Notes: generated from the letters alone by a model not told the origin. A stretch of DNA of 64,000 bases from Armatimonadota bacterium (GCA_031081585.1 JAVHLY010000001.1:1-64000), one strand, 5' to 3'; shown: positions 1 to 64,000, numbered from the stretch's first letter. Numbers and translations: made by a program.

Positions 1-755
1 GCCCACCCCACGAGCAGCCCGCCGCCGTAGGCGTTCCCCGCCCCCGTGACGTCGACCACCGGTCCCAGGGCGACGGCCGGCACGTGCACTGGGGCGGCGT
101 CCCCCCGCGCCTGCACGAGCGACCCCGCGCGTCCCAGGCGGACCGCCGCCAGGGCGGCGCCGGCCTCCAGGAAGGCGGTGAGCCACGCCTCGGGCGGCTG
201 CGGGCCGAGCAGCGTGCGGCACTCCTCGCCGTTGGGGCAGACGATGTCCACCCGGCGCAGGAGCGCCAGCACGGTGCGGCGGTGCTCCGGCACCATGTGC
301 CAGGGTGCGGGCTCCCAGCAGACGGCGGCGCGGCGGGCCCGCATGGCGGTGAGGAGCGCGTCCACGTGATCGAGCTGGGCGGTGTGCAGGTGGAAGCCGC
401 GCGCGTCCACGAAGGGGGCGAGCTGGTCGGGGGTCGGCAGGAAGGCGGGGAACTCGTCCCGGGGCGAGCGGAAGATCTCCGTGCGGTGCTCGTCCGCGTC
501 GTAGAGCTGCCAGGCTCTCGGCGTGGCGCGGTCGAGGCGGCGGATGGCGTGCAGGTTCAGGCCCAGCGCCTCCAGCGCGGCCCAGTGCTCCGGGGGGAAG
601 TCCCGGCCAATGCTGCCGACCAGCGCGACGTCGGGGCCCCACAGGCACATCCCGGCCGCGGCGTGCGTGGCGCCGCCGCCCAGCACGCCCTCGAAGAGCC
701 GCCCGTCCGCCGCCCGGATGTCGTCCACGATGATCGAGCCGACGGCGACGAACAC
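1..755 (-). CDS. PfkB-family sugar/nucleoside kinase (3' end outside window)
   Basis: Ribokinase/adenosine-kinase fold enzyme that phosphorylates a sugar or nucleoside with ATP in the cytoplasm. The protein starts VFVAVGSIIVDDI, and a glycine-rich GGGATHAAAGM stretch follows near residue 35, as in the PfkB N-terminal signature. The last codons in the window read VVDVTGAGNAYGGG, the second PfkB signature, in which the usual catalytic Asp (GAGD) is replaced by Asn (GAGN). That substitution is unusual and could mean loss or change of activity. I chose the GTG start because GGGAGGG lies six bases upstream and it follows the stop of the MFS gene by one base, so the two are co-transcribed. The substrate cannot be read from sequence; the neighbours suggest a nucleoside or pentose. 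The C-terminal end lies beyond base 1. Confidence 0.85.
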   Translation of the reverse strand, partial: MFVAVGSIIVDDIRAADGRLFEGVLGGGATHAAAGMCLWGPDVALVGSIGRDFPPEHWAALEALGLNLHAIRRLDRATPRAWQLYDADEHRTEIFRSPRDEFPAFLPTPDQLAPFVDARGFHLHTAQLDHVDALLTAMRARRAAVCWEPAPWHMVPEHRRTVLALLRRVDIVCPNGEECRTLLGPQPPEAWLTAFLEAGAALAAVRLGRAGSLVQARGDAAPVHVPAVALGPVVDVTGAGNAYGGGLLVGW

Positions 756-756
756 G

Positions 757-1953
757 CTACCCTCCCGGGGTGCCGTCTCCGGCGCGCAGCGTCCGCGATG
801 CCCGGGCGGGCGACGAGGCGGCGCCGATCGGGCCCGCGCGGGGGAGCCGCAGGAAGATCAGGCAGCTCACCCCCGCGGCGAGCGCGCTGGCGGCGAAGAC
901 GGTTGACGCCCCTCCCCATCCGTACACCGCCCCGGCCAGTGCCGTGCCGATACCCGGCCCGAGGCCCATCAGCGCGGCGCCGTACAGCGCCTGTCCGGTC
1001 GTGGCCCAGCCCGGGGGCGTCAGGGTGCGCACCAGCACCACGCCGGCCACTTCCAGCCCCGCGATGGTCACGCTGTGGAGGAGTTGCAGCGGGAGGATGG
1101 GCCACGGGGACGCCAGGAGCGCGTAGAGCGTCCAGCGGATGGGCAGGGCCAGGAACCCGGTGCCCACCATGGCGGACAGCCCGAAGCGTTCGATGAGGCG
1201 GTGCATGCCGGCCATGAGCGGCACCTCGCCGAGGGCCGCGACGGCAAAGGCGGCCCCGACGGTCCAGGCCGGACTGCCCAGGTCGCGGAGGAAGACGGCG
1301 AGGAAGGTGTTGTTCACGCCCAGGCCGGCGCCGGCCAGCACGGCGGCGGCACAGAGTCGCCACAGGCGCGGGTCGGCGGCGCCGCGCAGGGCCAGGCGCG
1401 GCGCGGTGAGCCGGCCGGGGGGCGCAGGCAGGGCGAGGGAGAGCGCCGCGGCGGCGAGCATGACGACGGCATGGACCGGCAGCACGTGCTGGGGATGGCT
1501 GCGCACCACGGTCGCCCCCAGCGCGAAGACCGCCAGGGCGAACCCCAGAGAGCCCCACAGGCGGATCCGTCCATACACGGCTTCCTGGGCCCTCAGGTGG
1601 GCGAGCGCCATGGCGACGGCGATCGGCAGCACGGCCGCCCGACAGGCAGCGAACGCCACCGTGGCGGCGAGCAGCGTGGCGGAGGTCGAGGCGGTCCACA
1701 GGGCGAGGGAGGCCGCCGCGGTGCCCAGGCAGGCCGAGGTGAGGAGCGCCCGGGGCCGCTCGGTGAGGTCGGCGAGCAGGCCCCACAGCGGCTGGGCGAC
1801 GACCTGGACCACCGGCAGCAGGCCGAGCAGCCAGCCGGTCGCAGCGGGGGTGAGGCCGCGGTCGAGGAGGGCCACGGCGATGAAGGTGATCGCGGCGATC
1901 CCCGTGTAGACGGTGGCGAAGAAGGCCCAGAAGGCGGCGGACGACGCCCGCAT
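757..1953 (-). CDS. MFS transporter
   Basis: Twelve-helix major facilitator permease of 398 residues in the inner membrane. The loop between helices 2 and 3 carries GLLADLTERPRALL, matching the family motif G-x-L-A-D-x-x-x-R. Glycine- and alanine-rich hydrophobic segments run the full length. The look is closest to the MFS_1-like (LacY/nucleoside-symporter) branch, but I cannot assign a substrate. An ATG at 1953 is used; a GTG three codons upstream is also possible, and neither has a strong ribosome site. The PfkB kinase follows after one base, so an uptake-plus-phosphorylation pair is likely, plausibly for a nucleoside. It is divergent from the second PfkB gene at 2014, with a gap of about 60 bases that must hold both promoters; no clear hexamers are visible there. 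Confidence 0.85.
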   Translation of the reverse strand: MRASSAAFWAFFATVYTGIAAITFIAVALLDRGLTPAATGWLLGLLPVVQVVAQPLWGLLADLTERPRALLTSACLGTAAASLALWTASTSATLLAATVAFAACRAAVLPIAVAMALAHLRAQEAVYGRIRLWGSLGFALAVFALGATVVRSHPQHVLPVHAVVMLAAAALSLALPAPPGRLTAPRLALRGAADPRLWRLCAAAVLAGAGLGVNNTFLAVFLRDLGSPAWTVGAAFAVAALGEVPLMAGMHRLIERFGLSAMVGTGFLALPIRWTLYALLASPWPILPLQLLHSVTIAGLEVAGVVLVRTLTPPGWATTGQALYGAALMGLGPGIGTALAGAVYGWGGASTVFAASALAAGVSCLIFLRLPRAGPIGAASSPARASRTLRAGDGTPGG

Positions 1954-2013
1954 CGAGCGCACTGTTCCACCGGAGGTGCAGAGGTTCCTGGACGCCGTGG
2001 GGTGGGAGCGGTC

Positions 2014-3105
2014 ATGAGGGCGACGCAGCGCTCCGGGTCGCGCCCGGTGGACGTGGTGGCGGTCGGCGCCGCCGCGGTGGACCTGGTGATCCGCACGCCC
2101 CGCCTGCCCCGGTTCGACGAGAAGGTGACCGGGGCGCTGGTGGGATGGTTGCCGGGCGGGACGATGGCCAACGTCGCCTGCGCCCTCAGCCGGCTGGGCG
2201 GACGGGCCGTCTGGGTCGGGACGGTGGGCGCGGACCGCGGCGGCCGGCTCCTCCTGGAGGACTTCCGCCGCCACCGGGTCGACGCGCGCCTGGCCGTCGT
2301 CGATCGGCGTCAAGCGACGAACATGACGGTGATCTTCCTCCCCTCCCCCCATGAGGGATCACCCGATGCAGGATCATCGCGCCCGTCCCGCGGCTCGGCG
2401 CCGGCACAGGCCCGGTCCGGCGCCGTGGCCCCCGTGTCCGGGGCCGAGCGGGCCATCGTGGTGCTCTCCACCGCCCGCGACCGCCTGCCGCCCCCGGATC
2501 GGTGGCGCCGTCTGCTGGCGCGCGCGCAGTTCGTATACCTCTCCCCGCACGACGCGGCACTCGCTCGGCGCGTGGTCGCCACGGCGCGGCAGCAGGGGTG
2601 CGCGGTGGCGCTGGAGGTGGAGCCCACTGCCGCCCGCGCCCTTCCGGCCATCGACCCGTTGCTGTCCCGCGCGGACCTCCTGGTGTGCAACCGCGGCGGT
2701 CTGGCCCTGCTCGTCGGGTGCCGCCTCCGCAGCCGGCGCGATGCGGCGGCGGAGGCGGCGCACCTGCGCGCGCGGGGCCCGGCCCTGGTGGCGGTGACCC
2801 TGGGGGCGGAGGGGGCGCTGCTGGCCACCGCGGAGGGTGTCCTCGTCCAGGCAGGCTTCGCCGTCCCGGCCGTGGACACCACCGGCGCAGGTGACTGCTT
2901 CGGTGCCGCCCTGCTGCTGGCGCTGGCGCGACGGTGGCCGCCCGCACGGGCCCTGACGTTCGCCACCGCCGCCGGCGCCCTGGCCACGACGGGCGTCGGC
3001 CCGCGCGGCCACCTGCCGACGCGCGGCGAGGTCCGCCGGCTGGCCGAACGCGGCGCCCCGCCGCGCCTGATCCCCGTGGGATTCGGGCCGCGGCGTCGAC
3101 CATGA
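2014..3105 (+). CDS. PfkB-family carbohydrate kinase
   Basis: Sugar or nucleoside kinase of 363 residues, somewhat longer than the usual 300-330. The C-terminal PfkB signature DTTGAGD lies at residues 288-294, with Asp294 as the catalytic base, so this paralogue keeps the residue that the kinase at the window start has lost. A low-complexity insert rich in Ser, Ala and Pro at about residues 110-145 (PSPHEGSPDAGSS and onward) interrupts the fold between the lid and the nucleotide-binding part and explains the extra length. The N-terminus DVVAVGAAAVDLVIR and the GGTMANVACALSRLGG segment are typical. Its stop codon overlaps the ATG of the next gene (ATGA), so it is translationally coupled to the amidohydrolase. 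Substrate is unknown; a nucleoside/ribose role is inferred from context. Confidence 0.85.
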   Translation: MRATQRSGSRPVDVVAVGAAAVDLVIRTPRLPRFDEKVTGALVGWLPGGTMANVACALSRLGGRAVWVGTVGADRGGRLLLEDFRRHRVDARLAVVDRRQATNMTVIFLPSPHEGSPDAGSSRPSRGSAPAQARSGAVAPVSGAERAIVVLSTARDRLPPPDRWRRLLARAQFVYLSPHDAALARRVVATARQQGCAVALEVEPTAARALPAIDPLLSRADLLVCNRGGLALLVGCRLRSRRDAAAEAAHLRARGPALVAVTLGAEGALLATAEGVLVQAGFAVPAVDTTGAGDCFGAALLLALARRWPPARALTFATAAGALATTGVGPRGHLPTRGEVRRLAERGAPPRLIPVGFGPRRRP

Positions 3106-4442
3106 CCCGCGATCCGGCCCGACCGTACCGCACCCACCCGCCCGCAGCGCCGGTGCCGCTGGCGGCGCGACCGGCCCGGCGGCTCGTCCTGCGCGGAGGG
3201 CGCGTCGTCGATCCGGCGACGGGCCGCGACGGCGTCGCCGACGTGGCCATGGTGGCGGGGCGCGTCGCGGCGGTGGCCTCCGACATCCCCCTGGAGCGCG
3301 ACGACCGGGTCGTGGACGCCGAAGGCCTGCTCGTGCTCCCCGGGCTAGTGGACCTGCACTGCCACCTGCACGACCTCTTCGACGTCTCCACCCGGCCGAT
3401 CGAGGAGGCCGTGGTCCACGGCACCGTGCTGGCCCTCTCTCCCGGGGCCGGCAACACTTTCATGGCGCCGGCGCTGCTCGGGGCGGAGGTGGACCGCGGC
3501 CTGCCGCTCCACGTGGGGTGCTACCTGGGCATACCCGCCGTGCTGGGGACGCGGGCGCGTGTCGGCGACCTGGTGGCCTACTTCCGCGGAGAGCTCCCGG
3601 CCGACGCGCAGAGCGCCCTCATCACCCGAAATCCCCTGACGAATGCGCTGGGCCGCCTGGCCGTCGGGCTGAAAGACCACATGGGCCACGCCATCCTCAC
3701 CGACGAGGCGCTGGAGGCGGCGTTCACCGTGGCTGCCGGCGCCGGGCTCGTCCTCATGTCCCACTGCCAGGATCCGGAGCACGCCGAGCGCGTGGTGGCC
3801 GTCGCCAGTGGCCGGCCCGTGCTCCTCACTCACGCCACTGCGGCCGGGGGAGGCACCCACGGCGAGGCCCGGGAGAGCCTGGCCCGCGTGCTGGCTCTGG
3901 CGGCTCGCCCCGGCGTGGCGCTGGACTTCACCACGGCCCACCTGCGGGCGGGCGGCGGCCTGCGCGACGGCCTCCTCATCGATGAAGGGGCGCGACGCGT
4001 GGCCCTGGAGGCGCTCGCCCGGGGCGAGGTGGCTATCCTGACCTCCGACGGCCCGTGCAATGCCACGATGAAAGGGTTCGGAGACAGCTCTGCCAACATT
4101 CCGTGCCTGCTCGATCTGGTCGCTGAGGGCGTCCTCTCCCTCCCGCAGGCGGTGGCGACCATGACCGCCAACCCGGCCGCGCTACTGGCGCGCCTGACGG
4201 GGCAGACGTGGTGGGTCGAGGAGCTGGGGCACCTGGGCGTGGGGGCGCGGGCCAACGCGGTCCTGGTCCACCCGCGCGAACGCCACGCGGTGATGACGGT
4301 CGTCGAGGGCACGGTGGCGGCCTTCGAGGGGCGGGTGGTGCGCAGCGCCGCCGGCGTGGGCGGGTGGGCCGCCCGCACCGGCCTCCTCCCGCGCCTGGGG
4401 GTGGGCGACCTGCCGATCTTTCGCCGGATGCCGGTCCAGTGA
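3102..4442 (+). CDS. Dihydroorotase/hydantoinase-like amidohydrolase
   Basis: Cytosolic metal-dependent hydrolase of 446 residues in the amidohydrolase superfamily, acting on a cyclic amide or related nucleobase-derived compound. Metal ligands are visible: HCH at residues 86-88, a lysine at 191 in GLKDHMGH that would be carbamylated to bridge two metals, His221 in SHCQD, a His in LLTHATA, and Asp316 in TSDGP. The N-terminal strand GGRVVDPATGRDGVADVAMVAGRVAAV and the C-terminal part form the small beta-sandwich found in this family. The start overlaps the previous stop by ATGA. Conservation of both metal sites suggests an active enzyme. It might open a ring in purine or pyrimidine degradation; allantoinase, dihydropyrimidinase or a deacetylase of the same fold cannot be excluded. 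Confidence 0.8.
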   Translation: MTRDPARPYRTHPPAAPVPLAARPARRLVLRGGRVVDPATGRDGVADVAMVAGRVAAVASDIPLERDDRVVDAEGLLVLPGLVDLHCHLHDLFDVSTRPIEEAVVHGTVLALSPGAGNTFMAPALLGAEVDRGLPLHVGCYLGIPAVLGTRARVGDLVAYFRGELPADAQSALITRNPLTNALGRLAVGLKDHMGHAILTDEALEAAFTVAAGAGLVLMSHCQDPEHAERVVAVASGRPVLLTHATAAGGGTHGEARESLARVLALAARPGVALDFTTAHLRAGGGLRDGLLIDEGARRVALEALARGEVAILTSDGPCNATMKGFGDSSANIPCLLDLVAEGVLSLPQAVATMTANPAALLARLTGQTWWVEELGHLGVGARANAVLVHPRERHAVMTVVEGTVAAFEGRVVRSAAGVGGWAARTGLLPRLGVGDLPIFRRMPVQ

Positions 4443-4471
4443 GATGCCTGCGGGCGCGATGAGGGACTTAC

Positions 4472-5731
4472 ATGCGTGAGGTCAACATCGCTGGTCTGCT
4501 GCGCGACGGGTGCGACCTGCTCATTCGCGACGTGACGGTCGTGGACCCGGGACCACCGGGCTCTGTCAGAGACGCGCTCCGCATCCTGCCCCGCCACGAC
4601 GTGGCCGTGCGCGGCCGCCACATCGCGGCCGGTCTCCCGACCGGTGCGGTCCCCCCCTGCCGCGGCCCGGCAGGTCGTCGACCCGCCGGCTGGATCGGCG
4701 CTCCTGCCCGGGCTGGTGAACGCCCACGCCCACATGACCATGGTGCTCCTCAGGGGCGCCGCCGAGGACGTGCCCGTGGAGGCATGGTTCAACGAGCACA
4801 TCTGGCCGATGGAGAGCGCGCTCACCCCGGACGACGTGGCCTGGGGTGCCCGTCTGGCCGCGATCGAGCTGCTGGAGGGCGGCGTCACCACCGTGGCCGA
4901 CCACTATTTCGCCATGGACCGCATTGCCGAGGTGGTCGCCGAGAGCGGGCTGCGGGCGCACCTGGCCTGGACGATGTTCGGGCGGGACGTTCGGGCGGGA
5001 CCCGGTGGGGGAGCTCCGGCAGAGCGAGGAGTTCGCACAGCGCTGGCAGGGCGGGGCCGCAGGGCGCATCGCCGTCTGGCTGGGACCGCACGCGCCCTAC
5101 ACCTGCCCGCCCCCGTTCCTGCGACAGGTGCCCAGTGCGGCACGGCGGCTGGGGCTTGGCTGCCACATCCACGTGGCGGAGACGCCGGACCAGGTGGCGC
5201 GGAGCCTCCAGGAGCACGGCATGAGCCCGGTGCGCCTGCTCGAGGCGGTGGGCCTGATGGAGGGTCCCCTCCTCTGCGCCCACGCCGTCCACGTCACCGA
5301 CGAGGAGATCGGGCTCCTGGCCCGCACGGAGAGCGGCTGTGGCCCACTGTCCCAAGACCTTCCTCAAGCTGGCCGCGGGGATCGCGCCGGTCGTCAGGAT
5401 GCGCCGCGCCGGAGTGACGGTGGCGCTCGGCAGCGACGGTGCCGCCAGCAACAACACGCTCGACCTCCTGGAACAGATGCGCCTGGCCGTGCTCCTCCAG
5501 AAGCACCAAGGGGAGGACGCCACCGCACTGCCGGTGGCGGAGGCCCTGGCGCTGGTCTACGCCACCCGAGCCTCGGACGTCCACACGGTCGTCGTGGACG
5601 GGCGCGTCGTGGTGGAGGACGGACGCATCCGCACGCTGGACCGGGAGGACGTCCTGCGCCAGGTCGAGACCCGCGCGCAGCGGCTGGCCCGGCGGGAGGG
5701 GCGCCGCCCGCACCAGACCTACCAGGCCTGA
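4472..5731 (+). pseudogene. Broken SAH/guanine-deaminase-like amidohydrolase (TRZ/ATZ family)
   Basis: The remains of a nucleobase or S-adenosylhomocysteine/MTA deaminase-like gene, readable only across three frames. Family motifs are all there in order: [47 protein letters not shown] and [10 protein letters not shown]. Three changes shift the frame: one extra C in a run of seven at 4651-4657, an exact 13-bp tandem duplication (4976-4988 and 4989-5001), and one extra base near 5338. Removing them restores one continuous protein. In addition, EALAL runs straight into VYATRASDV at about 5555, where relatives have roughly 45-50 more residues (the GA-x-ALGL to PH-x-x-P stretch). This in-frame deletion removes part of the beta-sandwich. 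The ATG at 4472 would have been its start. Sequencing errors could explain one or two lesions, but not the duplication plus the deletion. Confidence 0.85.
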
Positions 5732-5790
5732 ACGGCCGGAGCGGCGACCCACCGCACGAGCCGATGAGTCGGGAAGAGCGGGAGGGCATC

Positions 5791-6717
5791 ATGGAGCGAT
5801 TGATCATCGACACGGACACCGCCTCGGACGACGCGGTGGCGCTGCTGATGGCCCTGCGCTGGCCGCAGGTCCACGTGGAGGCCATCACCGTGGTGGCCGG
5901 CAACGTGCCGCTGGAGATGGGCAGCCGCAACGCCCGGTACACCGTGGAGCTGTGCGACCGCGAGACGCCGGTCTACGAGGGCGCCGCCCGCCCCCTGCTG
6001 CGGGAGCCGTCGTGGGCCTTCTTCTTCCACGGCACCGACGGCCTGGGGGACGTGGGCTACCCGCCCCCGACGCGCCCTCCCGCGCCGGGGCACGCGGTCG
6101 ACGCCCTCATCCGCCTGATCCGCGCCGCCCCCGGCGCCTACACCCTGGTGACGCTGGGCCCGCTGACCAACATCGCTCTGGCGCTGCGCCAAGCTCCCGA
6201 CCTGGCCGCTGCGGTCCGCCAGTGCGTCGTCATGGGCGGAGCGGCCTGCACCGTGGGGAACATCACGCCCGCCGCCGAGTACAATATCTGGGTCGACCCC
6301 GAGGCGGCCCGGATTGTCTTCCACTCGGGGATGCCCATCCTGATGGTGGGATGGGAACACTGCCGGGGCGCCGCCGCCCTGGACGACGCGGACATGGCGC
6401 GCCTCCGCGCCATCGCCACCCCTTATGCCGCCTTCGCGCTCGACTGCAACCGAACCGCCCTGCGGGCCAGTCGGGAGTGGCTGGGCGAGCCCGGGCTGAC
6501 CCTGCCCGACCCGGTGACGATGGCCATCGTCCTCGACCCGGCCGTCTGCACGGCGCGCAGCCGTCACTACGTGGACGTGGAGACCCAGAGCGAGCTGACC
6601 CGGGGGATGACCGTCGTGGACCGCCTTGGAGTCACCCGTCGCCCGCCGAACGTGGAAGTCTGCTGGGCGATCGACCCCCAGCGCTGGAAGGCCGTGCTGG
6701 AGGCGGCGCTGCGCTGA
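5791..6717 (+). CDS. Inosine-uridine preferring nucleoside hydrolase family protein
   Basis: Hydrolyses the N-glycosidic bond of nucleosides to give a free base and ribose, a salvage or catabolic step in the cytoplasm. The 308-residue length fits the family. The N-terminal [14 protein letters not shown] (Asp7, Asp9, Asp13, Asp14) is the calcium/ribose-binding DTD-x-x-x-DD signature, with Ser where most members have Gly. [36 protein letters not shown] and [11 protein letters not shown] are further family motifs. I chose the ATG at 5791 because GGGAGGG lies four bases upstream; an in-frame ATG at 5764 lacks such a site. It follows the broken deaminase gene. Released ribose and bases would feed the PfkB kinases upstream and the adenine deaminase at 61 kb. 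Confidence 0.9.
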
Positions 6718-6825
6718 GGTCCTCGTCCGAGATCTTCCGGCGACGCCCCAGCGGTCCGGCTGGGGGTCTCGTGCGGGCATGGGAATTTTTCTTGTGCCCC
6801 CCGTACAAGGGGCAACGGATGCCGA

Positions 6826-6834
6826 TGCTATAAT
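6826..6834 (+). promoter_or_regulatory. Extended -10 promoter of the rpsF operon
   Basis: TGC-TATAAT is a perfect extended -10 element about 95 bases before rpsF. No good -35 hexamer sits 17 bases upstream; instead there is a short inverted repeat, CTTGT (6791-6795) with ACAAG (6805-6809). The rpsF ribosome site AGGAGGG is at 6915-6921. Confidence 0.7.
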
Positions 6835-6927
6835 TGGCTGTCAATCGAGACTCCTGCCCTCGCCGCCCCGGAGGGGTTCGGCAGGGCCTCACGGCGCCCG
6901 GGCGCCGGAGTCCAGAGGAGGGATGGC

Positions 6928-7365
6928 ATGCGGCAGTATGAGCTGATCGGGATCGTGCGTCCCGACCTCGAGCCCGACGCCGTCCAGGCCGTGGTGGAGC
7001 GCATCGGCCGACGGGTCGCCGAGGCCGGCGGCACCGTGGACGTCGTCGACGTCTGGGGGAAGCGGCGGCTGGCCTACGCCATCGGCCGGTACCGGGAAGG
7101 GATCTACTTCCTGCTCCGGTTCACGGTGCCGAAGGAGGCCGTACCCGAGCTGAAGCGCCTGACGCGCATTATGGACGAGGTGATGCGCGCCCTGATCGTC
7201 GTGGCGCAGGGACCGCTGCCGGCGCCGAAGGCTGCGCCCGAGCGGGGCACTGAGCCGGTGCGGGCCGGCGAACCGGGACGGGCCGGCGCCGACCGGGGGA
7301 CCGAACCTAGCCGGGCGGCCAAGACGGCGGAGCCCGCTGGAGAGGCGGTCCGGCCTCCGGCATGA
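6928..7365 (+). CDS. rpsF: 30S ribosomal protein S6
   Basis: Small-subunit ribosomal protein that binds with S18 to the central domain of 16S rRNA. Residues 1-95 match S6 well (MRQYELIGIVRPDL, WGKRRLAYAIGRYREGIYFLLRF). The protein is 145 residues, about 45 longer than usual. The extra C-terminus is low-complexity, rich in Pro, Ala, Glu and Arg, and holds an imperfect repeat around RGTEP and RAGEPGRAG, so it is probably disordered. First gene of the rpsF-ssb-rpsR set, with the same order as in Bacillota. The start is fixed by AGGAGGG seven bases upstream. Confidence 0.97.
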   Translation: MRQYELIGIVRPDLEPDAVQAVVERIGRRVAEAGGTVDVVDVWGKRRLAYAIGRYREGIYFLLRFTVPKEAVPELKRLTRIMDEVMRALIVVAQGPLPAPKAAPERGTEPVRAGEPGRAGADRGTEPSRAAKTAEPAGEAVRPPA

Positions 7366-7402
7366 GTGGAGCGCCGTCAGCACGGCGCGAGGGGGGAGGA
7401 CC

Positions 7403-7801
7403 ATGTTGAACCGCATCATCCTGATCGGCCGGCTGACGCGCGACCCCGAGCTGCGCTACGTGCCGAGCGGCCAGCCGGTGGCGTCGTTCACCCTGGCGGT
7501 GGACCGCCCGTTCACCAACCAGGCCGGCGAGCGGGAGACCGACTTCATCGACGTGGTGGCCTGGCGCAAGCTGGCCGACCAGGTGGCGCAGCACCTGACC
7601 AAAGGCCGGCTGGTCGCGGTCGAAGGGCGGCTGCAGATCCGCAGCTACGAGACCCAGGAGGGGCAGAAGCGCAAGGTGGCCGAGGTGGTGGCCGACGCGG
7701 TACGCTTCCTCGACCGGAAGGCGGCGCCGGTAGCAGCCGGGGCCGTCGCCGCTGCCGAGGAGGGGGAGGAGTTTGGGGGGGCCGACGACGTGCCCTTCTA
7801 G
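7403..7801 (+). CDS. ssb: Single-stranded DNA-binding protein
   Basis: OB-fold protein that coats single-stranded DNA in replication, recombination and repair. At 132 residues it is short. The OB fold (MLNRIILIGRLTRDPELRYVPSG, FTLAVDRPF, DFIDVVAWRKLADQV, VEGRLQIRSYE) fills residues 1-105, then comes a brief acidic linker and the C-terminal tip DDVPF. That tip is the conserved peptide that recruits other repair and replication proteins. GGGGGGAGG precedes the ATG. Genes for the S6 and S18 ribosomal proteins flank it closely. Confidence 0.97.
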   Translation: MLNRIILIGRLTRDPELRYVPSGQPVASFTLAVDRPFTNQAGERETDFIDVVAWRKLADQVAQHLTKGRLVAVEGRLQIRSYETQEGQKRKVAEVVADAVRFLDRKAAPVAAGAVAAAEEGEEFGGADDVPF

Positions 7802-7838
7802 CCGCCCTCAGAGGTGAACCAGGGAGGAGCATCGATTC

Positions 7839-8093
7839 ATGGCTGAACGTGAGGAGCGGGCGCGGAAGCCCTGGCGCGGCCGGCGCCCGCGGCGAAAGGT
7901 GTGCGCCTTCTGTGCGGAGAGGGCGACCTTCATCGACTACAAGGACGCCGGAAAGCTCCGCCGCTATGTGACGGAGCGGGGGAAGATCGTGCCCCGACGG
8001 GTCTCGGGTACCTGCGCCCGGCACCAGCGGGCGCTGGCGGTGGCCATCAAGCGGGCCAGGGAGCTGGCGATGTTGCCCTACACCAGCGAATAG
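7839..8093 (+). CDS. rpsR: 30S ribosomal protein S18
   Basis: Partner of S6 on the small subunit, 84 residues. It contains the zinc-type set C-x-x-C (VCAFCAER) and C-x-x-H ([10 protein letters not shown]), a version of S18 thought to bind zinc, and the core [26 protein letters not shown]. The sequence GGGAGGAGC precedes the ATG by some ten bases. It ends the first part of the operon; a LexA-box region and two hairpins follow before the next gene. Confidence 0.97.
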
Positions 8094-8134
8094 GGGCGAT
8101 GGGCGGAACCGTCCTAGGGCGCTGGTCAAGTATT

Positions 8135-8148
8135 CGAACAAAAGTTCG
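8135..8148 (+). promoter_or_regulatory. LexA (SOS) box CGAACAAAAGTTCG
   Basis: A 14-base palindrome with perfect CGAAC and GTTCG half-sites four bases apart, as in the Gram-positive LexA operator. A possible -10, TATATC, overlaps its right edge at 8149-8154. It lies 42 bases after rpsR and 115 bases before the DUF2232 gene, so it could control DUF2232-rplI-Lon. Confidence 0.7.
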
Positions 8149-8153
8149 TATAT

Positions 8154-8242
8154 CTGGGCGCAGAGAGCCTGGCCGAGTGTTCGGATAGCCGGGCTCCCAG
8201 GGGCGGGCTACCATGAGGAGGCGGGGGATGACCCCCGCCTCC
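8154..8242 (+). other. Two-hairpin structured leader or attenuator
   Basis: Just downstream of the LexA box, CTGGG (8154-8158) can pair with CCCAG (8196-8200), and inside it GAGCCTGGC (8165-8173) pairs with GCCGGGCTC (8188-8196) with a small inner CGA/TCG hairpin. A second, perfect 11-bp stem follows (8217-8227 with 8232-8242, loop ATGA). The last stem is terminator-like but has no T-run. It could end an RNA that starts at the LexA box, or terminate the rpsF operon. Confidence 0.5.
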
Positions 8243-8262
8243 CGTGCGTTGACCCGAGGGCC

Positions 8263-9339
8263 ATGTCCAGGATCCGCAGTGAAGCGAGCGTCTCCGTCAG
8301 GGGGGCTTCCACTCCCGCCAGGGGGACGTCCACCCGCGGCCTGACCGAGGGGGCCATCCAGGCGGCGCTGGTGACCGTCCTCGCGCTGGGTGCGCGGTAC
8401 GTCCCGCTGCTCGCGGTCGTCACGACCTTCCTCATCCCGCTGCCGCTGGCCGTGCTGGTCATCCGCCACGGGATCCGCCCCGCCGTGCTGGCCGCCGTCG
8501 TGGCGGGCCTCATCGCCGGGGCGCTCGCGGGCCCGCTGACCGGGTTCGGGATCCTCGCCACGGTGGCGCCATTGGGCATCGTGCTCGGGCTGGGCGCGCG
8601 TGCCGGCCGCTCGGCGCCGGCGCTCCTCGGGATGCTCACGCTGGTCTCCGTGGCCGCCCTCCTCCTCAACCTGGTGCTGACCCTGGCGCTGGCCGACGTC
8701 AACCCCTACCAGGTCATGATCGAGTCGATGCGGCGAGGACAGGAGGCGAGCGAGGCCTTCTACCGCCGCCTGGGCATCCCACCGGAACAGCTCGAGGCCA
8801 CCAGCCGGCAGGTCAGGCAGGTCCTGGCGCTGATGCCCCGCCTCATCCCCGTGCTGATCGTGCTCGGTGGGGTGATGAGCGCCTGGATCAACTACCAGGT
8901 GGCCCGGGCCGTCCTGGGCCGGCTGGGCTACACCTTGCCGGCACTGCCGCCGGCCTCCACCTGGCGCCTCCCGGCCTATGTGCTGTGGCTCCTCCCGGCG
9001 GGCCTCCTCTTGACGGCCACCGCCGGCCCGGTGCGGCCCCCGGAGGGCGAGACGGCTCCGCCGATGGCGATCCCAGCCGTGGTGGGGCTCAACATCCTCT
9101 ACGGGGTGCAGATGGCCTTCGCCGTCCAGGGCATCCTGGTGGCCTGGGTGGCCCTGCGGCGGTACATCCTCCTGCCGTTCCTGCGGGTGGTGATCCTGCT
9201 CTTCGTGGTGCTGAACCCCGTGCTGGGGGTCGTCGTCACCCTGGCCGGCATGGCGGACTCGGTCTTCCGCCTGCGGGAGCGGCTCGACCCGAGCCTGGCC
9301 CGCAGCACACCGGCTGCGGGCGCGGAGGTCCGGTCGTGA
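8263..9339 (+). CDS. DUF2232 (YybS-like) membrane protein
   Basis: Integral membrane protein of 358 residues with about eight hydrophobic helices, for example VTVLALGARYVPLLAV and LIPLPLAVLVIRHGIRPAVL. The N-terminal 30 residues are Ser/Arg-rich and cytoplasmic. Position between rpsR and rplI matches the YybS family of Bacillota, whose function is not settled (possibly an ECF-transporter-like component). Members of that group usually have the c-di-AMP phosphodiesterase gdpP between this gene and rplI; it is absent here. The ATG at 8263 lacks a strong ribosome site. A LexA box and hairpins lie upstream. Confidence 0.8.
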   Translation: MSRIRSEASVSVRGASTPARGTSTRGLTEGAIQAALVTVLALGARYVPLLAVVTTFLIPLPLAVLVIRHGIRPAVLAAVVAGLIAGALAGPLTGFGILATVAPLGIVLGLGARAGRSAPALLGMLTLVSVAALLLNLVLTLALADVNPYQVMIESMRRGQEASEAFYRRLGIPPEQLEATSRQVRQVLALMPRLIPVLIVLGGVMSAWINYQVARAVLGRLGYTLPALPPASTWRLPAYVLWLLPAGLLLTATAGPVRPPEGETAPPMAIPAVVGLNILYGVQMAFAVQGILVAWVALRRYILLPFLRVVILLFVVLNPVLGVVVTLAGMADSVFRLRERLDPSLARSTPAAGAEVRS

Positions 9340-9373
9340 ACCGCGCGGGCCTGATGCGAGGCGAGGTTTGGCC

Positions 9374-9823
9374 GTGAAGGTGATCCTGCTGCGCGAAGTC
9401 CCGTCCCTGGGGGCGGCGGGGGCGCTCGTCGAGGTCAAGGAGGGCTACGCCCGCAACTACCTCTTCCCGCGCGGGCTGGCGCGCGAGGCCACCGAGGGGG
9501 CCATCCGGGCACAGGAGCAGGCGGCGCGCGCGGCGCAGGAGCGCCGAGCCCGCGAGGCCCGGGAAGCGGACGCCCTGGCCCGGGCCCTGGAGGCGCTCGT
9601 CCTGGAGGTGCCGGCCAAGGCGGGCGCGGAGGGGCGGCTCTTCGGCGCCGTCACCGCGCAGCAGATCGCGCAGGCCCTGGCGGCCCGCGGACACGCGGTG
9701 GACCGGCGGCAGGTCGTCCTCCCCCATCCGGTCAAGACCCTGGGGATCCACCACGTGGAGGTGCGCCTCCCGCACGGGCGCACGGTCACCCTGACCGTGA
9801 ACGTCGTCCCGCTCGGACGGTGA
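9374..9823 (+). CDS. rplI: 50S ribosomal protein L9
   Basis: Large-subunit protein that binds 23S rRNA domain V and affects reading-frame fidelity. Residues 1-50 give the classic MKVILLREVPSLGAAGALVEVKEGYARNYLFPRGLA. A central charged helix (AQEQAARAAQERRAREAREADALARALE) links to the C-terminal domain, which ends VRLPHGRTVTLTVNVVPLG. Total 149 residues, as normal. I chose the GTG at 9374, which gives the usual MKVILL start and has AGG seven bases upstream; a TTG six bases earlier is possible. Confidence 0.97.
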   Translation: MKVILLREVPSLGAAGALVEVKEGYARNYLFPRGLAREATEGAIRAQEQAARAAQERRAREAREADALARALEALVLEVPAKAGAEGRLFGAVTAQQIAQALAARGHAVDRRQVVLPHPVKTLGIHHVEVRLPHGRTVTLTVNVVPLGR

Positions 9824-9830
9824 TGGCGTC

Positions 9831-11726
9831 ATGCCCCGTCGATTTGCCCGTCGCCAGACCCTGCCGCAGAAGCTCCGCGGCACCGAACACCTGAAGCGCC
9901 AGGTCCAGGCCCTCTACGGGGTGCTCGCCAGCGTCTACGGCCAGGAGGCCCTGGCCGCCCGCGCCGCCGAGACCCAGAGCGACGCGCTGATGCGCAGCCC
10001 CCGCCTGCGCGACCGCATCCTGGCGCTGCAGCGGCTGGTGGGCCACGACGGGCAGACACCCCCGGCGGACGAGGCCGACCTCTCGGCGGCGCTGGAGGCG
10101 GTGGAGGATCGGGTAGCCGACCTCATCGCCCGCAAGAACCTCACCGCCGAGCTGGAGCGGCGGGTACAGGAGCGACTGGAGGAGCAGCGGCAGGCGCTCA
10201 TCCGCGAGTTGCGGCTGGAGCTGCTGCGGGAGGCGGAGGGGGTCGAGACGCCGCTCACCGAGCGGAAGCTCCAGGACCTCGAGCGCCTCGACCGGATCAG
10301 CCTGGCCCGCTCGGTCCTCGAGCAGCTGCGGCCGCGCACGCTCGGCCAGGTGGTCGGCCAGGAGCGGGCCATCCGGGCGCTGCTGAGCAAGCTGGCGGTC
10401 CCCTTCCCCCAGCACGTCATCCTCTACGGTCCGCCGGGGGTGGGCAAGACGACGGTGGCGCGGCTGGTGCTGGAGGCGGCGAAGCGGATGCGCACCACCC
10501 CCTTCGGTCCCGACGCCCCCTTCGTCGAGGTGGACGGCTCCGCGCTGCGCTGGGACGGCCGGGACGCCACCGACCCGCTGCTGGGGGCCGTGCACGACCC
10601 CATCTACCTGGGCGGGCGGCGCGACCTGGCCGAGAGCGGCATCCCCGAGCCCAAGCTCGGCCTGGTCACCAAGGCCCACGGGGGCGTGCTCTTCATCGAC
10701 GAGATCGGCGAGCTCGACCCGATCCTGCAGGCGAAGCTGCTCAAGGTGCTGGAGGACAAACGAGTCTTCTTCGAGTCAGCGTACTACGACCCCTCCGACC
10801 CCCACCTGCCGCAGTACGTGCGCCGCCTCTTCGAGCGCGGGGCCCCCGCGGACTTCATCCTCATCGGGGCCACCACCCGCGAGCCGGACGAGATCAGCCC
10901 GATGATCCGCTCGCGCTGCGCCGAGATCTTCTTCGACCCGCTCTCGCCGGAGCACATCCGGCGCATCGTGCGCCAGGCGGCGCGGCGGCTGGGCGTGGAG
11001 ATCGCGCGTCAGATCCCCGACCTGATCAGCGAGTACACGGTGGAGGGGCGCAAGGCGGTGAACCTGCTGGCGGATGCCTACGGCATGGCCCTCCACCGCC
11101 GGGGCGGCCGCGGGCGCGTGCGCATCACCCGGGAGGACCTCCTGGAGGTGGTGCGGACGAGCCGGCTGGCCCTCTCCGCCCCGGTGCGCGGGCAGGAGCG
11201 CACCGAGGTGGGGCGGGCCTTCGCGCTGGGGGTGGTGCACTACGTCGGCTCGATCATCGAGATCGAGGCCAGCGCCTTCCCCGCCGCACGCAAGGGCCAG
11301 GGGACGATCCGCTTCAACGAGACCGCGGGGACGATGGCCAAGGACGCCGTCTTCAACGCCGCCTCGGTGCTGCGCCGCATGGCCAACATCGACATCGCCC
11401 ACTACGACCTGCACGTGAACGTCGTGGGCGGCGGCCTCATCGACGGCCCCAGTGCCGGGCTGGCCATGCTGGTGGCGATGATGAGCGCCATCCAGCAGCG
11501 GCCGCTGCGCCAGGACGTGGCCATGACCGGCGAGGTGAGCATCCAGGGGAAGGTCCGGCAGGTGGGGGCCATCCCGGAGAAACTCTACGGGGCCCGCCAG
11601 GCCGGCATGCGCAAGGTCCTCATCCCGGCCGAGAACGCCCAGGACGTCGGGCAGCCCCCGCGCGGGCTCGAGGTGGTGCCGGTGGCCACGGCCGCCGACG
11701 CCCTCCCGCACGTCTTCGCGAAGTAG
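9831..11726 (+). CDS. Lon-type ATP-dependent protease (LonC-like)
   Basis: AAA+ serine protease of 631 residues lacking the usual large Lon N-terminal domain. In its place, residues 1-165 are an alpha-helical, partly coiled-coil segment (ERRVQERLEEQRQALIREL). Walker A GPPGVGKT is at 200-207 and Walker B FIDE at 288-291. An insert in the ATPase module (residues about 240-275) is typical of the Lon-like proteins found beside dnaB in clostridia. The protease domain has the catalytic Ser541 in DGPSAGLAM and Lys584 in IPEKLYGARQAG, spaced 43 residues apart as in Lon, so it should be active. It follows rplI by seven bases and is probably co-transcribed from the LexA-box region. LonC proteins have been described as having weak or altered ATP dependence; Walker A and B look intact here. 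Confidence 0.9.
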   Translation: MPRRFARRQTLPQKLRGTEHLKRQVQALYGVLASVYGQEALAARAAETQSDALMRSPRLRDRILALQRLVGHDGQTPPADEADLSAALEAVEDRVADLIARKNLTAELERRVQERLEEQRQALIRELRLELLREAEGVETPLTERKLQDLERLDRISLARSVLEQLRPRTLGQVVGQERAIRALLSKLAVPFPQHVILYGPPGVGKTTVARLVLEAAKRMRTTPFGPDAPFVEVDGSALRWDGRDATDPLLGAVHDPIYLGGRRDLAESGIPEPKLGLVTKAHGGVLFIDEIGELDPILQAKLLKVLEDKRVFFESAYYDPSDPHLPQYVRRLFERGAPADFILIGATTREPDEISPMIRSRCAEIFFDPLSPEHIRRIVRQAARRLGVEIARQIPDLISEYTVEGRKAVNLLADAYGMALHRRGGRGRVRITREDLLEVVRTSRLALSAPVRGQERTEVGRAFALGVVHYVGSIIEIEASAFPAARKGQGTIRFNETAGTMAKDAVFNAASVLRRMANIDIAHYDLHVNVVGGGLIDGPSAGLAMLVAMMSAIQQRPLRQDVAMTGEVSIQGKVRQVGAIPEKLYGARQAGMRKVLIPAENAQDVGQPPRGLEVVPVATAADALPHVFAK

Positions 11727-11854
11727 TTGTCCCCAGCCGTCCACAGGTTGTCCACCGGGTTATCCCCTCAACACCCCCCTGAAATCCCGTAGTTGTCCCC
11801 AGAGATTCCCTCATCATCCACAAGGGAATCCCCAGGGCCAGGAGGCAATCCCCT
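11727..11854 (+). repeat. Helically phased array of DnaA-box-like nonamers
   Basis: Directly after the protease stop, same-strand nonamers resembling TTATCCACA occur at 11727 (TTGTCCCCA), 11737 (CCGTCCACA), 11748 (TTGTCCACC), 11760 (TTATCCCCT), 11793 (TTGTCCCCA) and 11814 (TCATCCACA, 8 of 9). Weaker copies occur at 11782, 11826 and 11846. Start-to-start distances are 10, 11, 12, 33, 21, 12 and 20, close to whole helical turns. This suggests cooperative binding of DnaA or another protein upstream of dnaB. Confidence 0.6.
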
Positions 11855-11905
11855 AGCCCGGAGTACTCCCCTCGCCGCAGGCAGAAGGAGGACCCCGTAA
11901 AAGCG

Positions 11906-11919
11906 CGAACATGTGTTCG
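11906..11919 (+). promoter_or_regulatory. LexA (SOS) box CGAACATGTGTTCG upstream of dnaB
   Basis: A 14-base site with perfect CGAAC/GTTCG half-sites, one base from the Bacillus consensus CGAACATATGTTCG. It ends 35 bases before the dnaB start chosen here. No clear -35/-10 pair is visible, so which promoter it covers is unknown. Confidence 0.7.
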
Positions 11920-11954
11920 ATTACAGGGACGAGACAACCCGGAGGCCGTCCTCG

Positions 11955-14396
11955 ATGCGCGTCATGCCGCTGGAGCGCATTCCCCCCCAGAGCCTCGAGG
12001 CCGAGCAGAGCGTGCTCGGCTCAATGCTCCTGGAGCGGGATGCCATTGCCAAGGTCGTGGAGATGCTGCGGGGGGAGGACTTCTACCGCGACGCCCACCG
12101 CCGGATCTTCGAGGCGATCACCGACCTCTTCGAGCGGGGAGAGCCGGTGGACCTGATCACCGTCACCGATCGCCTGCGCGCGCGGGGGCAGCTGGAGGAC
12201 GTGGGCGGCGCCGCCTACCTGACCGCGCTGCTCGACGCCGTGCCGACGGCGGCCAACGTCGAGTACTACGCCCGCATCGTCCTGCAGAAGGCGCTGCTGC
12301 GCCAGCTCATCCACGCCGGCACCGAGATCGTCGGGCTGGGCTACCGCGAGGAGCAGGACGTCGAGGTCCTGGTCGACCAGGCCGAGAAGCTCGTCTTCGC
12401 CATCGCCAACCGGCGCATGCAGGTCGACTTCGTCCCCATCCGGGACGTCCTGCGGGAGTCCTTCGACCGCATCGACCGCCGCTACCAGGACAAGGGGACG
12501 GTTACCGGGGTCCCCACCGGGTTCACCGACCTCGACCGGCTCACCGCCGGGTTGCAACCCGCCGACCTGGTGATCGTGGCCGCCCGGCCCGGCATGGGCA
12601 AGTGTTTGAAGTACGATGCCGAGGTCGTCGACCCGTCCACCGGCGCGCTGCGCACCATCCAGGAGATCGTGGGGGCGCGCCAGGCTTCGCTCCTCACCCT
12701 CGACGACACCATGCACCTCACCGCCGCCGCCCCCGGCGCCTTCGTCGACGACGGGATCAAGCCGGTCTTCCGCGTCACGACGGGCAGCGGGCGGATGGTG
12801 GAGACCACCCTCACCCACCCCTTCCTCACCCCGCACGGCTGGCGCGCCCTCCACGACCTCGTCCCCGGCACGCTCATCGCCGTCCCGCGGCGCCTGCCGG
12901 TCTCCGGCACCCTCGACCTGCCGGCCTATGAGGTCTGCCTGCTGGCCTACCTGACCAGCGGCCGGCTGCCGCTCTCCCCCAGGCTGGCCACCGACTTCAC
13001 CGACGCCCTGGCAGCGGGAGAGGCCCTGCTGGCCCGGCCGGCGCCCCTGCCCGTCCCGCCGGTGCCCCCGCCCGCCGCCGTTGGGCCGGACCCGACGGCG
13101 GGGGCGCCGCGGGACGGTGGCGCTCGCGAGCAGGAGGAGGGTCCCGGGCGCCGGCCGGGGGTGGGGTCCAGGCGCGGCGCGGCCGCCATCGCCGGCGGCG
13201 CGGATGCTGCGGCGGTGGTGGAGGTGCTCTACGCGCGCTACCCGACGCTCCGCGGCGAGGCGGGGCAGCGGGCCGTCCCGCCGGAGGTCTTCCTCCTGCG
13301 CCGGGAGAAGCTCGCCCTCTTCCTCAACCGCCTGCTGGCGTCGGCCGGCACGGTGACGGTCGAGGGGGAGGCGGTGAGCCTCACCGCCGTCCTCCCCTCC
13401 GTGCGCGCGGCCCGGCAGGTCCAGCACCTGCTGCTGCGCTTCGGCGTGCCCGCCGCGGTGAGCGGCACGGAGGTGCGGGTGGGGCCGGCGGCGATGCCGG
13501 TGCTCCTGCGCGAGGTGGGGCTCCTGGGGCAGGAGCGGCTGCGCCGCTGGGCCCGGAACCAGCAGCGGGCCCTGCTGGACGACGTCGACGTGATGTGGGA
13601 TCCCATCGTGGCCATCGAGGAAGTGGGCTCCTTCCAGGTGTACGACCTCACCGTCCCCGGTACCCACAACTTCGTGGCCAACGACGTCTGCGTCCACAAC
13701 ACCACCTTCTGCCTGAACGTGGCGGTGGAGGCGGCGGAGCGCGCCGGGCCGGTGGCCATCTTCAGCCTGGAGACCAGCACCGAGCAGCTGGTGCAGCGGC
13801 TGCTCTGCGCCACGGCCCGCGTCGACGGCTCGAAGCTGCGCACGGGGTTCCTGTCGGAGGCGGACTTCCAGCGGATCGGGCGGGCCATCGCCGAACTGGA
13901 CGACCTGCCGATCTTCATCGACGACAGCCCCGGGATCACGGCCATCGAGATGCGCGCCAAGGCCCGCAAGCTCATGGCCGAGCACGGCCTCAGCCTGGTG
14001 ATCATCGACTACCTGCAGATGATCCAGTCCTACCGGCGCACGGAGAACCGCACCCAGGAGATGTCGGAGATCGCCCGCGCCACGAAGTCGCTGGCCAAGG
14101 AGCTGAACGTCCCGGTCATCGGCATCTCCCAGCTCTCCCGGGCGGTGGAGATGAGCGCGGACAAGCGCCCCCAGCTCTCCCACCTGCGGGAGACGGGGGA
14201 ACTGGAACAGGTGGCGGACCTCGTCCTCTTCATCTACCGGGAGGACTACTACAACGAGCACACCGACCGGAAGAACATTGCCGAGATCCGGGTGGAGAAG
14301 CACCGCAACGGCCCCACCGGCAAGGTGGAGCTCTACTTCCAGAAGGAGTTCAACCGCTTCGAAGACCTGGCCCGTCGCCGGGGAGGGCCGCCGTGA
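11955..14396 (+). CDS. dnaB: Replicative DNA helicase DnaB, with intein
   Basis: Hexameric helicase that unwinds DNA at the replication fork. The precursor is 813 residues; removing the intein (residues 217-582) leaves 447, the normal DnaB length. The N-terminal domain begins RIPPQSLEAEQSVLGSML. The RecA-like domain has its Walker A split: ARPGMGK precedes the intein and TTFCLNVAVEAA follows it. Further motifs are FSLETS, LVIIDYLQMI (Walker B), ISQLSRAVE and ADLVLFIYREDYY. I chose the ATG at 11955 because GGAGG lies nine bases upstream; the reading frame is open to a GTG at 11913 inside the LexA box, which has no suitable site. Splicing must occur before the helicase can bind ATP. Confidence 0.96.
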   Translation: MRVMPLERIPPQSLEAEQSVLGSMLLERDAIAKVVEMLRGEDFYRDAHRRIFEAITDLFERGEPVDLITVTDRLRARGQLEDVGGAAYLTALLDAVPTAANVEYYARIVLQKALLRQLIHAGTEIVGLGYREEQDVEVLVDQAEKLVFAIANRRMQVDFVPIRDVLRESFDRIDRRYQDKGTVTGVPTGFTDLDRLTAGLQPADLVIVAARPGMGKCLKYDAEVVDPSTGALRTIQEIVGARQASLLTLDDTMHLTAAAPGAFVDDGIKPVFRVTTGSGRMVETTLTHPFLTPHGWRALHDLVPGTLIAVPRRLPVSGTLDLPAYEVCLLAYLTSGRLPLSPRLATDFTDALAAGEALLARPAPLPVPPVPPPAAVGPDPTAGAPRDGGAREQEEGPGRRPGVGSRRGAAAIAGGADAAAVVEVLYARYPTLRGEAGQRAVPPEVFLLRREKLALFLNRLLASAGTVTVEGEAVSLTAVLPSVRAARQVQHLLLRFGVPAAVSGTEVRVGPAAMPVLLREVGLLGQERLRRWARNQQRALLDDVDVMWDPIVAIEEVGSFQVYDLTVPGTHNFVANDVCVHNTTFCLNVAVEAAERAGPVAIFSLETSTEQLVQRLLCATARVDGSKLRTGFLSEADFQRIGRAIAELDDLPIFIDDSPGITAIEMRAKARKLMAEHGLSLVIIDYLQMIQSYRRTENRTQEMSEIARATKSLAKELNVPVIGISQLSRAVEMSADKRPQLSHLRETGELEQVADLVLFIYREDYYNEHTDRKNIAEIRVEKHRNGPTGKVELYFQKEFNRFEDLARRRGGPP
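12603..13700 (+). mobile_element. DnaB P-loop intein with degenerate homing endonuclease
   Basis: Protein-splicing element of 366 residues. It starts with Cys (CLKYDAEVVDP, block A), has TLTHPFLTPHGW (block B, TxxH) and ends VYDLTVPGTHNFVANDVCVHN in two pieces, blocks F and G, with the final His-Asn followed by Thr as the +1 residue. All splicing residues are therefore present. Between them lies a remnant LAGLIDADG endonuclease: the first helix reads LLAYLTSGRL and the second FLNRLLASAGTV, so the acidic catalytic residue is gone from both. A Pro/Gly/Arg-rich stretch at 13040-13190 looks decayed. The element should still splice but not home. Confidence 0.92.
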
Positions 14397-14418
14397 CGGC
14401 GGGGCCCGAGTCCGGACG

Positions 14419-15822
14419 ATGGCCACCGGTCCCCCGGGGCGGCGGGCGCCGCGTCTCCGCCTGTTCCTCCTGCCCTGCGGCCCCCTCGCGCTGGTCCTCG
14501 CCTTGTCGCTCCCGCCATCCACCGCCGCCCCGGGGCCGCTGCCGCGCCGCGCGCTGTGGATCGAGGTCTCGGCCAACCTTTGGGCGCTGAGCACCGTCGA
14601 GGGGATCCGGGCCATCGTGGCCCGGGCGCAGGCGGCGGGGTTCGACACGCTCATCCCGGAAGCGAAGAACGCCTGGGGCTTCGTCCTCTACGACTCGGCT
14701 TTCGCCCCCCACATCCGCGCCTCGCACCTGCCGCGCGCGGGCTACCCGCCGCCGGCGACGTGGTACCCCGCCGACCACGACGCCCTGGCGGTGCTGGTCC
14801 GCGAGGCGCACGCCGCGGGGCTGCGGGTGCACGCGGCGGTGAACGCCTTCGGGGAGGGGCTGACCTGGACCGGGCAGGGGCCGGCGCTGGAACGCCCGGG
14901 GTGGCAAGCGGTGCACGTCCAGCCGGGGCCGGACGGCACCCGCTTCGTCCCCGCGGCGGAGGCGGGCGAGGCCATCGTCTTCGCCAACCCGGCCCACCCC
15001 GAGGTGCAGCTCTACGAGCTCGCCGTGATTTGGGAGGTCCTCAGCCGCTACCCGGTGGACGGGCTGGTGCTCGACCGGGCGCGCTACCCCGACCTCACCG
15101 CCGACTTCTCCGACCTCTCCAGAGAGCGCTTCGAGGCCGCCACCGGCCGTCCGGTGGCGCGCTGGCCCGACGAGGTGCTGACCTGGCAGGCGGGCCCCTC
15201 CACAGACCCGTCCGGATTCCGCCTCATCCCCGGCCCACGCTTTGCCGAGTGGGTGGCGTGGCGGGCGGGGGTCATCGCGGCGTTCGTCCGGGCGGCGCGG
15301 GCCCTGGCCAGGGCGCTGCGGCCGGACATCCCCGTGGGCTACTACGTGGGGGCCTGGTATCCGGAGGCCTACCGCACGGGACAGAACTGGGGGAGCGGCC
15401 CCGCGGCCCGTCCTACCGGCCGGACCGATTGGTGGAGTCCCGCCTGGGAGGCGGCCACCCTCCTGCCGCACCTCGACTACGTCCTGGCCGGGCTCTACTC
15501 TCGCCCCGTCTCCCCCTGGGAAGCGCGGCGGCAGGGGGGCGCCTGGTGGCGCTCGGTAACCGGCGGGGCCCGGCTGGCGCGGGCGGTCGCCGGCCTGGTG
15601 CCGGTGATCGGCAGCGTGTGGCTGGACCTCTACCGGGACGATCCCGCCGCGGGTGAGGCGGCGCTGCGGGCGGCGCTCCGCCACACCGCCGGGCTCATGG
15701 TCTTCGACCTCTCCGACGTCGAGGGGGGCGGATGGTGGGAGCGCCTGCGGGCGGTTGCAGGGATCGTGCCTGCAGGGCATCCTGAGGCGGGGCCGGCTGC
15801 GCCCTCCCCGGACGACCGTTGA
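14419..15822 (+). CDS. Secreted glycoside-hydrolase-like protein (GHL10/DUF4015-type)
   Basis: Protein of 467 residues with a likely N-terminal signal or anchor (LRLFLLPCGPLALVLALS at about 12-29), so it acts outside the membrane. The barrel fold is suggested by ALWIEVSANLWALSTVEGIRAIVARAQAAGFDTLIPEAKN, the HAAGLRVHAAVNAF strand, and VDGLVLDRARYPDLTADFSD, in which the Asp of VLD is in the place of the catalytic acid in the FenI/GHL10 family. Related proteins are thought to cleave envelope or extracellular polysaccharide. The start is uncertain: the ATG at 14419 has no good ribosome site, and it lies 22 bases after dnaB, so it may depend on readthrough. Substrate unknown. Confidence 0.75.
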   Translation: MATGPPGRRAPRLRLFLLPCGPLALVLALSLPPSTAAPGPLPRRALWIEVSANLWALSTVEGIRAIVARAQAAGFDTLIPEAKNAWGFVLYDSAFAPHIRASHLPRAGYPPPATWYPADHDALAVLVREAHAAGLRVHAAVNAFGEGLTWTGQGPALERPGWQAVHVQPGPDGTRFVPAAEAGEAIVFANPAHPEVQLYELAVIWEVLSRYPVDGLVLDRARYPDLTADFSDLSRERFEAATGRPVARWPDEVLTWQAGPSTDPSGFRLIPGPRFAEWVAWRAGVIAAFVRAARALARALRPDIPVGYYVGAWYPEAYRTGQNWGSGPAARPTGRTDWWSPAWEAATLLPHLDYVLAGLYSRPVSPWEARRQGGAWWRSVTGGARLARAVAGLVPVIGSVWLDLYRDDPAAGEAALRAALRHTAGLMVFDLSDVEGGGWWERLRAVAGIVPAGHPEAGPAAPSPDDR

Positions 15823-15854
15823 CGGTCCCCCGCACACTGGACAGGAGCAGAGTC

Positions 15855-17402
15855 ATGCCTGAGGCCACATCTGCCGTCCAGCGCTTGCGCGAGCACCTGG
15901 CGCCGATCGTCGACATCCACGGGGCGCTGGCCATCCTGGGGTGGGACCAGCAGACCTGCATGCCGCCCGCGGCGGGTCGGACCCGGGCGGAGCAACGTGC
16001 CACGCTGGGGCGGCTGGCCCACGAGCTCTTCACCAGCGCGCAGACGCGCGAGCTACTGACCGCGGCGGAGCGCGAGGTCGACGGGCTCGACCCCGACAGC
16101 GACGAGGCGCGGCTGGTGCGGGTGGTCCGGCGCGACCTGGACCGGGCGCTGCGCCTGCCTGCGGAGTTCGTAGCGGAGCGTGCGCGAGCGGCGGCCCTCA
16201 GCGTGGAGGCGTGGCGCCGGGCCCGGCCGGCGAACGACTTCGCCGCGTTTGCGCCGTGGCTGGAGCAGATGGTCACCTACGCCCGGCGCACCGCCGACTA
16301 CGTGGGCTACCAGGACCACCCGTACGACGCCCTCCTCGACTCCTACGAGCCGGGCATGACCGCCGCCGAGGTGCGCGCGCTCTTCCACCGGCTGCGCGAG
16401 GCCACAGTGCCCCTCGTGCGGGCCATCGACCGGCGCGGGGCCACGGTCGACGCCGCGTTCCTGCGGCGGGAGTACGACGAGGCACGTCAGGAGGCGTTCG
16501 GGCGGGAGGTGGCCGCCGCCTTCGGCTACGACTGGGATCGGGGCCGGCTGGACCGGGCCCCCCACCCCTTCGCCAGCGGCGCCGGGCGCGACGACGTGCG
16601 CATCACGGCCCGGTACCATCGCCGCTACCTGCCCACGGGGATCTTCAGCATCTTCCACGAGACCGGCCACGCCCTCTACGAGCAGGGGACCGACCCCACC
16701 CTGGCCCGCACCCCGCTCGCCCGCGGGGCCAGCCTGGGGATGCACGAGTCGCAGTCGCGGTTGTGGGAGAACCTGGTGGGGCGCAGCCGGGCCTTCTGGC
16801 GCCGCTACTTCCCCACCCTCCGGGAGCTCTTCCCGGAGGCGCTGCGGGACGTCGACGTGGAGACCTTCTATCGGGCGGTGAACCTGGTCGAGCCGGGCCT
16901 CATCCGCACCGAGGCGGACGAGGTCACCTACAACCTGCACATCATCCTGCGCTTCGACCTGGAGGTGGCGCTGCTGGAGGGCGCCGTGCGCACCGCGGAG
17001 CTGCCGGAGGCGTGGCGGGCCAAGATGCTCGAGTACCTGGGGCGCGCGCCGGCGACCGACGCCGACGGTGTCCTCCAGGACATCCACTGGGCGCAGGGTT
17101 CGATCGGCTACTTCCCCACCTACACCCTGGGGAACGTCATCTCCGCGCAGCTCTTCGCCGCCGCGCGCGCCGCGCTGCCCGACCTGGAGGCGCAGATCGA
17201 GCAGGGCGCGTTCGCCCCGCTGCTCGGCTGGCTGCGGGAGCACGTCCACCGTCACGGGCGCAAGTTCCTGCCGCGGGAACTCCTGGAGCGGGCCACCGGC
17301 CAGGCGGTCACCCTGGAGCCGTACCTGGAGTATCTCTGGAGCAAGTACGGCGACATCTACGGCGTGGCCCGCGTGCCCGAGCCCAGCGGTGCTCCCGCAT
17401 GA
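15855..17402 (+). CDS. M32 family carboxypeptidase (Taq-type)
   Basis: Zinc metallopeptidase that removes C-terminal residues from peptides in the cytoplasm; 515 residues, the usual size. The zinc site HETGH is at residues 268-272 in FSIFHETGHALYEQG, with a downstream MHESQSRLWENLVGRS in which the Glu is the third ligand. The family signatures DDVRITARYHR (the DxRxT motif) and DIHWAQGSIGYFPTYTLGN are complete. AGGAG sits ten bases before the ATG. The final TGA overlaps the ATG of the next gene. It may act with the peptide importer at 48-51 kb and the M29 peptidase at 52 kb in peptide use. Confidence 0.95.
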   Translation: MPEATSAVQRLREHLAPIVDIHGALAILGWDQQTCMPPAAGRTRAEQRATLGRLAHELFTSAQTRELLTAAEREVDGLDPDSDEARLVRVVRRDLDRALRLPAEFVAERARAAALSVEAWRRARPANDFAAFAPWLEQMVTYARRTADYVGYQDHPYDALLDSYEPGMTAAEVRALFHRLREATVPLVRAIDRRGATVDAAFLRREYDEARQEAFGREVAAAFGYDWDRGRLDRAPHPFASGAGRDDVRITARYHRRYLPTGIFSIFHETGHALYEQGTDPTLARTPLARGASLGMHESQSRLWENLVGRSRAFWRRYFPTLRELFPEALRDVDVETFYRAVNLVEPGLIRTEADEVTYNLHIILRFDLEVALLEGAVRTAELPEAWRAKMLEYLGRAPATDADGVLQDIHWAQGSIGYFPTYTLGNVISAQLFAAARAALPDLEAQIEQGAFAPLLGWLREHVHRHGRKFLPRELLERATGQAVTLEPYLEYLWSKYGDIYGVARVPEPSGAPA

Positions 17403-20400
17403 GCGTCCGGCGCCGAGACCTCCGGCTCTCGCTCCCCTGGCAGCTCCTGGCCGGGCTGATGACCGCTGGCGCCGCGGGGTTTGGGGTGGGCGAACTCCGC
17501 GAGCTGGTCCCGTCGACAGGCCTCCTCTTCCTCTTCATGCCGCCCGTGGCCGCCGTGGCCTACGCGCTGGGCGTCTGGGCCGGTCTCGCGGCGGCCCTGA
17601 CCTCGGCCGTGGCCGCCGCGGTGCTGGTCCTGCCGCCGGGCGGCGCCATCGCGGGGTCGGGGGCGCTCCCCCTGCTGGGGACCTACCTCGCCGTCACCGG
17701 GGCAAGCGCCGTCGTGGCCGCGCTCGCCCGACACATCGTGCGGCAGCGGTCGGGGCTGCTCGCCCTCGAGCAGGAGCGGCGCCGTCAGCAGAGCGCGCTG
17801 GTGGAGCTGAGCCAGCGCGCCCTGGTCGGTGGAGCACTGGACGGCCTCCTCCAGGCTGCGGCCGAGCTCCTGGCCCGGGCGCTGGACGTCCAGTACGTCG
17901 AGGTCCTGGAACGGCTCCCCGACGGCCAGGCTCTGCGCCGGCGGGCCGGCCTGGGGTGGCGCCCGGAGCTGGCGGGGGAGGTCACGGTGGACGCGGGGCC
18001 CGGGACCCAGGCCGGGTTCACCCTGCTCGCCGGTGACGCCGTGGTCGTCGAAGACTACGCTGGTGAGAGCCGCTTCGCCCCTGCGCCGCTCCTGCGGGCA
18101 CACGGGGTGTGCAGCGGGATGAGCGTCCCCATTCCCGGGCTGGAGCGTCCCTTCGGCGTGCTCGGCGTCTACACCGCGCGCCCGCGCCGCTTCACCCTGG
18201 ACGAGGTGCACGTACTGCGCAGCGCCGCCTACGTGCTCGCTGCTGCGGTCGACCGCGAGGCCGCCGCTCAGGCGCTCCGCCGCAGCGAGGAGTGGTTCCG
18301 GGACCTGGTGGAGAACGCCACCGACGCCGTCTACACCCACGACCTCACCGGCACGATCCTCTCGGTGAACGCCGCGGGGGCGCGCATGCTGGGCGCCCAA
18401 CCGGAGGAGCTCGTCGCGCGCGACATCTTCGAGGTCGTGGCCCCCGAGCACCGCCAGCGGGCCCGCGAGATGCTGCAGCAGAAGCTGGCCGTGGGAGGGA
18501 CGACACGCTACGAAGTCGACGTCCTGGCCCGCGACGGACGGCGCGTCACCCTGGAGGTGCACACGCGCCTCGTCACCGGGCCGGAGGGCGTCCTGGCGGT
18601 GGCGGGCATCGCCCGCGACATCGGAGAGCGCAAGCGCGCCGAGGAGGCGCTGCGCCGCCAGACCGAGCTGTACGAGGCGCTGCTGCGGGCCCTCGGGGAA
18701 GTGGGCGAGGGCTTCCTCATCCTGGAGGGCGAGCGCGTCGTCTACGCCAACGAGGCGTGTGTCCGACTCAGCGGGTATACCGTCGAGGAGCTCCTGGCCC
18801 TCCCGTCGGTCCTGTCCCTGGCCGCTCCCGACCAGCGATCGGTGCTGGAGGCGCGCCTGGCCCGGGCGCTGGCCGACCGGCCCACCGAGGACCACTACGA
18901 GACGGCCATCCTGCGGAAGGACGGCCGGCGCGTGGAGCTCGAGGTGGGGGTCCGGCGGCTGCGTGCGGGGAGCACCGTGCGCTTCATCGTGGTCGTGCGC
19001 GACGTCACGGACCGCAAGCAGGGCGAGGCGGCGCAGCGCTTCCTGGCCGACGCGTCGGGGTTGCTGGCCGGGTCGCTCAACTACCGCAAGACGCTGGCCC
19101 GTCTGGCGGACCTGGTCGTCCCGTACCTGGCTGACTGGTGCAGCGTCTACATCCTCGAGCCCGGCACGGAACGTCCCCAGCGCCTGGCGGTGGCCCACGC
19201 CGACTCCGCGCGGCGCGCCGTGGCGCAGCAGCTGCTCCACACCCGGATGGCGCCCAAGGCGCCGGTGGTGGAGGCGATCCAGCGCGGCGAACCGGTCCTC
19301 CTCCCCCACGCCACCGCAGAGGCGGTCGTCCAGGCGACGGCCGGCAGCGAAGAGGTCGCCCTCTTCCGGGCGCTCGGCACGCGTTCCCTTCTGACCGTCC
19401 CGCTGCGCGCCCGCGGCCGGACCTTCGGGGTCATCGCCTTCGTCTTCGGCGACTCGGGGCGCACCTACACCCCGGCGGAGCTGGCAGTGGCCCGGCAGCT
19501 GGCCGAGCGCGCCGCCGTGGCGGTGGACAACGCCCGGCTCTACCGGGAGGCGCGCCGGGCGGCCCGGCGGGAGCGCGAGACCCGGGTGGCGGTCGAGCAG
19601 GCCCGGGCGCGCCTGGCCTTCCTCGCCGAGGCGAGCAGTCTGCTGGCCACCTCGCTCGACTACGCCACGACCCTGCGCCGGCTGGCACGCCTGGTCGTGC
19701 CGCAGGTGGCCGACTGGTGCGTCGTCCACGCCCTCGAGGAGGACGGGACGGTGCGGCGCCTGGATGTCGCCCATCGCGACCCGCAGCGGGAGGAACGGGT
19801 GCGCAGCTTCCTGAGCCGCGATCCGGCCATCGCCCCTCCCGCCGCCTCGCCCCTCGCCAGGGTCATCGCCTCCGGCCGCACGGTGCTGGTGCCCGAGGTC
19901 ACGGAGGAGTGGCTGCGCACCGTTGCCCCAAACGAGGCGGCCCTGCAGCTCGCCCGCGACCTGGACCTCCGCGCCGTCCTCGCCGTCCCCCTCATCGCCC
20001 GCGGCCGGGTGTTGGGCGCCATCACCCTGGCCATGGCGGAGTCGGGGAGGAGCTTTGCGGACGAGGACGTCGCGCTGGCCGAAGAGCTGGCCCGCCGGGC
20101 CGGCATCGCCGTCGACAACGCCCGCCTCTTCGAGCGCGAGCGCTTCATCGCCCGCACCCTGCAGCAGGCCTTCCTGCCGGCGGAGCTCCCCCAGGTGCCT
20201 GGCCTGTGGCTGCACGCCGCCTACCTGCCGGGGGGCACCGCCGCCGAGGTCGGCGGGGACTGGTACGACGCCTTCTGGCTGCCGAACGGCGGGCTGGCGC
20301 TCTCCATTGGCGACGTGACCGGACAGGGCGTCGAGGCCGCGGTGACGATGGGCCAGGTCCGCCAGGCCATCCGCGCGGCCGCCTGGGACGAGGAGCGTCC

Positions 20401-21238
20401 CTCCGCCGTCCTGGCCCGTGCCGCCCGCCTCCTCTCCCTGAGCAGCCCGGAGAGCATGGCCACCGTCCTGTTCGGAGTGCTCGACCCGGTGACCCGCACC
20501 CTGACCTACGCCTCGGCCGGCCACCCCGGGCCGGTGCTGGCGAGCGCCTCGGGTGTGCGCCTCCTCCCCGCCAGCGGGCTCCCGCTGGGGATCCGCCTGG
20601 GCGGGCGGTTCCGGGACCACCAGGTGGTGCTCGAGCCGGGAGACCTGCTCGTGGTCTACACCGACGGCCTCATCGAGCTGGACCGCAACGCGGTCGACGG
20701 CGAGCAGGCACTCCTCCGTGCGGCGGCGGCGGCGCGTGACGACCCGGCCGCCGACCGGGCCCGCCGCATCGTGACCCAGGTCCTCGGCGACCGCCGGCCG
20801 CCCGACGACATCGCGCTGGTGGCCCTCACCGTGGCGCAGGTCCCGCTCTCGCACTTCACCCTGACCCTGCCGGCCATCCCCGGCGCCGTCCCGCTGGTGC
20901 GCCAGGCGCTGAAGCAACTGGCCGAAGCGATCCGCCTCCCGCCGGAGCGCAGCGGGGCGCTGCAGATCGCCGTCGGCGAGGCGGTGAACAACGTCGTCGA
21001 GCACGCCTACGGCATCACCCCCGGCCCGCTGCGCGTCCAGGCGACGGTCGAGGCGGGAGCGCTGCATGTGGTCGTGGAAGACGAGGGGCGGTGGCGCCCG
21101 GCCCGCGCGGACGGGGGCGGCCGCGGCCTCGCCGTCATGCGGGCGCTGGTGGACCGGGCGGAGGTGGCACCGAGTGCGCAGGGGACGCGGGTGCACGTGG
21201 TGCTGGCGCTCGCCGGCGCCCCCACGCCGGCCCCCTAG
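17399..21238 (+). CDS. Membrane PAS/GAF sensor with SpoIIE-type phosphatase and anti-sigma kinase-like ATPase
   Basis: A 1279-residue regulatory protein. Residues 1-110 form three or four membrane helices, like the KdpD-type region. Then come GAF 1 (about 125-287), PAS 1 (about 294-417), PAS 2 (about 424-540), GAF 2 (about 544-711), GAF 3 (about 734-909), a SpoIIE/PP2C domain (about 917-1150; EVGGDWYDAF, IGDVTGQGVEAA, YTDGLIE and PPDDIAL are metal-site motifs) and a C-terminal HATPase (about 1154-1274; GEAVNNVVEHAYG is the N-box) like the RsbW/SpoIIAB kinases. It would dephosphorylate a STAS protein in response to a signal; the ATPase domain may re-phosphorylate it or bind a sigma factor. The STAS gene follows directly. 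GAF 2 and GAF 3 are similar to each other (LADWCSVYILE and VADWCVVHALE), suggesting internal duplication. Confidence 0.92.
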   Translation: MSVRRRDLRLSLPWQLLAGLMTAGAAGFGVGELRELVPSTGLLFLFMPPVAAVAYALGVWAGLAAALTSAVAAAVLVLPPGGAIAGSGALPLLGTYLAVTGASAVVAALARHIVRQRSGLLALEQERRRQQSALVELSQRALVGGALDGLLQAAAELLARALDVQYVEVLERLPDGQALRRRAGLGWRPELAGEVTVDAGPGTQAGFTLLAGDAVVVEDYAGESRFAPAPLLRAHGVCSGMSVPIPGLERPFGVLGVYTARPRRFTLDEVHVLRSAAYVLAAAVDREAAAQALRRSEEWFRDLVENATDAVYTHDLTGTILSVNAAGARMLGAQPEELVARDIFEVVAPEHRQRAREMLQQKLAVGGTTRYEVDVLARDGRRVTLEVHTRLVTGPEGVLAVAGIARDIGERKRAEEALRRQTELYEALLRALGEVGEGFLILEGERVVYANEACVRLSGYTVEELLALPSVLSLAAPDQRSVLEARLARALADRPTEDHYETAILRKDGRRVELEVGVRRLRAGSTVRFIVVVRDVTDRKQGEAAQRFLADASGLLAGSLNYRKTLARLADLVVPYLADWCSVYILEPGTERPQRLAVAHADSARRAVAQQLLHTRMAPKAPVVEAIQRGEPVLLPHATAEAVVQATAGSEEVALFRALGTRSLLTVPLRARGRTFGVIAFVFGDSGRTYTPAELAVARQLAERAAVAVDNARLYREARRAARRERETRVAVEQARARLAFLAEASSLLATSLDYATTLRRLARLVVPQVADWCVVHALEEDGTVRRLDVAHRDPQREERVRSFLSRDPAIAPPAASPLARVIASGRTVLVPEVTEEWLRTVAPNEAALQLARDLDLRAVLAVPLIARGRVLGAITLAMAESGRSFADEDVALAEELARRAGIAVDNARLFERERFIARTLQQAFLPAELPQVPGLWLHAAYLPGGTAAEVGGDWYDAFWLPNGGLALSIGDVTGQGVEAAVTMGQVRQAIRAAAWDEERPSAVLARAARLLSLSSPESMATVLFGVLDPVTRTLTYASAGHPGPVLASASGVRLLPASGLPLGIRLGGRFRDHQVVLEPGDLLVVYTDGLIELDRNAVDGEQALLRAAAAARDDPAADRARRIVTQVLGDRRPPDDIALVALTVAQVPLSHFTLTLPAIPGAVPLVRQALKQLAEAIRLPPERSGALQIAVGEAVNNVVEHAYGITPGPLRVQATVEAGALHVVVEDEGRWRPARADGGGRGLAVMRALVDRAEVAPSAQGTRVHVVLALAGAPTPAP

Positions 21239-21302
21239 CCGAGGTCGGTGTGGGGAGCGGGGCGGTGGCGGTGGGCGGTGTGCGAGGCGGGGGAGGGCGG
21301 GG

Positions 21303-21662
21303 ATGACGGCGCAGGGGGAGTTCGGCGTCGAGCACGAGCGGGGCGTGCCGGTGGTGCAGGTGAGCGGCGAGGTCGACCTGACCAACGCGCACGAGCTCGA
21401 GGCGGCGCTCGACCGCGCCGCCCGGGCCGAGTACGGCGCGGTGGTGGTCTCGCTCGTGCAGGCGGTCTACTTCGACAGCAAAGGGGTGCGGGCGCTGCTG
21501 CGCGCCGCCGACCGCCTGGCCACGATGCGCCAGCGCCTGCTGGTGGTGGCGCCTTCGGGGAGCGTGCTGCGGCGAATCCTGGAGATCGCCGGAGCGCCCG
21601 AGGCCCTGCCCACCTTCGACTCCCTGGAGGAGGCCCTCGCCTCGGCCACCGGCGAGGCGTGA
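21303..21662 (+). CDS. STAS-domain anti-sigma factor antagonist
   Basis: Small cytosolic switch protein of 119 residues. In the partner-switching scheme it binds an anti-sigma kinase when unphosphorylated and is released when phosphorylated. GVPVVQVSGEVDLTNAHELEAAL is the first strand-helix unit, and YFDSKGVRALL carries Ser59 in the place of the phospho-accepting Ser/Thr in the DS-x-G motif. GGGAGGG lies just upstream. It sits 64 bases after the SpoIIE-type phosphatase gene, its likely partner. The target sigma factor is not next to it; the group-3 sigma factor at 34.4 kb is the only candidate in this window. Confidence 0.92.
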   Translation: MTAQGEFGVEHERGVPVVQVSGEVDLTNAHELEAALDRAARAEYGAVVVSLVQAVYFDSKGVRALLRAADRLATMRQRLLVVAPSGSVLRRILEIAGAPEALPTFDSLEEALASATGEA

Positions 21663-21722
21663 GCCCGTGAGCCGGCCGGCCCGGCCGCATCCGGGCGGGT
21701 AGCGAGGGCCGGCCGCCGAGCG

Positions 21723-22979
21723 ATGAGCCCGGTCTGGTACAAAGCCCCCGACCCCCATCCGGGTCCCGACGAGGTCGCGCAGGTTGTGGCCGGCATCCTG
21801 GCGGATGTCCGCGCCCGCGGGGATGCAGCGGTGCGCGAACACACGCGGCGCTTCGACGGCGTCGACCGTCCCTCGCCGGTCGTCCCCCGCCAGGCGGCCC
21901 TGGCCGCGCTGGACGGGCTCGACCCCCTCACCCGCGAGGCCCTGCAGTGGGCGCACGACCACATCGCCGCCTTCGCCCGGGCCCAGCGCGACGCGCTGCA
22001 TCCCCTGGAGGTCGAGGTGGAGCCCGGCGTGCGGGCGGGCCACCGCCTCCTCCCGGTCGGGGCGGCCGGGTGCTACGTCCCGGGCGGACGCCATCCGCTC
22101 CCCTCCACCGCGCTCATGACCATCGTGCCGGCGCGCGTCGCCGGGGTGCGGCGGGTGGCGGCCTGCGCCCCACCCGGCCCGGACGGCCAGATCCACCCCG
22201 TGACCCTCGCCGCCATGGCCCTCGCCGGCGCCGACGAGATCTACTGCATGGGCGGCGCGCAGGCGGTGGCCGCGTTGGCCTTCGGCACGGCCACGGTCGC
22301 CCCGGTCGACGTCGTCGTGGGTCCGGGCAACCGCTACGTGGTGGAGGCGAAGCGGCAGGTCTACGGCACCGTCGGTGTGGACCTCCTCGCCGGCCCCTCC
22401 GAGGTGTGCGTGGTGGCCGACGGGAGCGCGGCCCCCGAGCTCGTCGTCGCCGACCTGCTGGCCCAGGCGGAGCACGACCCCGACGCCCGGGCGGTCCTGG
22501 TCACCACCGAGGAGCGGCTGGCGCAGGTGGTAGTGGAGGTGGTCGCCGCGCGCCTCCGCACGATGCCCGCCCAGGCGGCGGCCCGCCGGGCCTGGGAGGG
22601 GCGCGGAGAGGTCATCCTGGTGGCCGACATTGTGGAGGCCGCGAGCGTCGTGGACCGCCTGGCTCCCGAGCACGTCCTGCTCCACCTGCGCGACCCGGCC
22701 CCGCTGGCGGAGCGGCTCACCGCCTACGGGGCCCTCTTCGTCGGACCGAACAGTGCGGAGGTCTTCGGGGACTACGGCGTCGGTCCCACCCACGTCCTGC
22801 CCACCGGGGGGGCGGCCCGCTTCGCCTCGGGCCTCTGGGTGGGGCACTTCCTGCGGGTCGCCCCCTACCTCGAGGTCTCTCCTGCGGGGGCCGCCGCGCT
22901 GGTCCCCGTGGCGACCCGCCTGGCTGAGATCGAGGGGTTACCCGGCCACGCCTACGCGGCCCGGCTGCGCCTGCCCTGA
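21723..22979 (+). CDS. Histidinol-dehydrogenase-family enzyme
   Basis: NAD-dependent, zinc-requiring dehydrogenase of 418 residues. The family landmarks are VGAAGCYVPGGR, VVGPGNRYVVEAKRQV, LLAGPSEV, QAEHD (Gln248 and His251 are zinc ligands in HisD), LAPEHVLL (Glu316-His317, catalytic) and GPTHVLPTGGAARF. The zinc-binding His near the C-terminus (EGLPGHAYAARLRL) is also present. No other histidine-biosynthesis gene is in the window. It could be the true HisD encoded alone, or one of the HisD-like alcohol dehydrogenases that act on other diols such as sulfopropanediol. The sequence is close to classical HisD at the active site, so I slightly favour the former. The start lacks a strong ribosome site. 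Confidence 0.85.
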   Translation: MSPVWYKAPDPHPGPDEVAQVVAGILADVRARGDAAVREHTRRFDGVDRPSPVVPRQAALAALDGLDPLTREALQWAHDHIAAFARAQRDALHPLEVEVEPGVRAGHRLLPVGAAGCYVPGGRHPLPSTALMTIVPARVAGVRRVAACAPPGPDGQIHPVTLAAMALAGADEIYCMGGAQAVAALAFGTATVAPVDVVVGPGNRYVVEAKRQVYGTVGVDLLAGPSEVCVVADGSAAPELVVADLLAQAEHDPDARAVLVTTEERLAQVVVEVVAARLRTMPAQAAARRAWEGRGEVILVADIVEAASVVDRLAPEHVLLHLRDPAPLAERLTAYGALFVGPNSAEVFGDYGVGPTHVLPTGGAARFASGLWVGHFLRVAPYLEVSPAGAAALVPVATRLAEIEGLPGHAYAARLRLP

Positions 22980-22993
22980 AATCGGGCCTGGGC

Positions 22994-23023
22994 TTGACTA
23001 CGAACATATGTTCGCGCTAGGGT
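22994..23023 (+). promoter_or_regulatory. LexA-controlled promoter of the radical SAM gene
   Basis: TTGACT (22994-22999) and TAGGGT (23018-23023) are 18 bases apart, and between them lies CGAACATATGTTCG (23001-23014), which is exactly the Gram-positive LexA consensus. LexA would block RNA polymerase directly. The start codon is some 60 bases downstream, with GGAGG at 23077-23082. Confidence 0.85.
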
Positions 23024-23088
23024 GGTGCTGAGGGAGATCCACTTCGGCTCTGCGATCCGTCCCGGGCGTCCAGTGTGGAGGACGGGTT

Positions 23089-24327
23089 TTGGCGTGGAAG
23101 CTCACCGATCGTACGCCGCCGAGCTGCGGTCGCGCGGGGAAGAGGCTGAGTGATTGGGTGATGATACACGGCGCTGCGGCAGAGCCTCACGGACTCCCGC
23201 TCATTGCGGCCGCGGCGGAGGCGGCGCTGAACAGGCTCGCGGCAGAGGCAGGCCCGCCGGTCGCCGTGAGTGCCCCGTCGACGGTCACGCCTCGCCTCTT
23301 CCACCCTGTCGGCGAGCGGTCGACTCCAAGGGTGCAGTGGGTCGAGGTCAGGGTCAGGTCCGTCCTCAACCGCGTCCGCGGCATGCCCTTCCGCTGGTCC
23401 ATCAACCCCTACCGGGGATGCCAGATGGCCTGCACCTACTGCTTTGCGCGGGTCACCCACTGGTACCTCGACCAGGACGGCGTGGGGCAGTGGTCCTCGC
23501 GCATCTTCGTGAAGGTGAACGCCCCGGAGGTCCTGCGCCGGGAGCTGGCACGTCCCACGTGGCGGCGGGAACAGGTGCACATCGGCACCGCCACCGACCC
23601 GTACCAGCCCGCTGAGGGCGCCTACCGCCTCACCCGGCGCATCCTGGAAGCCCTGCGCGACTCCGACACCCCCGCGGCGCTGGTGACGAAGTCGACGATG
23701 GCCGTGCGGGACGTGGACGTCCTGGGGCAGCTGGCCGCCGGGCCGGGTGCCTTCGTCTACTTCACCGTGACGACCGTCGACCCGGTCCTGGCCCGGGAGC
23801 TGGAACCCGACGCGCCCCCGCCCCAGCGGCGGCTAGAGGCCATGGCACGCCTGGCCGACGCCGGCATCCCGGTGGGCGTGCTCCTCGCCCCGGTGCTCCC
23901 CGGCATCACCGACCGCGAGGAGCAGCTGGCCGCGGTGGTCGAGGCCGCGCGGCACTACGGGGCCAGGGCGCTCTCCACCAACACGCTCTACCTGGGGGAG
24001 GTGACGCGCGAGGCCTTCTTCGCCTACCTGACGCAGCGGCGGCCGGCGCTGGTCCCGGAGTACGAGCGGCTCTACCGCGGGACGTACGCACCCCGGAGCT
24101 ACCAGCGGCGCGTGCGCGAGGTCGTGGCTGCGCTGAAGGCGCGCGCCGGGTTCAGCACGTCCCCGCAGGCGTCAGCCCGTCCCGGGCCCACTGCGGGCCG
24201 CGGAGCGCGCATGCGCAAGGGGGCGCCTGGGCGTCCTGAGGCGGTGCTGCTGCGTTCGGCAGACGGCCGGGTGCGCCAGACGGCCCCGGCGCTCGAGGTG
24301 CGCCAGACCGTGCTGGCGCTCGGGTGA
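23089..24327 (+). CDS. Radical SAM protein of the SplB/Rv2578c type
   Basis: Iron-sulfur enzyme of 412 residues that cleaves S-adenosylmethionine to make a radical. The cluster motif is Cys111-x3-Cys115-x2-Cys118 (GCQMACTYCFAR), preceded by MPFRWSINPYRGC and followed by VHIGTATDPYQPAEGAYRLTRRILEAL and SALVTKSTMAVRDVDVL (residues 200-230). This family is related to spore photoproduct lyase, a DNA-repair enzyme, and includes mycobacterial Rv2578c. A role in DNA damage is supported by the LexA promoter upstream. The last 60 residues are Arg/Gly-rich and look unstructured. The TTG start is chosen from GGAGG about seven bases upstream; an ATG at 23161 is the main alternative. Substrate is unknown. 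Confidence 0.85.
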   Translation: MAWKLTDRTPPSCGRAGKRLSDWVMIHGAAAEPHGLPLIAAAAEAALNRLAAEAGPPVAVSAPSTVTPRLFHPVGERSTPRVQWVEVRVRSVLNRVRGMPFRWSINPYRGCQMACTYCFARVTHWYLDQDGVGQWSSRIFVKVNAPEVLRRELARPTWRREQVHIGTATDPYQPAEGAYRLTRRILEALRDSDTPAALVTKSTMAVRDVDVLGQLAAGPGAFVYFTVTTVDPVLARELEPDAPPPQRRLEAMARLADAGIPVGVLLAPVLPGITDREEQLAAVVEAARHYGARALSTNTLYLGEVTREAFFAYLTQRRPALVPEYERLYRGTYAPRSYQRRVREVVAALKARAGFSTSPQASARPGPTAGRGARMRKGAPGRPEAVLLRSADGRVRQTAPALEVRQTVLALG

Positions 24328-24391
24328 CTCCGGCCGGGTGCCCACCCCGGTGCGCCCGCGCCGGCGGCCGATCCCGCCGGCGGCACTTCCG

Positions 24392-24420
24392 TTGACAGCC
24401 CCAGAGACCCTCCCTACGCT
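24392..24420 (+). promoter_or_regulatory. Sigma-A-type promoter of citrate synthase
   Basis: TTGACA (24392-24397), a 17-base spacer, and TACGCT (24415-24420). Transcription would start near 24427, giving a leader of under 20 bases, just enough for the AAGGAGGG ribosome site at 24430-24437. Confidence 0.75.
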
Positions 24421-24444
24421 AGATTCGCCAAGGAGGGACACCGC

Positions 24445-25581
24445 GTGTCGCAGGGGGCGCGTCCGCAGGTTCAGGCCGGGCTGGAAGGGGTCGTCGCGGC
24501 GGCCTCCGCCATCTCCTTCGTCGACGGTCAGGAAGGCCGGCTCCTCTACCGCGGGTACGACATCCACGACCTCGCCGAGCACAGCACCTTCGAGGAGGTC
24601 GTCTACCTCCTCTGGCACGGCGAGCTGCCCACCCGGGCCCAGCTCACGGCGCTGCGTCGCGAGCTGGGGGAGGCCCGGGCCCTCCCCGACGGGGCGCTGC
24701 GGGTGCTGCGGGTCCTGCCGGCCAACGCCGACCCCATGGACGCGCTGCGCACGGCCACCTCGGCGCTCGGTGCCCTGGATCCGGACGGGCGTGCGCCGGC
24801 GGTGGAGGCGGCGCGGCGCATCGCCGGGCGGCTGGTGGCGCAGTTCCCCACGGTGGTGGCCGCTTTCCACCGGTTGCGCCAAGGACTCGACCCGGTCGCT
24901 CCCACCCCCACCCGCGGGCACGCCGCCGACTTCCTGGCCATGCTCTTCGGCCGTGAGCCCGAGCCGGAGCTGGCACGGGCGATGGACGTCGCCCTCATCC
25001 TCCACGCCGACCACGAGCTGAACGCCAGCACCTTCGCCGCGCGCGTCACCGCCGCCACCCTCTCCGACATGTACGCCGCCGTCACCTCGGCGGTGGGGAC
25101 GCTCAAGGGGCCGCTCCACGGCGGGGCCAACGAGGACGTCATGCGCGTGCTGCAGGAGATCGGCCGCCTGGAGCGGGTGCGCCAGGTCGTCCACGCGAAG
25201 CTGGAGCGCAAGGAGAAGATCCCCGGCTTCGGCCACCGCGTCTACCGCACCGAGGACCCGCGGGTCCGGCACCTCCGCCGCCTGGCCCGGGAACTGGGAG
25301 CGCGGGCCGGCGACCTGACCTGGTTCGAGCTGACCCGGGCGCTGGAGGAGGTGGTGCGGGAGGAGAAGGGCCTCTACCCCAACGTCGACCTCTACTCCGC
25401 CGCCACCTACCAGGCCATGGGGATCCCCATGGACCTGTTCACCTCGGTCTTCGCGGTCAGCCGCATCAGCGGCTGGACCGCCCACGTGCTGGAGCAGTAC
25501 GGCGACAACCGCCTCATCCGGCCGCGCGCCGAGTACATCGGGCCGCAGCGCCGGGCCTACGTCCCGCTCGACCTGCGCTAG
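24445..25581 (+). CDS. Citrate synthase (or 2-methylcitrate synthase)
   Basis: Condenses acetyl-CoA with oxaloacetate at the entry to the TCA cycle. The protein is 378 residues, the short Gram-positive/archaeal type. The catalytic residues are His225 (GPLHGGANEDV), His264 (GFGHRVYRTEDPR) and Asp315 (NVDLYSAATYQAMGIP). The opening segment AISFVDGQEGRLLYRGYDIHDLAEHSTFEEVVYLLWHGELP is standard. It has its own promoter and strong AAGGAGGG; the start is a GTG. No other TCA-cycle gene is adjacent. Activity with propionyl-CoA cannot be excluded, since 2-methylcitrate synthases of this length look alike. Confidence 0.95.
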   Translation: MSQGARPQVQAGLEGVVAAASAISFVDGQEGRLLYRGYDIHDLAEHSTFEEVVYLLWHGELPTRAQLTALRRELGEARALPDGALRVLRVLPANADPMDALRTATSALGALDPDGRAPAVEAARRIAGRLVAQFPTVVAAFHRLRQGLDPVAPTPTRGHAADFLAMLFGREPEPELARAMDVALILHADHELNASTFAARVTAATLSDMYAAVTSAVGTLKGPLHGGANEDVMRVLQEIGRLERVRQVVHAKLERKEKIPGFGHRVYRTEDPRVRHLRRLARELGARAGDLTWFELTRALEEVVREEKGLYPNVDLYSAATYQAMGIPMDLFTSVFAVSRISGWTAHVLEQYGDNRLIRPRAEYIGPQRRAYVPLDLR

Positions 25582-25789
25582 CCGCTGCCGCCGCCATCTG
25601 CCTGCCGGACGACCGGTGGCGGGGTGCGCCTCCATGGCTGCCAGGCCGGGAGAGGCCCGAGGCGAGTGGTCGGGCGCCGGCCGGATGGACGCATCGGTCC
25701 AGGGTCCGATAGTCCGATCCCGGTGTGGGCCGTAGGCTGGAGGTAGGCCGTGACGTTGGCCTTCGGGATGGGCGACGGCCGGGGGCGCG

Positions 25790-27976
25790 ATGAGCCTGCG
25801 CCGACGGATCATGGTGCTGGCGGCCATCGGGATGGTGGCCGCCACTGCGCCGTTGGGGCTCATGGGCGTCGGGATGCTCCGTGCCGCCACCGAGCGCGTC
25901 CTGGCCGAACGGCTCGCCCTGACGCGGGTGACGGCGGAGCACCTCGACGGGCGGCTGAGCCGGAGCCGGGACCACCTGGTGGTCCTGGCGCGCCTGGTGG
26001 CGGCCGCGCGGGCGCGCGGCCGTCTCGGGGAGATGCGCCCCGTCCTCGCGGCCATCACCCTCGAGTCCACAGTGTTCACTGGCGGAGTCCTCCTGACGGA
26101 CGCCGCGGGTGAGCTGGTCTTCCAGGAACCCGGCACCGACGCTCTGGCGTTGTCCCGTCAGGACCTGCGCCCGGTGATCCACCAGACCCTGAGCACGGGG
26201 CGACCGGCCGTCAGCACGCTGCTCCGCACGGCCGGCAGCCTCCCCGTCGTCGTCATGACGGTGCCGGTTCCCGGTCCGGGACCCCGGCCGGCGGGAGTGC
26301 TGGCCGGAGTGATCAACCTGGCGGACCCTGCCCTGCAGACGTTCGTGGAGGGCATGGCCGTCGGCACCACGGGGCACGCCGTCGTCGTGGATGCGGACGG
26401 CGTCGTCCTGATGAGCACCGACCGCAGGGAACTCTTCACGCGGGGCGAGCACCCGGAGTTCTTCATCCGGCACATGCGGGCACGGAAGGCCGCCGTGGGG
26501 CCGACGGAGGACCGCGAGGGGCACGCCATGGCCTTCGTGCCCCTGACGACGGTGCCCTGGGGCGTCGCGGCCGGCCAGGACGAAGAGGAGACCTTCGGCC
26601 CGATCCGGCGGCTGCGCGACCGCATCGTGCTCTTCGGGCTGGCGGTGCTGGCCGCCGCCCTCCTCTTCGCGTGGGTGGACACCGGGGCGGTCGCCGCCCC
26701 GCTGCGGTTGCTGCAGGAGAACGCCGAGCGCATTGCCCGCGGCGACCTGGGGCGTCCCGTGGACGTGCAGCGGGGCGACGAGATCGGCGCGCTGGCGCGG
26801 AGCTTCGAGACGATGCGGGTCAGGCTCCTGGCCTCTCTGGAAGAGATCCAGCGCCGGGCCGTCGCCTCCCAGGCCCTCTACGAGGTGGGCACCGAGGTGT
26901 TGAGTCTGCGGGACCGGGATGCGGTGCTGCGTTCTGTCGCCGCCCGTGCCGCCTCGCTCCTCCGGGCCGACGTCGCCGTCGTGTGCCTGTTCGCCGGGCG
27001 GGGCGACCGGGCCGTCGTGCGCGCGGCGTCCGGCCCGGCGGCCGGCGCCGTCGCCCGGGGGAGCACCTTCCCGGTGCCGGCCGGTGATCTCCAGCAGGGC
27101 TGCGTGACCTGTGCCAACATCGACGCGGCGCTCCGCTCGTCGCACCTGGCGGTGCCGCTCACCGTCGGTCGCCGCACGGTGGGTGCGCTCTGTGTCGCCT
27201 CCTCCACTCCACGGACCTTCTCCCCGGAGGACCGCGAGATCCTCAACGGCCTGGCCAACCTGGCCGCTATCGCCGTGGAGAATGCACGGCTGCAGGGGCA
27301 GGTGCGGTCACTGGCGGTCGCTGAGGAGCGCGAGCGCATCGCGCGGGAACTCCACGACAGTGTTGGCCAGGTGTTGGGCTACGTCAACACCAAGGTCCAG
27401 GCAGTGAAGCTCCTGCTGGAGGCCGGGAAACTGCCGGAGGCCCTGGCACAGCTGGGGCAGCTGGAGGACGCGGCGCGCACGAGCTACGCTGACCTGCGGG
27501 AGGCCATCCTGGGGCTGCGCACCGAGATCTCGCCCCACTGCCGGCTGGTGGACGCCTTGCGGGAGTATGTCAGCCGTTTCAGTGAGCTGAGCGGTGTGGA
27601 GACCCGGTTGCTCGTCGAGGGCGATCCTGCCGCATACCTCGTGGACCCGCCCGTCGAGCTCCACCTGATCCGCATCGTCCAGGAAGCGCTGGCCAACGTC
27701 CGCAAGCACGCGCGGGCCCGGCGCGCCTGGGTCTGGTTGGTGGAGCGGGGAGGGACCCTGATGGTGTCCGTCAGCGACGACGGCGTGGGGTTCGACCCGG
27801 CCCGCGTCGGCGGGGGGCTGTGGCCGCGGTTCGGCTTGCAGACCATGCGCGAGCGGGCGGAAGCCATCGGCGGTTCGTTCGCGGTTCGCCGCCGCGACGG
27901 CGGGGGTACGGTGGTGAGCGTCTCCCTGCCCGTGCATCGCGGGGGACCTGTGGATGCGCGTGCTGCTGGTGGATGA
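25790..27976 (+). CDS. NarX/LiaS-type sensor histidine kinase
   Basis: Membrane kinase of 728 residues. Helix 1 is at about 8-30, an extracytoplasmic Cache-like sensor at about 35-275, helix 2 at about 279-300, HAMP at about 300-350, GAF at about 360-515, HisKA_3 with the phosphoryl-accepting His522 (RERIARELHDSVGQVLGYV), and HATPase from about 600 (EALANVRKHARA, DDGVGFDP). The GAF domain holds a Cys-x2-Cys pair (GCVTCANID), which might bind a metal or cluster or sense redox state. The response-regulator gene overlaps its end by 23 bases. The redox operon downstream is the obvious target, so a signal tied to electron acceptors is plausible. Confidence 0.92.
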   Translation: MSLRRRIMVLAAIGMVAATAPLGLMGVGMLRAATERVLAERLALTRVTAEHLDGRLSRSRDHLVVLARLVAAARARGRLGEMRPVLAAITLESTVFTGGVLLTDAAGELVFQEPGTDALALSRQDLRPVIHQTLSTGRPAVSTLLRTAGSLPVVVMTVPVPGPGPRPAGVLAGVINLADPALQTFVEGMAVGTTGHAVVVDADGVVLMSTDRRELFTRGEHPEFFIRHMRARKAAVGPTEDREGHAMAFVPLTTVPWGVAAGQDEEETFGPIRRLRDRIVLFGLAVLAAALLFAWVDTGAVAAPLRLLQENAERIARGDLGRPVDVQRGDEIGALARSFETMRVRLLASLEEIQRRAVASQALYEVGTEVLSLRDRDAVLRSVAARAASLLRADVAVVCLFAGRGDRAVVRAASGPAAGAVARGSTFPVPAGDLQQGCVTCANIDAALRSSHLAVPLTVGRRTVGALCVASSTPRTFSPEDREILNGLANLAAIAVENARLQGQVRSLAVAEERERIARELHDSVGQVLGYVNTKVQAVKLLLEAGKLPEALAQLGQLEDAARTSYADLREAILGLRTEISPHCRLVDALREYVSRFSELSGVETRLLVEGDPAAYLVDPPVELHLIRIVQEALANVRKHARARRAWVWLVERGGTLMVSVSDDGVGFDPARVGGGLWPRFGLQTMRERAEAIGGSFAVRRRDGGGTVVSVSLPVHRGGPVDARAAGG

Positions 27977-28622
27977 CCATCCCCTCTTCCGCGACGGCCT
28001 CCGAAGCCTGCTCCAGGCCCGGGGCGTTCAGGTCGTCGGCGAAGCCAGCGACGGGCAGGAAGCGCTCGAGCGCGCCTGGCAGCTTCGGCCCGACGTGGTC
28101 CTGATGGACATCACCATGCCCCGGATGGATGGCCTGGAGGCCACGCGGCTCATCAAAGCCCGGATGCCCGACGTCAAAGTCGTCATCCTGACCGTCTCTG
28201 ACGAGGACCGGATGCTCTTCGAGGCGATCAAGAGCGGGGCGCAGGGCTACCTGCTCAAGAACCTGCGGGCTGACGAGTTCTTCGACCTGCTGAGTGGGAT
28301 CGAGCGAGGCGAGGCTCCCATCACCCGCCGCCTGGCCAGCCGCATCCTGGAGGAGTTCGCCCGGGAACCCGGCGGCCCGAGCCGACCCGGGACGCACGAC
28401 GCGCTCACCGAACGGGAGCGCGACGTGCTCCGCTGCGTCAGCCAGGGCGCTTCCAACCGCGAGATCGCCGTCATGCTTCGCATCTCGGAGAACACGGTCA
28501 AATACCACATGAGGAACATCCTGGAAAAGCTGCACCTGCGGAACCGCGCCGAAGTGGTGGCCTACGCGGCCCGGCGGGGATGGCTCCCGCCGGAGCGGCC
28601 CCCGGACTCCGACCCGCCCTAA
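27954..28622 (+). CDS. NarL/FixJ-family response regulator
   Basis: DNA-binding partner of the kinase, 222 residues. The receiver domain (1-120) has Asp7, Asp8 and phospho-accepting Asp52 (VVLMDITMP), plus the conserved Thr and Lys (ILTVSD, YLLKNL). The LuxR-type helix-turn-helix is at about 150-210 (LTERERDVLRCVSQGASNREIAVML, ENTVKYHMRNILEKL). Start within the kinase gene, so the two are translationally linked. A perfect 8-bp inverted repeat 37 bases downstream is a candidate binding site. Confidence 0.95.
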   Translation: MRVLLVDDHPLFRDGLRSLLQARGVQVVGEASDGQEALERAWQLRPDVVLMDITMPRMDGLEATRLIKARMPDVKVVILTVSDEDRMLFEAIKSGAQGYLLKNLRADEFFDLLSGIERGEAPITRRLASRILEEFAREPGGPSRPGTHDALTERERDVLRCVSQGASNREIAVMLRISENTVKYHMRNILEKLHLRNRAEVVAYAARRGWLPPERPPDSDPP

Positions 28623-28658
28623 CCCCGGCGCGGGAGGGCCCCGCCGGGTCCGGCCCCG

Positions 28659-28678
28659 CCCTACCCGAACGGGTAGGG
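28659..28678 (+). promoter_or_regulatory. Perfect inverted repeat, candidate response-regulator operator
   Basis: CCCTACCC-GAAC-GGGTAGGG, 8-bp arms around four bases, located between the NarL-type regulator and the redox operon. The TACCC/GGGTA halves resemble NarL heptamer cores, but the spacing is two bases shorter than the known 7-2-7 site. A second, weaker inverted repeat lies at 28722-28742 (GCCCAC/GTGGGC). Either could also be a terminator of the regulator gene; there is no T-run. Confidence 0.5.
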
Positions 28679-28818
28679 AGCTTGCCCACCTGCCTGGAGG
28701 GTCTGCACCACCCGTCCCCCTGCCCACTGGTGCGTTGTGGGCGGCGACGCGACCGCCTACCGTCGAAGCGGGCCGGCGCAGGAGCGCCGTCCACGTACCT
28801 CAGCGGAGGTGAGCAACG

Positions 28819-29301
28819 ATGGGGCGTGCAGTGGGGCTCGCCACCATGGTGCTCGTCCTGGCTCTCCTCGTGGGTGCTGCCACCGCGGGCGGCGGGCGGC
28901 AGGTGACCGTCACCATGGGCGAAGACGGCCCGCGCATGTTCTTCCGCCCGGCTCGGATCGTGCTGGCGTCGGGCGTCGAGACGGAGCTCGTCCTGGTGAA
29001 CCGCGGCAGGCTGAAGCACGAGTTCATGGTGTACGCGCCGCCGAAGCCCGGCATGTCGCGGGACGCCCTGCACGAGTGGGCCGAGGACAACAACTACTTC
29101 AAGGGCCTTGAGGTCACCGTGGAGGGTAGCGGGCTGGAAGTGGAGACCAGGGAGCTGATCGAGATCGAAGTCGCCGCGGGGAAATCCGCGGAAGTGAAGT
29201 TCACGCCGAAGAAGACCGGAACGTTTGAGATGGCCTGCCTGATCAAGGATCCGGTGGACCACTACCAGGCGGGGATGCGAGGCACGCTCGTGGTGAAGTA
29301 G
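28819..29301 (+). CDS. Secreted cupredoxin (blue-copper-like protein)
   Basis: Periplasmic or cell-surface electron carrier of 160 residues. An N-terminal signal peptide (ATMVLVLALLVGAATAGG) precedes a beta-rich domain. Candidate type-1 copper ligands are His67 (LKHEF), Cys140 (EMACL), His148 and Met153 (DHYQAGM). The Cys-x7-His-x4-Met spacing is longer than in azurin or plastocyanin but follows the same order. GGAGGTG precedes the ATG by about eight bases. First gene of a five-gene cluster with a second copper-type protein, an iron-sulfur protein and an NrfD-type membrane protein, so it is probably the soluble partner of that complex. Confidence 0.85.
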   Translation: MGRAVGLATMVLVLALLVGAATAGGGRQVTVTMGEDGPRMFFRPARIVLASGVETELVLVNRGRLKHEFMVYAPPKPGMSRDALHEWAEDNNYFKGLEVTVEGSGLEVETRELIEIEVAAGKSAEVKFTPKKTGTFEMACLIKDPVDHYQAGMRGTLVVK

Positions 29302-29316
29302 TGGAGGTGCGGCGCC

Positions 29317-29766
29317 ATGGGGCAGAGAGCGGTCACCGCCAGCGCGGTCTTCGTGGCGGTCCTGGCGACGGCGGCGGCCATCTATCTGGTGGATCAAGGG
29401 TACCGCCCGCCCATCTCGGCCGCGCCGCCGGTGACGCCGGAAATCCGCCGGTTCGACCTCTACCTGCACGCCTTCGAGGTGGGGGACCGCCCCGTCTATC
29501 ACTGGATGCCGCCGACGCTGGTCGTCAATGCTGGCGACCCGGTGATGCTGCGGGTGATCAACGCCGACCCTGACAGTGCCCACGGGTTCGCCCTGGGCGC
29601 CTTCAACCTCGCGGTCCCCAGCATCCCGCCCGGGCAGGCCACCACCCTCCGCTTCCGGGCCACGCGGCCCGGTGTGTACCACTTCGGCTGCGCCCTCACC
29701 GGCTGCGCTGCGGATCACGCCAGCCAGGTGGGCCAGCTCGTCGTCCTGGGCGACACGCCGCCGTGA
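29317..29766 (+). CDS. Membrane-anchored cupredoxin, COX2-like, with altered copper-A-type motif
   Basis: 149 residues: an N-terminal anchor (AVFVAVLATAAAIYLVDQGY) and a cupredoxin domain resembling the CuA domain of cytochrome oxidase subunit II. His89 (SAHGFALG) is the first ligand; the C-terminal loop reads C-A-L-T-G-C-A-A-D-H (Cys125, Cys130, His134). In CuA the pattern is C-x3-C-x3-H-x2-M. Here one extra residue separates the cysteines and Gln137 stands where the Met would be. This may be a modified binuclear site or a mononuclear one. GGAGGTG lies upstream. No oxidase subunit I is nearby, so it is not an ordinary oxidase subunit II. Confidence 0.8.
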   Translation: MGQRAVTASAVFVAVLATAAAIYLVDQGYRPPISAAPPVTPEIRRFDLYLHAFEVGDRPVYHWMPPTLVVNAGDPVMLRVINADPDSAHGFALGAFNLAVPSIPPGQATTLRFRATRPGVYHFGCALTGCAADHASQVGQLVVLGDTPP

Positions 29767-30665
29767 GGGTCTCGCGACGGTCCTTCCTCAAGCTTGCCGC
29801 CGCCGCCGGGATGGTCGCGGCATGGGCGGTGGGCGAGCCGGCGGCTCCGGTGCGCCGCCCGTGGGTGGGGGCGGGCCGCGGCGTGCCGGCCCTCGCCCGC
29901 AGCACGGGCCAGGCCGGTCGGCCACGTCGCTGGGTCATGGTGGTGGACCTGGCCAAGTGTGACGGCTGCCAGGAGTGCACCCGGGCGTGCACCGCCATGC
30001 ACCGCGTCCCGCCAGGACAGGAGTGGATTCGGGTCTACGAGATGCGGGACGAGGCCACCGGCCTGGCCTACTGGCTGCCGCGTCCCTGCATGCAGTGCGA
30101 CAACCCGCCGTGCGTGAAGGTCTGCCCGGTCAGCGCCACGTGGAAGCGCGACGACGGCATCGTCATGCAGGACACCAGCCGGTGCATCGGCTGTCGGTAC
30201 TGCATCGCCGCGTGTCCCTACCAGGCCCGGGCCTTCAACTGGCTCGAGCCGGCCGCCACCCCCGAGCGGACCGGGGAGGCGTACGACCCCGAGTGGAACC
30301 GCGTGCATTTCAAGGGCACCACGGAGAAGTGCATCTTCTGCCCCGCCCTGATCAAGGAGGGGAAGCTTCCCGCCTGCGTGGCAGCCTGTCCCATGGGTGC
30401 CATCTATTTCGGCGACCGTGAGGAAGACGCCGTGACCAACTCCCAGGGCGAGACGGTCCGCTTCTCGGCGCTGGTGACCGAGCAGGCCGGCTACCGCCTG
30501 TTGGAGGAGCTGGGCACCGAGCCGCGCGTCTACTACCTGCCGCCGCGCCAGCGCCTCTACCCCGCGCCGCCGGCGGAGCCGGCGGCGGCACCTGTGCCGG
30601 CGGCGGCGCCGCGACGGACCGTTCCGCCGGACCGGCCTGGCGCCGTCGGAGGTGCGGTGCCATGA
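29763..30665 (+). CDS. Tat-exported ferredoxin-type protein with four [4Fe-4S] sites (NrfC/DmsB-like)
   Basis: Electron-transfer subunit of 300 residues. The twin-arginine signal is SRRSFLKLAAAAG, so the protein works on the outer face of the membrane. Four cysteine groups are seen: KCDGCQECTRAC, CMQCDNPPCVKVCP, CIGCRYCIAACP, and CIFC with a later CVAACP. Together they would hold four cubane clusters, as in DmsB, NrfC and PsrB. The C-terminal 45 residues are Pro/Ala-rich. The GTG start overlaps the previous stop, and the next gene begins within its stop (ATGA). It would pass electrons between the NrfD-like quinone-binding protein and the cupredoxins. No molybdopterin enzyme gene is present in the cluster. 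Confidence 0.92.
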   Translation: MRVSRRSFLKLAAAAGMVAAWAVGEPAAPVRRPWVGAGRGVPALARSTGQAGRPRRWVMVVDLAKCDGCQECTRACTAMHRVPPGQEWIRVYEMRDEATGLAYWLPRPCMQCDNPPCVKVCPVSATWKRDDGIVMQDTSRCIGCRYCIAACPYQARAFNWLEPAATPERTGEAYDPEWNRVHFKGTTEKCIFCPALIKEGKLPACVAACPMGAIYFGDREEDAVTNSQGETVRFSALVTEQAGYRLLEELGTEPRVYYLPPRQRLYPAPPAEPAAAPVPAAAPRRTVPPDRPGAVGGAVP

Positions 30666-32230
30666 GCAGGCCGCCTCACCACGGGTTCTCGGACCGCGAG
30701 GAGCGCCTGCTCGCCTCGCTGTCGGCGGGCGGAACGGGCTTCTCCGCCTTGATCGGGGGGCTGCTGGCGGTGGTCGTCTGGGGCCTGGTGGCGTATGCCA
30801 CGCAGCTGCGCCACGGCCTGGGCGTCACCGGTCTGCGCGACCACGTCCTGTGGGGCGTCTACATCGCCAACTTCGTCTTCTTCATCGGCGTCAGCCACGT
30901 GGGCGCCCTGATGTCGGCCATCCTGCGTCTGACGGGCGCCGAGTGGCGGCGCCCCATCACCCGCATGGCGGAGGCCATCACCTTTGCCTCCCTCCTGATG
31001 GGAGCCCTGATGCCGGTGGTGGACATGGGGCGACCAGACCGGTTGCTGACCCTCATCGGGCATGGCCGACTGCAGTCCCCGATCCTGTGGGACATCCTGT
31101 CCATCACGACCTACCTGACCGGCAGTACGCTCTTCCTCTACGTGCCCATGATCCCCGACCTCGCCCTCCTGCGCCACCGCTACGCCGGGGGCCCCGCCTG
31201 GCGCCGGCGGCTGTACACCCTCCTGAGCCTCGGGTGGCAGGACACCCCCGCCCAGCGCCACGCCCTGGAGACCATCATGCGGGTGCTGGCGGTGATGATC
31301 ATCCCGATCGCCGTCTCCGTGCACACCGTCGTCTCCTGGATCTTCGGCATGACGCTGCGCGCAGGCTGGAACAGCACCATCTTCGGTCCCTACTTCGTCT
31401 CGGGGGCCCTGTTCAGCGGGGCCGCGGCGGTCGTGACAGCCATGGCGACGTTTCGGTGGGCCTACCACCTGGAGGACTACATCACCGAGGCGCACTTCCG
31501 GCGCATGGGCTACTTGCTCATCGCGCTGGGGCTGGCGTACGGCTACTTCACGTTCGCGGAGTACCTGACGCCCGCCTACAAGATGGCGACCGCCGAGCGG
31601 GGGTACCTCACGGCCGTCTTCAGCGGTCCCTTGGCGCGGCTGTTCTGGTTCACGCAGCTGACTGGCATCTTGCTCCCGGTGCTCCTCCTCACCCTGCCGC
31701 GGATCGCCTGGGTGCCTCGGCTGCACAGGGTACCGCTGTTGCGACCGCGGCCGGCGCTGGCGGCAGCCGTCACGTACGCCGTCGCCACCGTGGTCCTGTC
31801 CGCCGCCGGCCCGCGCATGACGATGGCCCGCGTGAACCTGACCGCGCTGATCCCACCGTGGGCGCTGCCGGCGCTGGTCCTCTGGCTCTTCCTGGCCTGG
31901 CTCCCCGTCTTCCACGTCCGGCCCATCGCGGCCGCCGTGGTCGCTTCGCTGCTGGTGAACGTCGGCGCATGGCTCAAGCGCTACCTCATCATCGTCCCGA
32001 CGCTGCTCAACCCCTTCCTGCCCATCCAGCGTGCACCGACTGGGTGGGCCGCCTACCAGCCCACCTGGGTGGAGTGGTCGATCACGGCCGGCGCGCTGGC
32101 GGGTTTCGCGCTCATCTACATCGGGTTCAGCAAGGTGTTCCCCATCATCCCCATCTGGGAGACGCGCCAGGAGCCCGCGCCGCTCCGCCCGGCCGGCCAG
32201 GAGGGGGTCCCCGGTGTCCCGGCGCTTTAG
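30662..32230 (+). CDS. NrfD/PsrC/ActC-type membrane quinone-interacting subunit
   Basis: Polytopic protein of 522 residues with about ten membrane helices. The first loop reads LRDHVLWGVYIANFVFFIGVSHVGALMSAILRL, and IPIAVSVHTVVSWIFGMTLRAGW contains the conserved His and Arg/Trp segment seen in ActC, HybB and PsrC. The C-terminal WVEWSITAGALAGFALIYIGFSKVFP is also standard for the long ActC-like branch. It likely oxidises or reduces the quinone pool and exchanges electrons with the adjacent FeS protein. ATGA overlap with the FeS gene shows coupled translation. Related subunits occur in alternative complex III, Qrc, Dsr and polysulfide reductase. Confidence 0.92.
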   Translation: MSRPPHHGFSDREERLLASLSAGGTGFSALIGGLLAVVVWGLVAYATQLRHGLGVTGLRDHVLWGVYIANFVFFIGVSHVGALMSAILRLTGAEWRRPITRMAEAITFASLLMGALMPVVDMGRPDRLLTLIGHGRLQSPILWDILSITTYLTGSTLFLYVPMIPDLALLRHRYAGGPAWRRRLYTLLSLGWQDTPAQRHALETIMRVLAVMIIPIAVSVHTVVSWIFGMTLRAGWNSTIFGPYFVSGALFSGAAAVVTAMATFRWAYHLEDYITEAHFRRMGYLLIALGLAYGYFTFAEYLTPAYKMATAERGYLTAVFSGPLARLFWFTQLTGILLPVLLLTLPRIAWVPRLHRVPLLRPRPALAAAVTYAVATVVLSAAGPRMTMARVNLTALIPPWALPALVLWLFLAWLPVFHVRPIAAAVVASLLVNVGAWLKRYLIIVPTLLNPFLPIQRAPTGWAAYQPTWVEWSITAGALAGFALIYIGFSKVFPIIPIWETRQEPAPLRPAGQEGVPGVPAL

Positions 32231-32867
32231 CGCTAGCGCGCTGATCGCCGGCCCGGGGGGGGTCTGGCTGGGCCTGGCGGTGGCGGCGCTGTTCGCCTGC
32301 CCGGCGTGGGCCGCCGAGCCGGCCCGCATCACCCTGGAGGTGGCGGGCCTCGAGGACGCGCGGTGGATCATGGCCGTGGTCACCGACGCGACAGGCGCGC
32401 CGGTGCCCGAGGCGCTCATCGTGTTCAAGGCCCGCACGACCTTCGGCTGGCTCCTCCTGGAGGAGCGATCGACGGACGCCGCCGGCCGGGCGCGGATGGG
32501 CCTTCCCGCCGGCGTGCGGGCGACGGCGATCCGAGCGGAGAGCGCGGACATCGGGCAGGTGCACGCGACCGTGCGCGTGGGTGGACCGTCCCCGGCCACT
32601 CCGCGGGTGCGACCGGACCGCGACGTGCTCAGGGCCCTGAGCCCGCAGCCGGGCGTGATCAGTCCCTATCCCGTGCCGGCGCAGGTGGCGCTGCTCGCGG
32701 CGGTCCTGGGCGGGATCTGGGCGACGTATGGGTATGTGGCCTGGCTCCTGTGGCGCATCCGCACGTCCGGTCGGTCGCAGGGCGTGAGGGCGCCGGCGTC
32801 CCCGGAGCGGGAACCGCTCACTGCTCGGCTTGGGTGGCCTCCAGGAAGGCGTGCAGGGCTGTCGTGA
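32214..32867 (+). CDS. Exported Ig-like (carboxypeptidase-regulatory-type) protein with C-terminal anchor
   Basis: 217 residues: a signal peptide (GVWLGLAVAALFACPAWAAEP), one beta-sandwich domain (ITLEVAGLEDARWIMAVVTDATGAPVPEALIVFKART and STDAAGRARMGLPAGVRATAIRAE), and a membrane helix near the C-terminus (VALLAAVLGGIWATYGYVAWLLW). The domain resembles those used to present or bind partners outside the cell. It begins inside the end of the NrfD-like gene with AGGAGGGGG upstream, so it belongs to the same operon and is probably an accessory subunit. The last 50 bases run into the convergent hydrolase gene. No catalytic residues are recognisable. Confidence 0.75.
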   Translation: MSRRFSASALIAGPGGVWLGLAVAALFACPAWAAEPARITLEVAGLEDARWIMAVVTDATGAPVPEALIVFKARTTFGWLLLEERSTDAAGRARMGLPAGVRATAIRAESADIGQVHATVRVGGPSPATPRVRPDRDVLRALSPQPGVISPYPVPAQVALLAAVLGGIWATYGYVAWLLWRIRTSGRSQGVRAPASPEREPLTARLGWPPGRRAGLS

Positions 32868-33612
32868 ACGCTTCCGGCGTCTCCAGGTTGCTCAGGTGGC
32901 CCGCCTCCGGCAGCACGATCAGCCGGCTGTTCGGGATGGCTGCGGCCATGGCCCGCGCGACCTCCGGCGGGGTGACCGAGTCCTCCTCCCCGACGAGGAC
33001 CAGGGTGGGCACGGTGATCTGGGACAGGAGGGGACGGCTGTCGGGACGGGCCGCCAGCGCCCGCAGGGTGGCCGCCAGCGCCCGCGGATCCGCCGTCGCC
33101 GCCAGTGCCTCCACGGTGGCGACGACGTGAGGACGGCGGGCGCGGGTCGTAGGACCCACCAGCCCGCCGACGAAGTCGCGCAGGGCCTCGCACCCCTCCT
33201 GCGCGACGCGCGCGGCCAGCGCCAGGCGGCGCGCCCGGCCCTCCTCCGTGTCCGGCTCGGCTCGCGTGTCGGCAAGGACGAGCCGGGTGGCGAAGGTCGG
33301 CGCCTGCTCCAGCAGCCGGAAGGCCACGTAGCCGCCCATGGAGAGACCGATCACGGTGGCCCGGGCGATGCCCAGTGACGCTGCCAGCGCCCTCACGTCG
33401 GCGGCGAGCTGCGCCAGCGTCACCTGGTCGCTGACGGAGGACTCCCCGAAGCCGCGCAAGTCCACGGTGAGCACCTGAAACCGGTCGCGCAGTCCGGCGA
33501 CCTGGGGCCGCCACATGCCCCGGTGGAGGGGGAAGCCGTGCAGGAAAAGGAGGGGCTCGCCGCTCCCCTCCAGGTCGTAGCCCAGCGTCACCCCGTCCAC
33601 GGTGCGTCGCAT
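32818..33612 (-). CDS. Alpha/beta hydrolase
   Basis: Soluble hydrolase of 264 residues of the 3-oxoadipate-enol-lactonase/esterase type. The nucleophile Ser is in GLSMGG, the acid Asp in VGEEDSVTP and the base His in EAGHLSN; the oxyanion-hole segment is LFLHGFPLHRGMW. All three catalytic residues are in the normal order. It faces the phosphoesterase gene across a 53-base divergent gap and its 3' end overlaps the preceding gene by 50 bases. Substrate unknown; the fold alone does not decide between lactonase, esterase and haloperoxidase-like roles. Confidence 0.88.
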   Translation of the reverse strand: MRRTVDGVTLGYDLEGSGEPLLFLHGFPLHRGMWRPQVAGLRDRFQVLTVDLRGFGESSVSDQVTLAQLAADVRALAASLGIARATVIGLSMGGYVAFRLLEQAPTFATRLVLADTRAEPDTEEGRARRLALAARVAQEGCEALRDFVGGLVGPTTRARRPHVVATVEALAATADPRALAATLRALAARPDSRPLLSQITVPTLVLVGEEDSVTPPEVARAMAAAIPNSRLIVLPEAGHLSNLETPEAFTTALHAFLEATQAEQ

Positions 33613-33649
33613 CGTGCCCTCCTCCTCGGGCGGGCTGCCGGCATGCCCT

Positions 33650-33658
33650 TGCTATCAT
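33650..33658 (+). promoter_or_regulatory. Extended -10 promoter, probably leaderless
   Basis: TGC-TATCAT ends seven bases before the GTG of the phosphoesterase gene, so the transcript would start at or next to the start codon. No ribosome site is present, consistent with a leaderless mRNA. Confidence 0.65.
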
Positions 33659-33665
33659 ACAGACC

Positions 33666-34232
33666 GTGCGGATCCTGGCCTGTGCCGACCTCCACGGACG
33701 GCCGGCTCGCGTGGCGCGGGTCCGGGCGCTGGTCGCCGAGCACCGCCCCGATGTCCTCTGTCTGGCGGGAGACCTGACGCACGCTGGCAGCGGCTCCGGG
33801 GCCCTCCAGCTGCTGGAGACCCTGGACGTGCCCATCGTGGCCGTGTCGGGGAACATGGACGACGCCCACACCGTGGAGGCGATGCGGCGGCGCGGGGTCC
33901 TCCTCGGCGACTCCCCCCGGGTCATCGGTGGGGTGACCTTCGCCGGCCCCGAGGTGGCCGGGCCCTGCGACGTGCTGGTGACGCACGAGCCTCCCGCCGG
34001 CGTGCTGGACCGCGTGGGCACCGGCCGGCACATCGGCTCCCCGGCGGTGCGCGCGCTGATCGAGCGCTGGCAACCGCGGCTGCACGTCTGCGGCCACGTC
34101 CACGAGTCGCCGGGCGTGGTCCGCCTGGGCGCCACGACGGTCGTGAACTGCACGCTGGGCCGCGACGAGATCGCCGGCGCCTTGGCCGTCCTCGAGGGCG
34201 AAGCGCTGGACGTGCGCCTCCTCCCCCCGTAA
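33666..34232 (+). CDS. Metallophosphoesterase (calcineurin-like)
   Basis: Two-metal phosphoesterase of 188 residues. The motifs are in order: ACADLHG (Asp8, His10), CLAGDLTH, SGNMDD, THEPPAG and GHVHE, which together bind two metal ions and cover the family fully. Size and compactness resemble the YfcE or small UDP-2,3-diacylglucosamine hydrolase-like groups. It starts with GTG and appears to have no leader (see the promoter entry). A remnant from another member of this superfamily lies at 60.2 kb. The natural substrate cannot be told. Confidence 0.9.
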   Translation: MRILACADLHGRPARVARVRALVAEHRPDVLCLAGDLTHAGSGSGALQLLETLDVPIVAVSGNMDDAHTVEAMRRRGVLLGDSPRVIGGVTFAGPEVAGPCDVLVTHEPPAGVLDRVGTGRHIGSPAVRALIERWQPRLHVCGHVHESPGVVRLGATTVVNCTLGRDEIAGALAVLEGEALDVRLLPP

Positions 34233-34402
34233 CTACTCCGCTCCCCATCGGTGGGTGGGCCCGGTCGTCGGACTGCAGGCCCGCCGCCCACCGCCCTGGT
34301 GCGGCCGTTCGTGCTCCCTTCCGGCTAGTTGTGCGTCACAGTGAGACCGCGGAGAGCGGGCGGTGCAAGCATGGCCTCACACCGACGAGAGGTCAACCAG
34401 CC

Positions 34403-35116
34403 GTGGGAGAGCCGGGGAGGGACGCGCGGAGCGGCGCGGGCCAACAGACGCTCCCGGCGGCGGAGACGCTGCTGCCGCTCGTCCGGGGGATTGCCCGGGG
34501 CGTGGCGCAGGCGTTGCCGCCGTCGGTGGAGGTGGACGACCTCGTACACGACGGGGTCGTGGGGTTGCTCGAGGCGATCGGGCGGTTCGACCCGTCGCGC
34601 GGCGTGGACTTCAGCACCTACGCCACCTACCGCATTCGGGGAGCCATCCTCGACGGCCTGCGCGGGCGCGACCCGCTCCCCCGCAGCCTGCGCCGCCAGC
34701 TGGGCGCGGCGCCCCGCGCATCGGCCCCGCTGGCCGTCGTGCCGCTGAAGGTCGTCCCACTGGATGCGGCCCTCGTCCTCGCCGGCGACGACGGGCAGCC
34801 CGAGGAGGCCCTGCTGGCCGAGGAGTTGCGGGCCGAGGTGGAGCGAGCCCTGCGCGCCCTCCCCCCGCGCCACCGGCGGCTCCTGGCCCTGCGCTTCGGC
34901 CGGGGGCTGCGCCTGCGGGAGGTGGCCGCCTGCTTCGGGATCTCCATGACGCGCGCAGCGGAGCTCCAGGAGCGGGCCATCCGCCGGCTGCGCACAGCCC
35001 TGGCGGTGGAACACCCCGACGGGCTCTCCCCGAACGGCAAGCCGCGGCGGCGCCGTCCTGCAGCCAACGCCGCTCCGAGCGTCCCGCCGGGCGAGCCAGC
35101 CACGGTTTCCAGGTGA
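34403..35116 (+). CDS. Group-3 sigma-70 factor (FliA/WhiG/SigB-like)
   Basis: Alternative sigma factor of 237 residues. Region 2 (VEVDDLVHDGVVGLLEAIGRFDPSRGVDFSTYATYRIRGAILDGLR, residues about 40-85) and the PRSLRRQ motif match the FliA/WhiG branch. Region 4 (ALRALPPRHRRLLALRFGRGLRLREVAACFGISMTRAAELQERAIRRL) lies at about 155-205. Region 3 is short and Ala/Pro-rich. The GTG start has GAGAGG about ten bases upstream. There are no flagellar genes in the window, so it probably directs a stress or developmental regulon. The SpoIIE-type phosphatase and STAS protein at 17-21 kb could control it by partner switching, and a kinase/regulator pair follows directly. Confidence 0.88.
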   Translation: MGEPGRDARSGAGQQTLPAAETLLPLVRGIARGVAQALPPSVEVDDLVHDGVVGLLEAIGRFDPSRGVDFSTYATYRIRGAILDGLRGRDPLPRSLRRQLGAAPRASAPLAVVPLKVVPLDAALVLAGDDGQPEEALLAEELRAEVERALRALPPRHRRLLALRFGRGLRLREVAACFGISMTRAAELQERAIRRLRTALAVEHPDGLSPNGKPRRRRPAANAAPSVPPGEPATVSR

Positions 35117-35159
35117 CCGCCTGGAGGGCATAGTGGCCCGCCAGGGTTGGGGAGGGAGC

Positions 35160-35936
35160 ATGGCCGGGCGCGAGGGAGGCGTGTGGTCTGCTCCGGATGC
35201 CGTGGCCGCGGTGGAGCAGATCCACGCCCACTTTCTCTGCAACGCCCTCACCGCGGTCCAGCTCTGGGTGGGGACACACCCCCGCCTCGCCGAGCAGCTC
35301 ATCGGGTTGCTGGCCGGATACGTGCAGGCCCGGCTCACCCCGGCCACGGTCGTCCCGCTGCGGCACGAGCTCGAGGTCGTGCTCACCTACCTGGCCCTCG
35401 AGCGGGTGCGACTGGGACCACGTCTGCGCACCCGGCTGGCCATCGCCCCCGAGACGCTGACGGCCGCCATCCCGCCGCTCGTCCTCCAGCCGCTGGTCGA
35501 GAACGCGGTGATCCACGGGGTGAGCGCCCGGCCGCTGGGCGGCACGGTGGAGGTGCACGCCTGCCGGCGGCGAGATCGGCTGCTCCTCCTGGTGGCCGAC
35601 GACGGGCTCCCGGTGGCCGCCGACGGGAGGGTCGCCGACGGGCATCGAGCGCAGCGGGCGTGGCTCGGCGGAGGGCGATCACGACCCGGCCCGGGGCTGG
35701 CGCTGCGCAACGTGCGCCGCCGGCTGCACCTGGCGTACGGTCGGCAGGGAGCGGTGCGCGTGGTGCGCCGCCTCGGACGCGGGTGGCTGGCGGTGGCGAG
35801 CCTGCCCTTTGAGGAGGCCGGAGAGACGGAGGCGACCGCAGAGACGGTGGGACCGCCGGCGTGGCCGGAGGAGCGCGGGCAGCGTGCGGAGCAGGGGCAC
35901 GGAGGGGCGGATGCGGGCCCTCGTGGTGGACGATGA
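35160..35936 (+). CDS. Sensorless LytS-type histidine kinase
   Basis: 258 residues, made of only a His_kinase domain and an HATPase domain. The dimerisation/phosphoacceptor box reads VEQIHAHFLCNALTAVQLWV, corresponding to the usual INPHFLFNALN; the phospho-accepting His is kept but Pro and the second Phe are replaced. The N-box is PLVENAVIHG. There is no membrane helix and no input domain, so the signal must come from another protein or from the cytoplasm. I chose the ATG at 35160 because GGGGAGGG is just upstream; an in-frame GTG at 35133 has no such site. The regulator gene starts inside its 3' end. Confidence 0.85.
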   Translation: MAGREGGVWSAPDAVAAVEQIHAHFLCNALTAVQLWVGTHPRLAEQLIGLLAGYVQARLTPATVVPLRHELEVVLTYLALERVRLGPRLRTRLAIAPETLTAAIPPLVLQPLVENAVIHGVSARPLGGTVEVHACRRRDRLLLLVADDGLPVAADGRVADGHRAQRAWLGGGRSRPGPGLALRNVRRRLHLAYGRQGAVRVVRRLGRGWLAVASLPFEEAGETEATAETVGPPAWPEERGQRAEQGHGGADAGPRGGR

Positions 35937-36621
35937 GGCAGCGGGGCGCCGGCTGCTCGGCCGGCTGCTCCGCGATCTGGGGCACGCGGTCGTGGCCGAG
36001 GCCAGCACCGGCGCGGAGGCACTGGCCGTGCTGGCGCACCGGACGGTCGATGCCGCCTTCCTCGACATCCGGCTCCCGGACCTGGACGGGCTGGCGGTGG
36101 GGGATCGGTGCCGGCGGGCCGGGATCCCGGTCGTCTTCGTCACCGGGTTTCCGGACTACGCGCTCCCCGCCTACGACGTGGCGGCGGTCGACTACCTGGT
36201 GAAACCACCGACCCTCGACCGGCTGGGGCGGGCCCTGGCTCGCCTGCGCGCGGCCGGGGAACAGACAGCGTCCCAGGGCGGGGCCCCGGACCGGCTGTGC
36301 CTGCGCGTGGATGGCGAGCACCGCCTCATCGCGGTGCGCCACGTGCTGGCGGTGCGGGCCGACGGTGCCGTGGTCACCCTGTGGCTTGAGGAGGGGTCGC
36401 TGCGGGCCCGGGTCCCGCTCGGGCGCCTGGAGCAGCTGCTCGTGCCCCACGGCTTCTTCCGCTGCCACCGCGCCTACCTGGTGAACCTGCGCCGGGTGCG
36501 GCGGATCGTCGCCTGGTCGCGCGAGGCCCACAGCCTCCTGCTCGACGACGCACAGGAAACCCTCATCCCCCTGGCCAAATCCCGCAGGCGGGCGCTGCGC
36601 GCGTTGCTCCTCTGGCCTTAG
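35911..36621 (+). CDS. LytTR-type response regulator
   Basis: 236 residues. The receiver domain has VVDDE at the start, the phospho-accepting Asp in AAFLDIRLPDLDG, Thr in FVTGF and Lys in YLVKPP. The C-terminal LytTR DNA-binding domain (DRLCLRVDGEHRLIAVRHVLAVRADGAVVTL, GFFRCHRAYLVNLRRVRRI) is complete. GGAGGGGC is just before the ATG. It overlaps the kinase gene by 26 bases. Relatives often control cell-wall turnover, competence or carbon uptake genes; the target here is unknown. Confidence 0.92.
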   Translation: MRALVVDDEAAGRRLLGRLLRDLGHAVVAEASTGAEALAVLAHRTVDAAFLDIRLPDLDGLAVGDRCRRAGIPVVFVTGFPDYALPAYDVAAVDYLVKPPTLDRLGRALARLRAAGEQTASQGGAPDRLCLRVDGEHRLIAVRHVLAVRADGAVVTLWLEEGSLRARVPLGRLEQLLVPHGFFRCHRAYLVNLRRVRRIVAWSREAHSLLLDDAQETLIPLAKSRRRALRALLLWP

Positions 36622-36721
36622 ACTGCCCGGGGCGCCGGCGCAGGGTCCCCTCTGCGGCGTGCCCGCGCGCGGTCCACGCCGGAGGTCTCGGGCAGGCCGG
36701 TTCACCGGTGGGGAGGCAGGG

Positions 36722-37510
36722 ATGGACCTGGGGATCCGGGGACGGGTGGCGCTGGTCACCGGCGCGAGCCGCGGCCTGGGACGGGCCGTGGCGGTGGCGC
36801 TGGGGCGGGAGGGCGCGCGAGTGGCTCTGGCCGCACGCTCGGCCGAGGCGCTGCGGGCAGCGGTGGCCGAGGTGCGCGGCGTCGGCGGCGAGGCGGTGGA
36901 CATCGTCGCGGACGTGGCCACCGCGGAAGGGGCCACCCGGGCCGCGGAGGAGGCGGCGCGGCTGGGCCCCGTGGAGATCCTGGTGGCCAATGCCGGCGGC
37001 CCGCCCGCGGGAGCCTTCCTCGAGGTGGACGACGCGGCGTGGGAGGAGGCCGTCCGCCTCACCCTGCTCAGCGTCGTGCGCCTCTGCCGCGCCGTCATCC
37101 CGGGGATGCGTCAGCGACGGTGGGGGCGGATCATCGCCGTGACTTCCTACGTGATGAAGCAGCCCCTGCGCGGCCTCGTCCTGAGCAACAGCGTGCGCCT
37201 GGCCGTGGCGGGCCTGACGAAGACGCTGGCCGACGAGCTGGGTCCCCACAACATCCTGGTGAACACCGTCTGTCCAGGCCCGATCGCCACCGACCGGCTG
37301 GTAGCCCTCACCCGCACGATGGCGGCGCGCCAGGGGATCTCCGAGGAAGAGGCAACGCAGCGCCTGTGGACCGACGACCTCCCACTAGGACGGCTGGGGC
37401 GGCCGGAGGAGTTCGCCGCGGTGGTGGCCTTCCTGGCCTCGGAGCAGGCCAGCTTCGTCACGGGGACGGTGATCCAGGTGGATGGCGGCAAGATCCGGGG
37501 GGTGCTGTGA
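36722..37510 (+). CDS. SDR-family protein lacking the usual Tyr/Lys catalytic pair
   Basis: Rossmann-fold oxidoreductase of 262 residues. The NAD(P) motif TGASRGLG is at 13-20 and NAGG at about 91-94; the C-terminal GPIATDRL and FVTGTVIQVDGG parts are typical. The active-site region reads SYVMKQPLRGLVLSNSVRLAV: Ser142 is present, but the Tyr expected 13 residues on is Ser155 and the Lys is Arg159. A subgroup of FabG-like SDRs shares this KQP-x-x-x-L-x-LSN-x-x-R pattern, so it is conserved rather than a random mutation. Its reaction is unknown, and it may bind cofactor without ordinary dehydrogenase chemistry. Confidence 0.85.
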   Translation: MDLGIRGRVALVTGASRGLGRAVAVALGREGARVALAARSAEALRAAVAEVRGVGGEAVDIVADVATAEGATRAAEEAARLGPVEILVANAGGPPAGAFLEVDDAAWEEAVRLTLLSVVRLCRAVIPGMRQRRWGRIIAVTSYVMKQPLRGLVLSNSVRLAVAGLTKTLADELGPHNILVNTVCPGPIATDRLVALTRTMAARQGISEEEATQRLWTDDLPLGRLGRPEEFAAVVAFLASEQASFVTGTVIQVDGGKIRGVL

Positions 37511-37559
37511 GCGGCCGCGCCCCGGGGGTGCCGGACGGCCGTGGGGCCGCGCGCGTGCG

Positions 37560-38243
37560 GTGTGGCGGTGGGCGGGTGGGCTGCTCCTCCTGGCCACCGT
37601 GGGGGTGCTGGCCGCCCCGGTCCTGGCCCGGGAGGCGATCGCCTTCCGCGCCGACGACGGGGTGCTCCTCCGCGGCCATGCCTTCGGCACGGGGTGGGGT
37701 GTCGTGATCTTCTCCCACATGTACGGCACCGACCAGCGCATCTGGTTCGACCTGGCCGAAGCGGCCGCACGGCGCGGGCTCACCGCCGTGACCTACGACT
37801 ACCGGGGGATTGGCCGGTCGGCGGGCCGCTTCGTCATCGCCCAGACCTGGCGCGACGCGGTGGCGGCGGTCGACCTGGTCCGGCGGCGGGGCTCGGACCG
37901 CCCGGTGGTCCTGGTGGGCGCGAGCATGGGCGGGACGGTCTCGCTGCGCGCGGCCGCGGAGCGGCCGGTGCAGGGGGTCGTCGTGGTGGCGAGCGGCATG
38001 CGCTTCCGGGGCCTGGACGTGCGGCCGCACCTAGCGGCGCTGCGCGCGCCCAAGCTCTTCATCGCCGGCAGCCGGGACGAGCCCTTCGCCACCAGCGTGC
38101 GCACGATGTACGCGCGCACGCCGCCGCCCAAGGCGCTGCGCCTCTACCCGACCGCCGCCCACGGGACCGACCTCTTCGGGACACGCCACGGGCCGGCGGT
38201 GCGGCGGGAGATCCTGGCGTTCGTGGTCCGCCACGCGCGGTAG
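37560..38243 (+). CDS. Exported alpha/beta hydrolase
   Basis: 227 residues with an N-terminal signal-like helix (WAGGLLLLATVGVLAAPVLA), so the protein acts outside the cytoplasm. The nucleophile is in VGASMGG, the acid in AGSRDEP and the His in TAAHGTDLF, consistent with the dienelactone-hydrolase/BAAT-like group. FRADDGVLLRGHAFGTGWGVVIFSHM is the opening strand region. The start is uncertain: a GTG at 37560 gives a clean signal peptide, while an ATG at 37482, inside the SDR gene, would add 26 Gly/Arg-rich residues. Substrate unknown. Confidence 0.78.
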   Translation: MWRWAGGLLLLATVGVLAAPVLAREAIAFRADDGVLLRGHAFGTGWGVVIFSHMYGTDQRIWFDLAEAAARRGLTAVTYDYRGIGRSAGRFVIAQTWRDAVAAVDLVRRRGSDRPVVLVGASMGGTVSLRAAAERPVQGVVVVASGMRFRGLDVRPHLAALRAPKLFIAGSRDEPFATSVRTMYARTPPPKALRLYPTAAHGTDLFGTRHGPAVRREILAFVVRHAR

Positions 38244-38248
38244 CCGGT

Positions 38249-38267
38249 CCGCCCGGAGGCCGGGCGG
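38249..38267 (+). terminator. GC-rich hairpin after the hydrolase gene
   Basis: CCGCCCGG-AGG-CCGGGCGG, a perfect 8-bp stem starting six bases after the stop codon. There is no T-run, as with other hairpins in this window, so termination would rely on the stem itself or on Rho. Confidence 0.5.
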
Positions 38268-38271
38268 CCCG

Positions 38272-38315
38272 TCACGGGTTCAGAGCCAGCCTGTCGCGGG
38301 TTCAGGGGCAGCCCG
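38272..38315 (+). repeat. Imperfect 22-bp tandem repeat
   Basis: Two adjacent units, 38272-38293 and 38294-38315, agree at 18 of 22 positions around the shared core CGGGTTCAG. They lie between the hydrolase gene and the tRNA-Glu promoter. Function unknown. Confidence 0.55.
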
Positions 38316-38376
38316 GCGGGCGTGGCGTCGGCGACTGTCACGGCCGGTGTCATGGGCAGCCTCCACGCGGCGTCGA

Positions 38377-38385
38377 TGGTATACT
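38377..38385 (+). promoter_or_regulatory. Extended -10 promoter of tRNA-Glu
   Basis: TGG-TATACT, 22 bases before the 5' end of the tRNA. No -35 is recognisable. Confidence 0.65.
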
Positions 38386-38407
38386 GAGAAGCGCGTCCTG
38401 TTGCTTG

Positions 38408-38485
38408 GCCCCCATCGTCTAGCCAGGCCTAGGACCCCGGTCTTTCAAGCCGGTAACGCGGGTTCGAATCCCGCTGGGGGCACCA
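38408..38485 (+). tRNA. tRNA-Glu (TTC)
   Basis: Acceptor arms GCCCCCA and TGGGGGC pair perfectly. The anticodon loop CTTTCAA holds TTC, and the T-arm GCGGG-TTCGAAT-CCCGC is perfect. The 3' CCA is encoded (38483-38485). Confidence 0.97.
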
Positions 38486-38528
38486 TGGTCCGGCTGCGCA
38501 TCGCTCCCATCCCTCGCGGGCCCCGTCA

Positions 38529-38558
38529 TTGTCAATGCCCGCCCGTTCCCTCTATACT
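38529..38558 (+). promoter_or_regulatory. Promoter of the sugar-type ABC operon
   Basis: TTGTCA (38529-38534), 18-base spacer, TATACT (38553-38558). Transcription from about 38565 would give a leader of about 135 bases before the binding-protein gene. Confidence 0.7.
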
Positions 38559-38613
38559 TGCTAAAAAATCCCGTTGTGTCGGGTTTGTCAGGCGACTTGG
38601 CGCTGCGGGCCGC

Positions 38614-38642
38614 GGCCGTCGGGAGGGGCGGTCCCGACGGCC
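38614..38642 (+). other. Strong hairpin in the ABC-operon leader
   Basis: GGCCGTCGGGA (38614-38624) pairs perfectly with TCCCGACGGCC (38632-38642) around a seven-base G-rich loop; three more pairs form after a bulged T. A small CCCG/CGGG hairpin followed by TTTGT at 38570-38586 precedes it. Possibly an attenuator or an RNA-stabilising element; no known riboswitch motif was recognised. Confidence 0.5.
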
Positions 38643-38699
38643 TGCGGTCCTGGGGAGCATCTGCGGTCCACACCGATGGATCGAGGAGGTGGGCGGGGA

Positions 38700-40166
38700 G
38701 TGAGTGAGCCGCAGGAGAAGTGGGTCAAGGTCGCGGACGGGCGCTGGCGGCGCCTCTCCCGACGCGACTTCCTGAAACTGGCGGTGGCTGGTGCGGCCGG
38801 GGCAGGGCTCGCCGCCACCGGCACCGCGGTCTTCGGTCCCACCATCGTCCGCGCCCAGCCGCGCACGCTGCGCATCCTGACGTGGAGCCACTTCGTGCCG
38901 GCCTTCGATGCCTGGTTCGACCCCTGGGCGGAGCGATGGGGACGAGAGAAGGGGATCCAGGTGACGGTCGACCACATCTCCTTCGCCGACATCGTCCCCC
39001 GGGCGAACGCGGAGGTCGCGGCGCAGCAGGGCCACGACCTCTTTTTCTTCCTGTCGCCCCCGTCGGCGTTCGAGCCACAGGTACTCGACCTGACCGACAT
39101 CAACCGCGAGGCCGAGCGGCGCTACGGCCCCATGGTGCCGCTCGTCCGCAAGTCCGTCTACAACGCCAACACCCGTAAGTACTTCGGCTTCTCCGACAAC
39201 TGGGTGCCCGACCCGGGCGACTACCTCAAGAGCGTGTGGACGGCCGTGGGCTTCCCCAACGGCCCCGCCACCTGGGACGACCTGCTCGTCGCCGGGCGGC
39301 GCATCAAGGAGCGCTTCCGGGAGATCCAGATCCCCATCGGCATCGGCTTCTCCCAGGACATCGACTCCAACATGGCCACCCACGCCATCATGTGGTCCTT
39401 CGGGGCCTCCGAGCAGGACGCCCAGGAGAACGTGACCGTGAACACGGAGGAGATGGTGCGCGCCGTCGAGTACGGCGTCCGCCTCTTCCGCGAGGTGATG
39501 AACCCGGCGGTGCTCAGCTGGAACGCCGCCAGCAACAACCAGGCGCTGAACGCCCGGCAGACGGCCTACATCCTGAACTCGATCTCCGCCTACCGTACGG
39601 CCCAGGACAACAACCTGCCGGTGGCGGACGACATCCACTTCGTCCCGGCCCTGCGCGGGCCCCGCGCCCGGTGGGCCAGCGAGCACGTCATGGGGGTGTG
39701 GGTGATCTGGCGCTTCGCCCGCAGCCCCGACCACGCCAAGCAGTTCCTCCTGGACCTGGTGGACAACTACCGGGAGGCGGTGCTGGCCAGCAAGCTGTAC
39801 AACTTCCCCTCCTTCATGGGCTCGGTGGCGCCGCGCAACGTCCCGGTGGCCCAGAGGCCCGACGAGGGGCGGAAGTGGGTGCGGGCGGCGGTGCTGCGGG
39901 ACCCCTTCGGGTCGAAGCCGGAGAACAAGCTGGCGGTCCTGGCCGACGCCGAGGAGTGGTCCACCAACCCCGGTCACCCGGGCCCGGCCAACCCGGCCAT
40001 CGGCGAGATCTTCGACACCTTCGTCATCCCCGACATGTTCGCCAAGGCCGCCACCGGGCAGCTGAGCCCGCGGGACGCAGTGCGCGAGACGGACCGGCGG
40101 GTGAAGGCGATCTTCGAGAAGTGGCGCCGCGCCGGGCTGGTGGGCGGCGGGACCCGGGACCGGTAG
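38700..40166 (+). CDS. Tat-exported ABC solute-binding protein (family 1)
   Basis: Extracytoplasmic binding protein of 488 residues for a carbohydrate-type importer. The signal carries twin arginines, SRRDFLKLAVAGAAGAGLAATG, so it is exported folded through Tat, which is uncommon for this class. The mature part begins RTLRILTWSHFVPAFDAWFD, typical of the UgpB/MalE-like family; FFFLSPPSAFEPQVLDLTDI and GVWVIWRFARSPDHAKQFLLDLV are further matches. GTG at 38700 is preferred with GGGGA and GAGGAGG upstream. The ATPase and two permeases follow in one operon. The ligand cannot be deduced. Confidence 0.88.
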   Translation: MSEPQEKWVKVADGRWRRLSRRDFLKLAVAGAAGAGLAATGTAVFGPTIVRAQPRTLRILTWSHFVPAFDAWFDPWAERWGREKGIQVTVDHISFADIVPRANAEVAAQQGHDLFFFLSPPSAFEPQVLDLTDINREAERRYGPMVPLVRKSVYNANTRKYFGFSDNWVPDPGDYLKSVWTAVGFPNGPATWDDLLVAGRRIKERFREIQIPIGIGFSQDIDSNMATHAIMWSFGASEQDAQENVTVNTEEMVRAVEYGVRLFREVMNPAVLSWNAASNNQALNARQTAYILNSISAYRTAQDNNLPVADDIHFVPALRGPRARWASEHVMGVWVIWRFARSPDHAKQFLLDLVDNYREAVLASKLYNFPSFMGSVAPRNVPVAQRPDEGRKWVRAAVLRDPFGSKPENKLAVLADAEEWSTNPGHPGPANPAIGEIFDTFVIPDMFAKAATGQLSPRDAVRETDRRVKAIFEKWRRAGLVGGGTRDR

Positions 40167-40194
40167 GCGGATCGGGGACGGCACCTGGGCCCGG

Positions 40195-40210
40195 CCGGCG
40201 GGACCGCCGG
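40195..40210 (+). other. Intercistronic hairpin between binding-protein and ATPase genes
   Basis: CCGGCG-GGAC-CGCCGG, 28 bases after the binding-protein stop, in a 177-base gap. Such stems often protect the upstream message so that binding protein is made in excess over the membrane parts. Confidence 0.5.
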
Positions 40211-40343
40211 ACGGGACTCGGGGTCCGTCAGGTAACGGCTGACGGCGGCGGGGGTAGTCCGGGGGGGCCCGCAGGCGGGAGGCGGGTCCCGCGGACGCCC
40301 CCGCCGCTGCGCCCGGCGCCGGTGATGGGGTGAAGGGGCAGCG

Positions 40344-41381
40344 ATGGGGTACGTGGAGACGCACGACCTGCACAAGCACTTCGGCGAGGTGCGCGCCGTC
40401 GACGGCGTGAACCTCGATGTCGCCGAGGGGGAACTCCTGGTCCTGCTGGGCCCGTCGGGGTGCGGCAAGACCACTCTCATGCGCATGATCGCCGGCCTGG
40501 AGACGCCGACCTCCGGCCGGATCGTCATCGGCGGGGAGGAGGTGGACGAGGACGTCCCGCCGCGCGCCCGCGGCGTGGCCATGGTCTTCCAGAGCTACGC
40601 CCTCTACCCGCACAAGACGGCCTTCGGCAACATCGCCTTCCCGCTGGAGGCGCTGGGGCTGGCCCAGGCGCAGATCGCCGAGAAGGTGGACGCCGGCGCC
40701 CGCATGTTCGGCATCGGCCACCTGTTGCGGCGCCTGCCTCGCCAGCTCTCCGGCGGGGAGCGGCAGCGCGTGGCGCTGGCCCGGGCGGTCGTGCGGGACC
40801 CGCGGGTCTTCCTCTTCGACGAGCCGCTGAGCAACCTGGACGCCCAGCTGCGGGCCATCGCCCGCTACGAGCTGAAGGAATTCCAGCGGCAGATCGGCAC
40901 GACGACCATCTACGTCACCCACGACCAGGTGGAGGCGATGGGGCTGGGCGACCGCATCGCCGTGATGGATCGCGGGAAGGTGCGCCAGATCGGCACGCCC
41001 CAGGAGGTCTACGACTACCCGGCGGACACCTTCGTCGCCACCTTCCTGGGCTCGCCCCCCATGAACCTGGTGGAGCACGACAGCGAGACGCTGCTGGGCT
41101 TCCGCCCGGAGCACTTCCTCCCCCGGGAGGTCTTTCCTTCGGAGGAGCCGGTGGTGACCTTCCACCTGCGCGTGCGCCAGATCGAGCACCTGGGCGCCGA
41201 CCGCCTCCTCTACGGGACGCTGGAGGAGCAGGCGCGCCGGGACCAGACGGTGATCGCCGCCCTGCCGGTGACGATCCGCACCCCCATCCAGGAGGGGGAG
41301 GTGTACCGCTTCGCCGTGCCGCAGCGGGCGCTGCGCACCTTCGACCGTGCTACCGGCCGCGCCCGCGACGGCGCCCGCTGA
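40344..41381 (+). CDS. ABC transporter ATP-binding protein (MalK/UgpC type)
   Basis: Nucleotide-binding subunit of 345 residues. Walker A is GPSGCGKTT, the Q-loop VFQSYALYPHKTAFGNIAFPL, the ABC signature LSGGERQRVALARA, Walker B VFLFDEP and the H-loop IYVTHDQVEAM. The C-terminal 110 residues form the TOBE/OB regulatory domain (LLGFRPEHFLPREVF) common to MalK and UgpC, a little shorter than in E. coli. It should energise the two permeases that follow. Confidence 0.95.
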   Translation: MGYVETHDLHKHFGEVRAVDGVNLDVAEGELLVLLGPSGCGKTTLMRMIAGLETPTSGRIVIGGEEVDEDVPPRARGVAMVFQSYALYPHKTAFGNIAFPLEALGLAQAQIAEKVDAGARMFGIGHLLRRLPRQLSGGERQRVALARAVVRDPRVFLFDEPLSNLDAQLRAIARYELKEFQRQIGTTTIYVTHDQVEAMGLGDRIAVMDRGKVRQIGTPQEVYDYPADTFVATFLGSPPMNLVEHDSETLLGFRPEHFLPREVFPSEEPVVTFHLRVRQIEHLGADRLLYGTLEEQARRDQTVIAALPVTIRTPIQEGEVYRFAVPQRALRTFDRATGRARDGAR

Positions 41382-41384
41382 CCC

Positions 41385-42332
41385 ATGGCGTTGCGCCGCC
41401 AGGCCGGGGAAGCCGCGCTGGCCCCGCCGCGGGTCGTCGCGCCGCGGCGCACCCTGGCCGACCGGGAGGACCTGCTGGCGCGGATCATGCTCACGCCGGC
41501 CCTCCTCTACGTCCTCCTCCTGGTGGGGCTGCCCTTCGTGCTGGCCATCCTGCTGAGCTTCAGCGCCGCCACGGCCGGCAGCCTGGACTTCACCTGGGTG
41601 GGGCTGCGCAACTTCGCCCGCTTGCTGCCCGACCCGCAGTTCCGCCTGGCGCTGCGCAACACGTTCCTCTTCACCGCCGTCTCCCAGGCCATCGTCATCC
41701 TGCTGGCGGTGGTGGCGGCGAACGTCCTCGACGCCGCCTTCATCGGCCGCCGGGCGGTGCGCTTCCTCCTGCTGCTGCCGTGGGCGGTGCCGGTCTCGCT
41801 GGCGGCCATGGCCTGGACCTGGATCTTCGACTCCACCTTCAGCGTGGTGAACTGGACGCTCAAGGTCCTGGGGCTGCTGCAGGGGTGGCTCTACTGGTTC
41901 GGCGACCCCACCCTGGCGATGATCGCCATCATCACGGTGCACGTCTGGCGGATGTTCCCCTTCGCCACGGTGATCGTGCTCGCGGGGATGACCGCGCTGC
42001 CCCAGGAGATCCGGGAGGCGGCCGTGGTGGACGGGGCCGGCTTCTTCCGCCGGCTCTTCCAGGTGCAGCTGCCCCTGCTGCTGCCCATCGTCACCGTCTC
42101 GGTGCTCTTCGGAGTGGTCTTCACCGCCACCGACCTGGGCGTGGTCTGGCTGCTCACGCGCGGCGGCCCCTACAACAGCACCCACGTGCTGGCCACGCTG
42201 GCCTTCCAGCGGGGGATCCTAGCGGCCGACCTGGGCCAGGGGGCGGCCATCGCCCTCTTCCTGCTGCCGGTGCTGGTGGTGGTGGCCTGGGTGATGCTGC
42301 GGACGGCGCGGCGGACCGAGGTGGGCGGATGA
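41385..42332 (+). CDS. ABC transporter permease (MalF/UgpA type)
   Basis: Membrane subunit of 315 residues with six helices. The EAA loop, where the ATPase docks, reads EIREAAVVDGAGFFRRLFQVQLPLLLP. The N-terminus (ADREDLLARIMLTPALLYVLLLVGLPFVLAILLSF) is typical of the first permease in such operons. It starts three bases after the ATPase stop, and its own stop overlaps the next start. Confidence 0.94.
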   Translation: MALRRQAGEAALAPPRVVAPRRTLADREDLLARIMLTPALLYVLLLVGLPFVLAILLSFSAATAGSLDFTWVGLRNFARLLPDPQFRLALRNTFLFTAVSQAIVILLAVVAANVLDAAFIGRRAVRFLLLLPWAVPVSLAAMAWTWIFDSTFSVVNWTLKVLGLLQGWLYWFGDPTLAMIAIITVHVWRMFPFATVIVLAGMTALPQEIREAAVVDGAGFFRRLFQVQLPLLLPIVTVSVLFGVVFTATDLGVVWLLTRGGPYNSTHVLATLAFQRGILAADLGQGAAIALFLLPVLVVVAWVMLRTARRTEVGG

Positions 42333-43276
42333 GGCGCTGGCAGTCGCGTGACGCCCGCGCCGCGTCAGTGGCCACGCTGCGGGGGACGGGACGGCCAGCC
42401 GGGGTTGCCCCGCGCCGGCGGCGGCGGGCCGTCCGTGCCCTCAAGCGCACCGCCCTCTACCTGGCGGCGCTGGCCTTCACCCTCTTCGCGGTCTTCCCCT
42501 TCTACTGGATGTTCCTCACCGCCTTCAAGACCAACCGCGACCTCTACGTGGGGGCCACCAACCTGCAGCACATCCCCTGGATCTTCAACGAGCCGCCCAC
42601 CCTGCAGCACGTGCGCCTCCTCTTCCTGGAGACCCAGTACCTGGTGTGGGTGCGCAACACGGTCCTGGTCGGGGCGCTGGTCGTGCTCATCACCCTGCTG
42701 GTGGCGGTGCCGGCGGGGTACGCCCTGGCGCGCCTGGCCGGGCGCTGGGGCGAGCGGCTGGGCATCGCCATCTTCCTCACCTACCTCATCCCGCCCACGC
42801 TGCTCTTCATCCCCTTCGCCCGGGTCATCGCCATGCTCCACCTGCAGAACACCCTGTGGGCGCTGGTGCTCATCTACCCCACCTTCACCATCCCCTTCTG
42901 CACCTGGCTGCTCATGGGGTTCTTCCGCGCCATCCCGCGGGACATCGAGGAGCAGGGGATGATCGACGGCTACAGCCGGCTGGCGGTGATCCGCCGGGTG
43001 ATGTTCCCGCTGGCCGTCTCCGGGATCCTCACCGCGGCCATGTTCGCCTTCACCCTGGTGATGCAGGAGTTCGTCTACGCGCTGACCTTCATCAGCGCGG
43101 TGGGGCGGATGACCGTCAGCCTGGGGGTGCCGGTGGCGCTGGTGCGGGGGGACGTCTTCTACTGGGGCTCGCTGATGGCGGCGGCGCTCATCACCAGCAT
43201 CCCCATCGCCATCGTCTACAACCTCTTCATCGACCGCTTCATCCAGGGCCTCACGGCCGGCGCGGTGAAGGGCTGA
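42329..43276 (+). CDS. ABC transporter permease (MalG/UgpE type)
   Basis: Second membrane subunit, 315 residues, six helices. The EAA loop is DIEEQGMIDGYSRLAVIRRVMFPLAVSG. FPFYWMFLTAFKTNRDLY and AVPAGYALARLAGRWG are standard MalG-like features. An Arg-rich N-terminal tail of about 35 residues precedes helix 1. ATGA overlap with the first permease. This completes a binding protein-ATPase-permease-permease importer; no sugar-degrading enzyme is attached. Confidence 0.94.
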   Translation: MRRWQSRDARAASVATLRGTGRPAGVAPRRRRRAVRALKRTALYLAALAFTLFAVFPFYWMFLTAFKTNRDLYVGATNLQHIPWIFNEPPTLQHVRLLFLETQYLVWVRNTVLVGALVVLITLLVAVPAGYALARLAGRWGERLGIAIFLTYLIPPTLLFIPFARVIAMLHLQNTLWALVLIYPTFTIPFCTWLLMGFFRAIPRDIEEQGMIDGYSRLAVIRRVMFPLAVSGILTAAMFAFTLVMQEFVYALTFISAVGRMTVSLGVPVALVRGDVFYWGSLMAAALITSIPIAIVYNLFIDRFIQGLTAGAVKG

Positions 43277-43325
43277 TCCGCCGGCCCGCCGGCGCCGCCG
43301 GGCGCCATCCGCCCGCCCGGCCCGG

Positions 43326-43343
43326 CGTCCGCCCACGCGGACG
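43326..43343. terminator. Hairpin between convergent genes
   Basis: CGTCCGC-CCAC-GCGGACG, a perfect 7-bp stem in the 78-base gap between the permease and the NamZ-type gene, which end towards each other. Probably a bidirectional terminator, without a T-run on either strand. Confidence 0.55.
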
Positions 43344-43354
43344 GGGCCTCCCGG

Positions 43355-44602
43355 TCACTCGTACAGGAGGTAGCGGCTCCGCAGCGCCTCGAACCGGCGC
43401 AGCGCCGGTTGCCAGCGCGCCACGATGGCCTCCGCGGGCAGCCCGCGCGTGAGGTCCACCCGCACCTGCTTGGTCCCCCAGACCACGTCGAAGAGGGCCC
43501 GGCCGCGGCGGGGCAGCCGGAAGCGCAGCTGCCCCGGGTGGAGGTCGCGGATCTCCGCCAGCACGTAGACGGTCGTGGTGGCCGGGCGGAAGGCGGCGCG
43601 GTCCGTCACGTGCAGCCGCACTCCGCGCCACACCCGTCCCGTGCGCGGGTGGGGGACGGCAGAGGGGGAGAAGCGCACCCCCGGCAGCCCGCGGCGGTTG
43701 AGGCGGGCGGCCAGGCGCTCGCCGTCCATCCAGGGCGCCAGCACCACCTGGAAGCGCGAGGTGGTGGCCACCCCGTTCCACAGGTTCGTCCCGTCGAGCG
43801 GGCCGGTGGCGGCGTAGTAGAAGGGGGCGTCGGCGTGGGTGAGGCCCGGGGAGGGGTTCACCCAGGGCAGCCCCGTCTCGGTCCAGGGCATGCTCCGGCT
43901 CCACCCCTGCATGGGCACGACGGTGAGCTGGGCGCCGATGCCGAAGGCGTCGTTGTACAGGCGGGCGAGTTCCCCGAGCGTCATCCCGTGCACCAGCGGG
44001 ATCGGGTAGAGCCCGATGAAGGAGCGGAAGGCGGGCTCGAGCACCGGGCCGTCGACGACGGTGCCGCCGAGCGGGTTGGGCCGGTCGAGGACGACGACGG
44101 GCTTGCCGGCCTCGCGGGCGGCCGCCATCACCAGCGCCATCGTGGAGGCGTAGGTGTACGGGCGCGTACCGGCGTCCTGCAGGTCGACCACGAGGACGTC
44201 CACGCGCGCCAGCATCTGCCGCGTCGGCCGGAAGGCGCCGCCGTAGAGGCTGTACACCGGCGTCCGCGAGGGGAGGATCGCCCCCGGTGCGCCGCCGATG
44301 TGGGTGCTGGCCACGGGGACGCCCGCGCCCGCACTGCCGTCGAACCCGTGCTCGGGGGCGAAGAGCGCGGTGAGGCGCACCCCGGGCGTGCGGGCCAGCG
44401 CCGCCGCGGTGAGGTCGCCCGCGGCGGTCGTGCCGGCCAGGTGGGTGACCAGGCCGACGCGCTTGCCAGCGAGCGGTGCCGGGTCGGTGAGCAGGGTGTC
44501 GGCCCCGAGACGGACCTCGGGGCGGAGGTCCGACCCGCCGGCCCACAGCGCCGGGCCCCACGACCAGAGGACCAGGAGGACGACGACCGCGACGAGACGC
44601 AA
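43355..44602 (-). CDS. DUF1343 protein, NamZ-type exo-muramidase-like
   Basis: About 415 residues; the family includes NamZ, which releases N-acetylmuramic acid from the ends of peptidoglycan chains. Landmarks are LAGKRVGLVTHLAGTTAAGDLT, LFAPEHGFDGSAGAG, VDVLVVDLQDAGTRPYTYASTM, VVVLDRPNPLGGTVVDGPVLEP and WTETGLPWVNPSPGL. A membrane helix or signal (LRLVAVVVLLVLWSWGPALWAG) lies at the N-terminus, so it acts outside the cell. No ATG or GTG starts the frame near this helix; I propose TTG at 44602, without a good ribosome site. The open frame continues to 44779 and would overlap the divergent gene. A role in cell-wall recycling is likely. Confidence 0.85.
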   Translation of the reverse strand: MRLVAVVVLLVLWSWGPALWAGGSDLRPEVRLGADTLLTDPAPLAGKRVGLVTHLAGTTAAGDLTAAALARTPGVRLTALFAPEHGFDGSAGAGVPVASTHIGGAPGAILPSRTPVYSLYGGAFRPTRQMLARVDVLVVDLQDAGTRPYTYASTMALVMAAAREAGKPVVVLDRPNPLGGTVVDGPVLEPAFRSFIGLYPIPLVHGMTLGELARLYNDAFGIGAQLTVVPMQGWSRSMPWTETGLPWVNPSPGLTHADAPFYYAATGPLDGTNLWNGVATTSRFQVVLAPWMDGERLAARLNRRGLPGVRFSPSAVPHPRTGRVWRGVRLHVTDRAAFRPATTTVYVLAEIRDLHPGQLRFRLPRRGRALFDVVWGTKQVRVDLTRGLPAEAIVARWQPALRRFEALRSRYLLYE

Positions 44603-44744
44603 GACGCGAGGGCTCCGAGACCGGTCACGCGCCGGACCGTGGACCGGTGGCGCGTTGGTCGGTAAGATTCGGTTGATCGCTGACGGGTTCCTGCCCAGGC
44701 CCGCCGCCGCGTAGACGTCTCGTGCAGCCCTGAGGAGGTCTCCT

Positions 44745-45251
44745 GTGGTGACGCTCCCTCCCGAGGCCTTCGAGGCCAACGCGCAGGTGGACCGCCTGCG
44801 CCAGGCGGCGTTGGTGGTGCGGCGCGTCGCTGGCGAACTGCGCTACCACCCCGCCACCGGACTGGCCCGTCGGCCGGAGCCGCCCTTTGAGGAGGCGCTG
44901 CGCACGCTGCACGAGGTCCTGGGGGTGGTGCGCCGCCTGGCCGACCGCTTCGACGCGGAGGAGGCCGCCATCCGCGGTGCCGAGCCGACCGCGCTGGAGG
45001 AGGTGCGCGCGGGGCACCAGCGCGTGCGCGAGCTGGCCGGAGCCCTGGCGGCGGCGCTGCGCGTGCTGGAGGAGGTGCTGGCCCATCCCGAGCGCGCGCC
45101 GCTCGATGCGCCCTACGGGCTGGGGGCGCCGCGCCGTCCCCATCCGGGCGCGCAGGCCACCTGGGTGGCGGAGCGCGCGGAGAGCCTGGCCCGGGAGCTG
45201 GCGTACGTGACGGCGGTGAAGTCTTCAGCCATTCGCGCAGCGAATGGCTGA
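44745..45251 (+). CDS. Hypothetical alpha-helical protein
   Basis: 168 residues, no recognised family. Long charged helices, such as FEEALRTLHEVLGVVRRLADRFDAEEAAIRG and VRAGHQRVRELAGALAAALRVLEEVLAHPER, suggest a coiled coil or four-helix bundle. There is no signal peptide or membrane segment. GAGGAGG just upstream supports the GTG start at 44745 (a second GTG follows at once). Divergent from the NamZ-type gene and convergent with the glycosyltransferase gene. Confidence 0.65.
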   Translation: MVTLPPEAFEANAQVDRLRQAALVVRRVAGELRYHPATGLARRPEPPFEEALRTLHEVLGVVRRLADRFDAEEAAIRGAEPTALEEVRAGHQRVRELAGALAAALRVLEEVLAHPERAPLDAPYGLGAPRRPHPGAQATWVAERAESLARELAYVTAVKSSAIRAANG

Positions 45252-45260
45252 CCGCTTCGT

Positions 45261-46706
45261 CTACCGCGCCGTATACCCCCGGTAGATCGCAAAGCTCCGG
45301 CACCGGTAGAGCACCGCCTCCTGTCCCGGGCGCAGCGCGAACGGCCCGACCCGCCGGATGTCCCGGCAGTACAGCCGGAGCGCCCGGTTCCACTCCCCGC
45401 CGTCCACGTCCACGTAGACTGCGTCCTGGCCGATGAACTCCCCCGGCCGCCGCAGCAGCGCGTAGTAGTCGTGCAGGGTGGTGACCGGCACCCGGCCCCA
45501 CAGGCGGTAGGTGAGCTGGCTGGCCGCCTGGTAGCCGTCGATGAGGATGAAGGCGGGACGCGGTCCGCTGCGCGCCGCCGCCGCCGCCGCGGCAGCCAGC
45601 CCGTCCCACCGACCATTCCCCTCGCGGATGGCCGCCCGGTACGGGTCGACCATCAGCACCACCCCGGCGACCGTGAGCGTGGCCACCGTGAGCGCGGCTG
45701 TGAGCCCCGCGGCCACCAGGGCCCCGCGCCGCGCCGCCGGCCGCAGCTGGGGCCAGAGGGCACCGAGGGCGACCGCCGCGCTCAGGTAGGCGGGGGAGGG
45801 CCAGTGGGGTTTCGCGCGCGCGGCCAAGGCGCTCACCACCACTGCCCCCATGAGCGGCAGCGTCGTCCACGCCAGGTACCGCCAGGCGGGTGCAGCCGCC
45901 CGGCGCAGCGCCTGCCCGGCCGCGGCCACGAGCCAGGGGGCGATGGGGCCGAAGTAGCCCAGCTGGGAAGCGGCGAAGAGCGCCAGGTTGATGGCGGGCA
46001 AGCGCGGGGTGATCCACACCGGCCCGGCCAGCGCGGTGCGCACCGTCGGCCAGCCGTGCCCGGCATTCCACACCGCCGCCGGGATGACGAGGCCCGCGGC
46101 CGCCGCGACCCCGACGTACCACCAGGGGTCGCGCAGGCTGCGCCGCCAGGGACCGGTGAGCCAGGCCCCGGCCAGTCCTGCGGCCAGGAGGAGCGCGGTG
46201 AGCTTGCTGAGCACCGCCGCGCCCACCGCCGCGCCGGCGGGCAGCCACCACCAGCCGCCACGCCTCAGGGCATACCAGCCCGTCCACAGCGCCAGGAGCC
46301 AGCAGGTGCCCAGCGGCCCGTCGGGGAAGGCGAGGGTGCTCGCGGTGGCGACGATGGGCAGGATGCTGACGACGACGGCGGCGCGCACGCCGGTGCGGGC
46401 GTCGAAGAGCGCCCGGCCCACTCCGAAGGTCAGCACGGGCAGCGGCGCGCTGAGCACCAGGAAGGGCCAGCGGATCCCGATGGCACCGTCACCGGCCAGC
46501 CGCGTGCCCAGCGCCACCAGCACCGCCACCATGGGCGGGTGGTCCGGGTAGCTCCAGGCCAGCCGGCGGGACCAGACCCAGTAGTAGGCCTCGTCGTCCA
46601 TCACCGGCAGCAGCGCCGCCATCAGCGCCCGCGCCACCGTGCCGGCGAGGACCAGGGCGAGGAGGACCGCAAAGGCGCGGCGCGGTAGGGCGGGCGGACT
46701 CAGCAG
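45261..46706 (-). CDS. GT-C family glycosyltransferase (PMT/ArnT-like)
   Basis: Polytopic membrane enzyme of about 481 residues with some ten helices, which would transfer a sugar from a lipid carrier on the outer face of the membrane. The first outer loop has PVMDDEAYYWVWSRRLAWSYPDHPPMVAVLVALG, in which the Asp-Asp-Glu is the catalytic signature of this group. The frame has no ordinary start ahead of helix 1: the nearest upstream codons are two CTGs at 46703-46706 that overlap the stop of the glycosylase gene, while a GTG at 46637 lies within helix 1. Start by translational coupling at CTG is my guess. The acceptor is unknown. Confidence 0.8.
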   Translation of the reverse strand: MLSPPALPRRAFAVLLALVLAGTVARALMAALLPVMDDEAYYWVWSRRLAWSYPDHPPMVAVLVALGTRLAGDGAIGIRWPFLVLSAPLPVLTFGVGRALFDARTGVRAAVVVSILPIVATASTLAFPDGPLGTCWLLALWTGWYALRRGGWWWLPAGAAVGAAVLSKLTALLLAAGLAGAWLTGPWRRSLRDPWWYVGVAAAAGLVIPAAVWNAGHGWPTVRTALAGPVWITPRLPAINLALFAASQLGYFGPIAPWLVAAAGQALRRAAAPAWRYLAWTTLPLMGAVVVSALAARAKPHWPSPAYLSAAVALGALWPQLRPAARRGALVAAGLTAALTVATLTVAGVVLMVDPYRAAIREGNGRWDGLAAAAAAAARSGPRPAFILIDGYQAASQLTYRLWGRVPVTTLHDYYALLRRPGEFIGQDAVYVDVDGGEWNRALRLYCRDIRRVGPFALRPGQEAVLYRCRSFAIYRGYTAR

Positions 46707-47440
46707 AGCGCTCTCGCCCGCAGGAACACCCCGACCAGCATGTCCACCGTGAGGCGGCCGGTCTGGGTGTTCTGGCGGCTGGGGTGGTAGGTGTCGAGGA
46801 GGGCCAGCGAGCGCGCCCCCCACGGCAGCACCACTTCCGCTCCGTGGGCGAAGGCGGGGCGCGGGCGCGGCACGGTCACCCCGGCGCTCTGCGCCGCCGC
46901 CAGCACCGCGTCGTGGGCCAGTCGCCCCAGTGCCACGACGACGCGGAGGTGGGGGAGCGTCACGAGCTCCGTGCCCAGGTAGTCGCGGCAGCGCGCCACC
47001 TCCTCCGGGGTGGGACGGTTGTCCGGCGGGGCGCAGCGGACCGCCGCCGTGAGCCACAGGTCCCGCAGGCGCAGGCCGTCGTCGCGCGCCACCGAGGTGG
47101 GCTGCGAGGCGAAGCCCGCGGCGTAGAGCGCGCGCATCAGGGTCGCCCCGGCGCCGTCCCCCGTGAACATGCGCCCGGTGCGGTTGGCCCCGTGCGCGCC
47201 CGGCGCGAGCCCGACCACCAGCACGCGCGCCTGCGGGTCGCCGAAGCCGGGGACGGGCCGGCCCCAGTAGACCTGGTCGCGGTAGGCGCGCCGCCGGACG
47301 CGGGCGACGGCGCGGCAATACGCCCGCAGGCGGGGGCAGCGGTGACAGCGGACGATGGCCGCCGCCAGCGCCTTCAGCACCGCCGCCGGTCCCACGGCGG
47401 CGGCCACCCCGGCCTTCCTTGACGCTCCGTTCGCCCGCAT
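46700..47440 (-). CDS. Family-5 uracil-DNA glycosylase (UDGb type)
   Basis: DNA-repair enzyme of 246 residues that removes uracil and related deaminated bases. GLAPGAHGANRTGRMFTGDGAG is the family-5 form of motif 1, and LDTYHPSRQNTQTGRLT is the C-terminal motif with the active His. Cysteines in CHRCPRLRAYC, VRCAPPDN and VARCRDY would bind the [4Fe-4S] cluster typical of thermophile UDGs. Family 5 is mostly found in thermophiles and actinobacteria. It shares its promoter space with tRNA-Val. Confidence 0.92.
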   Translation of the reverse strand: MRANGASRKAGVAAAVGPAAVLKALAAAIVRCHRCPRLRAYCRAVARVRRRAYRDQVYWGRPVPGFGDPQARVLVVGLAPGAHGANRTGRMFTGDGAGATLMRALYAAGFASQPTSVARDDGLRLRDLWLTAAVRCAPPDNRPTPEEVARCRDYLGTELVTLPHLRVVVALGRLAHDAVLAAAQSAGVTVPRPRPAFAHGAEVVLPWGARSLALLDTYHPSRQNTQTGRLTVDMLVGVFLRARALC

Positions 47441-47448
47441 CCTACAAT
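47419..47448 (+). promoter_or_regulatory. Promoter of tRNA-Val
   Basis: TTGACG (47419-47424), 18-base spacer, TACAAT (47443-47448), ending 13 bases before the tRNA. Its -35 lies within the first codons of the divergent glycosylase gene. Confidence 0.8.
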
Positions 47449-47461
47449 GAGCGTGCGTCGT

Positions 47462-47536
47462 GGGCGGTTAGCTCAGCGGGAGAGCGCATGCTTCACACGC
47501 ATGAGGTCGCAGGTTCGAGCCCTGCACCGCCCACCA
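47462..47536 (+). tRNA. tRNA-Val (CAC)
   Basis: Acceptor arms GGGCGGT and ACCGCCC. The anticodon loop TTCACAC has anticodon CAC, between stems CATGC and GCATG. The T-arm is GCAGG-TTCGAGC-CCTGC. CCA is encoded at 47534-47536. The following 280 bases hold no gene; a possible TACACT -10 for the next gene is at 47777-47782. Confidence 0.97.
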
Positions 47537-47816
47537 CCCCGCATCTGTCACGCGGTTTCGCATTTTTGCCCCTTCGGTTATTCACAGAAAACGGCAGGCG
47601 CTCACCCCTTTCACGACACGGTCGAGGCGTTCCTGCTGGCGAGGCGGGTCGCTGGGTGCACCGAGCCGCGCTCGCCGTGCGCTGGCGCTGCTGCGCCCCT
47701 TGTCAGGCTGCGCATCGGGTCACCACCCGATCGAGCGGACGGCCATCAGGTTCTGGAACCGTCCCGACGAAATCGTTACACTAGTGCCATTCATAGGCAG
47801 TAAAGGAGGAAGGCCT

Positions 47817-49394
47817 ATGCGCCCAAGGCTCGCCGTTGTCGTGCTTCTGGCGGCGCTATTCTGGCCCTTCGGGACCGGAGGGTTTGCCGCACCGGCTCGG
47901 GACACGTTGGTCTACGTTTCGGACATCAGCGACATGATCTCCCTGGATCCAGCTGTGGCATACGAGTTCAGCGGGATCCTGGTGGCCCAGAACGTCTATG
48001 ACACGCTGGTCGCCTTCGAGGGTGAGGATCTCTCCACGCTCAAACCCCGGCTGGCTACCTCCTGGAGGATCCGCGACGCGGGGAGCGCATGGAAAGTCAC
48101 TTTCAAACTGCGCCCGGGTGTGCGGTTCAGCACCGGCCGCCCCCTCACGGCCAGGGCGGTAGCCTTCTCGCTGGACCGCGTCATCGCCCTGAACAAGTCC
48201 CCCGCCTTTCTCCTCAAGGATGTCGCCGGGCTGAAGGAAGGAGACACCAAAGCCATCGGCAACGACACGGTCGAAGTCACCCTGCCCAAGACGGCCAGCC
48301 CCCAGGCCTTCCTCTCCATCCTCACCTTCACCGTCGGGGCCGTCGTCGATCCGGAGGAAGCCCTGGCCCATCAGAGCGGGACCGACCGGGGGGAGGCCTG
48401 GCTGCGCAACCACTCTGCGGGCACCGGGCCTTACAGGCTAGAGCGGTGGGATGCGGAGGCGCGGGCCGTCCTGGTGGCCAACCCCAACTACTGGGGACCC
48501 AGGCCCAAAGTCTCGCGTGTCATCATCCAGCACGTCCCGGAGACCAGCACGCAGAAGTTCATGGTGGCCTCGGGCGACGCCGACATCGCCGCCAACCTCA
48601 CCCCGGAGCAGGCCCGGGAGATGGCGGGGGACCAGAATGTGAAGATCCAGCGTGGCAAGCTGCTGCAGCTCGTCTACATCGGCATGAACGTCAAACACCC
48701 GCCGCTGGACAAGGCCCAGGTACGGGAGGCGATCCGCTGGAGCATCGACTATGACGGGATCGTGCGCAACCTCCTGCGGGGCGAAGCCCGTAAAGTGCAG
48801 ACCATCATCCCGGAGGGGCTGTTCGGCTTCAACCCGGCCACGCCGTTCCAGCAGAATCCCGCGCGGGCCAAGGCCCTGCTGAGGGAGGCGGGCCTGGGTG
48901 GCGGGTTCACCGTGGAACTCCTCGTGCCCACAGGGCCCGCTCCTGGCGGAGTGAAGTGGTCAGACATCGCCGCCAAGGTCCAGAGCGACCTGGCCAAGAG
49001 CGGGATCACCCTGCAGATCAAGGAGACCGCACAGGCGCAGCTGCTCAACATCTACCGCGCCCAGAAGGGCCAGATGGTCCTGATCCTCTGGGGGCCGGAC
49101 TTCCCCGACCCGGACGGCAATGCGACACCCTTTACCGATTTCGCCGCCAAGTCCATCGCCTGGCGCAACCAGTACGATGACCCGGTGGCGGCCCGGCTCG
49201 CCAAGCAGGCGGCCCTGGAGACCAACCGGAGCCGGCGGCTGGCGCTGTACAAGCAGCTCACCGACAGGGTGCTGCACGAAGGCCCGTACGTCGTCCTCTA
49301 CCAGCCGACGACCCGGTTTGCGCTGCGGAAAGGCGTGCAGGGATTCGTCTGGAACCCGATGGCCTTTGCCGAGTTCCGCACGGTCAGCAAGTAG
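47817..49394 (+). CDS. Peptide/nickel-type ABC solute-binding protein
   Basis: Extracytoplasmic binding protein of 525 residues, family 5 (DppA/OppA). An N-terminal signal (RLAVVVLLAALFWPFGTGGFAAP) is followed by DTLVYVSDISDMISLDPAVAYEFSGILVAQNVYDTLV. Other landmarks are FKLRPGVRFSTGRPLTARAVAFSLDRVI, GTGPYRLERWD, ANPNYWG and KAQVREAIRWSIDYDGIV. AAAGGAGGAAGG lies close to the ATG. Its base composition is slightly less GC-rich than its neighbours. Two permease genes follow directly, so it should deliver a peptide or similar solute to them. Confidence 0.94.
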   Translation: MRPRLAVVVLLAALFWPFGTGGFAAPARDTLVYVSDISDMISLDPAVAYEFSGILVAQNVYDTLVAFEGEDLSTLKPRLATSWRIRDAGSAWKVTFKLRPGVRFSTGRPLTARAVAFSLDRVIALNKSPAFLLKDVAGLKEGDTKAIGNDTVEVTLPKTASPQAFLSILTFTVGAVVDPEEALAHQSGTDRGEAWLRNHSAGTGPYRLERWDAEARAVLVANPNYWGPRPKVSRVIIQHVPETSTQKFMVASGDADIAANLTPEQAREMAGDQNVKIQRGKLLQLVYIGMNVKHPPLDKAQVREAIRWSIDYDGIVRNLLRGEARKVQTIIPEGLFGFNPATPFQQNPARAKALLREAGLGGGFTVELLVPTGPAPGGVKWSDIAAKVQSDLAKSGITLQIKETAQAQLLNIYRAQKGQMVLILWGPDFPDPDGNATPFTDFAAKSIAWRNQYDDPVAARLAKQAALETNRSRRLALYKQLTDRVLHEGPYVVLYQPTTRFALRKGVQGFVWNPMAFAEFRTVSK

Positions 49395-49397
49395 GAT

Positions 49398-50405
49398 GTG
49401 AGCCAGTACCTCCTGGGGCGGATCGCCTCCACGGGGCTGGTCCTCGTGGGGGTCTCCGCCCTCACGTTCTTCATCGCCCACGTCGTCCCGGCCGACCCGG
49501 TCCTGGTCGCCCTCGGCGAGCACGCTCGCGAAGACCAGATCCAGGCCTACCGCCGCGCCTACGGACTGGACCGTCCGGTCCTGGTCCAGTACCTGCTCTA
49601 CATGGGCCGCCTGGCCCAGGGAGACCTTGGCGTCTCGATCCGCACGCGGCGTCCCGTCGCCGATGACCTGCGCGAGTTTCTCCCGGCCACCATCGAGCTG
49701 GGGACGGCGGCCTGGGTTGTCGCCCTCCTCCTCGGCGTACCTGCGGGGATCGTCTCGGCGATCTACAAGGACCGGCTCTTCGACCACCTCTGCCGCATCG
49801 CCGCGCTGATGGGCGCCTCCATGCCCGTGTTCTGGCTAGGGCTCCTGCTGCTGGGCAACGTCTACTATCGTCTGCGCTGGCTTCCCGGACCCGGCCGGCT
49901 GGACATCGCCCTCAGCCCCCCGCCGTCGCGGACGGGGCTGCTGCTGGTCGATGCCCTGCTCGCGGGCGACGGCGCCGTCTTCGGCAACGCCCTCCTCCAC
50001 CTGGTCCTGCCCGGCCTGACCCTGGGCCTCTTCTCCACTGCCGTGGTCGCCCGGATGACGCGCTCCGCCATGCTGGAGGTGCTCTACCAGGACTACGTCC
50101 GAACGGCCTGGGCGAAGGGGCTCCCCGGACGCCGGGTAGTCCTCCGGCATGCCCTGAGGAACGCCATGATCCCGACCCTGACCATCATCGGGATCGCCTT
50201 CGGCAATCTGCTCTCCGGAGCCGTACTCACGGAAACCGTCTTCGCCTGGCCCGGGCTGGGGCGCTACGCCACCACCTCAGCGGTCAGCCTCGACTTCCCC
50301 GCGGTCGTGGGCGTGACGCTCGTCGCGGCCGTGATCTACACCCTTGTCAACCTCGTGGTCGACCTGCTGTATGTGCGTCTCGACCCGCGGGTGCGTTATG
50401 ACTGA
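49398..50405 (+). CDS. ABC transporter permease (DppB type)
   Basis: 335 residues, six helices. The N-terminal LLGRIASTGLVLVGVSALTFFIAHVVPADPV and the GRLAQGDLGVSIRTRRPV segment are standard for DppB-type subunits. The EAA loop, YVRTAWAKGLPGRRVVLRHALRNAMIP, is present. The GTG start lies one base after the stop of the binding-protein gene. The next permease gene starts eight bases before its end. Confidence 0.95.
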   Translation: MSQYLLGRIASTGLVLVGVSALTFFIAHVVPADPVLVALGEHAREDQIQAYRRAYGLDRPVLVQYLLYMGRLAQGDLGVSIRTRRPVADDLREFLPATIELGTAAWVVALLLGVPAGIVSAIYKDRLFDHLCRIAALMGASMPVFWLGLLLLGNVYYRLRWLPGPGRLDIALSPPPSRTGLLLVDALLAGDGAVFGNALLHLVLPGLTLGLFSTAVVARMTRSAMLEVLYQDYVRTAWAKGLPGRRVVLRHALRNAMIPTLTIIGIAFGNLLSGAVLTETVFAWPGLGRYATTSAVSLDFPAVVGVTLVAAVIYTLVNLVVDLLYVRLDPRVRYD

Positions 50406-51297
50406 CCGTAGGCGTATGACCGAGCACACGGCCGGTCCGCCTGTCCGCCAGCCCGTACGTCGCCGCCGCGGGATGCTCCGCGGGATGGGACGCAGCCGCC
50501 TGGTGACCGCGGGTGCGGTCGTCGTCCTGGGCTACGTCCTGGCCGCCGTCGCGGCGCCGCTGCTGGCCCCCCACCCGCCGCTGGCCCAGTCCCTGGACCA
50601 CCGGCTGGAACCGCCCCAGCCGGGGCATCCGCTCGGGCTCGACCAGCTCGGGAGGGACATTGCCAGCCGGTTGTTGTTCGGCGCGCGGCTATCGCTGCTC
50701 GTCGGCCTGGTCGTCGTCGCCCTGGGCGGCAGTCTGGGGACGGCGGTGGGCGTGCTCGCGGGGTTCGCCGGGGGGCGCATCGACCACGTCCTCATGCGCA
50801 TCACCGACGTCTTCTTCGCCTTTCCCCCGCTCATCCTGGCCATGGCCATCGCCGCCGCCCTCGGCCCCAGTCTGGTCAATGCCATGGTGGCCATCGCCCT
50901 GGTGACCTGGCCGGTCTATGCACGCCTGAGCCGCGCGCAGACGCTGGTGTTGCGCCGGCAGGAGTTCGTGGAGGCGGCCCGCGCCGTCGGTGCCAGCGAC
51001 CTCCGGGTCATCACACGGCACTTGCTGCCCAACACGCTCTCCCCGCTGATCGTGCAGGCCTCCTTCAACATGGGCGAGGCGATCCTGATTGCCGCCGGCC
51101 TGAGCTTCATCGGTTTCGGCGCGCAGCCGCCCACGCCGGAGTGGGGGGTGATGATCAGCGAAGGCCGGGACTACATCACGACCCAGTGGTGGGTCCCGAC
51201 CTTCCCTGGCTTGGCCATCCTCTTTGCCGTGACCGGGTTCAACCTCGTTGGCGATGGCCTGCGCGACCTGCTGGATCCGCGTCTGCGCGGCCGCTGA
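50398..51297 (+). CDS. ABC transporter permease (DppC type)
   Basis: 299 residues. The N-terminus is Arg-rich, then come LVTAGAVVVLGYVLAAVAAPLLAPHPP and HPLGLDQLGRDIASRLLFGARLSL, which are characteristic of DppC. The EAA loop reads FVEAARAVGASDLRVITRHLLPNTLSPL. The ATG at 50398 overlaps the DppB-type gene; one at 50416 is an alternative. No ATP-binding genes follow, although DppD and DppF usually do, so the importer must borrow ATPases encoded elsewhere. Confidence 0.95.
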   Translation: MTDRRRMTEHTAGPPVRQPVRRRRGMLRGMGRSRLVTAGAVVVLGYVLAAVAAPLLAPHPPLAQSLDHRLEPPQPGHPLGLDQLGRDIASRLLFGARLSLLVGLVVVALGGSLGTAVGVLAGFAGGRIDHVLMRITDVFFAFPPLILAMAIAAALGPSLVNAMVAIALVTWPVYARLSRAQTLVLRRQEFVEAARAVGASDLRVITRHLLPNTLSPLIVQASFNMGEAILIAAGLSFIGFGAQPPTPEWGVMISEGRDYITTQWWVPTFPGLAILFAVTGFNLVGDGLRDLLDPRLRGR

Positions 51298-51651
51298 GCG
51301 GGTATCGGTGCGTGACGAGCGGGTGAGATCCACTCGCCCGCCCGGAGGCTCTCGCGGTCCGCAGCAGGACTACATCACCGGAAACCGCGAAGCATGAGCG
51401 CGGCTCCATCGTCGGGAATTCGGCACGCACCATCACCGGGGGAAGGTGACCAGTCATGGTCAGGGGGGGTCATGCAGGCAAGTGGCCTGGGAGAGGAGGT
51501 GAAGGAGATACCGCCCTCATCCATCGACGGTCACGCCCGCGGTTCCTGCGCCGCCATCCGGTGACGACGTGCGCCCCTGTCCTGTGACACGGCCGGCACG
51601 GCGGCAACGGGCCGCAGCCGGCTGCACCCCACCCGACCGAGGAGGTTCCCC
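51298..51651 (+). other. Intergenic region without a recognisable gene
   Basis: 354 bases between the DppC-type gene and the aminopeptidase. I see no tRNA, no convincing promoter pair and no known riboswitch. A 30-codon frame from the ATG at 51472 has no family match and no good ribosome site. GAGGAGG at 51641 serves the aminopeptidase. Confidence 0.6.
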
Positions 51652-52755
51652 ATGATCGACCCGCGGCTCCAGAAGCTCGCCCGCGTGCTCGTCCACTATT
51701 CGGTGAAGGTCCGCCCGGGACACCTGGTGCGCCTGAGCGGTCCCATGGTGGCGGCGCCCCTGCTCGGCGCGCTCTACGAGGAGGTGCTGCGCGCCGGCGG
51801 CCACCCGCTCGTCCGGGTGGGGCTGGAGGGCGCGGAGGAAGTCTTCTACGCCCTGGCCTCCGACGAGCAGCTGGCATTCGTCTCCGAGGTCGAGCGGGTG
51901 GAGGTCGAACGGGTGGACGCCCACATCGGCGTCTGGGCCAACACCAACACGCGCGCCCTCACCAACGTGGACCCGCGGCGGATCGCCCGCCGGCAGGAGG
52001 CGTGGCGGCCAATCCAGGAGCGGTTCCTGGAGCGGGCCGCCGCCCAGGCCCTGCGCTGGTGCGGCACCCAGTTCCCGACGGCCGCCGACGCCCAGGAGGC
52101 GGACATGTCGCTGCGGGAGTGGGAGGAGTTCGTCTTCGGGGCGGGGATGCTCGACCAGGAGGACCCCGTGGCGGCCTGGGAGGCGATGGGGCGCGAGCAG
52201 GAGCGCCTGATCGCCTACCTGGAGCGGTGCGGCACCCTGGAGCTGCACGGACGCGACATCGACCTGGTCGTCGGGATCCGGGGGCGCAAGTGGATCAAGG
52301 CCGCGGGGGAGTACAACTTCCCGGACGGGGAGATCTTCACCGGCCCGGTCGAGGACGACGTGGACGGGCGCGTGCGCTTCTCCTTCCCCGCCGTCTCCCA
52401 GGGGCGGGTGGTGGAGGGGGTGGAGCTGGTCTTCGAGCGGGGGCGCGTGGTCCAGGCGCGCGCCGACCGGGGCCAGGACTTCCTGCTGGCGATGCTGGAG
52501 GTGGACGAGGGGGCGCGGAGGCTCGGGGAGTTCGCCTTCGGGCTCAACGAGCGCATCACGCGCTTCACCAAGCACATCCTCTTCGACGAGAAGATCGGGG
52601 GGACGGTGCACATGGCGCTGGGGAGCGGGTATCCGGAGACCGGGTCGCGCAACCGCTCCGGTCTGCACTGGGACCTCATCTGCGACCTGCGGGAGGGGAG
52701 CGAGGTCCGCGCCGACGGCCAGGTGATCTACCGCGACGGCCGCTTCCTGATCTGA
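51652..52755 (+). CDS. M29 family aminopeptidase (thermophilic type)
   Basis: Metal-dependent aminopeptidase of 367 residues, related to the AmpS/AmpT enzymes of thermophiles. The C-terminal metal site is recognisable: EFAFGLNERITRFTKHILFDEKIGGTVHMALGSGYPETG and the HWD motif of SGLHWDLICD. DVDGRVRFSFPAVSQGRVVEGVELVFERGRVV is also typical. GAGGAGG precedes the ATG by about six bases. It probably breaks down peptides brought in by the importer just upstream. Conserved Glu and His residues appear complete. Confidence 0.93.
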   Translation: MIDPRLQKLARVLVHYSVKVRPGHLVRLSGPMVAAPLLGALYEEVLRAGGHPLVRVGLEGAEEVFYALASDEQLAFVSEVERVEVERVDAHIGVWANTNTRALTNVDPRRIARRQEAWRPIQERFLERAAAQALRWCGTQFPTAADAQEADMSLREWEEFVFGAGMLDQEDPVAAWEAMGREQERLIAYLERCGTLELHGRDIDLVVGIRGRKWIKAAGEYNFPDGEIFTGPVEDDVDGRVRFSFPAVSQGRVVEGVELVFERGRVVQARADRGQDFLLAMLEVDEGARRLGEFAFGLNERITRFTKHILFDEKIGGTVHMALGSGYPETGSRNRSGLHWDLICDLREGSEVRADGQVIYRDGRFLI

Positions 52756-52851
52756 GGGCGTGCGCGGCGGGCCGGCCCCGCGACCGGCGGGGGCCCTGGC
52801 CTGCCCGGCCTGGGGCGGTCGACGCTCGCGCCGGAGCAGCGGCCGGCGGGG

Positions 52852-53124
52852 TCAGGCGCGCTCGAGCTCGTCGATCAGCTCGTCGAACATGCTCTGCGTC
52901 TCCGCCGTGACCTCGTCGGCCATCTCGGCGTAGGCGTCGTGCTCCTGGGCCTTCGTCTGGATGTTGTCGAGCATGTTGGCTTCGATCTCCCGCAGGAAGG
53001 CCACGATGTCCTCCCGGGGGAACTCGCCGAACTCGCCCGCCTTCACCCGACGCACGAACTCATCGAGGCCCCGGAGCTCCACGAGGCAGAGCTGCTCGTA
53101 GATCTCCCACAGCCGTTCCACCAT
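52852..53124 (-). CDS. Small hypothetical acidic protein
   Basis: 90 residues, rich in Glu and Asp and fully helical by eye, without signal or membrane segments. No family is recognised. GGGCGGGAGG directly upstream of the ATG supports it as a real gene. Sequence such as EDIVAFLREIEANMLDNIQTKAQEHDAYAEMADEVTAETQ suggests a protein-binding helix bundle. The decayed cyclase gene lies upstream on the same strand. Confidence 0.65.
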   Translation of the reverse strand: MVERLWEIYEQLCLVELRGLDEFVRRVKAGEFGEFPREDIVAFLREIEANMLDNIQTKAQEHDAYAEMADEVTAETQSMFDELIDELERA

Positions 53125-53271
53125 GCCTCCCGCCCCCCAATGGAGTCGTGCACGTCATCGAGGTCGGGTCGTCGTCTCGTCTCGCTCTTCGCGCACCCGG
53201 CGGAGATTCCTCTCGGCATTCCCCCGGCGTGGGGAGGGCGCTCCGGCGTGGGAGAGGGGCACGGGGCTCCC

Positions 53272-53681
53272 TCAGGGGCGCAGGAGCACGGCCCGGACGG
53301 GGCTGCGTCCCGGCCGCGCAGCCGCAGCGGCAGGGCCACCAGGACGTAGGACCCCTCCTCGACGTCGCTGAGGTCGATCGTCTCCAGCACCGCCACGCCG
53401 GCGGCGAGGAGGGTCGCGTGCATGGGGAGAGTCGTCCCCGGCGCGCGCTCCACCGTGAGGTAGTCGAGGCCCACCAGCCGCACCCGGCGGTCTGCCAGGA
53501 TCGCGGCCGCGCCCGGATCGAGGTGGACGCAGGCGTCGGTGACCCGGCCGGCGCGGAGCAGAGCGGAGTTGCGCGTGCGGAAGAGGAGCCGCTCACCCGG
53601 CTGTGGGGCCAGGCTGCGGACGACGCCGGCGTCGATGACCCCGGCAAGCTCTCGCGGACCACTCCCCCGGCGCCATAGCGC
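53272..53681 (-). pseudogene. Truncated, frameshifted cyclase/kynurenine-formamidase-like gene
   Basis: Reverse-strand frame giving ELAGVIDAGVVRSLAPQPGERLLFRTRNSALL, then AAILADRRVRLVGLDYLTVER, GVAVLETIDLSDVEEGSYVLVALPLRLRGRDAAP. This matches the second half of the metal-dependent cyclase family (KynB type). The first half, with the HTGTHxDxPxH metal site, is missing: an in-frame stop lies at 53682-53684 and no family sequence is seen upstream. Near the end, at the GGGG run 53299-53302, one base appears lost; adding it gives VRAVLLRP and a stop at 53272, as expected for the family. Two independent lesions make this a remnant. Confidence 0.75.
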
Positions 53682-53701
53682 TCACCCCCACCACCCTTTC
53701 C

Positions 53702-53935
53702 CCGCCTTCGGGCGCTCCCCTTCGCGGGCTGCCCTTCGGGGAGTCGAGGCGCGGCGGCTGCCGGGGCGCCCTCCGCTTCACCCTGACGAAGGGGACCTTC
53801 AGCCACACCGACGTGCTGCCCGCCGCCATCCTGCGCGACCCGTTGCAGGCCCGCCAGCGCGTCAACCTGATCGTGACCCGGCTGAGCAAGCAGGTGGAGC
53901 GGGCCCACCTGGAGGAGGCGGGGCGCGGGTCGTAG
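53702..53935 (+). other. Unidentified coding-like fragment
   Basis: An open frame ending at a TAG (53933-53935) encodes RFTLTKGTFSHTDVLPAAI, then LRDPLQARQRVNLIVTRLSKQVERAHLEEAG. Composition and codon use look protein-like, but there is no start codon with a ribosome site and no family I can name. It may be the tail of a lost gene. It lies just upstream of the cyclase remnant, on the other strand. Confidence 0.3.
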
Positions 53936-53993
53936 GTGGGCGGCTGCGAAGTTGCATCGCCGGCCCCGGTGGTGGCTCACGGCGCGGCGGCTC

Positions 53994-54002
53994 TGCTAGA
54001 AT
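53994..54002 (+). promoter_or_regulatory. Extended -10 promoter of tRNA-Thr
   Basis: TGC-TAGAAT, 33 bases before the tRNA. No clear -35. Confidence 0.6.
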
Positions 54003-54035
54003 GGCTGTGGTCTCCGCTCGAGGAGCTGCCAGCGG

Positions 54036-54111
<76 letters not shown>

Positions 54112-54240
54112 GCGATGTCCGCGGATCGGTCCTGCGCAGAGACCTCGTCGGTGGCGCGTCCTGCTCGACCGTCGCGGCCTCGTCCTGCTGAACCCCCTCG
54201 CCGTCCTGCTCATTCCGGTGACCCTGGTGGACGGGGATTG

Positions 54241-54267
54241 TTGACCGACCGGTCGGTCAGCTATACT
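54241..54267 (+). promoter_or_regulatory. TetR operator and promoter of the efflux operon
   Basis: A perfect 18-bp palindrome, TGACCGACCGGTCGGTCA (54242-54259), overlaps a TTGACC -35 (54241-54246) and sits just before TATACT (54262-54267). The spacer is only 15 bases. The start codon of tetR is 12 bases after the -10, so the mRNA has almost no leader. The regulator should repress itself and the pump. Confidence 0.85.
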
Positions 54268-54278
54268 GGGGCGCGCCC

Positions 54279-55121
54279 ATGACCGCCCGCCCGGCCCTCG
54301 CCGCCCGGACCCGCGCCGCCATCTTGGGCGCGGCGCGGCGGCTCTTCGCGCGCCGGGGCTTCGCCGGCACGGCCGTCCGGGAGATCGCCGTGGCGGCGGG
54401 CGTCTCGAAGGCGCTCATCTACCACCACTTCCGCGACAAGGACCGCCTCTTCTCCCTGCTACTGGCGCAGGCGGCGGGGCTGGTGCGCCGGGAAGTCGTG
54501 GCGCTCCCGCCGGAGGAGCCGCCGGTGCGGCAGATGGCCCGGCTGATCCTCCAGTACCTGCGCTTCGCGGAATCCCACCCGGACCTGCTGCGCCTCCTGC
54601 TGCGGGAGGAGGCGCACGGCGAGGCCGGGCGGGCTCCAGCCCTGCTGGCGCGGCTGCGCCGGGAGGAGCAGGCGGCGTTCGAGGCGGTGATCCGGCGCGG
54701 CGTCGCCGCGGGGGCCTTCAAGGAGGTCGACCCCGCCGTCTCTGCCTCGGCGGTGGCGAGCGCCGTCCGGCTGCTGGCGGCGGCGTTCGCCGGGGCGCCG
54801 CACCTCACGGCGGACGGCCGGCGTCCCCCCGCCGTGGAGGTGGCGGCCAATGCGCTCGACATCCTCCTCAACGGCCTGGCCCGCCGGCCGCACCCGCGGC
54901 GCGAGGTCGAGACCCTGCTGACCGGTATGGCGGGCCCCGCCCATACCCCGCCGCGGACCTCGCGCCCGAGCGGCGCTCGCGAGGCGAGCAGCGCAGCCAC
55001 GGCGCGGGCAGCACGGGGGCGCGGGAGCGGGAGGCCGCGGCGGGGGGGCGCAGGATCGGTGGGACCGGCGGAACAGGAAGCGGGCACGGTGAACGGGCGT
55101 TCACCTCACTTGAACGTCTGA
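54279..55121 (+). CDS. TetR-family repressor of the RND pump
   Basis: 280 residues. The N-terminal DNA-binding domain (AILGAARRLFARRGFAGTAVREIAVAAGVSKALIYHHFRDKDRLFSLLL) has the standard TetR helix-turn-helix at about 28-60. The ligand-binding part follows to about 205. The final 70 residues are Arg/Gly/Ser-rich and not typical, perhaps a disordered tail. It is the first gene after the palindrome and precedes the membrane fusion and RND genes, the usual layout of an inducible efflux system. Inducer unknown. Confidence 0.92.
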   Translation: MTARPALAARTRAAILGAARRLFARRGFAGTAVREIAVAAGVSKALIYHHFRDKDRLFSLLLAQAAGLVRREVVALPPEEPPVRQMARLILQYLRFAESHPDLLRLLLREEAHGEAGRAPALLARLRREEQAAFEAVIRRGVAAGAFKEVDPAVSASAVASAVRLLAAAFAGAPHLTADGRRPPAVEVAANALDILLNGLARRPHPRREVETLLTGMAGPAHTPPRTSRPSGAREASSAATARAARGRGSGRPRRGGAGSVGPAEQEAGTVNGRSPHLNV

Positions 55122-55155
55122 GGGGTCGGGCGCACCGCCCGCGGGAGGCATCGGC

Positions 55156-56748
55156 GTGAGGGCTCGGGTCTGGTGGATCGTCGTGGTCATCGTCCTGGCG
55201 GCAGGGGGAGCGCTGCTGGTCGGACGGGTGCGGCCCCGCACCGGCGCGCAGGTGGCTGCGCCGGCACCGGGCGCGACGGCGTCCGGGCCGGGGCCGCAGG
55301 CGGCATCTCCGGCGGCGCTGCCCGTGGAGGCGGTGCGGGTACAGCAGGGGACCATCGAACGGCGCGTGGCCGTGAGCGGCAGCGTCACCTCGGTGCAGCT
55401 GGTCCGCCTCTTCGCCAAGCGCTCGGGCCAGGTGGTCGCCGTCCTCGTCCGGGAGGGTGACCGCGTCGCAGCTGGGCAGGCGCTCGTGCAGCTCGACACG
55501 ACCGACGCCGCCATTCGCGTCCGGCAGGCCGAGGCCGCCGCGCGCGTCGCCGAGGCCCAGTACGCCCTGGTGGCCCAGGGAACCCGGCCGGAGCAGGTGG
55601 CCCAGGCCGAAGAAGCGGTGCGGCAGGCGCGCGCGCAGGTGCGCGCGGCCGAAGCCCGTCTGGCGCTCCTGCGTGCCGGCGCCCGGCCGCAGGAACGGGA
55701 GCAGGCGCGCCAGGCCGTCCGCCAGGCGGAGAGCGCCCTGGCCACGGCCGAAGCCCAGCGGCGCGCCGCGCTCAGCGCCGCCGAGACGGCGGAGGCCCAC
55801 CTGCAGCGCATGGAGACGTTGCTGCGCGAAGGGGCGGTGGCCCAGGTGCAGGTGGACCAGGCGCGGCTGGAGGCCGAGCGGGCCCGCGCCCAGGTCCGCA
55901 CGGCCGAAGCCCAGGTGGCTGCGGCCCGCGCGCAGCTGGAGAGCGCGCGCCAGCAGGCCAGCCTGGTTGAGAGCGGTCCCCGCGCGGAGGAGGTCCAGGC
56001 GGCCGATGCGCAGGTGGCGCAGGCGCGCGCCGCGCTGCGGCAGGCGGAGCAGGCGCTGCTGCTGGCGCGGCGGGGGGCGCGGGCGCCGGAGGTGGCTGCC
56101 GCCGCGGCCCAGCGCGACCAGGCGCGGGCTGTGCTGGCCGAGGCCCGGCAGGCCCTGGCCGACCTCACCCTGCGCGCGCCGTTCGCGGGCCGGGTGGCGC
56201 AGGTCCGCGTGGCGCGGGGGGACCTGGTGACCGCAGGGGAGTTCGGCCAGCCGGTGGTCGTCGTCTACGACGACCGCGCCCTCGAGGCCGAGGTGACGGT
56301 CGGCGAGCGCGAGGCGCCGCTGGTGCGCCCGGGACAGCCGGCCGTGCTGCGGGCCGAGTCGGCGGGCGGGGCGGCGGTGTCCGCGGTGGTGCGCACCGTG
56401 GCCTTGCTGGCCCAGCCCGGCAGCCGCACCGTCAGCGTCCGGCTGCGGCTGGCCGCGCCGCCCCCGGGCGTGCTGCCCGGGACCTTCGTCCGCGGGGCCA
56501 TCGCGGTGGAGCGTCGCCGCGGCGTCCTCACCGTGCCCCGGGCCGCCGTCCGCCGGGTCGACGGCCGGGACGTCGTCTGGCTCGTCGAGGGGGGCGTGGT
56601 GCGGGTCCGTCCCGTGGCGGTGGGCCTGATCCAGGACGCCCGGGTGGAGGTGCGGCGCGGCGTGCGGGCGGGCGACCTGGTGGTCACGCTCGGTCCCGAG
56701 GCGGTGACGGAGGGCACACGGGTCACCGTGGTGCGGGAGGTGCGCTGA
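55156..56748 (+). CDS. HlyD/AcrA-type membrane fusion protein with long coiled coil
   Basis: Periplasmic adaptor of 530 residues, longer than AcrA (about 400). A single N-terminal helix (VWWIVVVIVLAAGGALLVG) anchors it. After the first half of the lipoyl domain (GTIERRVAVSGSVTSVQLVRLFAKRSGQVVAVLVREGDRV) comes a very long Ala/Gln/Arg/Glu-rich helical region, about residues 115-345, made of related segments such as ARAALRQAEQALLLARRGAR and GTRPEQVAQAEEAVRQARAQV. The second lipoyl half (DLTLRAPFAGRVAQVRVARGDLV) and beta-barrel domains follow. GTG start with GGGAGG upstream. It joins the RND pump encoded next, overlapping it by one base. Confidence 0.92.
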   Translation: MRARVWWIVVVIVLAAGGALLVGRVRPRTGAQVAAPAPGATASGPGPQAASPAALPVEAVRVQQGTIERRVAVSGSVTSVQLVRLFAKRSGQVVAVLVREGDRVAAGQALVQLDTTDAAIRVRQAEAAARVAEAQYALVAQGTRPEQVAQAEEAVRQARAQVRAAEARLALLRAGARPQEREQARQAVRQAESALATAEAQRRAALSAAETAEAHLQRMETLLREGAVAQVQVDQARLEAERARAQVRTAEAQVAAARAQLESARQQASLVESGPRAEEVQAADAQVAQARAALRQAEQALLLARRGARAPEVAAAAAQRDQARAVLAEARQALADLTLRAPFAGRVAQVRVARGDLVTAGEFGQPVVVVYDDRALEAEVTVGEREAPLVRPGQPAVLRAESAGGAAVSAVVRTVALLAQPGSRTVSVRLRLAAPPPGVLPGTFVRGAIAVERRRGVLTVPRAAVRRVDGRDVVWLVEGGVVRVRPVAVGLIQDARVEVRRGVRAGDLVVTLGPEAVTEGTRVTVVREVR

Positions 56749-59700
56749 TGTCGCTGGCCGCCCTGGCGGTCCGCCGCCAGGTCCTCGTCCTCATGGTGAT
56801 CGCGGGCCTGCTCGTCCTGGGCCTCATCGCCTACGGCCGCCTGCCGGTGGAGCTCTTCCCCAACGTGCAGTTCCCTTTCGTCAGCGTCGTCACCGCCTAC
56901 CCGGGGGCCGGGCCGGAGGAGGTGGAGCGCCTCATCACCCGGCCGCTGGAGGAGCAACTTAGCTCGCTGACCAACGTGCGCACCATCCGCTCGATCTCCG
57001 CCGAGGGCGCCTCCACGGTGGGCATCGAGTTCGCCCTGGGGACGGACATCGACGCGGCGGCCGCGGACGTCCGCCAGCGCGTCGACCTGGTGAAGGCCGG
57101 CTTCCCCCGGGACGCGCAGGATCCCATCGTGCAGAAGTTCGACTTCAGCGCCCTGCCGGTGGTGCTGCTGGGGGTGAGCGGGCCGAGCGGGCTCGGGTTG
57201 CGCGAGCTGGCCGAGGAGGTGATCAAGCCGCGCCTGGAGCGCGTCCCCGGCGTCGCCGCCGTCACGGTCTCGGGAGGCCGCGAGCGGGAGATCGAGGTGG
57301 CGGTGGCGCAGGACCGCCTGCGCGCCGAGGGGTTCACCATCGACCAGGTGGAGGAGGCCTTGCGCCTGGCCAACCTCAACATCCCGGCGGGTCGCCTGCG
57401 GGCGGGGGACGAGGAGTTCCTGGTGCGGGTGGTGGGGCAGTTCGGCCGCGTGGAGGCCATCGGGGACCTGGTCCTGCAGCGCGGCGACGGCTACACCATC
57501 CCCCTGCGCGCGGTGGCCGAGGTCCGGGAGACCTTCCGCGAGCCCGATCAGTTCACGCGCCTCAACGGCCGGGACAGCGTGGGCCTGAGCGTGCAGAAGC
57601 AGGCCGGGGCGAACACCGTGGAGGTGGCCGAGGGGGTGCGGCGGGTCGTCCGCGACCTGCGTGGGATCCTGCCGCCGGGCACGGCCATCGCGGTGGCCCG
57701 GGACGACTCCCTCTTCATCCGGGACGCCATCGCCGACGTGCAGGGGAACCTCCTCCTGGGCGCCGCCCTGGCCACGCTCGTGGTCCTCCTCTTCCTGCAC
57801 GACCTGCGCTCCACGGTCATCATCGCCCTCGCCCTGCCGGCGGCGATCGTCGCCACCTACATCCCCATGTTCTTCTTCGGCTTCTCCCTCAACACCCTCT
57901 CCCTGCTGGCGCTGGCCATCGCCATCGGGCTGATGGTGGACAACGCCATCGTGGTGAACGAGAACATCAGCCGGCACCTGGCCCTGGAGCCCACACCGGC
58001 CCTGGCGGCCGAGCGGGGCGCGCGCGAGGTGGAGCTGGCCGTGTGGGCCAGCAACCTGGCCAACGTCGCCGTCTTCATCCCCATCGCCTTTACCCGCGGG
58101 CTGGTGGGGCAGTTCTTCCGCCAGTTCGGCCTCACCGTGGTCTTCGCCAACCTCTTCAGCATCCTCATCGGCTTCACGCTCACGCCGATGCTCTCAGCCC
58201 GCTGGCTGCGGCCGCGCCGCCCGGAGGACCGCCCCGGGCGCTTCGCCACCTGGTGGGACCGCGGGTTCGGCCGCCTGCAGGACCGCTACGCCGGGCTGTT
58301 GCGGTGGGCGCTGGGGCGCCGCTGGACGGTGGTGGGCGGCGCGGCCCTGCTCTTCGCGGCCAGCCTGGCCCTGGTGGCCTCGCCGCTCATCGGCAAGGAG
58401 TTCTTCCCCACGGGGGACTACGGGCAGTTCCAGGTGAGCGTGACCATGCCGCCCGGCACGGCCTTGCGCCAGACCGACCGGGCGGTGCGGGCCGTGGAGG
58501 CGGTGCTGCGCGACCTCCCCGAGGTGGAGGCGGTCTTCGCCCTGGTGGGCGGCGCCGAGGACCCCTTTCTCGGGACGACCAGCGGGAGCCAGCGGGGGCA
58601 GATCTTCGTGAACCTGGTGCCCCGGGAGCGGCGCACCCGCTCGGTGGACGAGGTGATGGCGGAGGTGCGCGCCCGCACCCGCCGCATCGCCGGCGCGGAG
58701 GTCCACGTGGCCGCCCAGGGCGGTGCCGGCCCGGGCACGGCGCCGGTGCAGGTGGAGCTGAGCGGGCCCGACGTGGCCGTGCTGCAGCGCCTGGCCGCGC
58801 AGGTGGAGCGCATCGTGGCCCGCACGCCCGGGACGACCAACGTGGACACGAACCTGGACGCCGGGACGAGCGAAGTGCAGGTCCGGCTGGACCAGGCGCG
58901 CCTGGCCGAGCTGGGGCTCACTACCGCCCGCGTGGGCACGGCGGTGCGCCAGGCCCTGGCCGGGGTGGCGGCCAGCCGCTACCGCGGCGTCGGCCAGGAG
59001 GTCGACATCGTCGTGCGGGCCGGCGCCGCGGACCGCGCCGCCGTGGAACGGCTGGCCGACCTGCACGTGGCCACGGTCGGCGGCCGCCCGGTGCGCCTGG
59101 GGGACGTGGCCACCCTGGAGGTGCGGCGGGGCCCGGCGGTCATCGAGCGCAAGGACCGGCAGCGCCTGGCCGTGGTCTCGGCCAGCCTGCTGGGCCGGCC
59201 GCTGAGCGCCGTGGTGAACGACATCCAGCGCGCCCTGCCCGCCGTCGCGCTGCCCCCGGGCTATACCGTGCGCTTCGGCGGCGAGGCCGAGTTCCAGCGC
59301 GAGACCTTCGGGGACATGCTCTTCGCCCTGGGATTGGGGTCGCTGCTGGTCTACATGACCATGGCCGCGCAGTTCGAGTCCCTGGTGCAGCCCTTCGTCA
59401 TCATGTTCAGCCTGCCGCTGGCGTCCATCGGCACCTTCCTGCTGCTGCTGCTCACGCGCACGACGGTGTCGCTGATCTCGCTGCTCGGCATCGTCATGCT
59501 CGCCGGCATCGTGGTGAACAACGCCATCCTGCTGGTGGAGTTCATCACGCAGCGGCGCCGCGAGGGCGCGCCGCGCCAGGAGGCCATCCTGGCGGCGGCG
59601 CGCACACGGTTGCGCCCCATCCTGATGACGGCGCTGGTCTCCATCATGGGCGGGCTGCCGGTGGCGCTGGGGCTGGGGGCGAGCGGGGCGGAGTGGCGCC

Positions 59701-59942
59701 GTCCGCTGGGCGTGGCCGTGCTGGGCGGCATGTTCACCTCCACCGCCCTCACCCTGGTGGTGATCCCGACGGTCTACACGCTGCTGGACGACCTGCTGGC
59801 ACGGGCGCGTGAGGTGCGCCTGCGGGGAGTCCGCGTGCGCCAGCCGCTCCCGGTCACCGGCGGGGCGGGGGCCGCAGGCGAGGCCCGTGGCCGCCAGGCA
59901 GACCACCCCGGCGGCCCCACCCCCCCGGGCGCGCACGCCTGA
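56748..59942 (+). CDS. RND-family efflux transporter (AcrB/HAE1-like)
   Basis: Proton-driven efflux pump of 1064 residues in the normal twofold layout: 12 helices and two large external loops. [38 protein letters not shown] is the conserved opening. In helix 4 the proton-relay pair is D398-N399 ([13 protein letters not shown]), where AcrB has two Asp. Helix 10 carries [20 protein letters not shown]. Overall similarity favours a hydrophobic-compound exporter (HAE1) rather than a heavy-metal one. No TolC-type outer-membrane gene follows, which would fit a single-membrane cell or an unlinked partner. Confidence 0.95.
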   Translation: [1064 protein letters not shown]

Positions 59943-60154
59943 GCGCAGGCCCTGGTGGCCGGGGTCCTCCCGGTCAGGGCACGGTGCGGCCCGTGGCCAG
60001 GTTCCCCCGCCGGGTGCGGTCGCGAAACCTTCCCAACCCCCGAGCCACTGACGGCGTGTCGGTGCACGGCGGCGGGGTAATGGTTCAAGCAGACGGCCAG
60101 CGAGCGGGGTGTGCCGGGGCCGGAGCCGGCCGCTCCGGCCCTCGCCGCGGGGCG

Positions 60155-60386
60155 CCGCAGGAGGGCAGCACGGCGACGCTGGAGGTCCGCGGGCGCACGG
60201 TCGGCGTCGCCGGGGTCAAGGGGTTCTGCGGCGGTTTCGCCCCGCACGCGGTCCAGCCGTTCGGGGAGCAGCAGCTCGAGGCCTTCATCGCCGAGGCGGT
60301 GCACGAAGCCAAGAAGCTGGCGGCCGCACGCGCGCCCGCGCACCGGCGTGCCGCCTACAACGTGGCCATGCCGGTCATCCGCGCCC
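60155..60386 (+). pseudogene. Internal fragment of a metallophosphoesterase gene
   Basis: Frame encoding GSTATLEVRGRTVGVAGVKGF, then CGGFAPHAVQPFGEQQLEAFIAEAVHEAKKLAA. This matches the middle of a metallophosphoesterase subfamily (strand pattern LEV-x-G-x-x-VGIAG-x-KGFGGGF). The metal-binding motifs before and after this part are missing, and the frame runs on into the antisense of adenine deaminase. The rest of the 454-base gap from 59943 shows no other coding signal. Confidence 0.65.
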
Positions 60387-60396
60387 CTAACCCTCG

Positions 60397-62229
60397 TCAC
60401 GCTTTGAGGTCGTCCACCACCAGGTCGACGAAGCGGGGCGCCACTCCGACCGGCAGCTCCACCAGCCCGGTGGCGCGGTTGGTCAGGCGCAGCTCGGGGA
60501 TGACGATCAGCGGCAGGAGGCTGAGCGTCATCTCGATCCCGGACGCCGGGCAGCCGGCCGCCCGCAGGGCCGCCTCCAGGGCTTCGACCTGTTCGGCCAC
60601 CATCTCCACGGGCTCCAGCGACATCAACCCGCCCAGCGGCAGGGGGACGGCGGCCCGCACCGCACCGCCCGCCACCACCACCATGCCTCCGCCCATGGCG
60701 ATGAGCGCGTTGCCGGCCGCCACCATGTCGTCGTCGTCCGTCCCGACGAGGAGGAGGTTGTGGCTGTCGTGGGCCACGGTGGAGCCGAAGGCCACGTGCG
60801 GCCCGAAGCCGAGTCCCGTGACGAACCCCGCCCCCCGCCGCGGCGCGTCGCCGCCGTGGCGGTAGAAGAGGACAGCCTTGGCCAGGTCGCGCGCGGGATC
60901 GGCGGCCAGCGCGCCGTCGCGTACGGCCAGCACGGCCGTCTCCTGCACCGTGCGGGCGCTGCCGGGGACGACGCGGATCACCCGCACGGTCGCCCGCGCG
61001 CCGCGATGGGGCAGGCGCACGTCCTGGCTCCCGAGCGGCGCCAGGTGCACCGAGCGCAGCGCCCAGGCCGGGTAGGGGTACGGGGGGATGTCGACGACGA
61101 GCCGGCCGTCCTCCGCCACCAGCACCCCGTCCGCGTAGACCTGGTCGACGGCCACGGCGGCGAGGTCCCGCAGCACCAGGATGTCGGCGGCCCGGCCGGG
61201 GGAGAGGGTGCCGATCCACCGGCTGCGCTCCAGGAGCTGCGCGGCATTGAGGGTGGCCATCTGGATGGCCACCAGCGGCGGGACCCCGTGGGCGACGGCC
61301 GCACGCACGGCGCGGTCCATGTGCCCCTCGCGCACCAGCGTGGCCGGGGTGACGTCGTCGGTGACGATGGTGAAGAAGCGCGTGTCCAGCCCGGGGCGCT
61401 CGGTCACCGCGCGCACCAGGCGCGGCAGGTCGAGCCAGGCGGTGCCGTAGCGCTGCTGCGCGTAGCAGCCCAGGCGGGCCCGCGCCAGCGCGTCCTCCGG
61501 GGTGGTGCCCTCGTGGCAGGCGACGAGCCCTGCCGCCACGAAGGCCTGCAGCCCCGGGTGGAGGGCCGGGCTGGCGTAGTGCCCGGTGGGGACCACCCCG
61601 GCGCGCAGCGAGGCGGCGGTGATGGCGTGCACCTGCGGGTCGCCGTAGATCACCCCGGGGAAGTTCATCTGCTCCCCCTGCAGCTGCGCCCACCCGCGCC
61701 GGTACGCCTCGGCCACCTCCTCCGGCCCCAGCGTCGCCCCCGCGTCCTCCATCCCCGGGATGGAGGGGACGCACACCGGCATGGCCAGGAGGACCTTGAG
61801 GGGGAGCCCTGCCGCGGCGGCGTGGAAGAGCTCCACCGCCCGCAGGCCGAAGACGTTGGCCAGCTCGTGGTTATCGCAGGCGATGGTGGTCGTGCCGTGC
61901 GGCAGGACCGCCCGGGCGAAGCTGCGCACGTCCACCATGCTGCTCTCCACGTGCAGGTGGGTGTCGATGAAGCCCGGCGCGAGGTAGCGGCCGGCGACGT
62001 CCACGACGGTGGTGTGCGGGCCGATGGGGAGGTGGCCGGCGTCGCCGACCAGCGCGATGAACCCCTCCCGCACGGCCACGTCGACCCCCTCCAGCACCTC
62101 GGCCGTGTTCACGTTCACCAGCCGGCCGCCGCGCAGCAGCAGGTCGGGCGGCTCGCGCCCCATGGCGGTGGCGGCGAGCGCCTGCGTCACCTGGTCGAGC
62201 GTGCGCCGGCGGTGCCCGGCAACGGTCAT
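60397..62229 (-). CDS. ade: Adenine deaminase
   Basis: Converts adenine to hypoxanthine and ammonia; 610 residues, the usual size. The amidohydrolase barrel has metal ligands HLH at 91-93 (FIDTHLHVESSM), CDNHELANVFG, and FFTIVTDDVTP with the catalytic Asp pair. The C-terminal domain (GFVTGLGFGPHVAFGSTVAHDSHNLLLVGTDDDDMVAAGNAL) is characteristic of Ade. GGGAGG lies about nine bases before the ATG. Together with the nucleoside hydrolase at 6 kb it provides a route from adenosine to hypoxanthine. The upstream leader has nested inverted repeats. Confidence 0.96.
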   Translation of the reverse strand: MTVAGHRRRTLDQVTQALAATAMGREPPDLLLRGGRLVNVNTAEVLEGVDVAVREGFIALVGDAGHLPIGPHTTVVDVAGRYLAPGFIDTHLHVESSMVDVRSFARAVLPHGTTTIACDNHELANVFGLRAVELFHAAAAGLPLKVLLAMPVCVPSIPGMEDAGATLGPEEVAEAYRRGWAQLQGEQMNFPGVIYGDPQVHAITAASLRAGVVPTGHYASPALHPGLQAFVAAGLVACHEGTTPEDALARARLGCYAQQRYGTAWLDLPRLVRAVTERPGLDTRFFTIVTDDVTPATLVREGHMDRAVRAAVAHGVPPLVAIQMATLNAAQLLERSRWIGTLSPGRAADILVLRDLAAVAVDQVYADGVLVAEDGRLVVDIPPYPYPAWALRSVHLAPLGSQDVRLPHRGARATVRVIRVVPGSARTVQETAVLAVRDGALAADPARDLAKAVLFYRHGGDAPRRGAGFVTGLGFGPHVAFGSTVAHDSHNLLLVGTDDDDMVAAGNALIAMGGGMVVVAGGAVRAAVPLPLGGLMSLEPVEMVAEQVEALEAALRAAGCPASGIEMTLSLLPLIVIPELRLTNRATGLVELPVGVAPRFVDLVVDDLKA

Positions 62230-62322
62230 GGACGGCCTCCCGGGTGAGGGTTGCCGCTGTATTGGACGTCGGGCCGGGCGGCCCCTACAGGCCGGCTGCG
62301 GCGGCGGACTCCGGGCAGACCC

Positions 62323-62389
62323 CCTCCGGCGGGGAGCGCTCCTCGCTGTGCGCGGGTCGGGCGGGAACCCGACCCGCGCCCGCCGGAGG
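62323..62389 (-). other. Nested inverted repeats, candidate structured leader of ade
   Basis: Outer arms CCTCCGGCG (62323-62331) and CGCCGGAGG (62381-62389) enclose a perfect 12-bp hairpin (62350-62361 with 62368-62379, six-base loop) and a GGAGCGCTCC palindrome (62333-62342). Read as RNA on the ade strand this makes a closing stem with two inner hairpins, starting about 95 bases upstream of ade. It does not show the conserved bases of the purine riboswitch. Confidence 0.55.
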
Positions 62390-62506
62390 ACGAGGCCGGT
62401 GAAGGGATTGGTGGAGTCTCGGGAGCGATAGACGACCTGTACACTTCCAGGGTGGGTTCTGCCCGATGGCGGGTCCGGCTAGGGGCCGGGACGGCGGCGC
62501 CGGGGG

Positions 62507-63160
62507 ATGTCGGCGTCGGGAAGGAGGCAGGCGGAGACGCGCGCGCTGCTCGCGGCGGTGACGGATGCCGGCTACCTGCTGCAGGTGCGCTTTCCGGGGC
62601 TGGGCGTGGCCGGCGCCCTGTGGAGCCGACTCCGCTACGGCCGCCTCTCGGCCGGGTACGCGCGCGCGGTCGCCCGCGACCCGGCCTACCTGGCGCCGCT
62701 CGAGGTCCTGCTGAGCGTGCTTGGCCCTGTGGAAGGGATGATCGTCGAGAGCGGGGCCGGCACGGGGACCGCCACGGCGCGGTTGCTGGAGGCGAACCCC
62801 GACGCTCCGGTCGTGGCCGTGGACCGGTCGGCGGCGATGCTGTCCCTCATGGAGAAGAGGTCCGGGCGGGTCGTCGGGGTGGTGGGCGACGCCTTCCGCC
62901 TGCCGGTCGCCCGGGATGTGGCGGCGCTGGCCATCAGCCACAACGCCCCCTGCTCGCTGGTGGAACTGGCCCGGGTTACACGCCGCGGCGGCCACGTCGC
63001 CCTGGTCCTCTCGGCGGCCGGGCGGTTGCCGGCCTGCTTCTGCACGTGGGCGCTACGCGCCCGGCCGGCCGACCTGGTGCCGGTCCGCACGGTGTCGGCC
63101 GGCCGAGGCCGGGGGTGGCTCTTCCGGAAATCCGAGGAGAGCGCCGCCGGCCTCAGGTGA
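62507..63160 (+). CDS. SAM-dependent methyltransferase-like protein
   Basis: 217 residues of a class I Rossmann fold. The SAM-binding motif VESGAGTGTATARLLEANPDAPVVAVDRSAAML lies at about 80-112, with an acidic end of strand 2 (VDRS). VVGDAFRLPVARDVAALAISHNA follows as motifs II and III, then ELARVTRRGGHVALVL. The N-terminal part (YGRLSAGYARAVARDPAYLAPLEVLLSVLG) is of unknown role. The substrate is unknown. The last eight bases overlap the convergent VOC gene. The ATG has only a weak ribosome site, so the start is uncertain. Confidence 0.8.
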   Translation: MSASGRRQAETRALLAAVTDAGYLLQVRFPGLGVAGALWSRLRYGRLSAGYARAVARDPAYLAPLEVLLSVLGPVEGMIVESGAGTGTATARLLEANPDAPVVAVDRSAAMLSLMEKRSGRVVGVVGDAFRLPVARDVAALAISHNAPCSLVELARVTRRGGHVALVLSAAGRLPACFCTWALRARPADLVPVRTVSAGRGRGWLFRKSEESAAGLR

Positions 63161-64000
63161 AGCGCACGACCTCTTCGGGGTCGAGGAGCTGCAGCGGGCG
63201 CGGGCTGAGGGGCGCGGGCGCGACGAGGTCGACTTCCACCTCGTCCGGGCCGCGCAGCCGCAGGCCCACCTCGCTGCCGGCGTCGTACGCTCCCAGGACC
63301 CGCTCCGGTGCGGCCGCGAGCACCCGCTGCGCCAGCGCCTGCAGGGCTTCCCGGCGCGGGAGCGCGACGGCCCACGCCACCAGCCGCACACTGTCCGGCG
63401 GCGGCGGCGGGACCCCCACCCCTGCCCACGTGTTGAGGCCGATGTGGTGGTGGTAGCCGCCCGCGGCCAGGAAGAGGGCCCGCGGGCCGTACCAGGCGAC
63501 CTCCTCGAAGCCCAGCAGGTCCCGGTAGAACGCGGCCGCGGCGGCGATGTCCGCGGTGCGCAGGTGGATGTGCCCGATGCGGGCGGCGGGGTGGGCGCCG
63601 GTCCAGGGCGCGTCGGGAGGGGCCTGCGCCAGCAGGTCGACCAGGTCCAGCGGCAGCGTGTCGATCTGCAGCTGCCCGTCCCGGCGCGGCCAGCGGTCGC
63701 GCGGCCGGTCGGCGTACACCTCGATGCCGTGGCCGTCGGGGTCGGCCAGGTAGATCGCCTCGCTCACCAGGTGGTCGGAGGCGCCTTCCAGGGGGACCTC
63801 AAGCCTCAGCAGGCGGCGCAGCAGGCGCGCCAGCGTGGCCCGGTCCGGGTGGAGGAAGGCAACGTGGTAGAGCCCGCTCGTCCGCGCCGGCTGGGGTCGC
63901 GCGCCCGGCTGCTCGGTGAGGACCAGGGCGGCCGGCGGCTCCCCGCTGGCCGAGAGGCCCACCGTGCGCCCGCCCCCGGCCCCTGCCGCGGCGTGGATCG
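63153..64000 (-). CDS. VOC-family ring-cleavage dioxygenase-like protein (N-terminus outside window)
   Basis: Two vicinal-oxygen-chelate domains. In the first, GLYHVAFLHPDRATLARLLRRLL and EAIYLADPDGHGIEVYADRPRDRW give a metal-binding His and Glu. The second reads IGHIHLRTADIAAAAAFYRDLLGFEEVAWYGPRALFLAAGGYHHHIGLNTWAGVG. This arrangement matches the CatE-like catechol 2,3-dioxygenase group of Bacillota. The frame is open to base 64000 (GGGRTVGLSASGEPPAALVL), so the true start lies beyond the window. A GTG at 63962 is internal to the first domain and not the start. Substrate uncertain; glyoxalase-like or thiol-transfer roles are possible. Confidence 0.85.
   Translation of the reverse strand, partial: IHAAAGAGGGRTVGLSASGEPPAALVLTEQPGARPQPARTSGLYHVAFLHPDRATLARLLRRLLRLEVPLEGASDHLVSEAIYLADPDGHGIEVYADRPRDRWPRRDGQLQIDTLPLDLVDLLAQAPPDAPWTGAHPAARIGHIHLRTADIAAAAAFYRDLLGFEEVAWYGPRALFLAAGGYHHHIGLNTWAGVGVPPPPPDSVRLVAWAVALPRREALQALAQRVLAAAPERVLGAYDAGSEVGLRLRGPDEVEVDLVAPAPLSPRPLQLLDPEEVVRFT

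Follow-up and report, generated by a model that had tools for sequence, protein, structure and literature searches.

The window, by which we mean the whole stretch of 64,000 nucleotides that was analysed (GCA_031081585.1, JAVHLY010000001.1:1-64000), carries five co-directional genes at positions 28819-32867, in the order cupA, cupB, FeS, NrfD and Ig, with a kinase-regulator pair upstream:

25790..27976, + strand: sensor histidine kinase, NarX/NarQ-like (weak dCache, HAMP, GAF, HisKA_3)
27954..28622, + strand: NarL-type response regulator (NarL model 175.9 bits, under the equivalog cut-off of 250)
28819..29301, + strand: cupA, secreted type-1 cupredoxin (Cupredoxin_1, 1e-8; ligands H, C-x7-H-x4-M)
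29317..29766, + strand: cupB, membrane-anchored cupredoxin (Cupredoxin_1, 7e-7; invariant H89, C125, C130, H134, Q at the Met position)
29763..30665, + strand: FeS, Tat-exported ferredoxin (Tat motif SRRSFLK; four complete [4Fe-4S] motifs, 16 Cys)
30662..32230, + strand: NrfD/ActC-type quinol-binding membrane subunit (PF03916, 6e-25)
32214..32867, + strand: Ig, an Ig-like protein with a C-terminal membrane anchor, third core subunit (CarboxypepD_reg/Big_1, weak)

The starts and stops of the kinase, the regulator and the five operon genes overlap or nearly so, and the last three junctions do overlap; the Ig gene has its GTG start, read from the DNA, at 32214 within the NrfD gene, with GGAGGGGG just before it. 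An earlier note, made from the sequence alone, had claimed five genes in this order behind a kinase-regulator pair, and the overlapping genes and family matches uphold that claim. Further along the window lie an open reading frame (33602-35116, + strand) whose second half resembles by eye a FliA/sigma-28-type sigma factor, and another kinase-regulator pair (35133-36621, + strand), by eye of the LytS/LytTR type.

No molybdopterin or multihaem gene is present in the stretch 28819-32867, and there is no CxxCH motif in the operon; no haem is encoded there. The host belongs to the phylum CSP1-3/Sysuimicrobiota (PMC11604079), of which 43 genomes were analysed, and its own genome is 96% complete. It bears a single NrfD gene, that of the operon, and two MopB genes, both away from the operon: one is FdhF-like (638 bits, above its cut-off) and the other, read by eye, is NuoG-like and lies within the nuo cluster. 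Its single COX1 belongs to an aa3-type oxidase (CtaD, 655 bits) whose accompanying COX2 carries a CuA loop, about 90 kb from the operon. The host also has a bc-type cluster of a Rieske protein, two cytochrome b genes, a dihaem cytochrome c and a cupredoxin. The second cytochrome b of that cluster (L012:6659-7951, - strand, the same as G000:C17:30658-31950) is extended at its C terminus by a fused domain in which two ferredoxin-type Cys motifs can be read by eye, and two or more PF13631 matches are found in most genomes of Sysuimicrobiota.

We scanned 84,980 species genomes for relatives. The unit is found in 9 of the 43 Sysuimicrobiota genomes, with NrfD identities of 49-88%, and beyond this phylum relatives occur in Chloroflexota, Bacteroidota, Bacillota and one MAG labelled Euryarchaeota. 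The Sysuimicrobiota carriers show the order kinase, regulator, cupredoxins, FeS, NrfD, Ig wherever the contig allows. Because orthologues in other families of the phylum share this order, a chance gene arrangement is excluded. The search for the same gene order that the earlier note had proposed thus finds the full order in other families of the host phylum and the FeS-NrfD-Ig core in several phyla. Among 42 related loci, FeS-NrfD-Ig/TM stands at 40 (Ig 40, FeS 40), accompanied by a response regulator at 23, a kinase at 23, a cupredoxin at 22 and a mono- or dihaem cytochrome c at 15; MopB is found at 2, both times next to an FeS gene of its own, and ActA at none. The counts in 12 control loci of alternative complex III (ACIII) are 11 for MopB, 9 for ActA and 0 for Ig. 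As to the two loci lacking a standard Ig gene, L053 stops 142 bases past NrfD and L060 has a divergent one, seen in a six-frame search as a weak Ig/TM match (E 0.0013) together with two cupredoxin genes. The claim that no molybdopterin or haem partner is present holds for the stretch itself, and the lack of a catalytic subunit is the rule in the 42 loci; a consistently co-occurring molybdopterin or multihaem subunit, which would have refuted the proposal, was not found near these loci (MopB 2/42, ActA 0/42).

The protein encoded after NrfD is modelled as an N-terminal helix, a beta sandwich and a long C-terminal helix (153-185), and the model has no telling match in the PDB. An Ig/TM profile iterated on 91 loci matches only directly after the NrfD of FeS-NrfD-Ig loci, and the protein is absent from all 65 loci with MopB/pentahaem or multihaem neighbours or with other types of NrfD (0/65). 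In a reverse search from Ig through 400 Chloroflexota genomes, 21 of the 22 matches among the returned loci lie directly after NrfD, the remaining one being a long repetitive protein; twenty loci from this Ig-side search, examined in full, show the same pattern. By its conservation the Ig protein belongs to the core of the unit and is not an accessory, while its assembly into a complex is inferred. In genome G003 (L033 and L043 are the same contig) the FeS-NrfD-Ig unit is in tandem duplicate (L033:4733-11712), the second NrfD being about 54% identical to that of the window. Two Chloroflexota loci (L049:7019-9024 and L053:6871-9002) have conserved genes between regulator and FeS, including one for an SPFH/Band 7 protein (Pfam in L049).

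The best PDB matches of NrfD are four ActC chains of ACIII (2e-55 to 3e-52). In the NrfD tree all members from FeS-NrfD-Ig loci, L060 included, form one group beside ActC (91/87), which is sister to the ActC from MopB/pentahaem loci and not nested in ActC. With 18 more members, the tree in which the group is held together beats the free quick tree by 24 log units and is not rejected (p-AU 0.89). We mapped NrfD residues on Rhodothermus marinus ActC with the residue list of PMC8076601 and PMC5928083. The quinol-site residues S164 and D169 do not vary, nor do R119, E122 and D191; H247 and R395 are conserved save for single exceptions. ActC H139 is replaced by Asp in 38/43 members, and for DsrP and QrcD too an Asp is named as part of the quinone site; the D253 position is hydrophobic in nearly all members; the window's NrfD has H139D and D253I. 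NrfD therefore keeps most of the quinol-site and proton-path (half-channel) residues. E394K, considered as a clade marker on a first count of 24/25, was dropped, since 13 of the 18 Chloroflexota members added later have Glu there. For FeS, the best models are DsrO (187 bits, cut-off 200) and QrcC. A Cys occupies position 144 of the window's protein in 41/41 members but in only 1/10 ActB, where 9/10 have Thr. The ActB cluster nearest the quinol is [3Fe-4S] (PMC5928083), and we infer that it is this cluster that is altered in FeS.

CupB has an N-terminal helix (2-28) and an AlphaFold model of pLDDT 90.5, for which the top Foldseek matches are NosZ chains and nitrosocyanin; it resembles the cupredoxin domains of NosZ and NirK. 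Its loop reads C-x4-C-x3-H-x2-Q and its copper site is atypical. The canonical CuA of COX2 and NosZ (C-x3-C-x3-H-x2-M) is rejected on spacing, and in CupB paralogues of relatives the spacing between the two invariant Cys varies, with longer gaps. Up to five cupredoxin genes surround the unit in relatives (L030:4539-6700, L033:10690-12721).

Neither the window's Ig protein nor that of its close relatives has a fused carrier, and their cupredoxins are encoded by separate genes. In other lineages the protein after NrfD bears an N-terminal cytochrome c, by Pfam in L046, L049 and L063 and by CxxCH in L050 and L051, or an N-terminal cupredoxin domain (L045, L047, L189, L190, L191, L193 and L201). 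The Ig-borne cytochrome c domain matches ActE. A carrier is missing from the available DNA at several of the 42 loci, only part of which lie on truncated contigs. This exchange of heads is the strongest argument for a one-electron carrier, as opposed to a catalytic subunit, as the partner.

It is also evident that aa3 oxidase genes lie beside the unit in three lineages: COX2, COX1 and COX3 immediately precede it, on its strand, in G013 (L034), SCO1 and COX1 lie directly downstream in a Bacteroidales MAG (L051), and COX2 and COX1 lie 5-6 kb downstream, likewise on its strand, in a Chloroflexota genome (L194). Similar gene clustering was used to assign ACIII to aerobic respiration (PMC3534657). 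COX1 is found in 9/9 Sysuimicrobiota carriers and in 11/12 other hosts, one of them with a fragment only. NosZ is present in 4/9 operon carriers versus 8/34 other genomes of the phylum, and is absent from the window's genome; a strict link to NosZ was rejected on this distribution. A Chloroflexota MAG has an MtrC/MtrF-like outer-surface cytochrome with ten CxxCH motifs after the unit (L046:12604-14898), which suggests another acceptor in that MAG; with such a decahaem neighbour, the oxidase need not be the general acceptor.

The earlier note had asked whether hosts lack bc1. This pattern failed in Sysuimicrobiota, the window's host included, where a bc-type cytochrome b is present in 42/43 genomes, all operon carriers included; elsewhere it occurs in 7/12 hosts and is missing from 5/12. 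One of these five, the Bacteroidales MAG G054, is also without any other NrfD: it has one NrfD, of this type, and three COX1-family genes, within the limits of its completeness. In one relative the kinase-regulator pair and operon are immediately preceded by a cluster of a Rieske protein, cytochrome b and a nine-CxxCH cytochrome (L156:9035-11854, G004:C21).

The gene set, its conservation, its relationships and most of its residues are shown. On these grounds we consider it likely that the operon encodes a minimal quinol:cupredoxin/cytochrome c oxidoreductase, although activity, assembly, direction of flow and acceptor are inferred and there are no biochemical data. In the proposed mechanism, quinol would be bound and oxidised at an outer-face site of NrfD, and its electrons would pass to the four [4Fe-4S] clusters of the Tat-exported ferredoxin. 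FeS would then reduce a membrane-held one-electron carrier, cupB here and an Ig-fused cytochrome c or cupredoxin domain in other lineages, and the soluble cupA would ferry electrons on to a CuA-bearing terminal oxidase. The probable role of the Ig/TM protein is to dock the carrier on FeS and NrfD. The polar residues kept in NrfD suggest that the reaction may also move protons, and pumping by the complex is a probable inference from them. The kinase-regulator pair would turn the unit on under some redox condition. The earlier proposal of a quinol:cupredoxin oxidoreductase, a minimal relative of ACIII, is thus supported as the best inference by the ActC-sister core, the carriers and the aa3 adjacency, its activity being untested. 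One argument against it is that a bc-type complex able to do the same job is present in nearly every Sysuimicrobiota genome, the host included. Further points against it are the oxidase lying some 90 kb off in the host, the absence of haem from the operon and the atypical copper site of CupB.

Among the rival explanations, reverse flow survives best, though we regard it as unlikely. A periplasmic donor would reduce the cupredoxin, and the proton gradient would drive electrons into quinone for lithotrophic growth, as in Qrc and Nhc with cytochrome c3. In its favor, DsrO and QrcC are the models that FeS matches best, Qrc and Nhc reduce quinone with electrons from a carrier (PMC8076601), and the phylum is said to include autotrophs driven by sulfide or hydrogen and, putatively, nitrite oxidation (PMC11604079). 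However, NrfD groups with ActC and not with QrcD, oxidase genes adjoin the unit in three lineages, and no periplasmic dehydrogenase gene adjoins it. Also doubtful, and by a small margin more so, is that quinol electrons go to a periplasmic reductase (NosZ, NirK) or to outer-surface cytochromes instead of oxygen. The likeness of CupB to the NosZ and NirK cupredoxin domains, the NarX/NarL-like regulator pair, a NosZ about 13 kb from the unit in G016 and the decahaem neighbour in L046 speak for it. Against it stand the scattered occurrence of NosZ (under half of the carriers, and not the window's genome) and the presence of COX1 in all nine carriers; moreover, oxidase adjacency recurs, whereas NosZ adjacency does not. 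An ordinary CISM complex with its molybdopterin subunit encoded elsewhere is very unlikely: FeS and NrfD are classic CISM modules and L030 has a MopB with its own FeS gene 4.5 kb downstream, but the host's only MopB genes are the NuoG-like one (nuo cluster, by eye) and FdhF, and MopB is near only 2/42 loci, each time adjoining an FeS gene of its own, so that a missing MoCo partner was rejected on the host MopB set and the 42-locus census.

ACIII is among the known systems closest to the unit. The two share an ActC-related NrfD with a quinol site (partly changed, H139D and D253I), an FeS protein related to ActB2, a presumed reaction from quinol to a one-electron carrier and, at times, clustering with cytochrome c oxidase. 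The unit differs in having no ActA pentahaem cytochrome (none in the 42 loci, against 9/12 ACIII controls), no MopB-like ActB1 domain in the operon, no ActF (and no second NrfD in the host genome) and no ActD match in the core loci. It has four [4Fe-4S] motifs where ACIII has one [3Fe-4S] plus three, and it adds the Ig/TM subunit and cupredoxin or mono/dihaem carriers. It thus fails ACIII membership on ActA, ActB1, ActD and ActF, yet probably works like ACIII, the function being inferred. The CISM molybdoenzymes (Psr, Dms, Ttr, Soe) differ in their molybdopterin catalytic subunit, which the unit does not have. With DsrOP of DsrMKJOP and QrcCD of QrcABCD it shares the Asp at the ActC His139 position and the 187-bit match of FeS to DsrO; however, NrfD is far under the DsrP and QrcD cut-offs (103.8 of 350 and 42.1 of 570 bits), and no DsrMKJ or QrcAB lies beside it in the operon. 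Cytochrome bc1/b6f has the same presumed reaction, from quinol to cupredoxin or cytochrome c, but the unit is unrelated to it in sequence and has no haem b, no Rieske protein and no expected Q cycle.

The novelty implied for an NrfD without a catalytic partner needs correction, since FeS/NrfD modules without a molybdopterin subunit had already been noted, with multihaem partners. These NrfCD-type modules, Mros1571-1572 of Melioribacter roseus (PMC3534657) and the MBNT15 clusters (PMC9386147), likewise combine FeS and NrfD without a catalytic subunit and are proposed to pass quinol electrons to periplasmic carriers; they differ in their multihaem cytochromes, and no Ig/TM protein or cupredoxin is described in the relevant passages. 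In Table 1 of a review of NrfD complexes (PMC8076601) every complex has a catalytic subunit, and none has an Ig subunit or a cupredoxin. NrfD with a cupredoxin, or with an Ig-like domain and cytochrome c, was not found in the open-licence literature searched. Within that literature, FeS/NrfD pairs without a molybdopterin subunit are thus known, and the Ig/TM core subunit, the cupredoxin or mono/dihaem heads and the ActC-sister NrfD are apparently undescribed.

Two machines are known to carry electrons from quinol to cytochrome c or a copper carrier, bc1/b6f and ACIII. In a bolder reading, FeS-NrfD-Ig would be a third class of energy-conserving quinol:electron-carrier oxidoreductase after these two, with a three-subunit core and exchangeable heads, spread over several phyla and forming the only link from quinol to cytochrome oxidase in some hosts such as G054; we see this as possible, but lean slightly against it. 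What the large empty MopB domain, clusters FeS2-4 and the second NrfD do in ACIII is unclear, and a relative without them, whether it lost or never had them, would show which parts quinol oxidation and proton pumping need. That cytochrome c and cupredoxin heads are swapped on a single anchor shows how respiratory modules recombine. Furthermore, in lineages that have no known complex III, the unit could account for electron flow.
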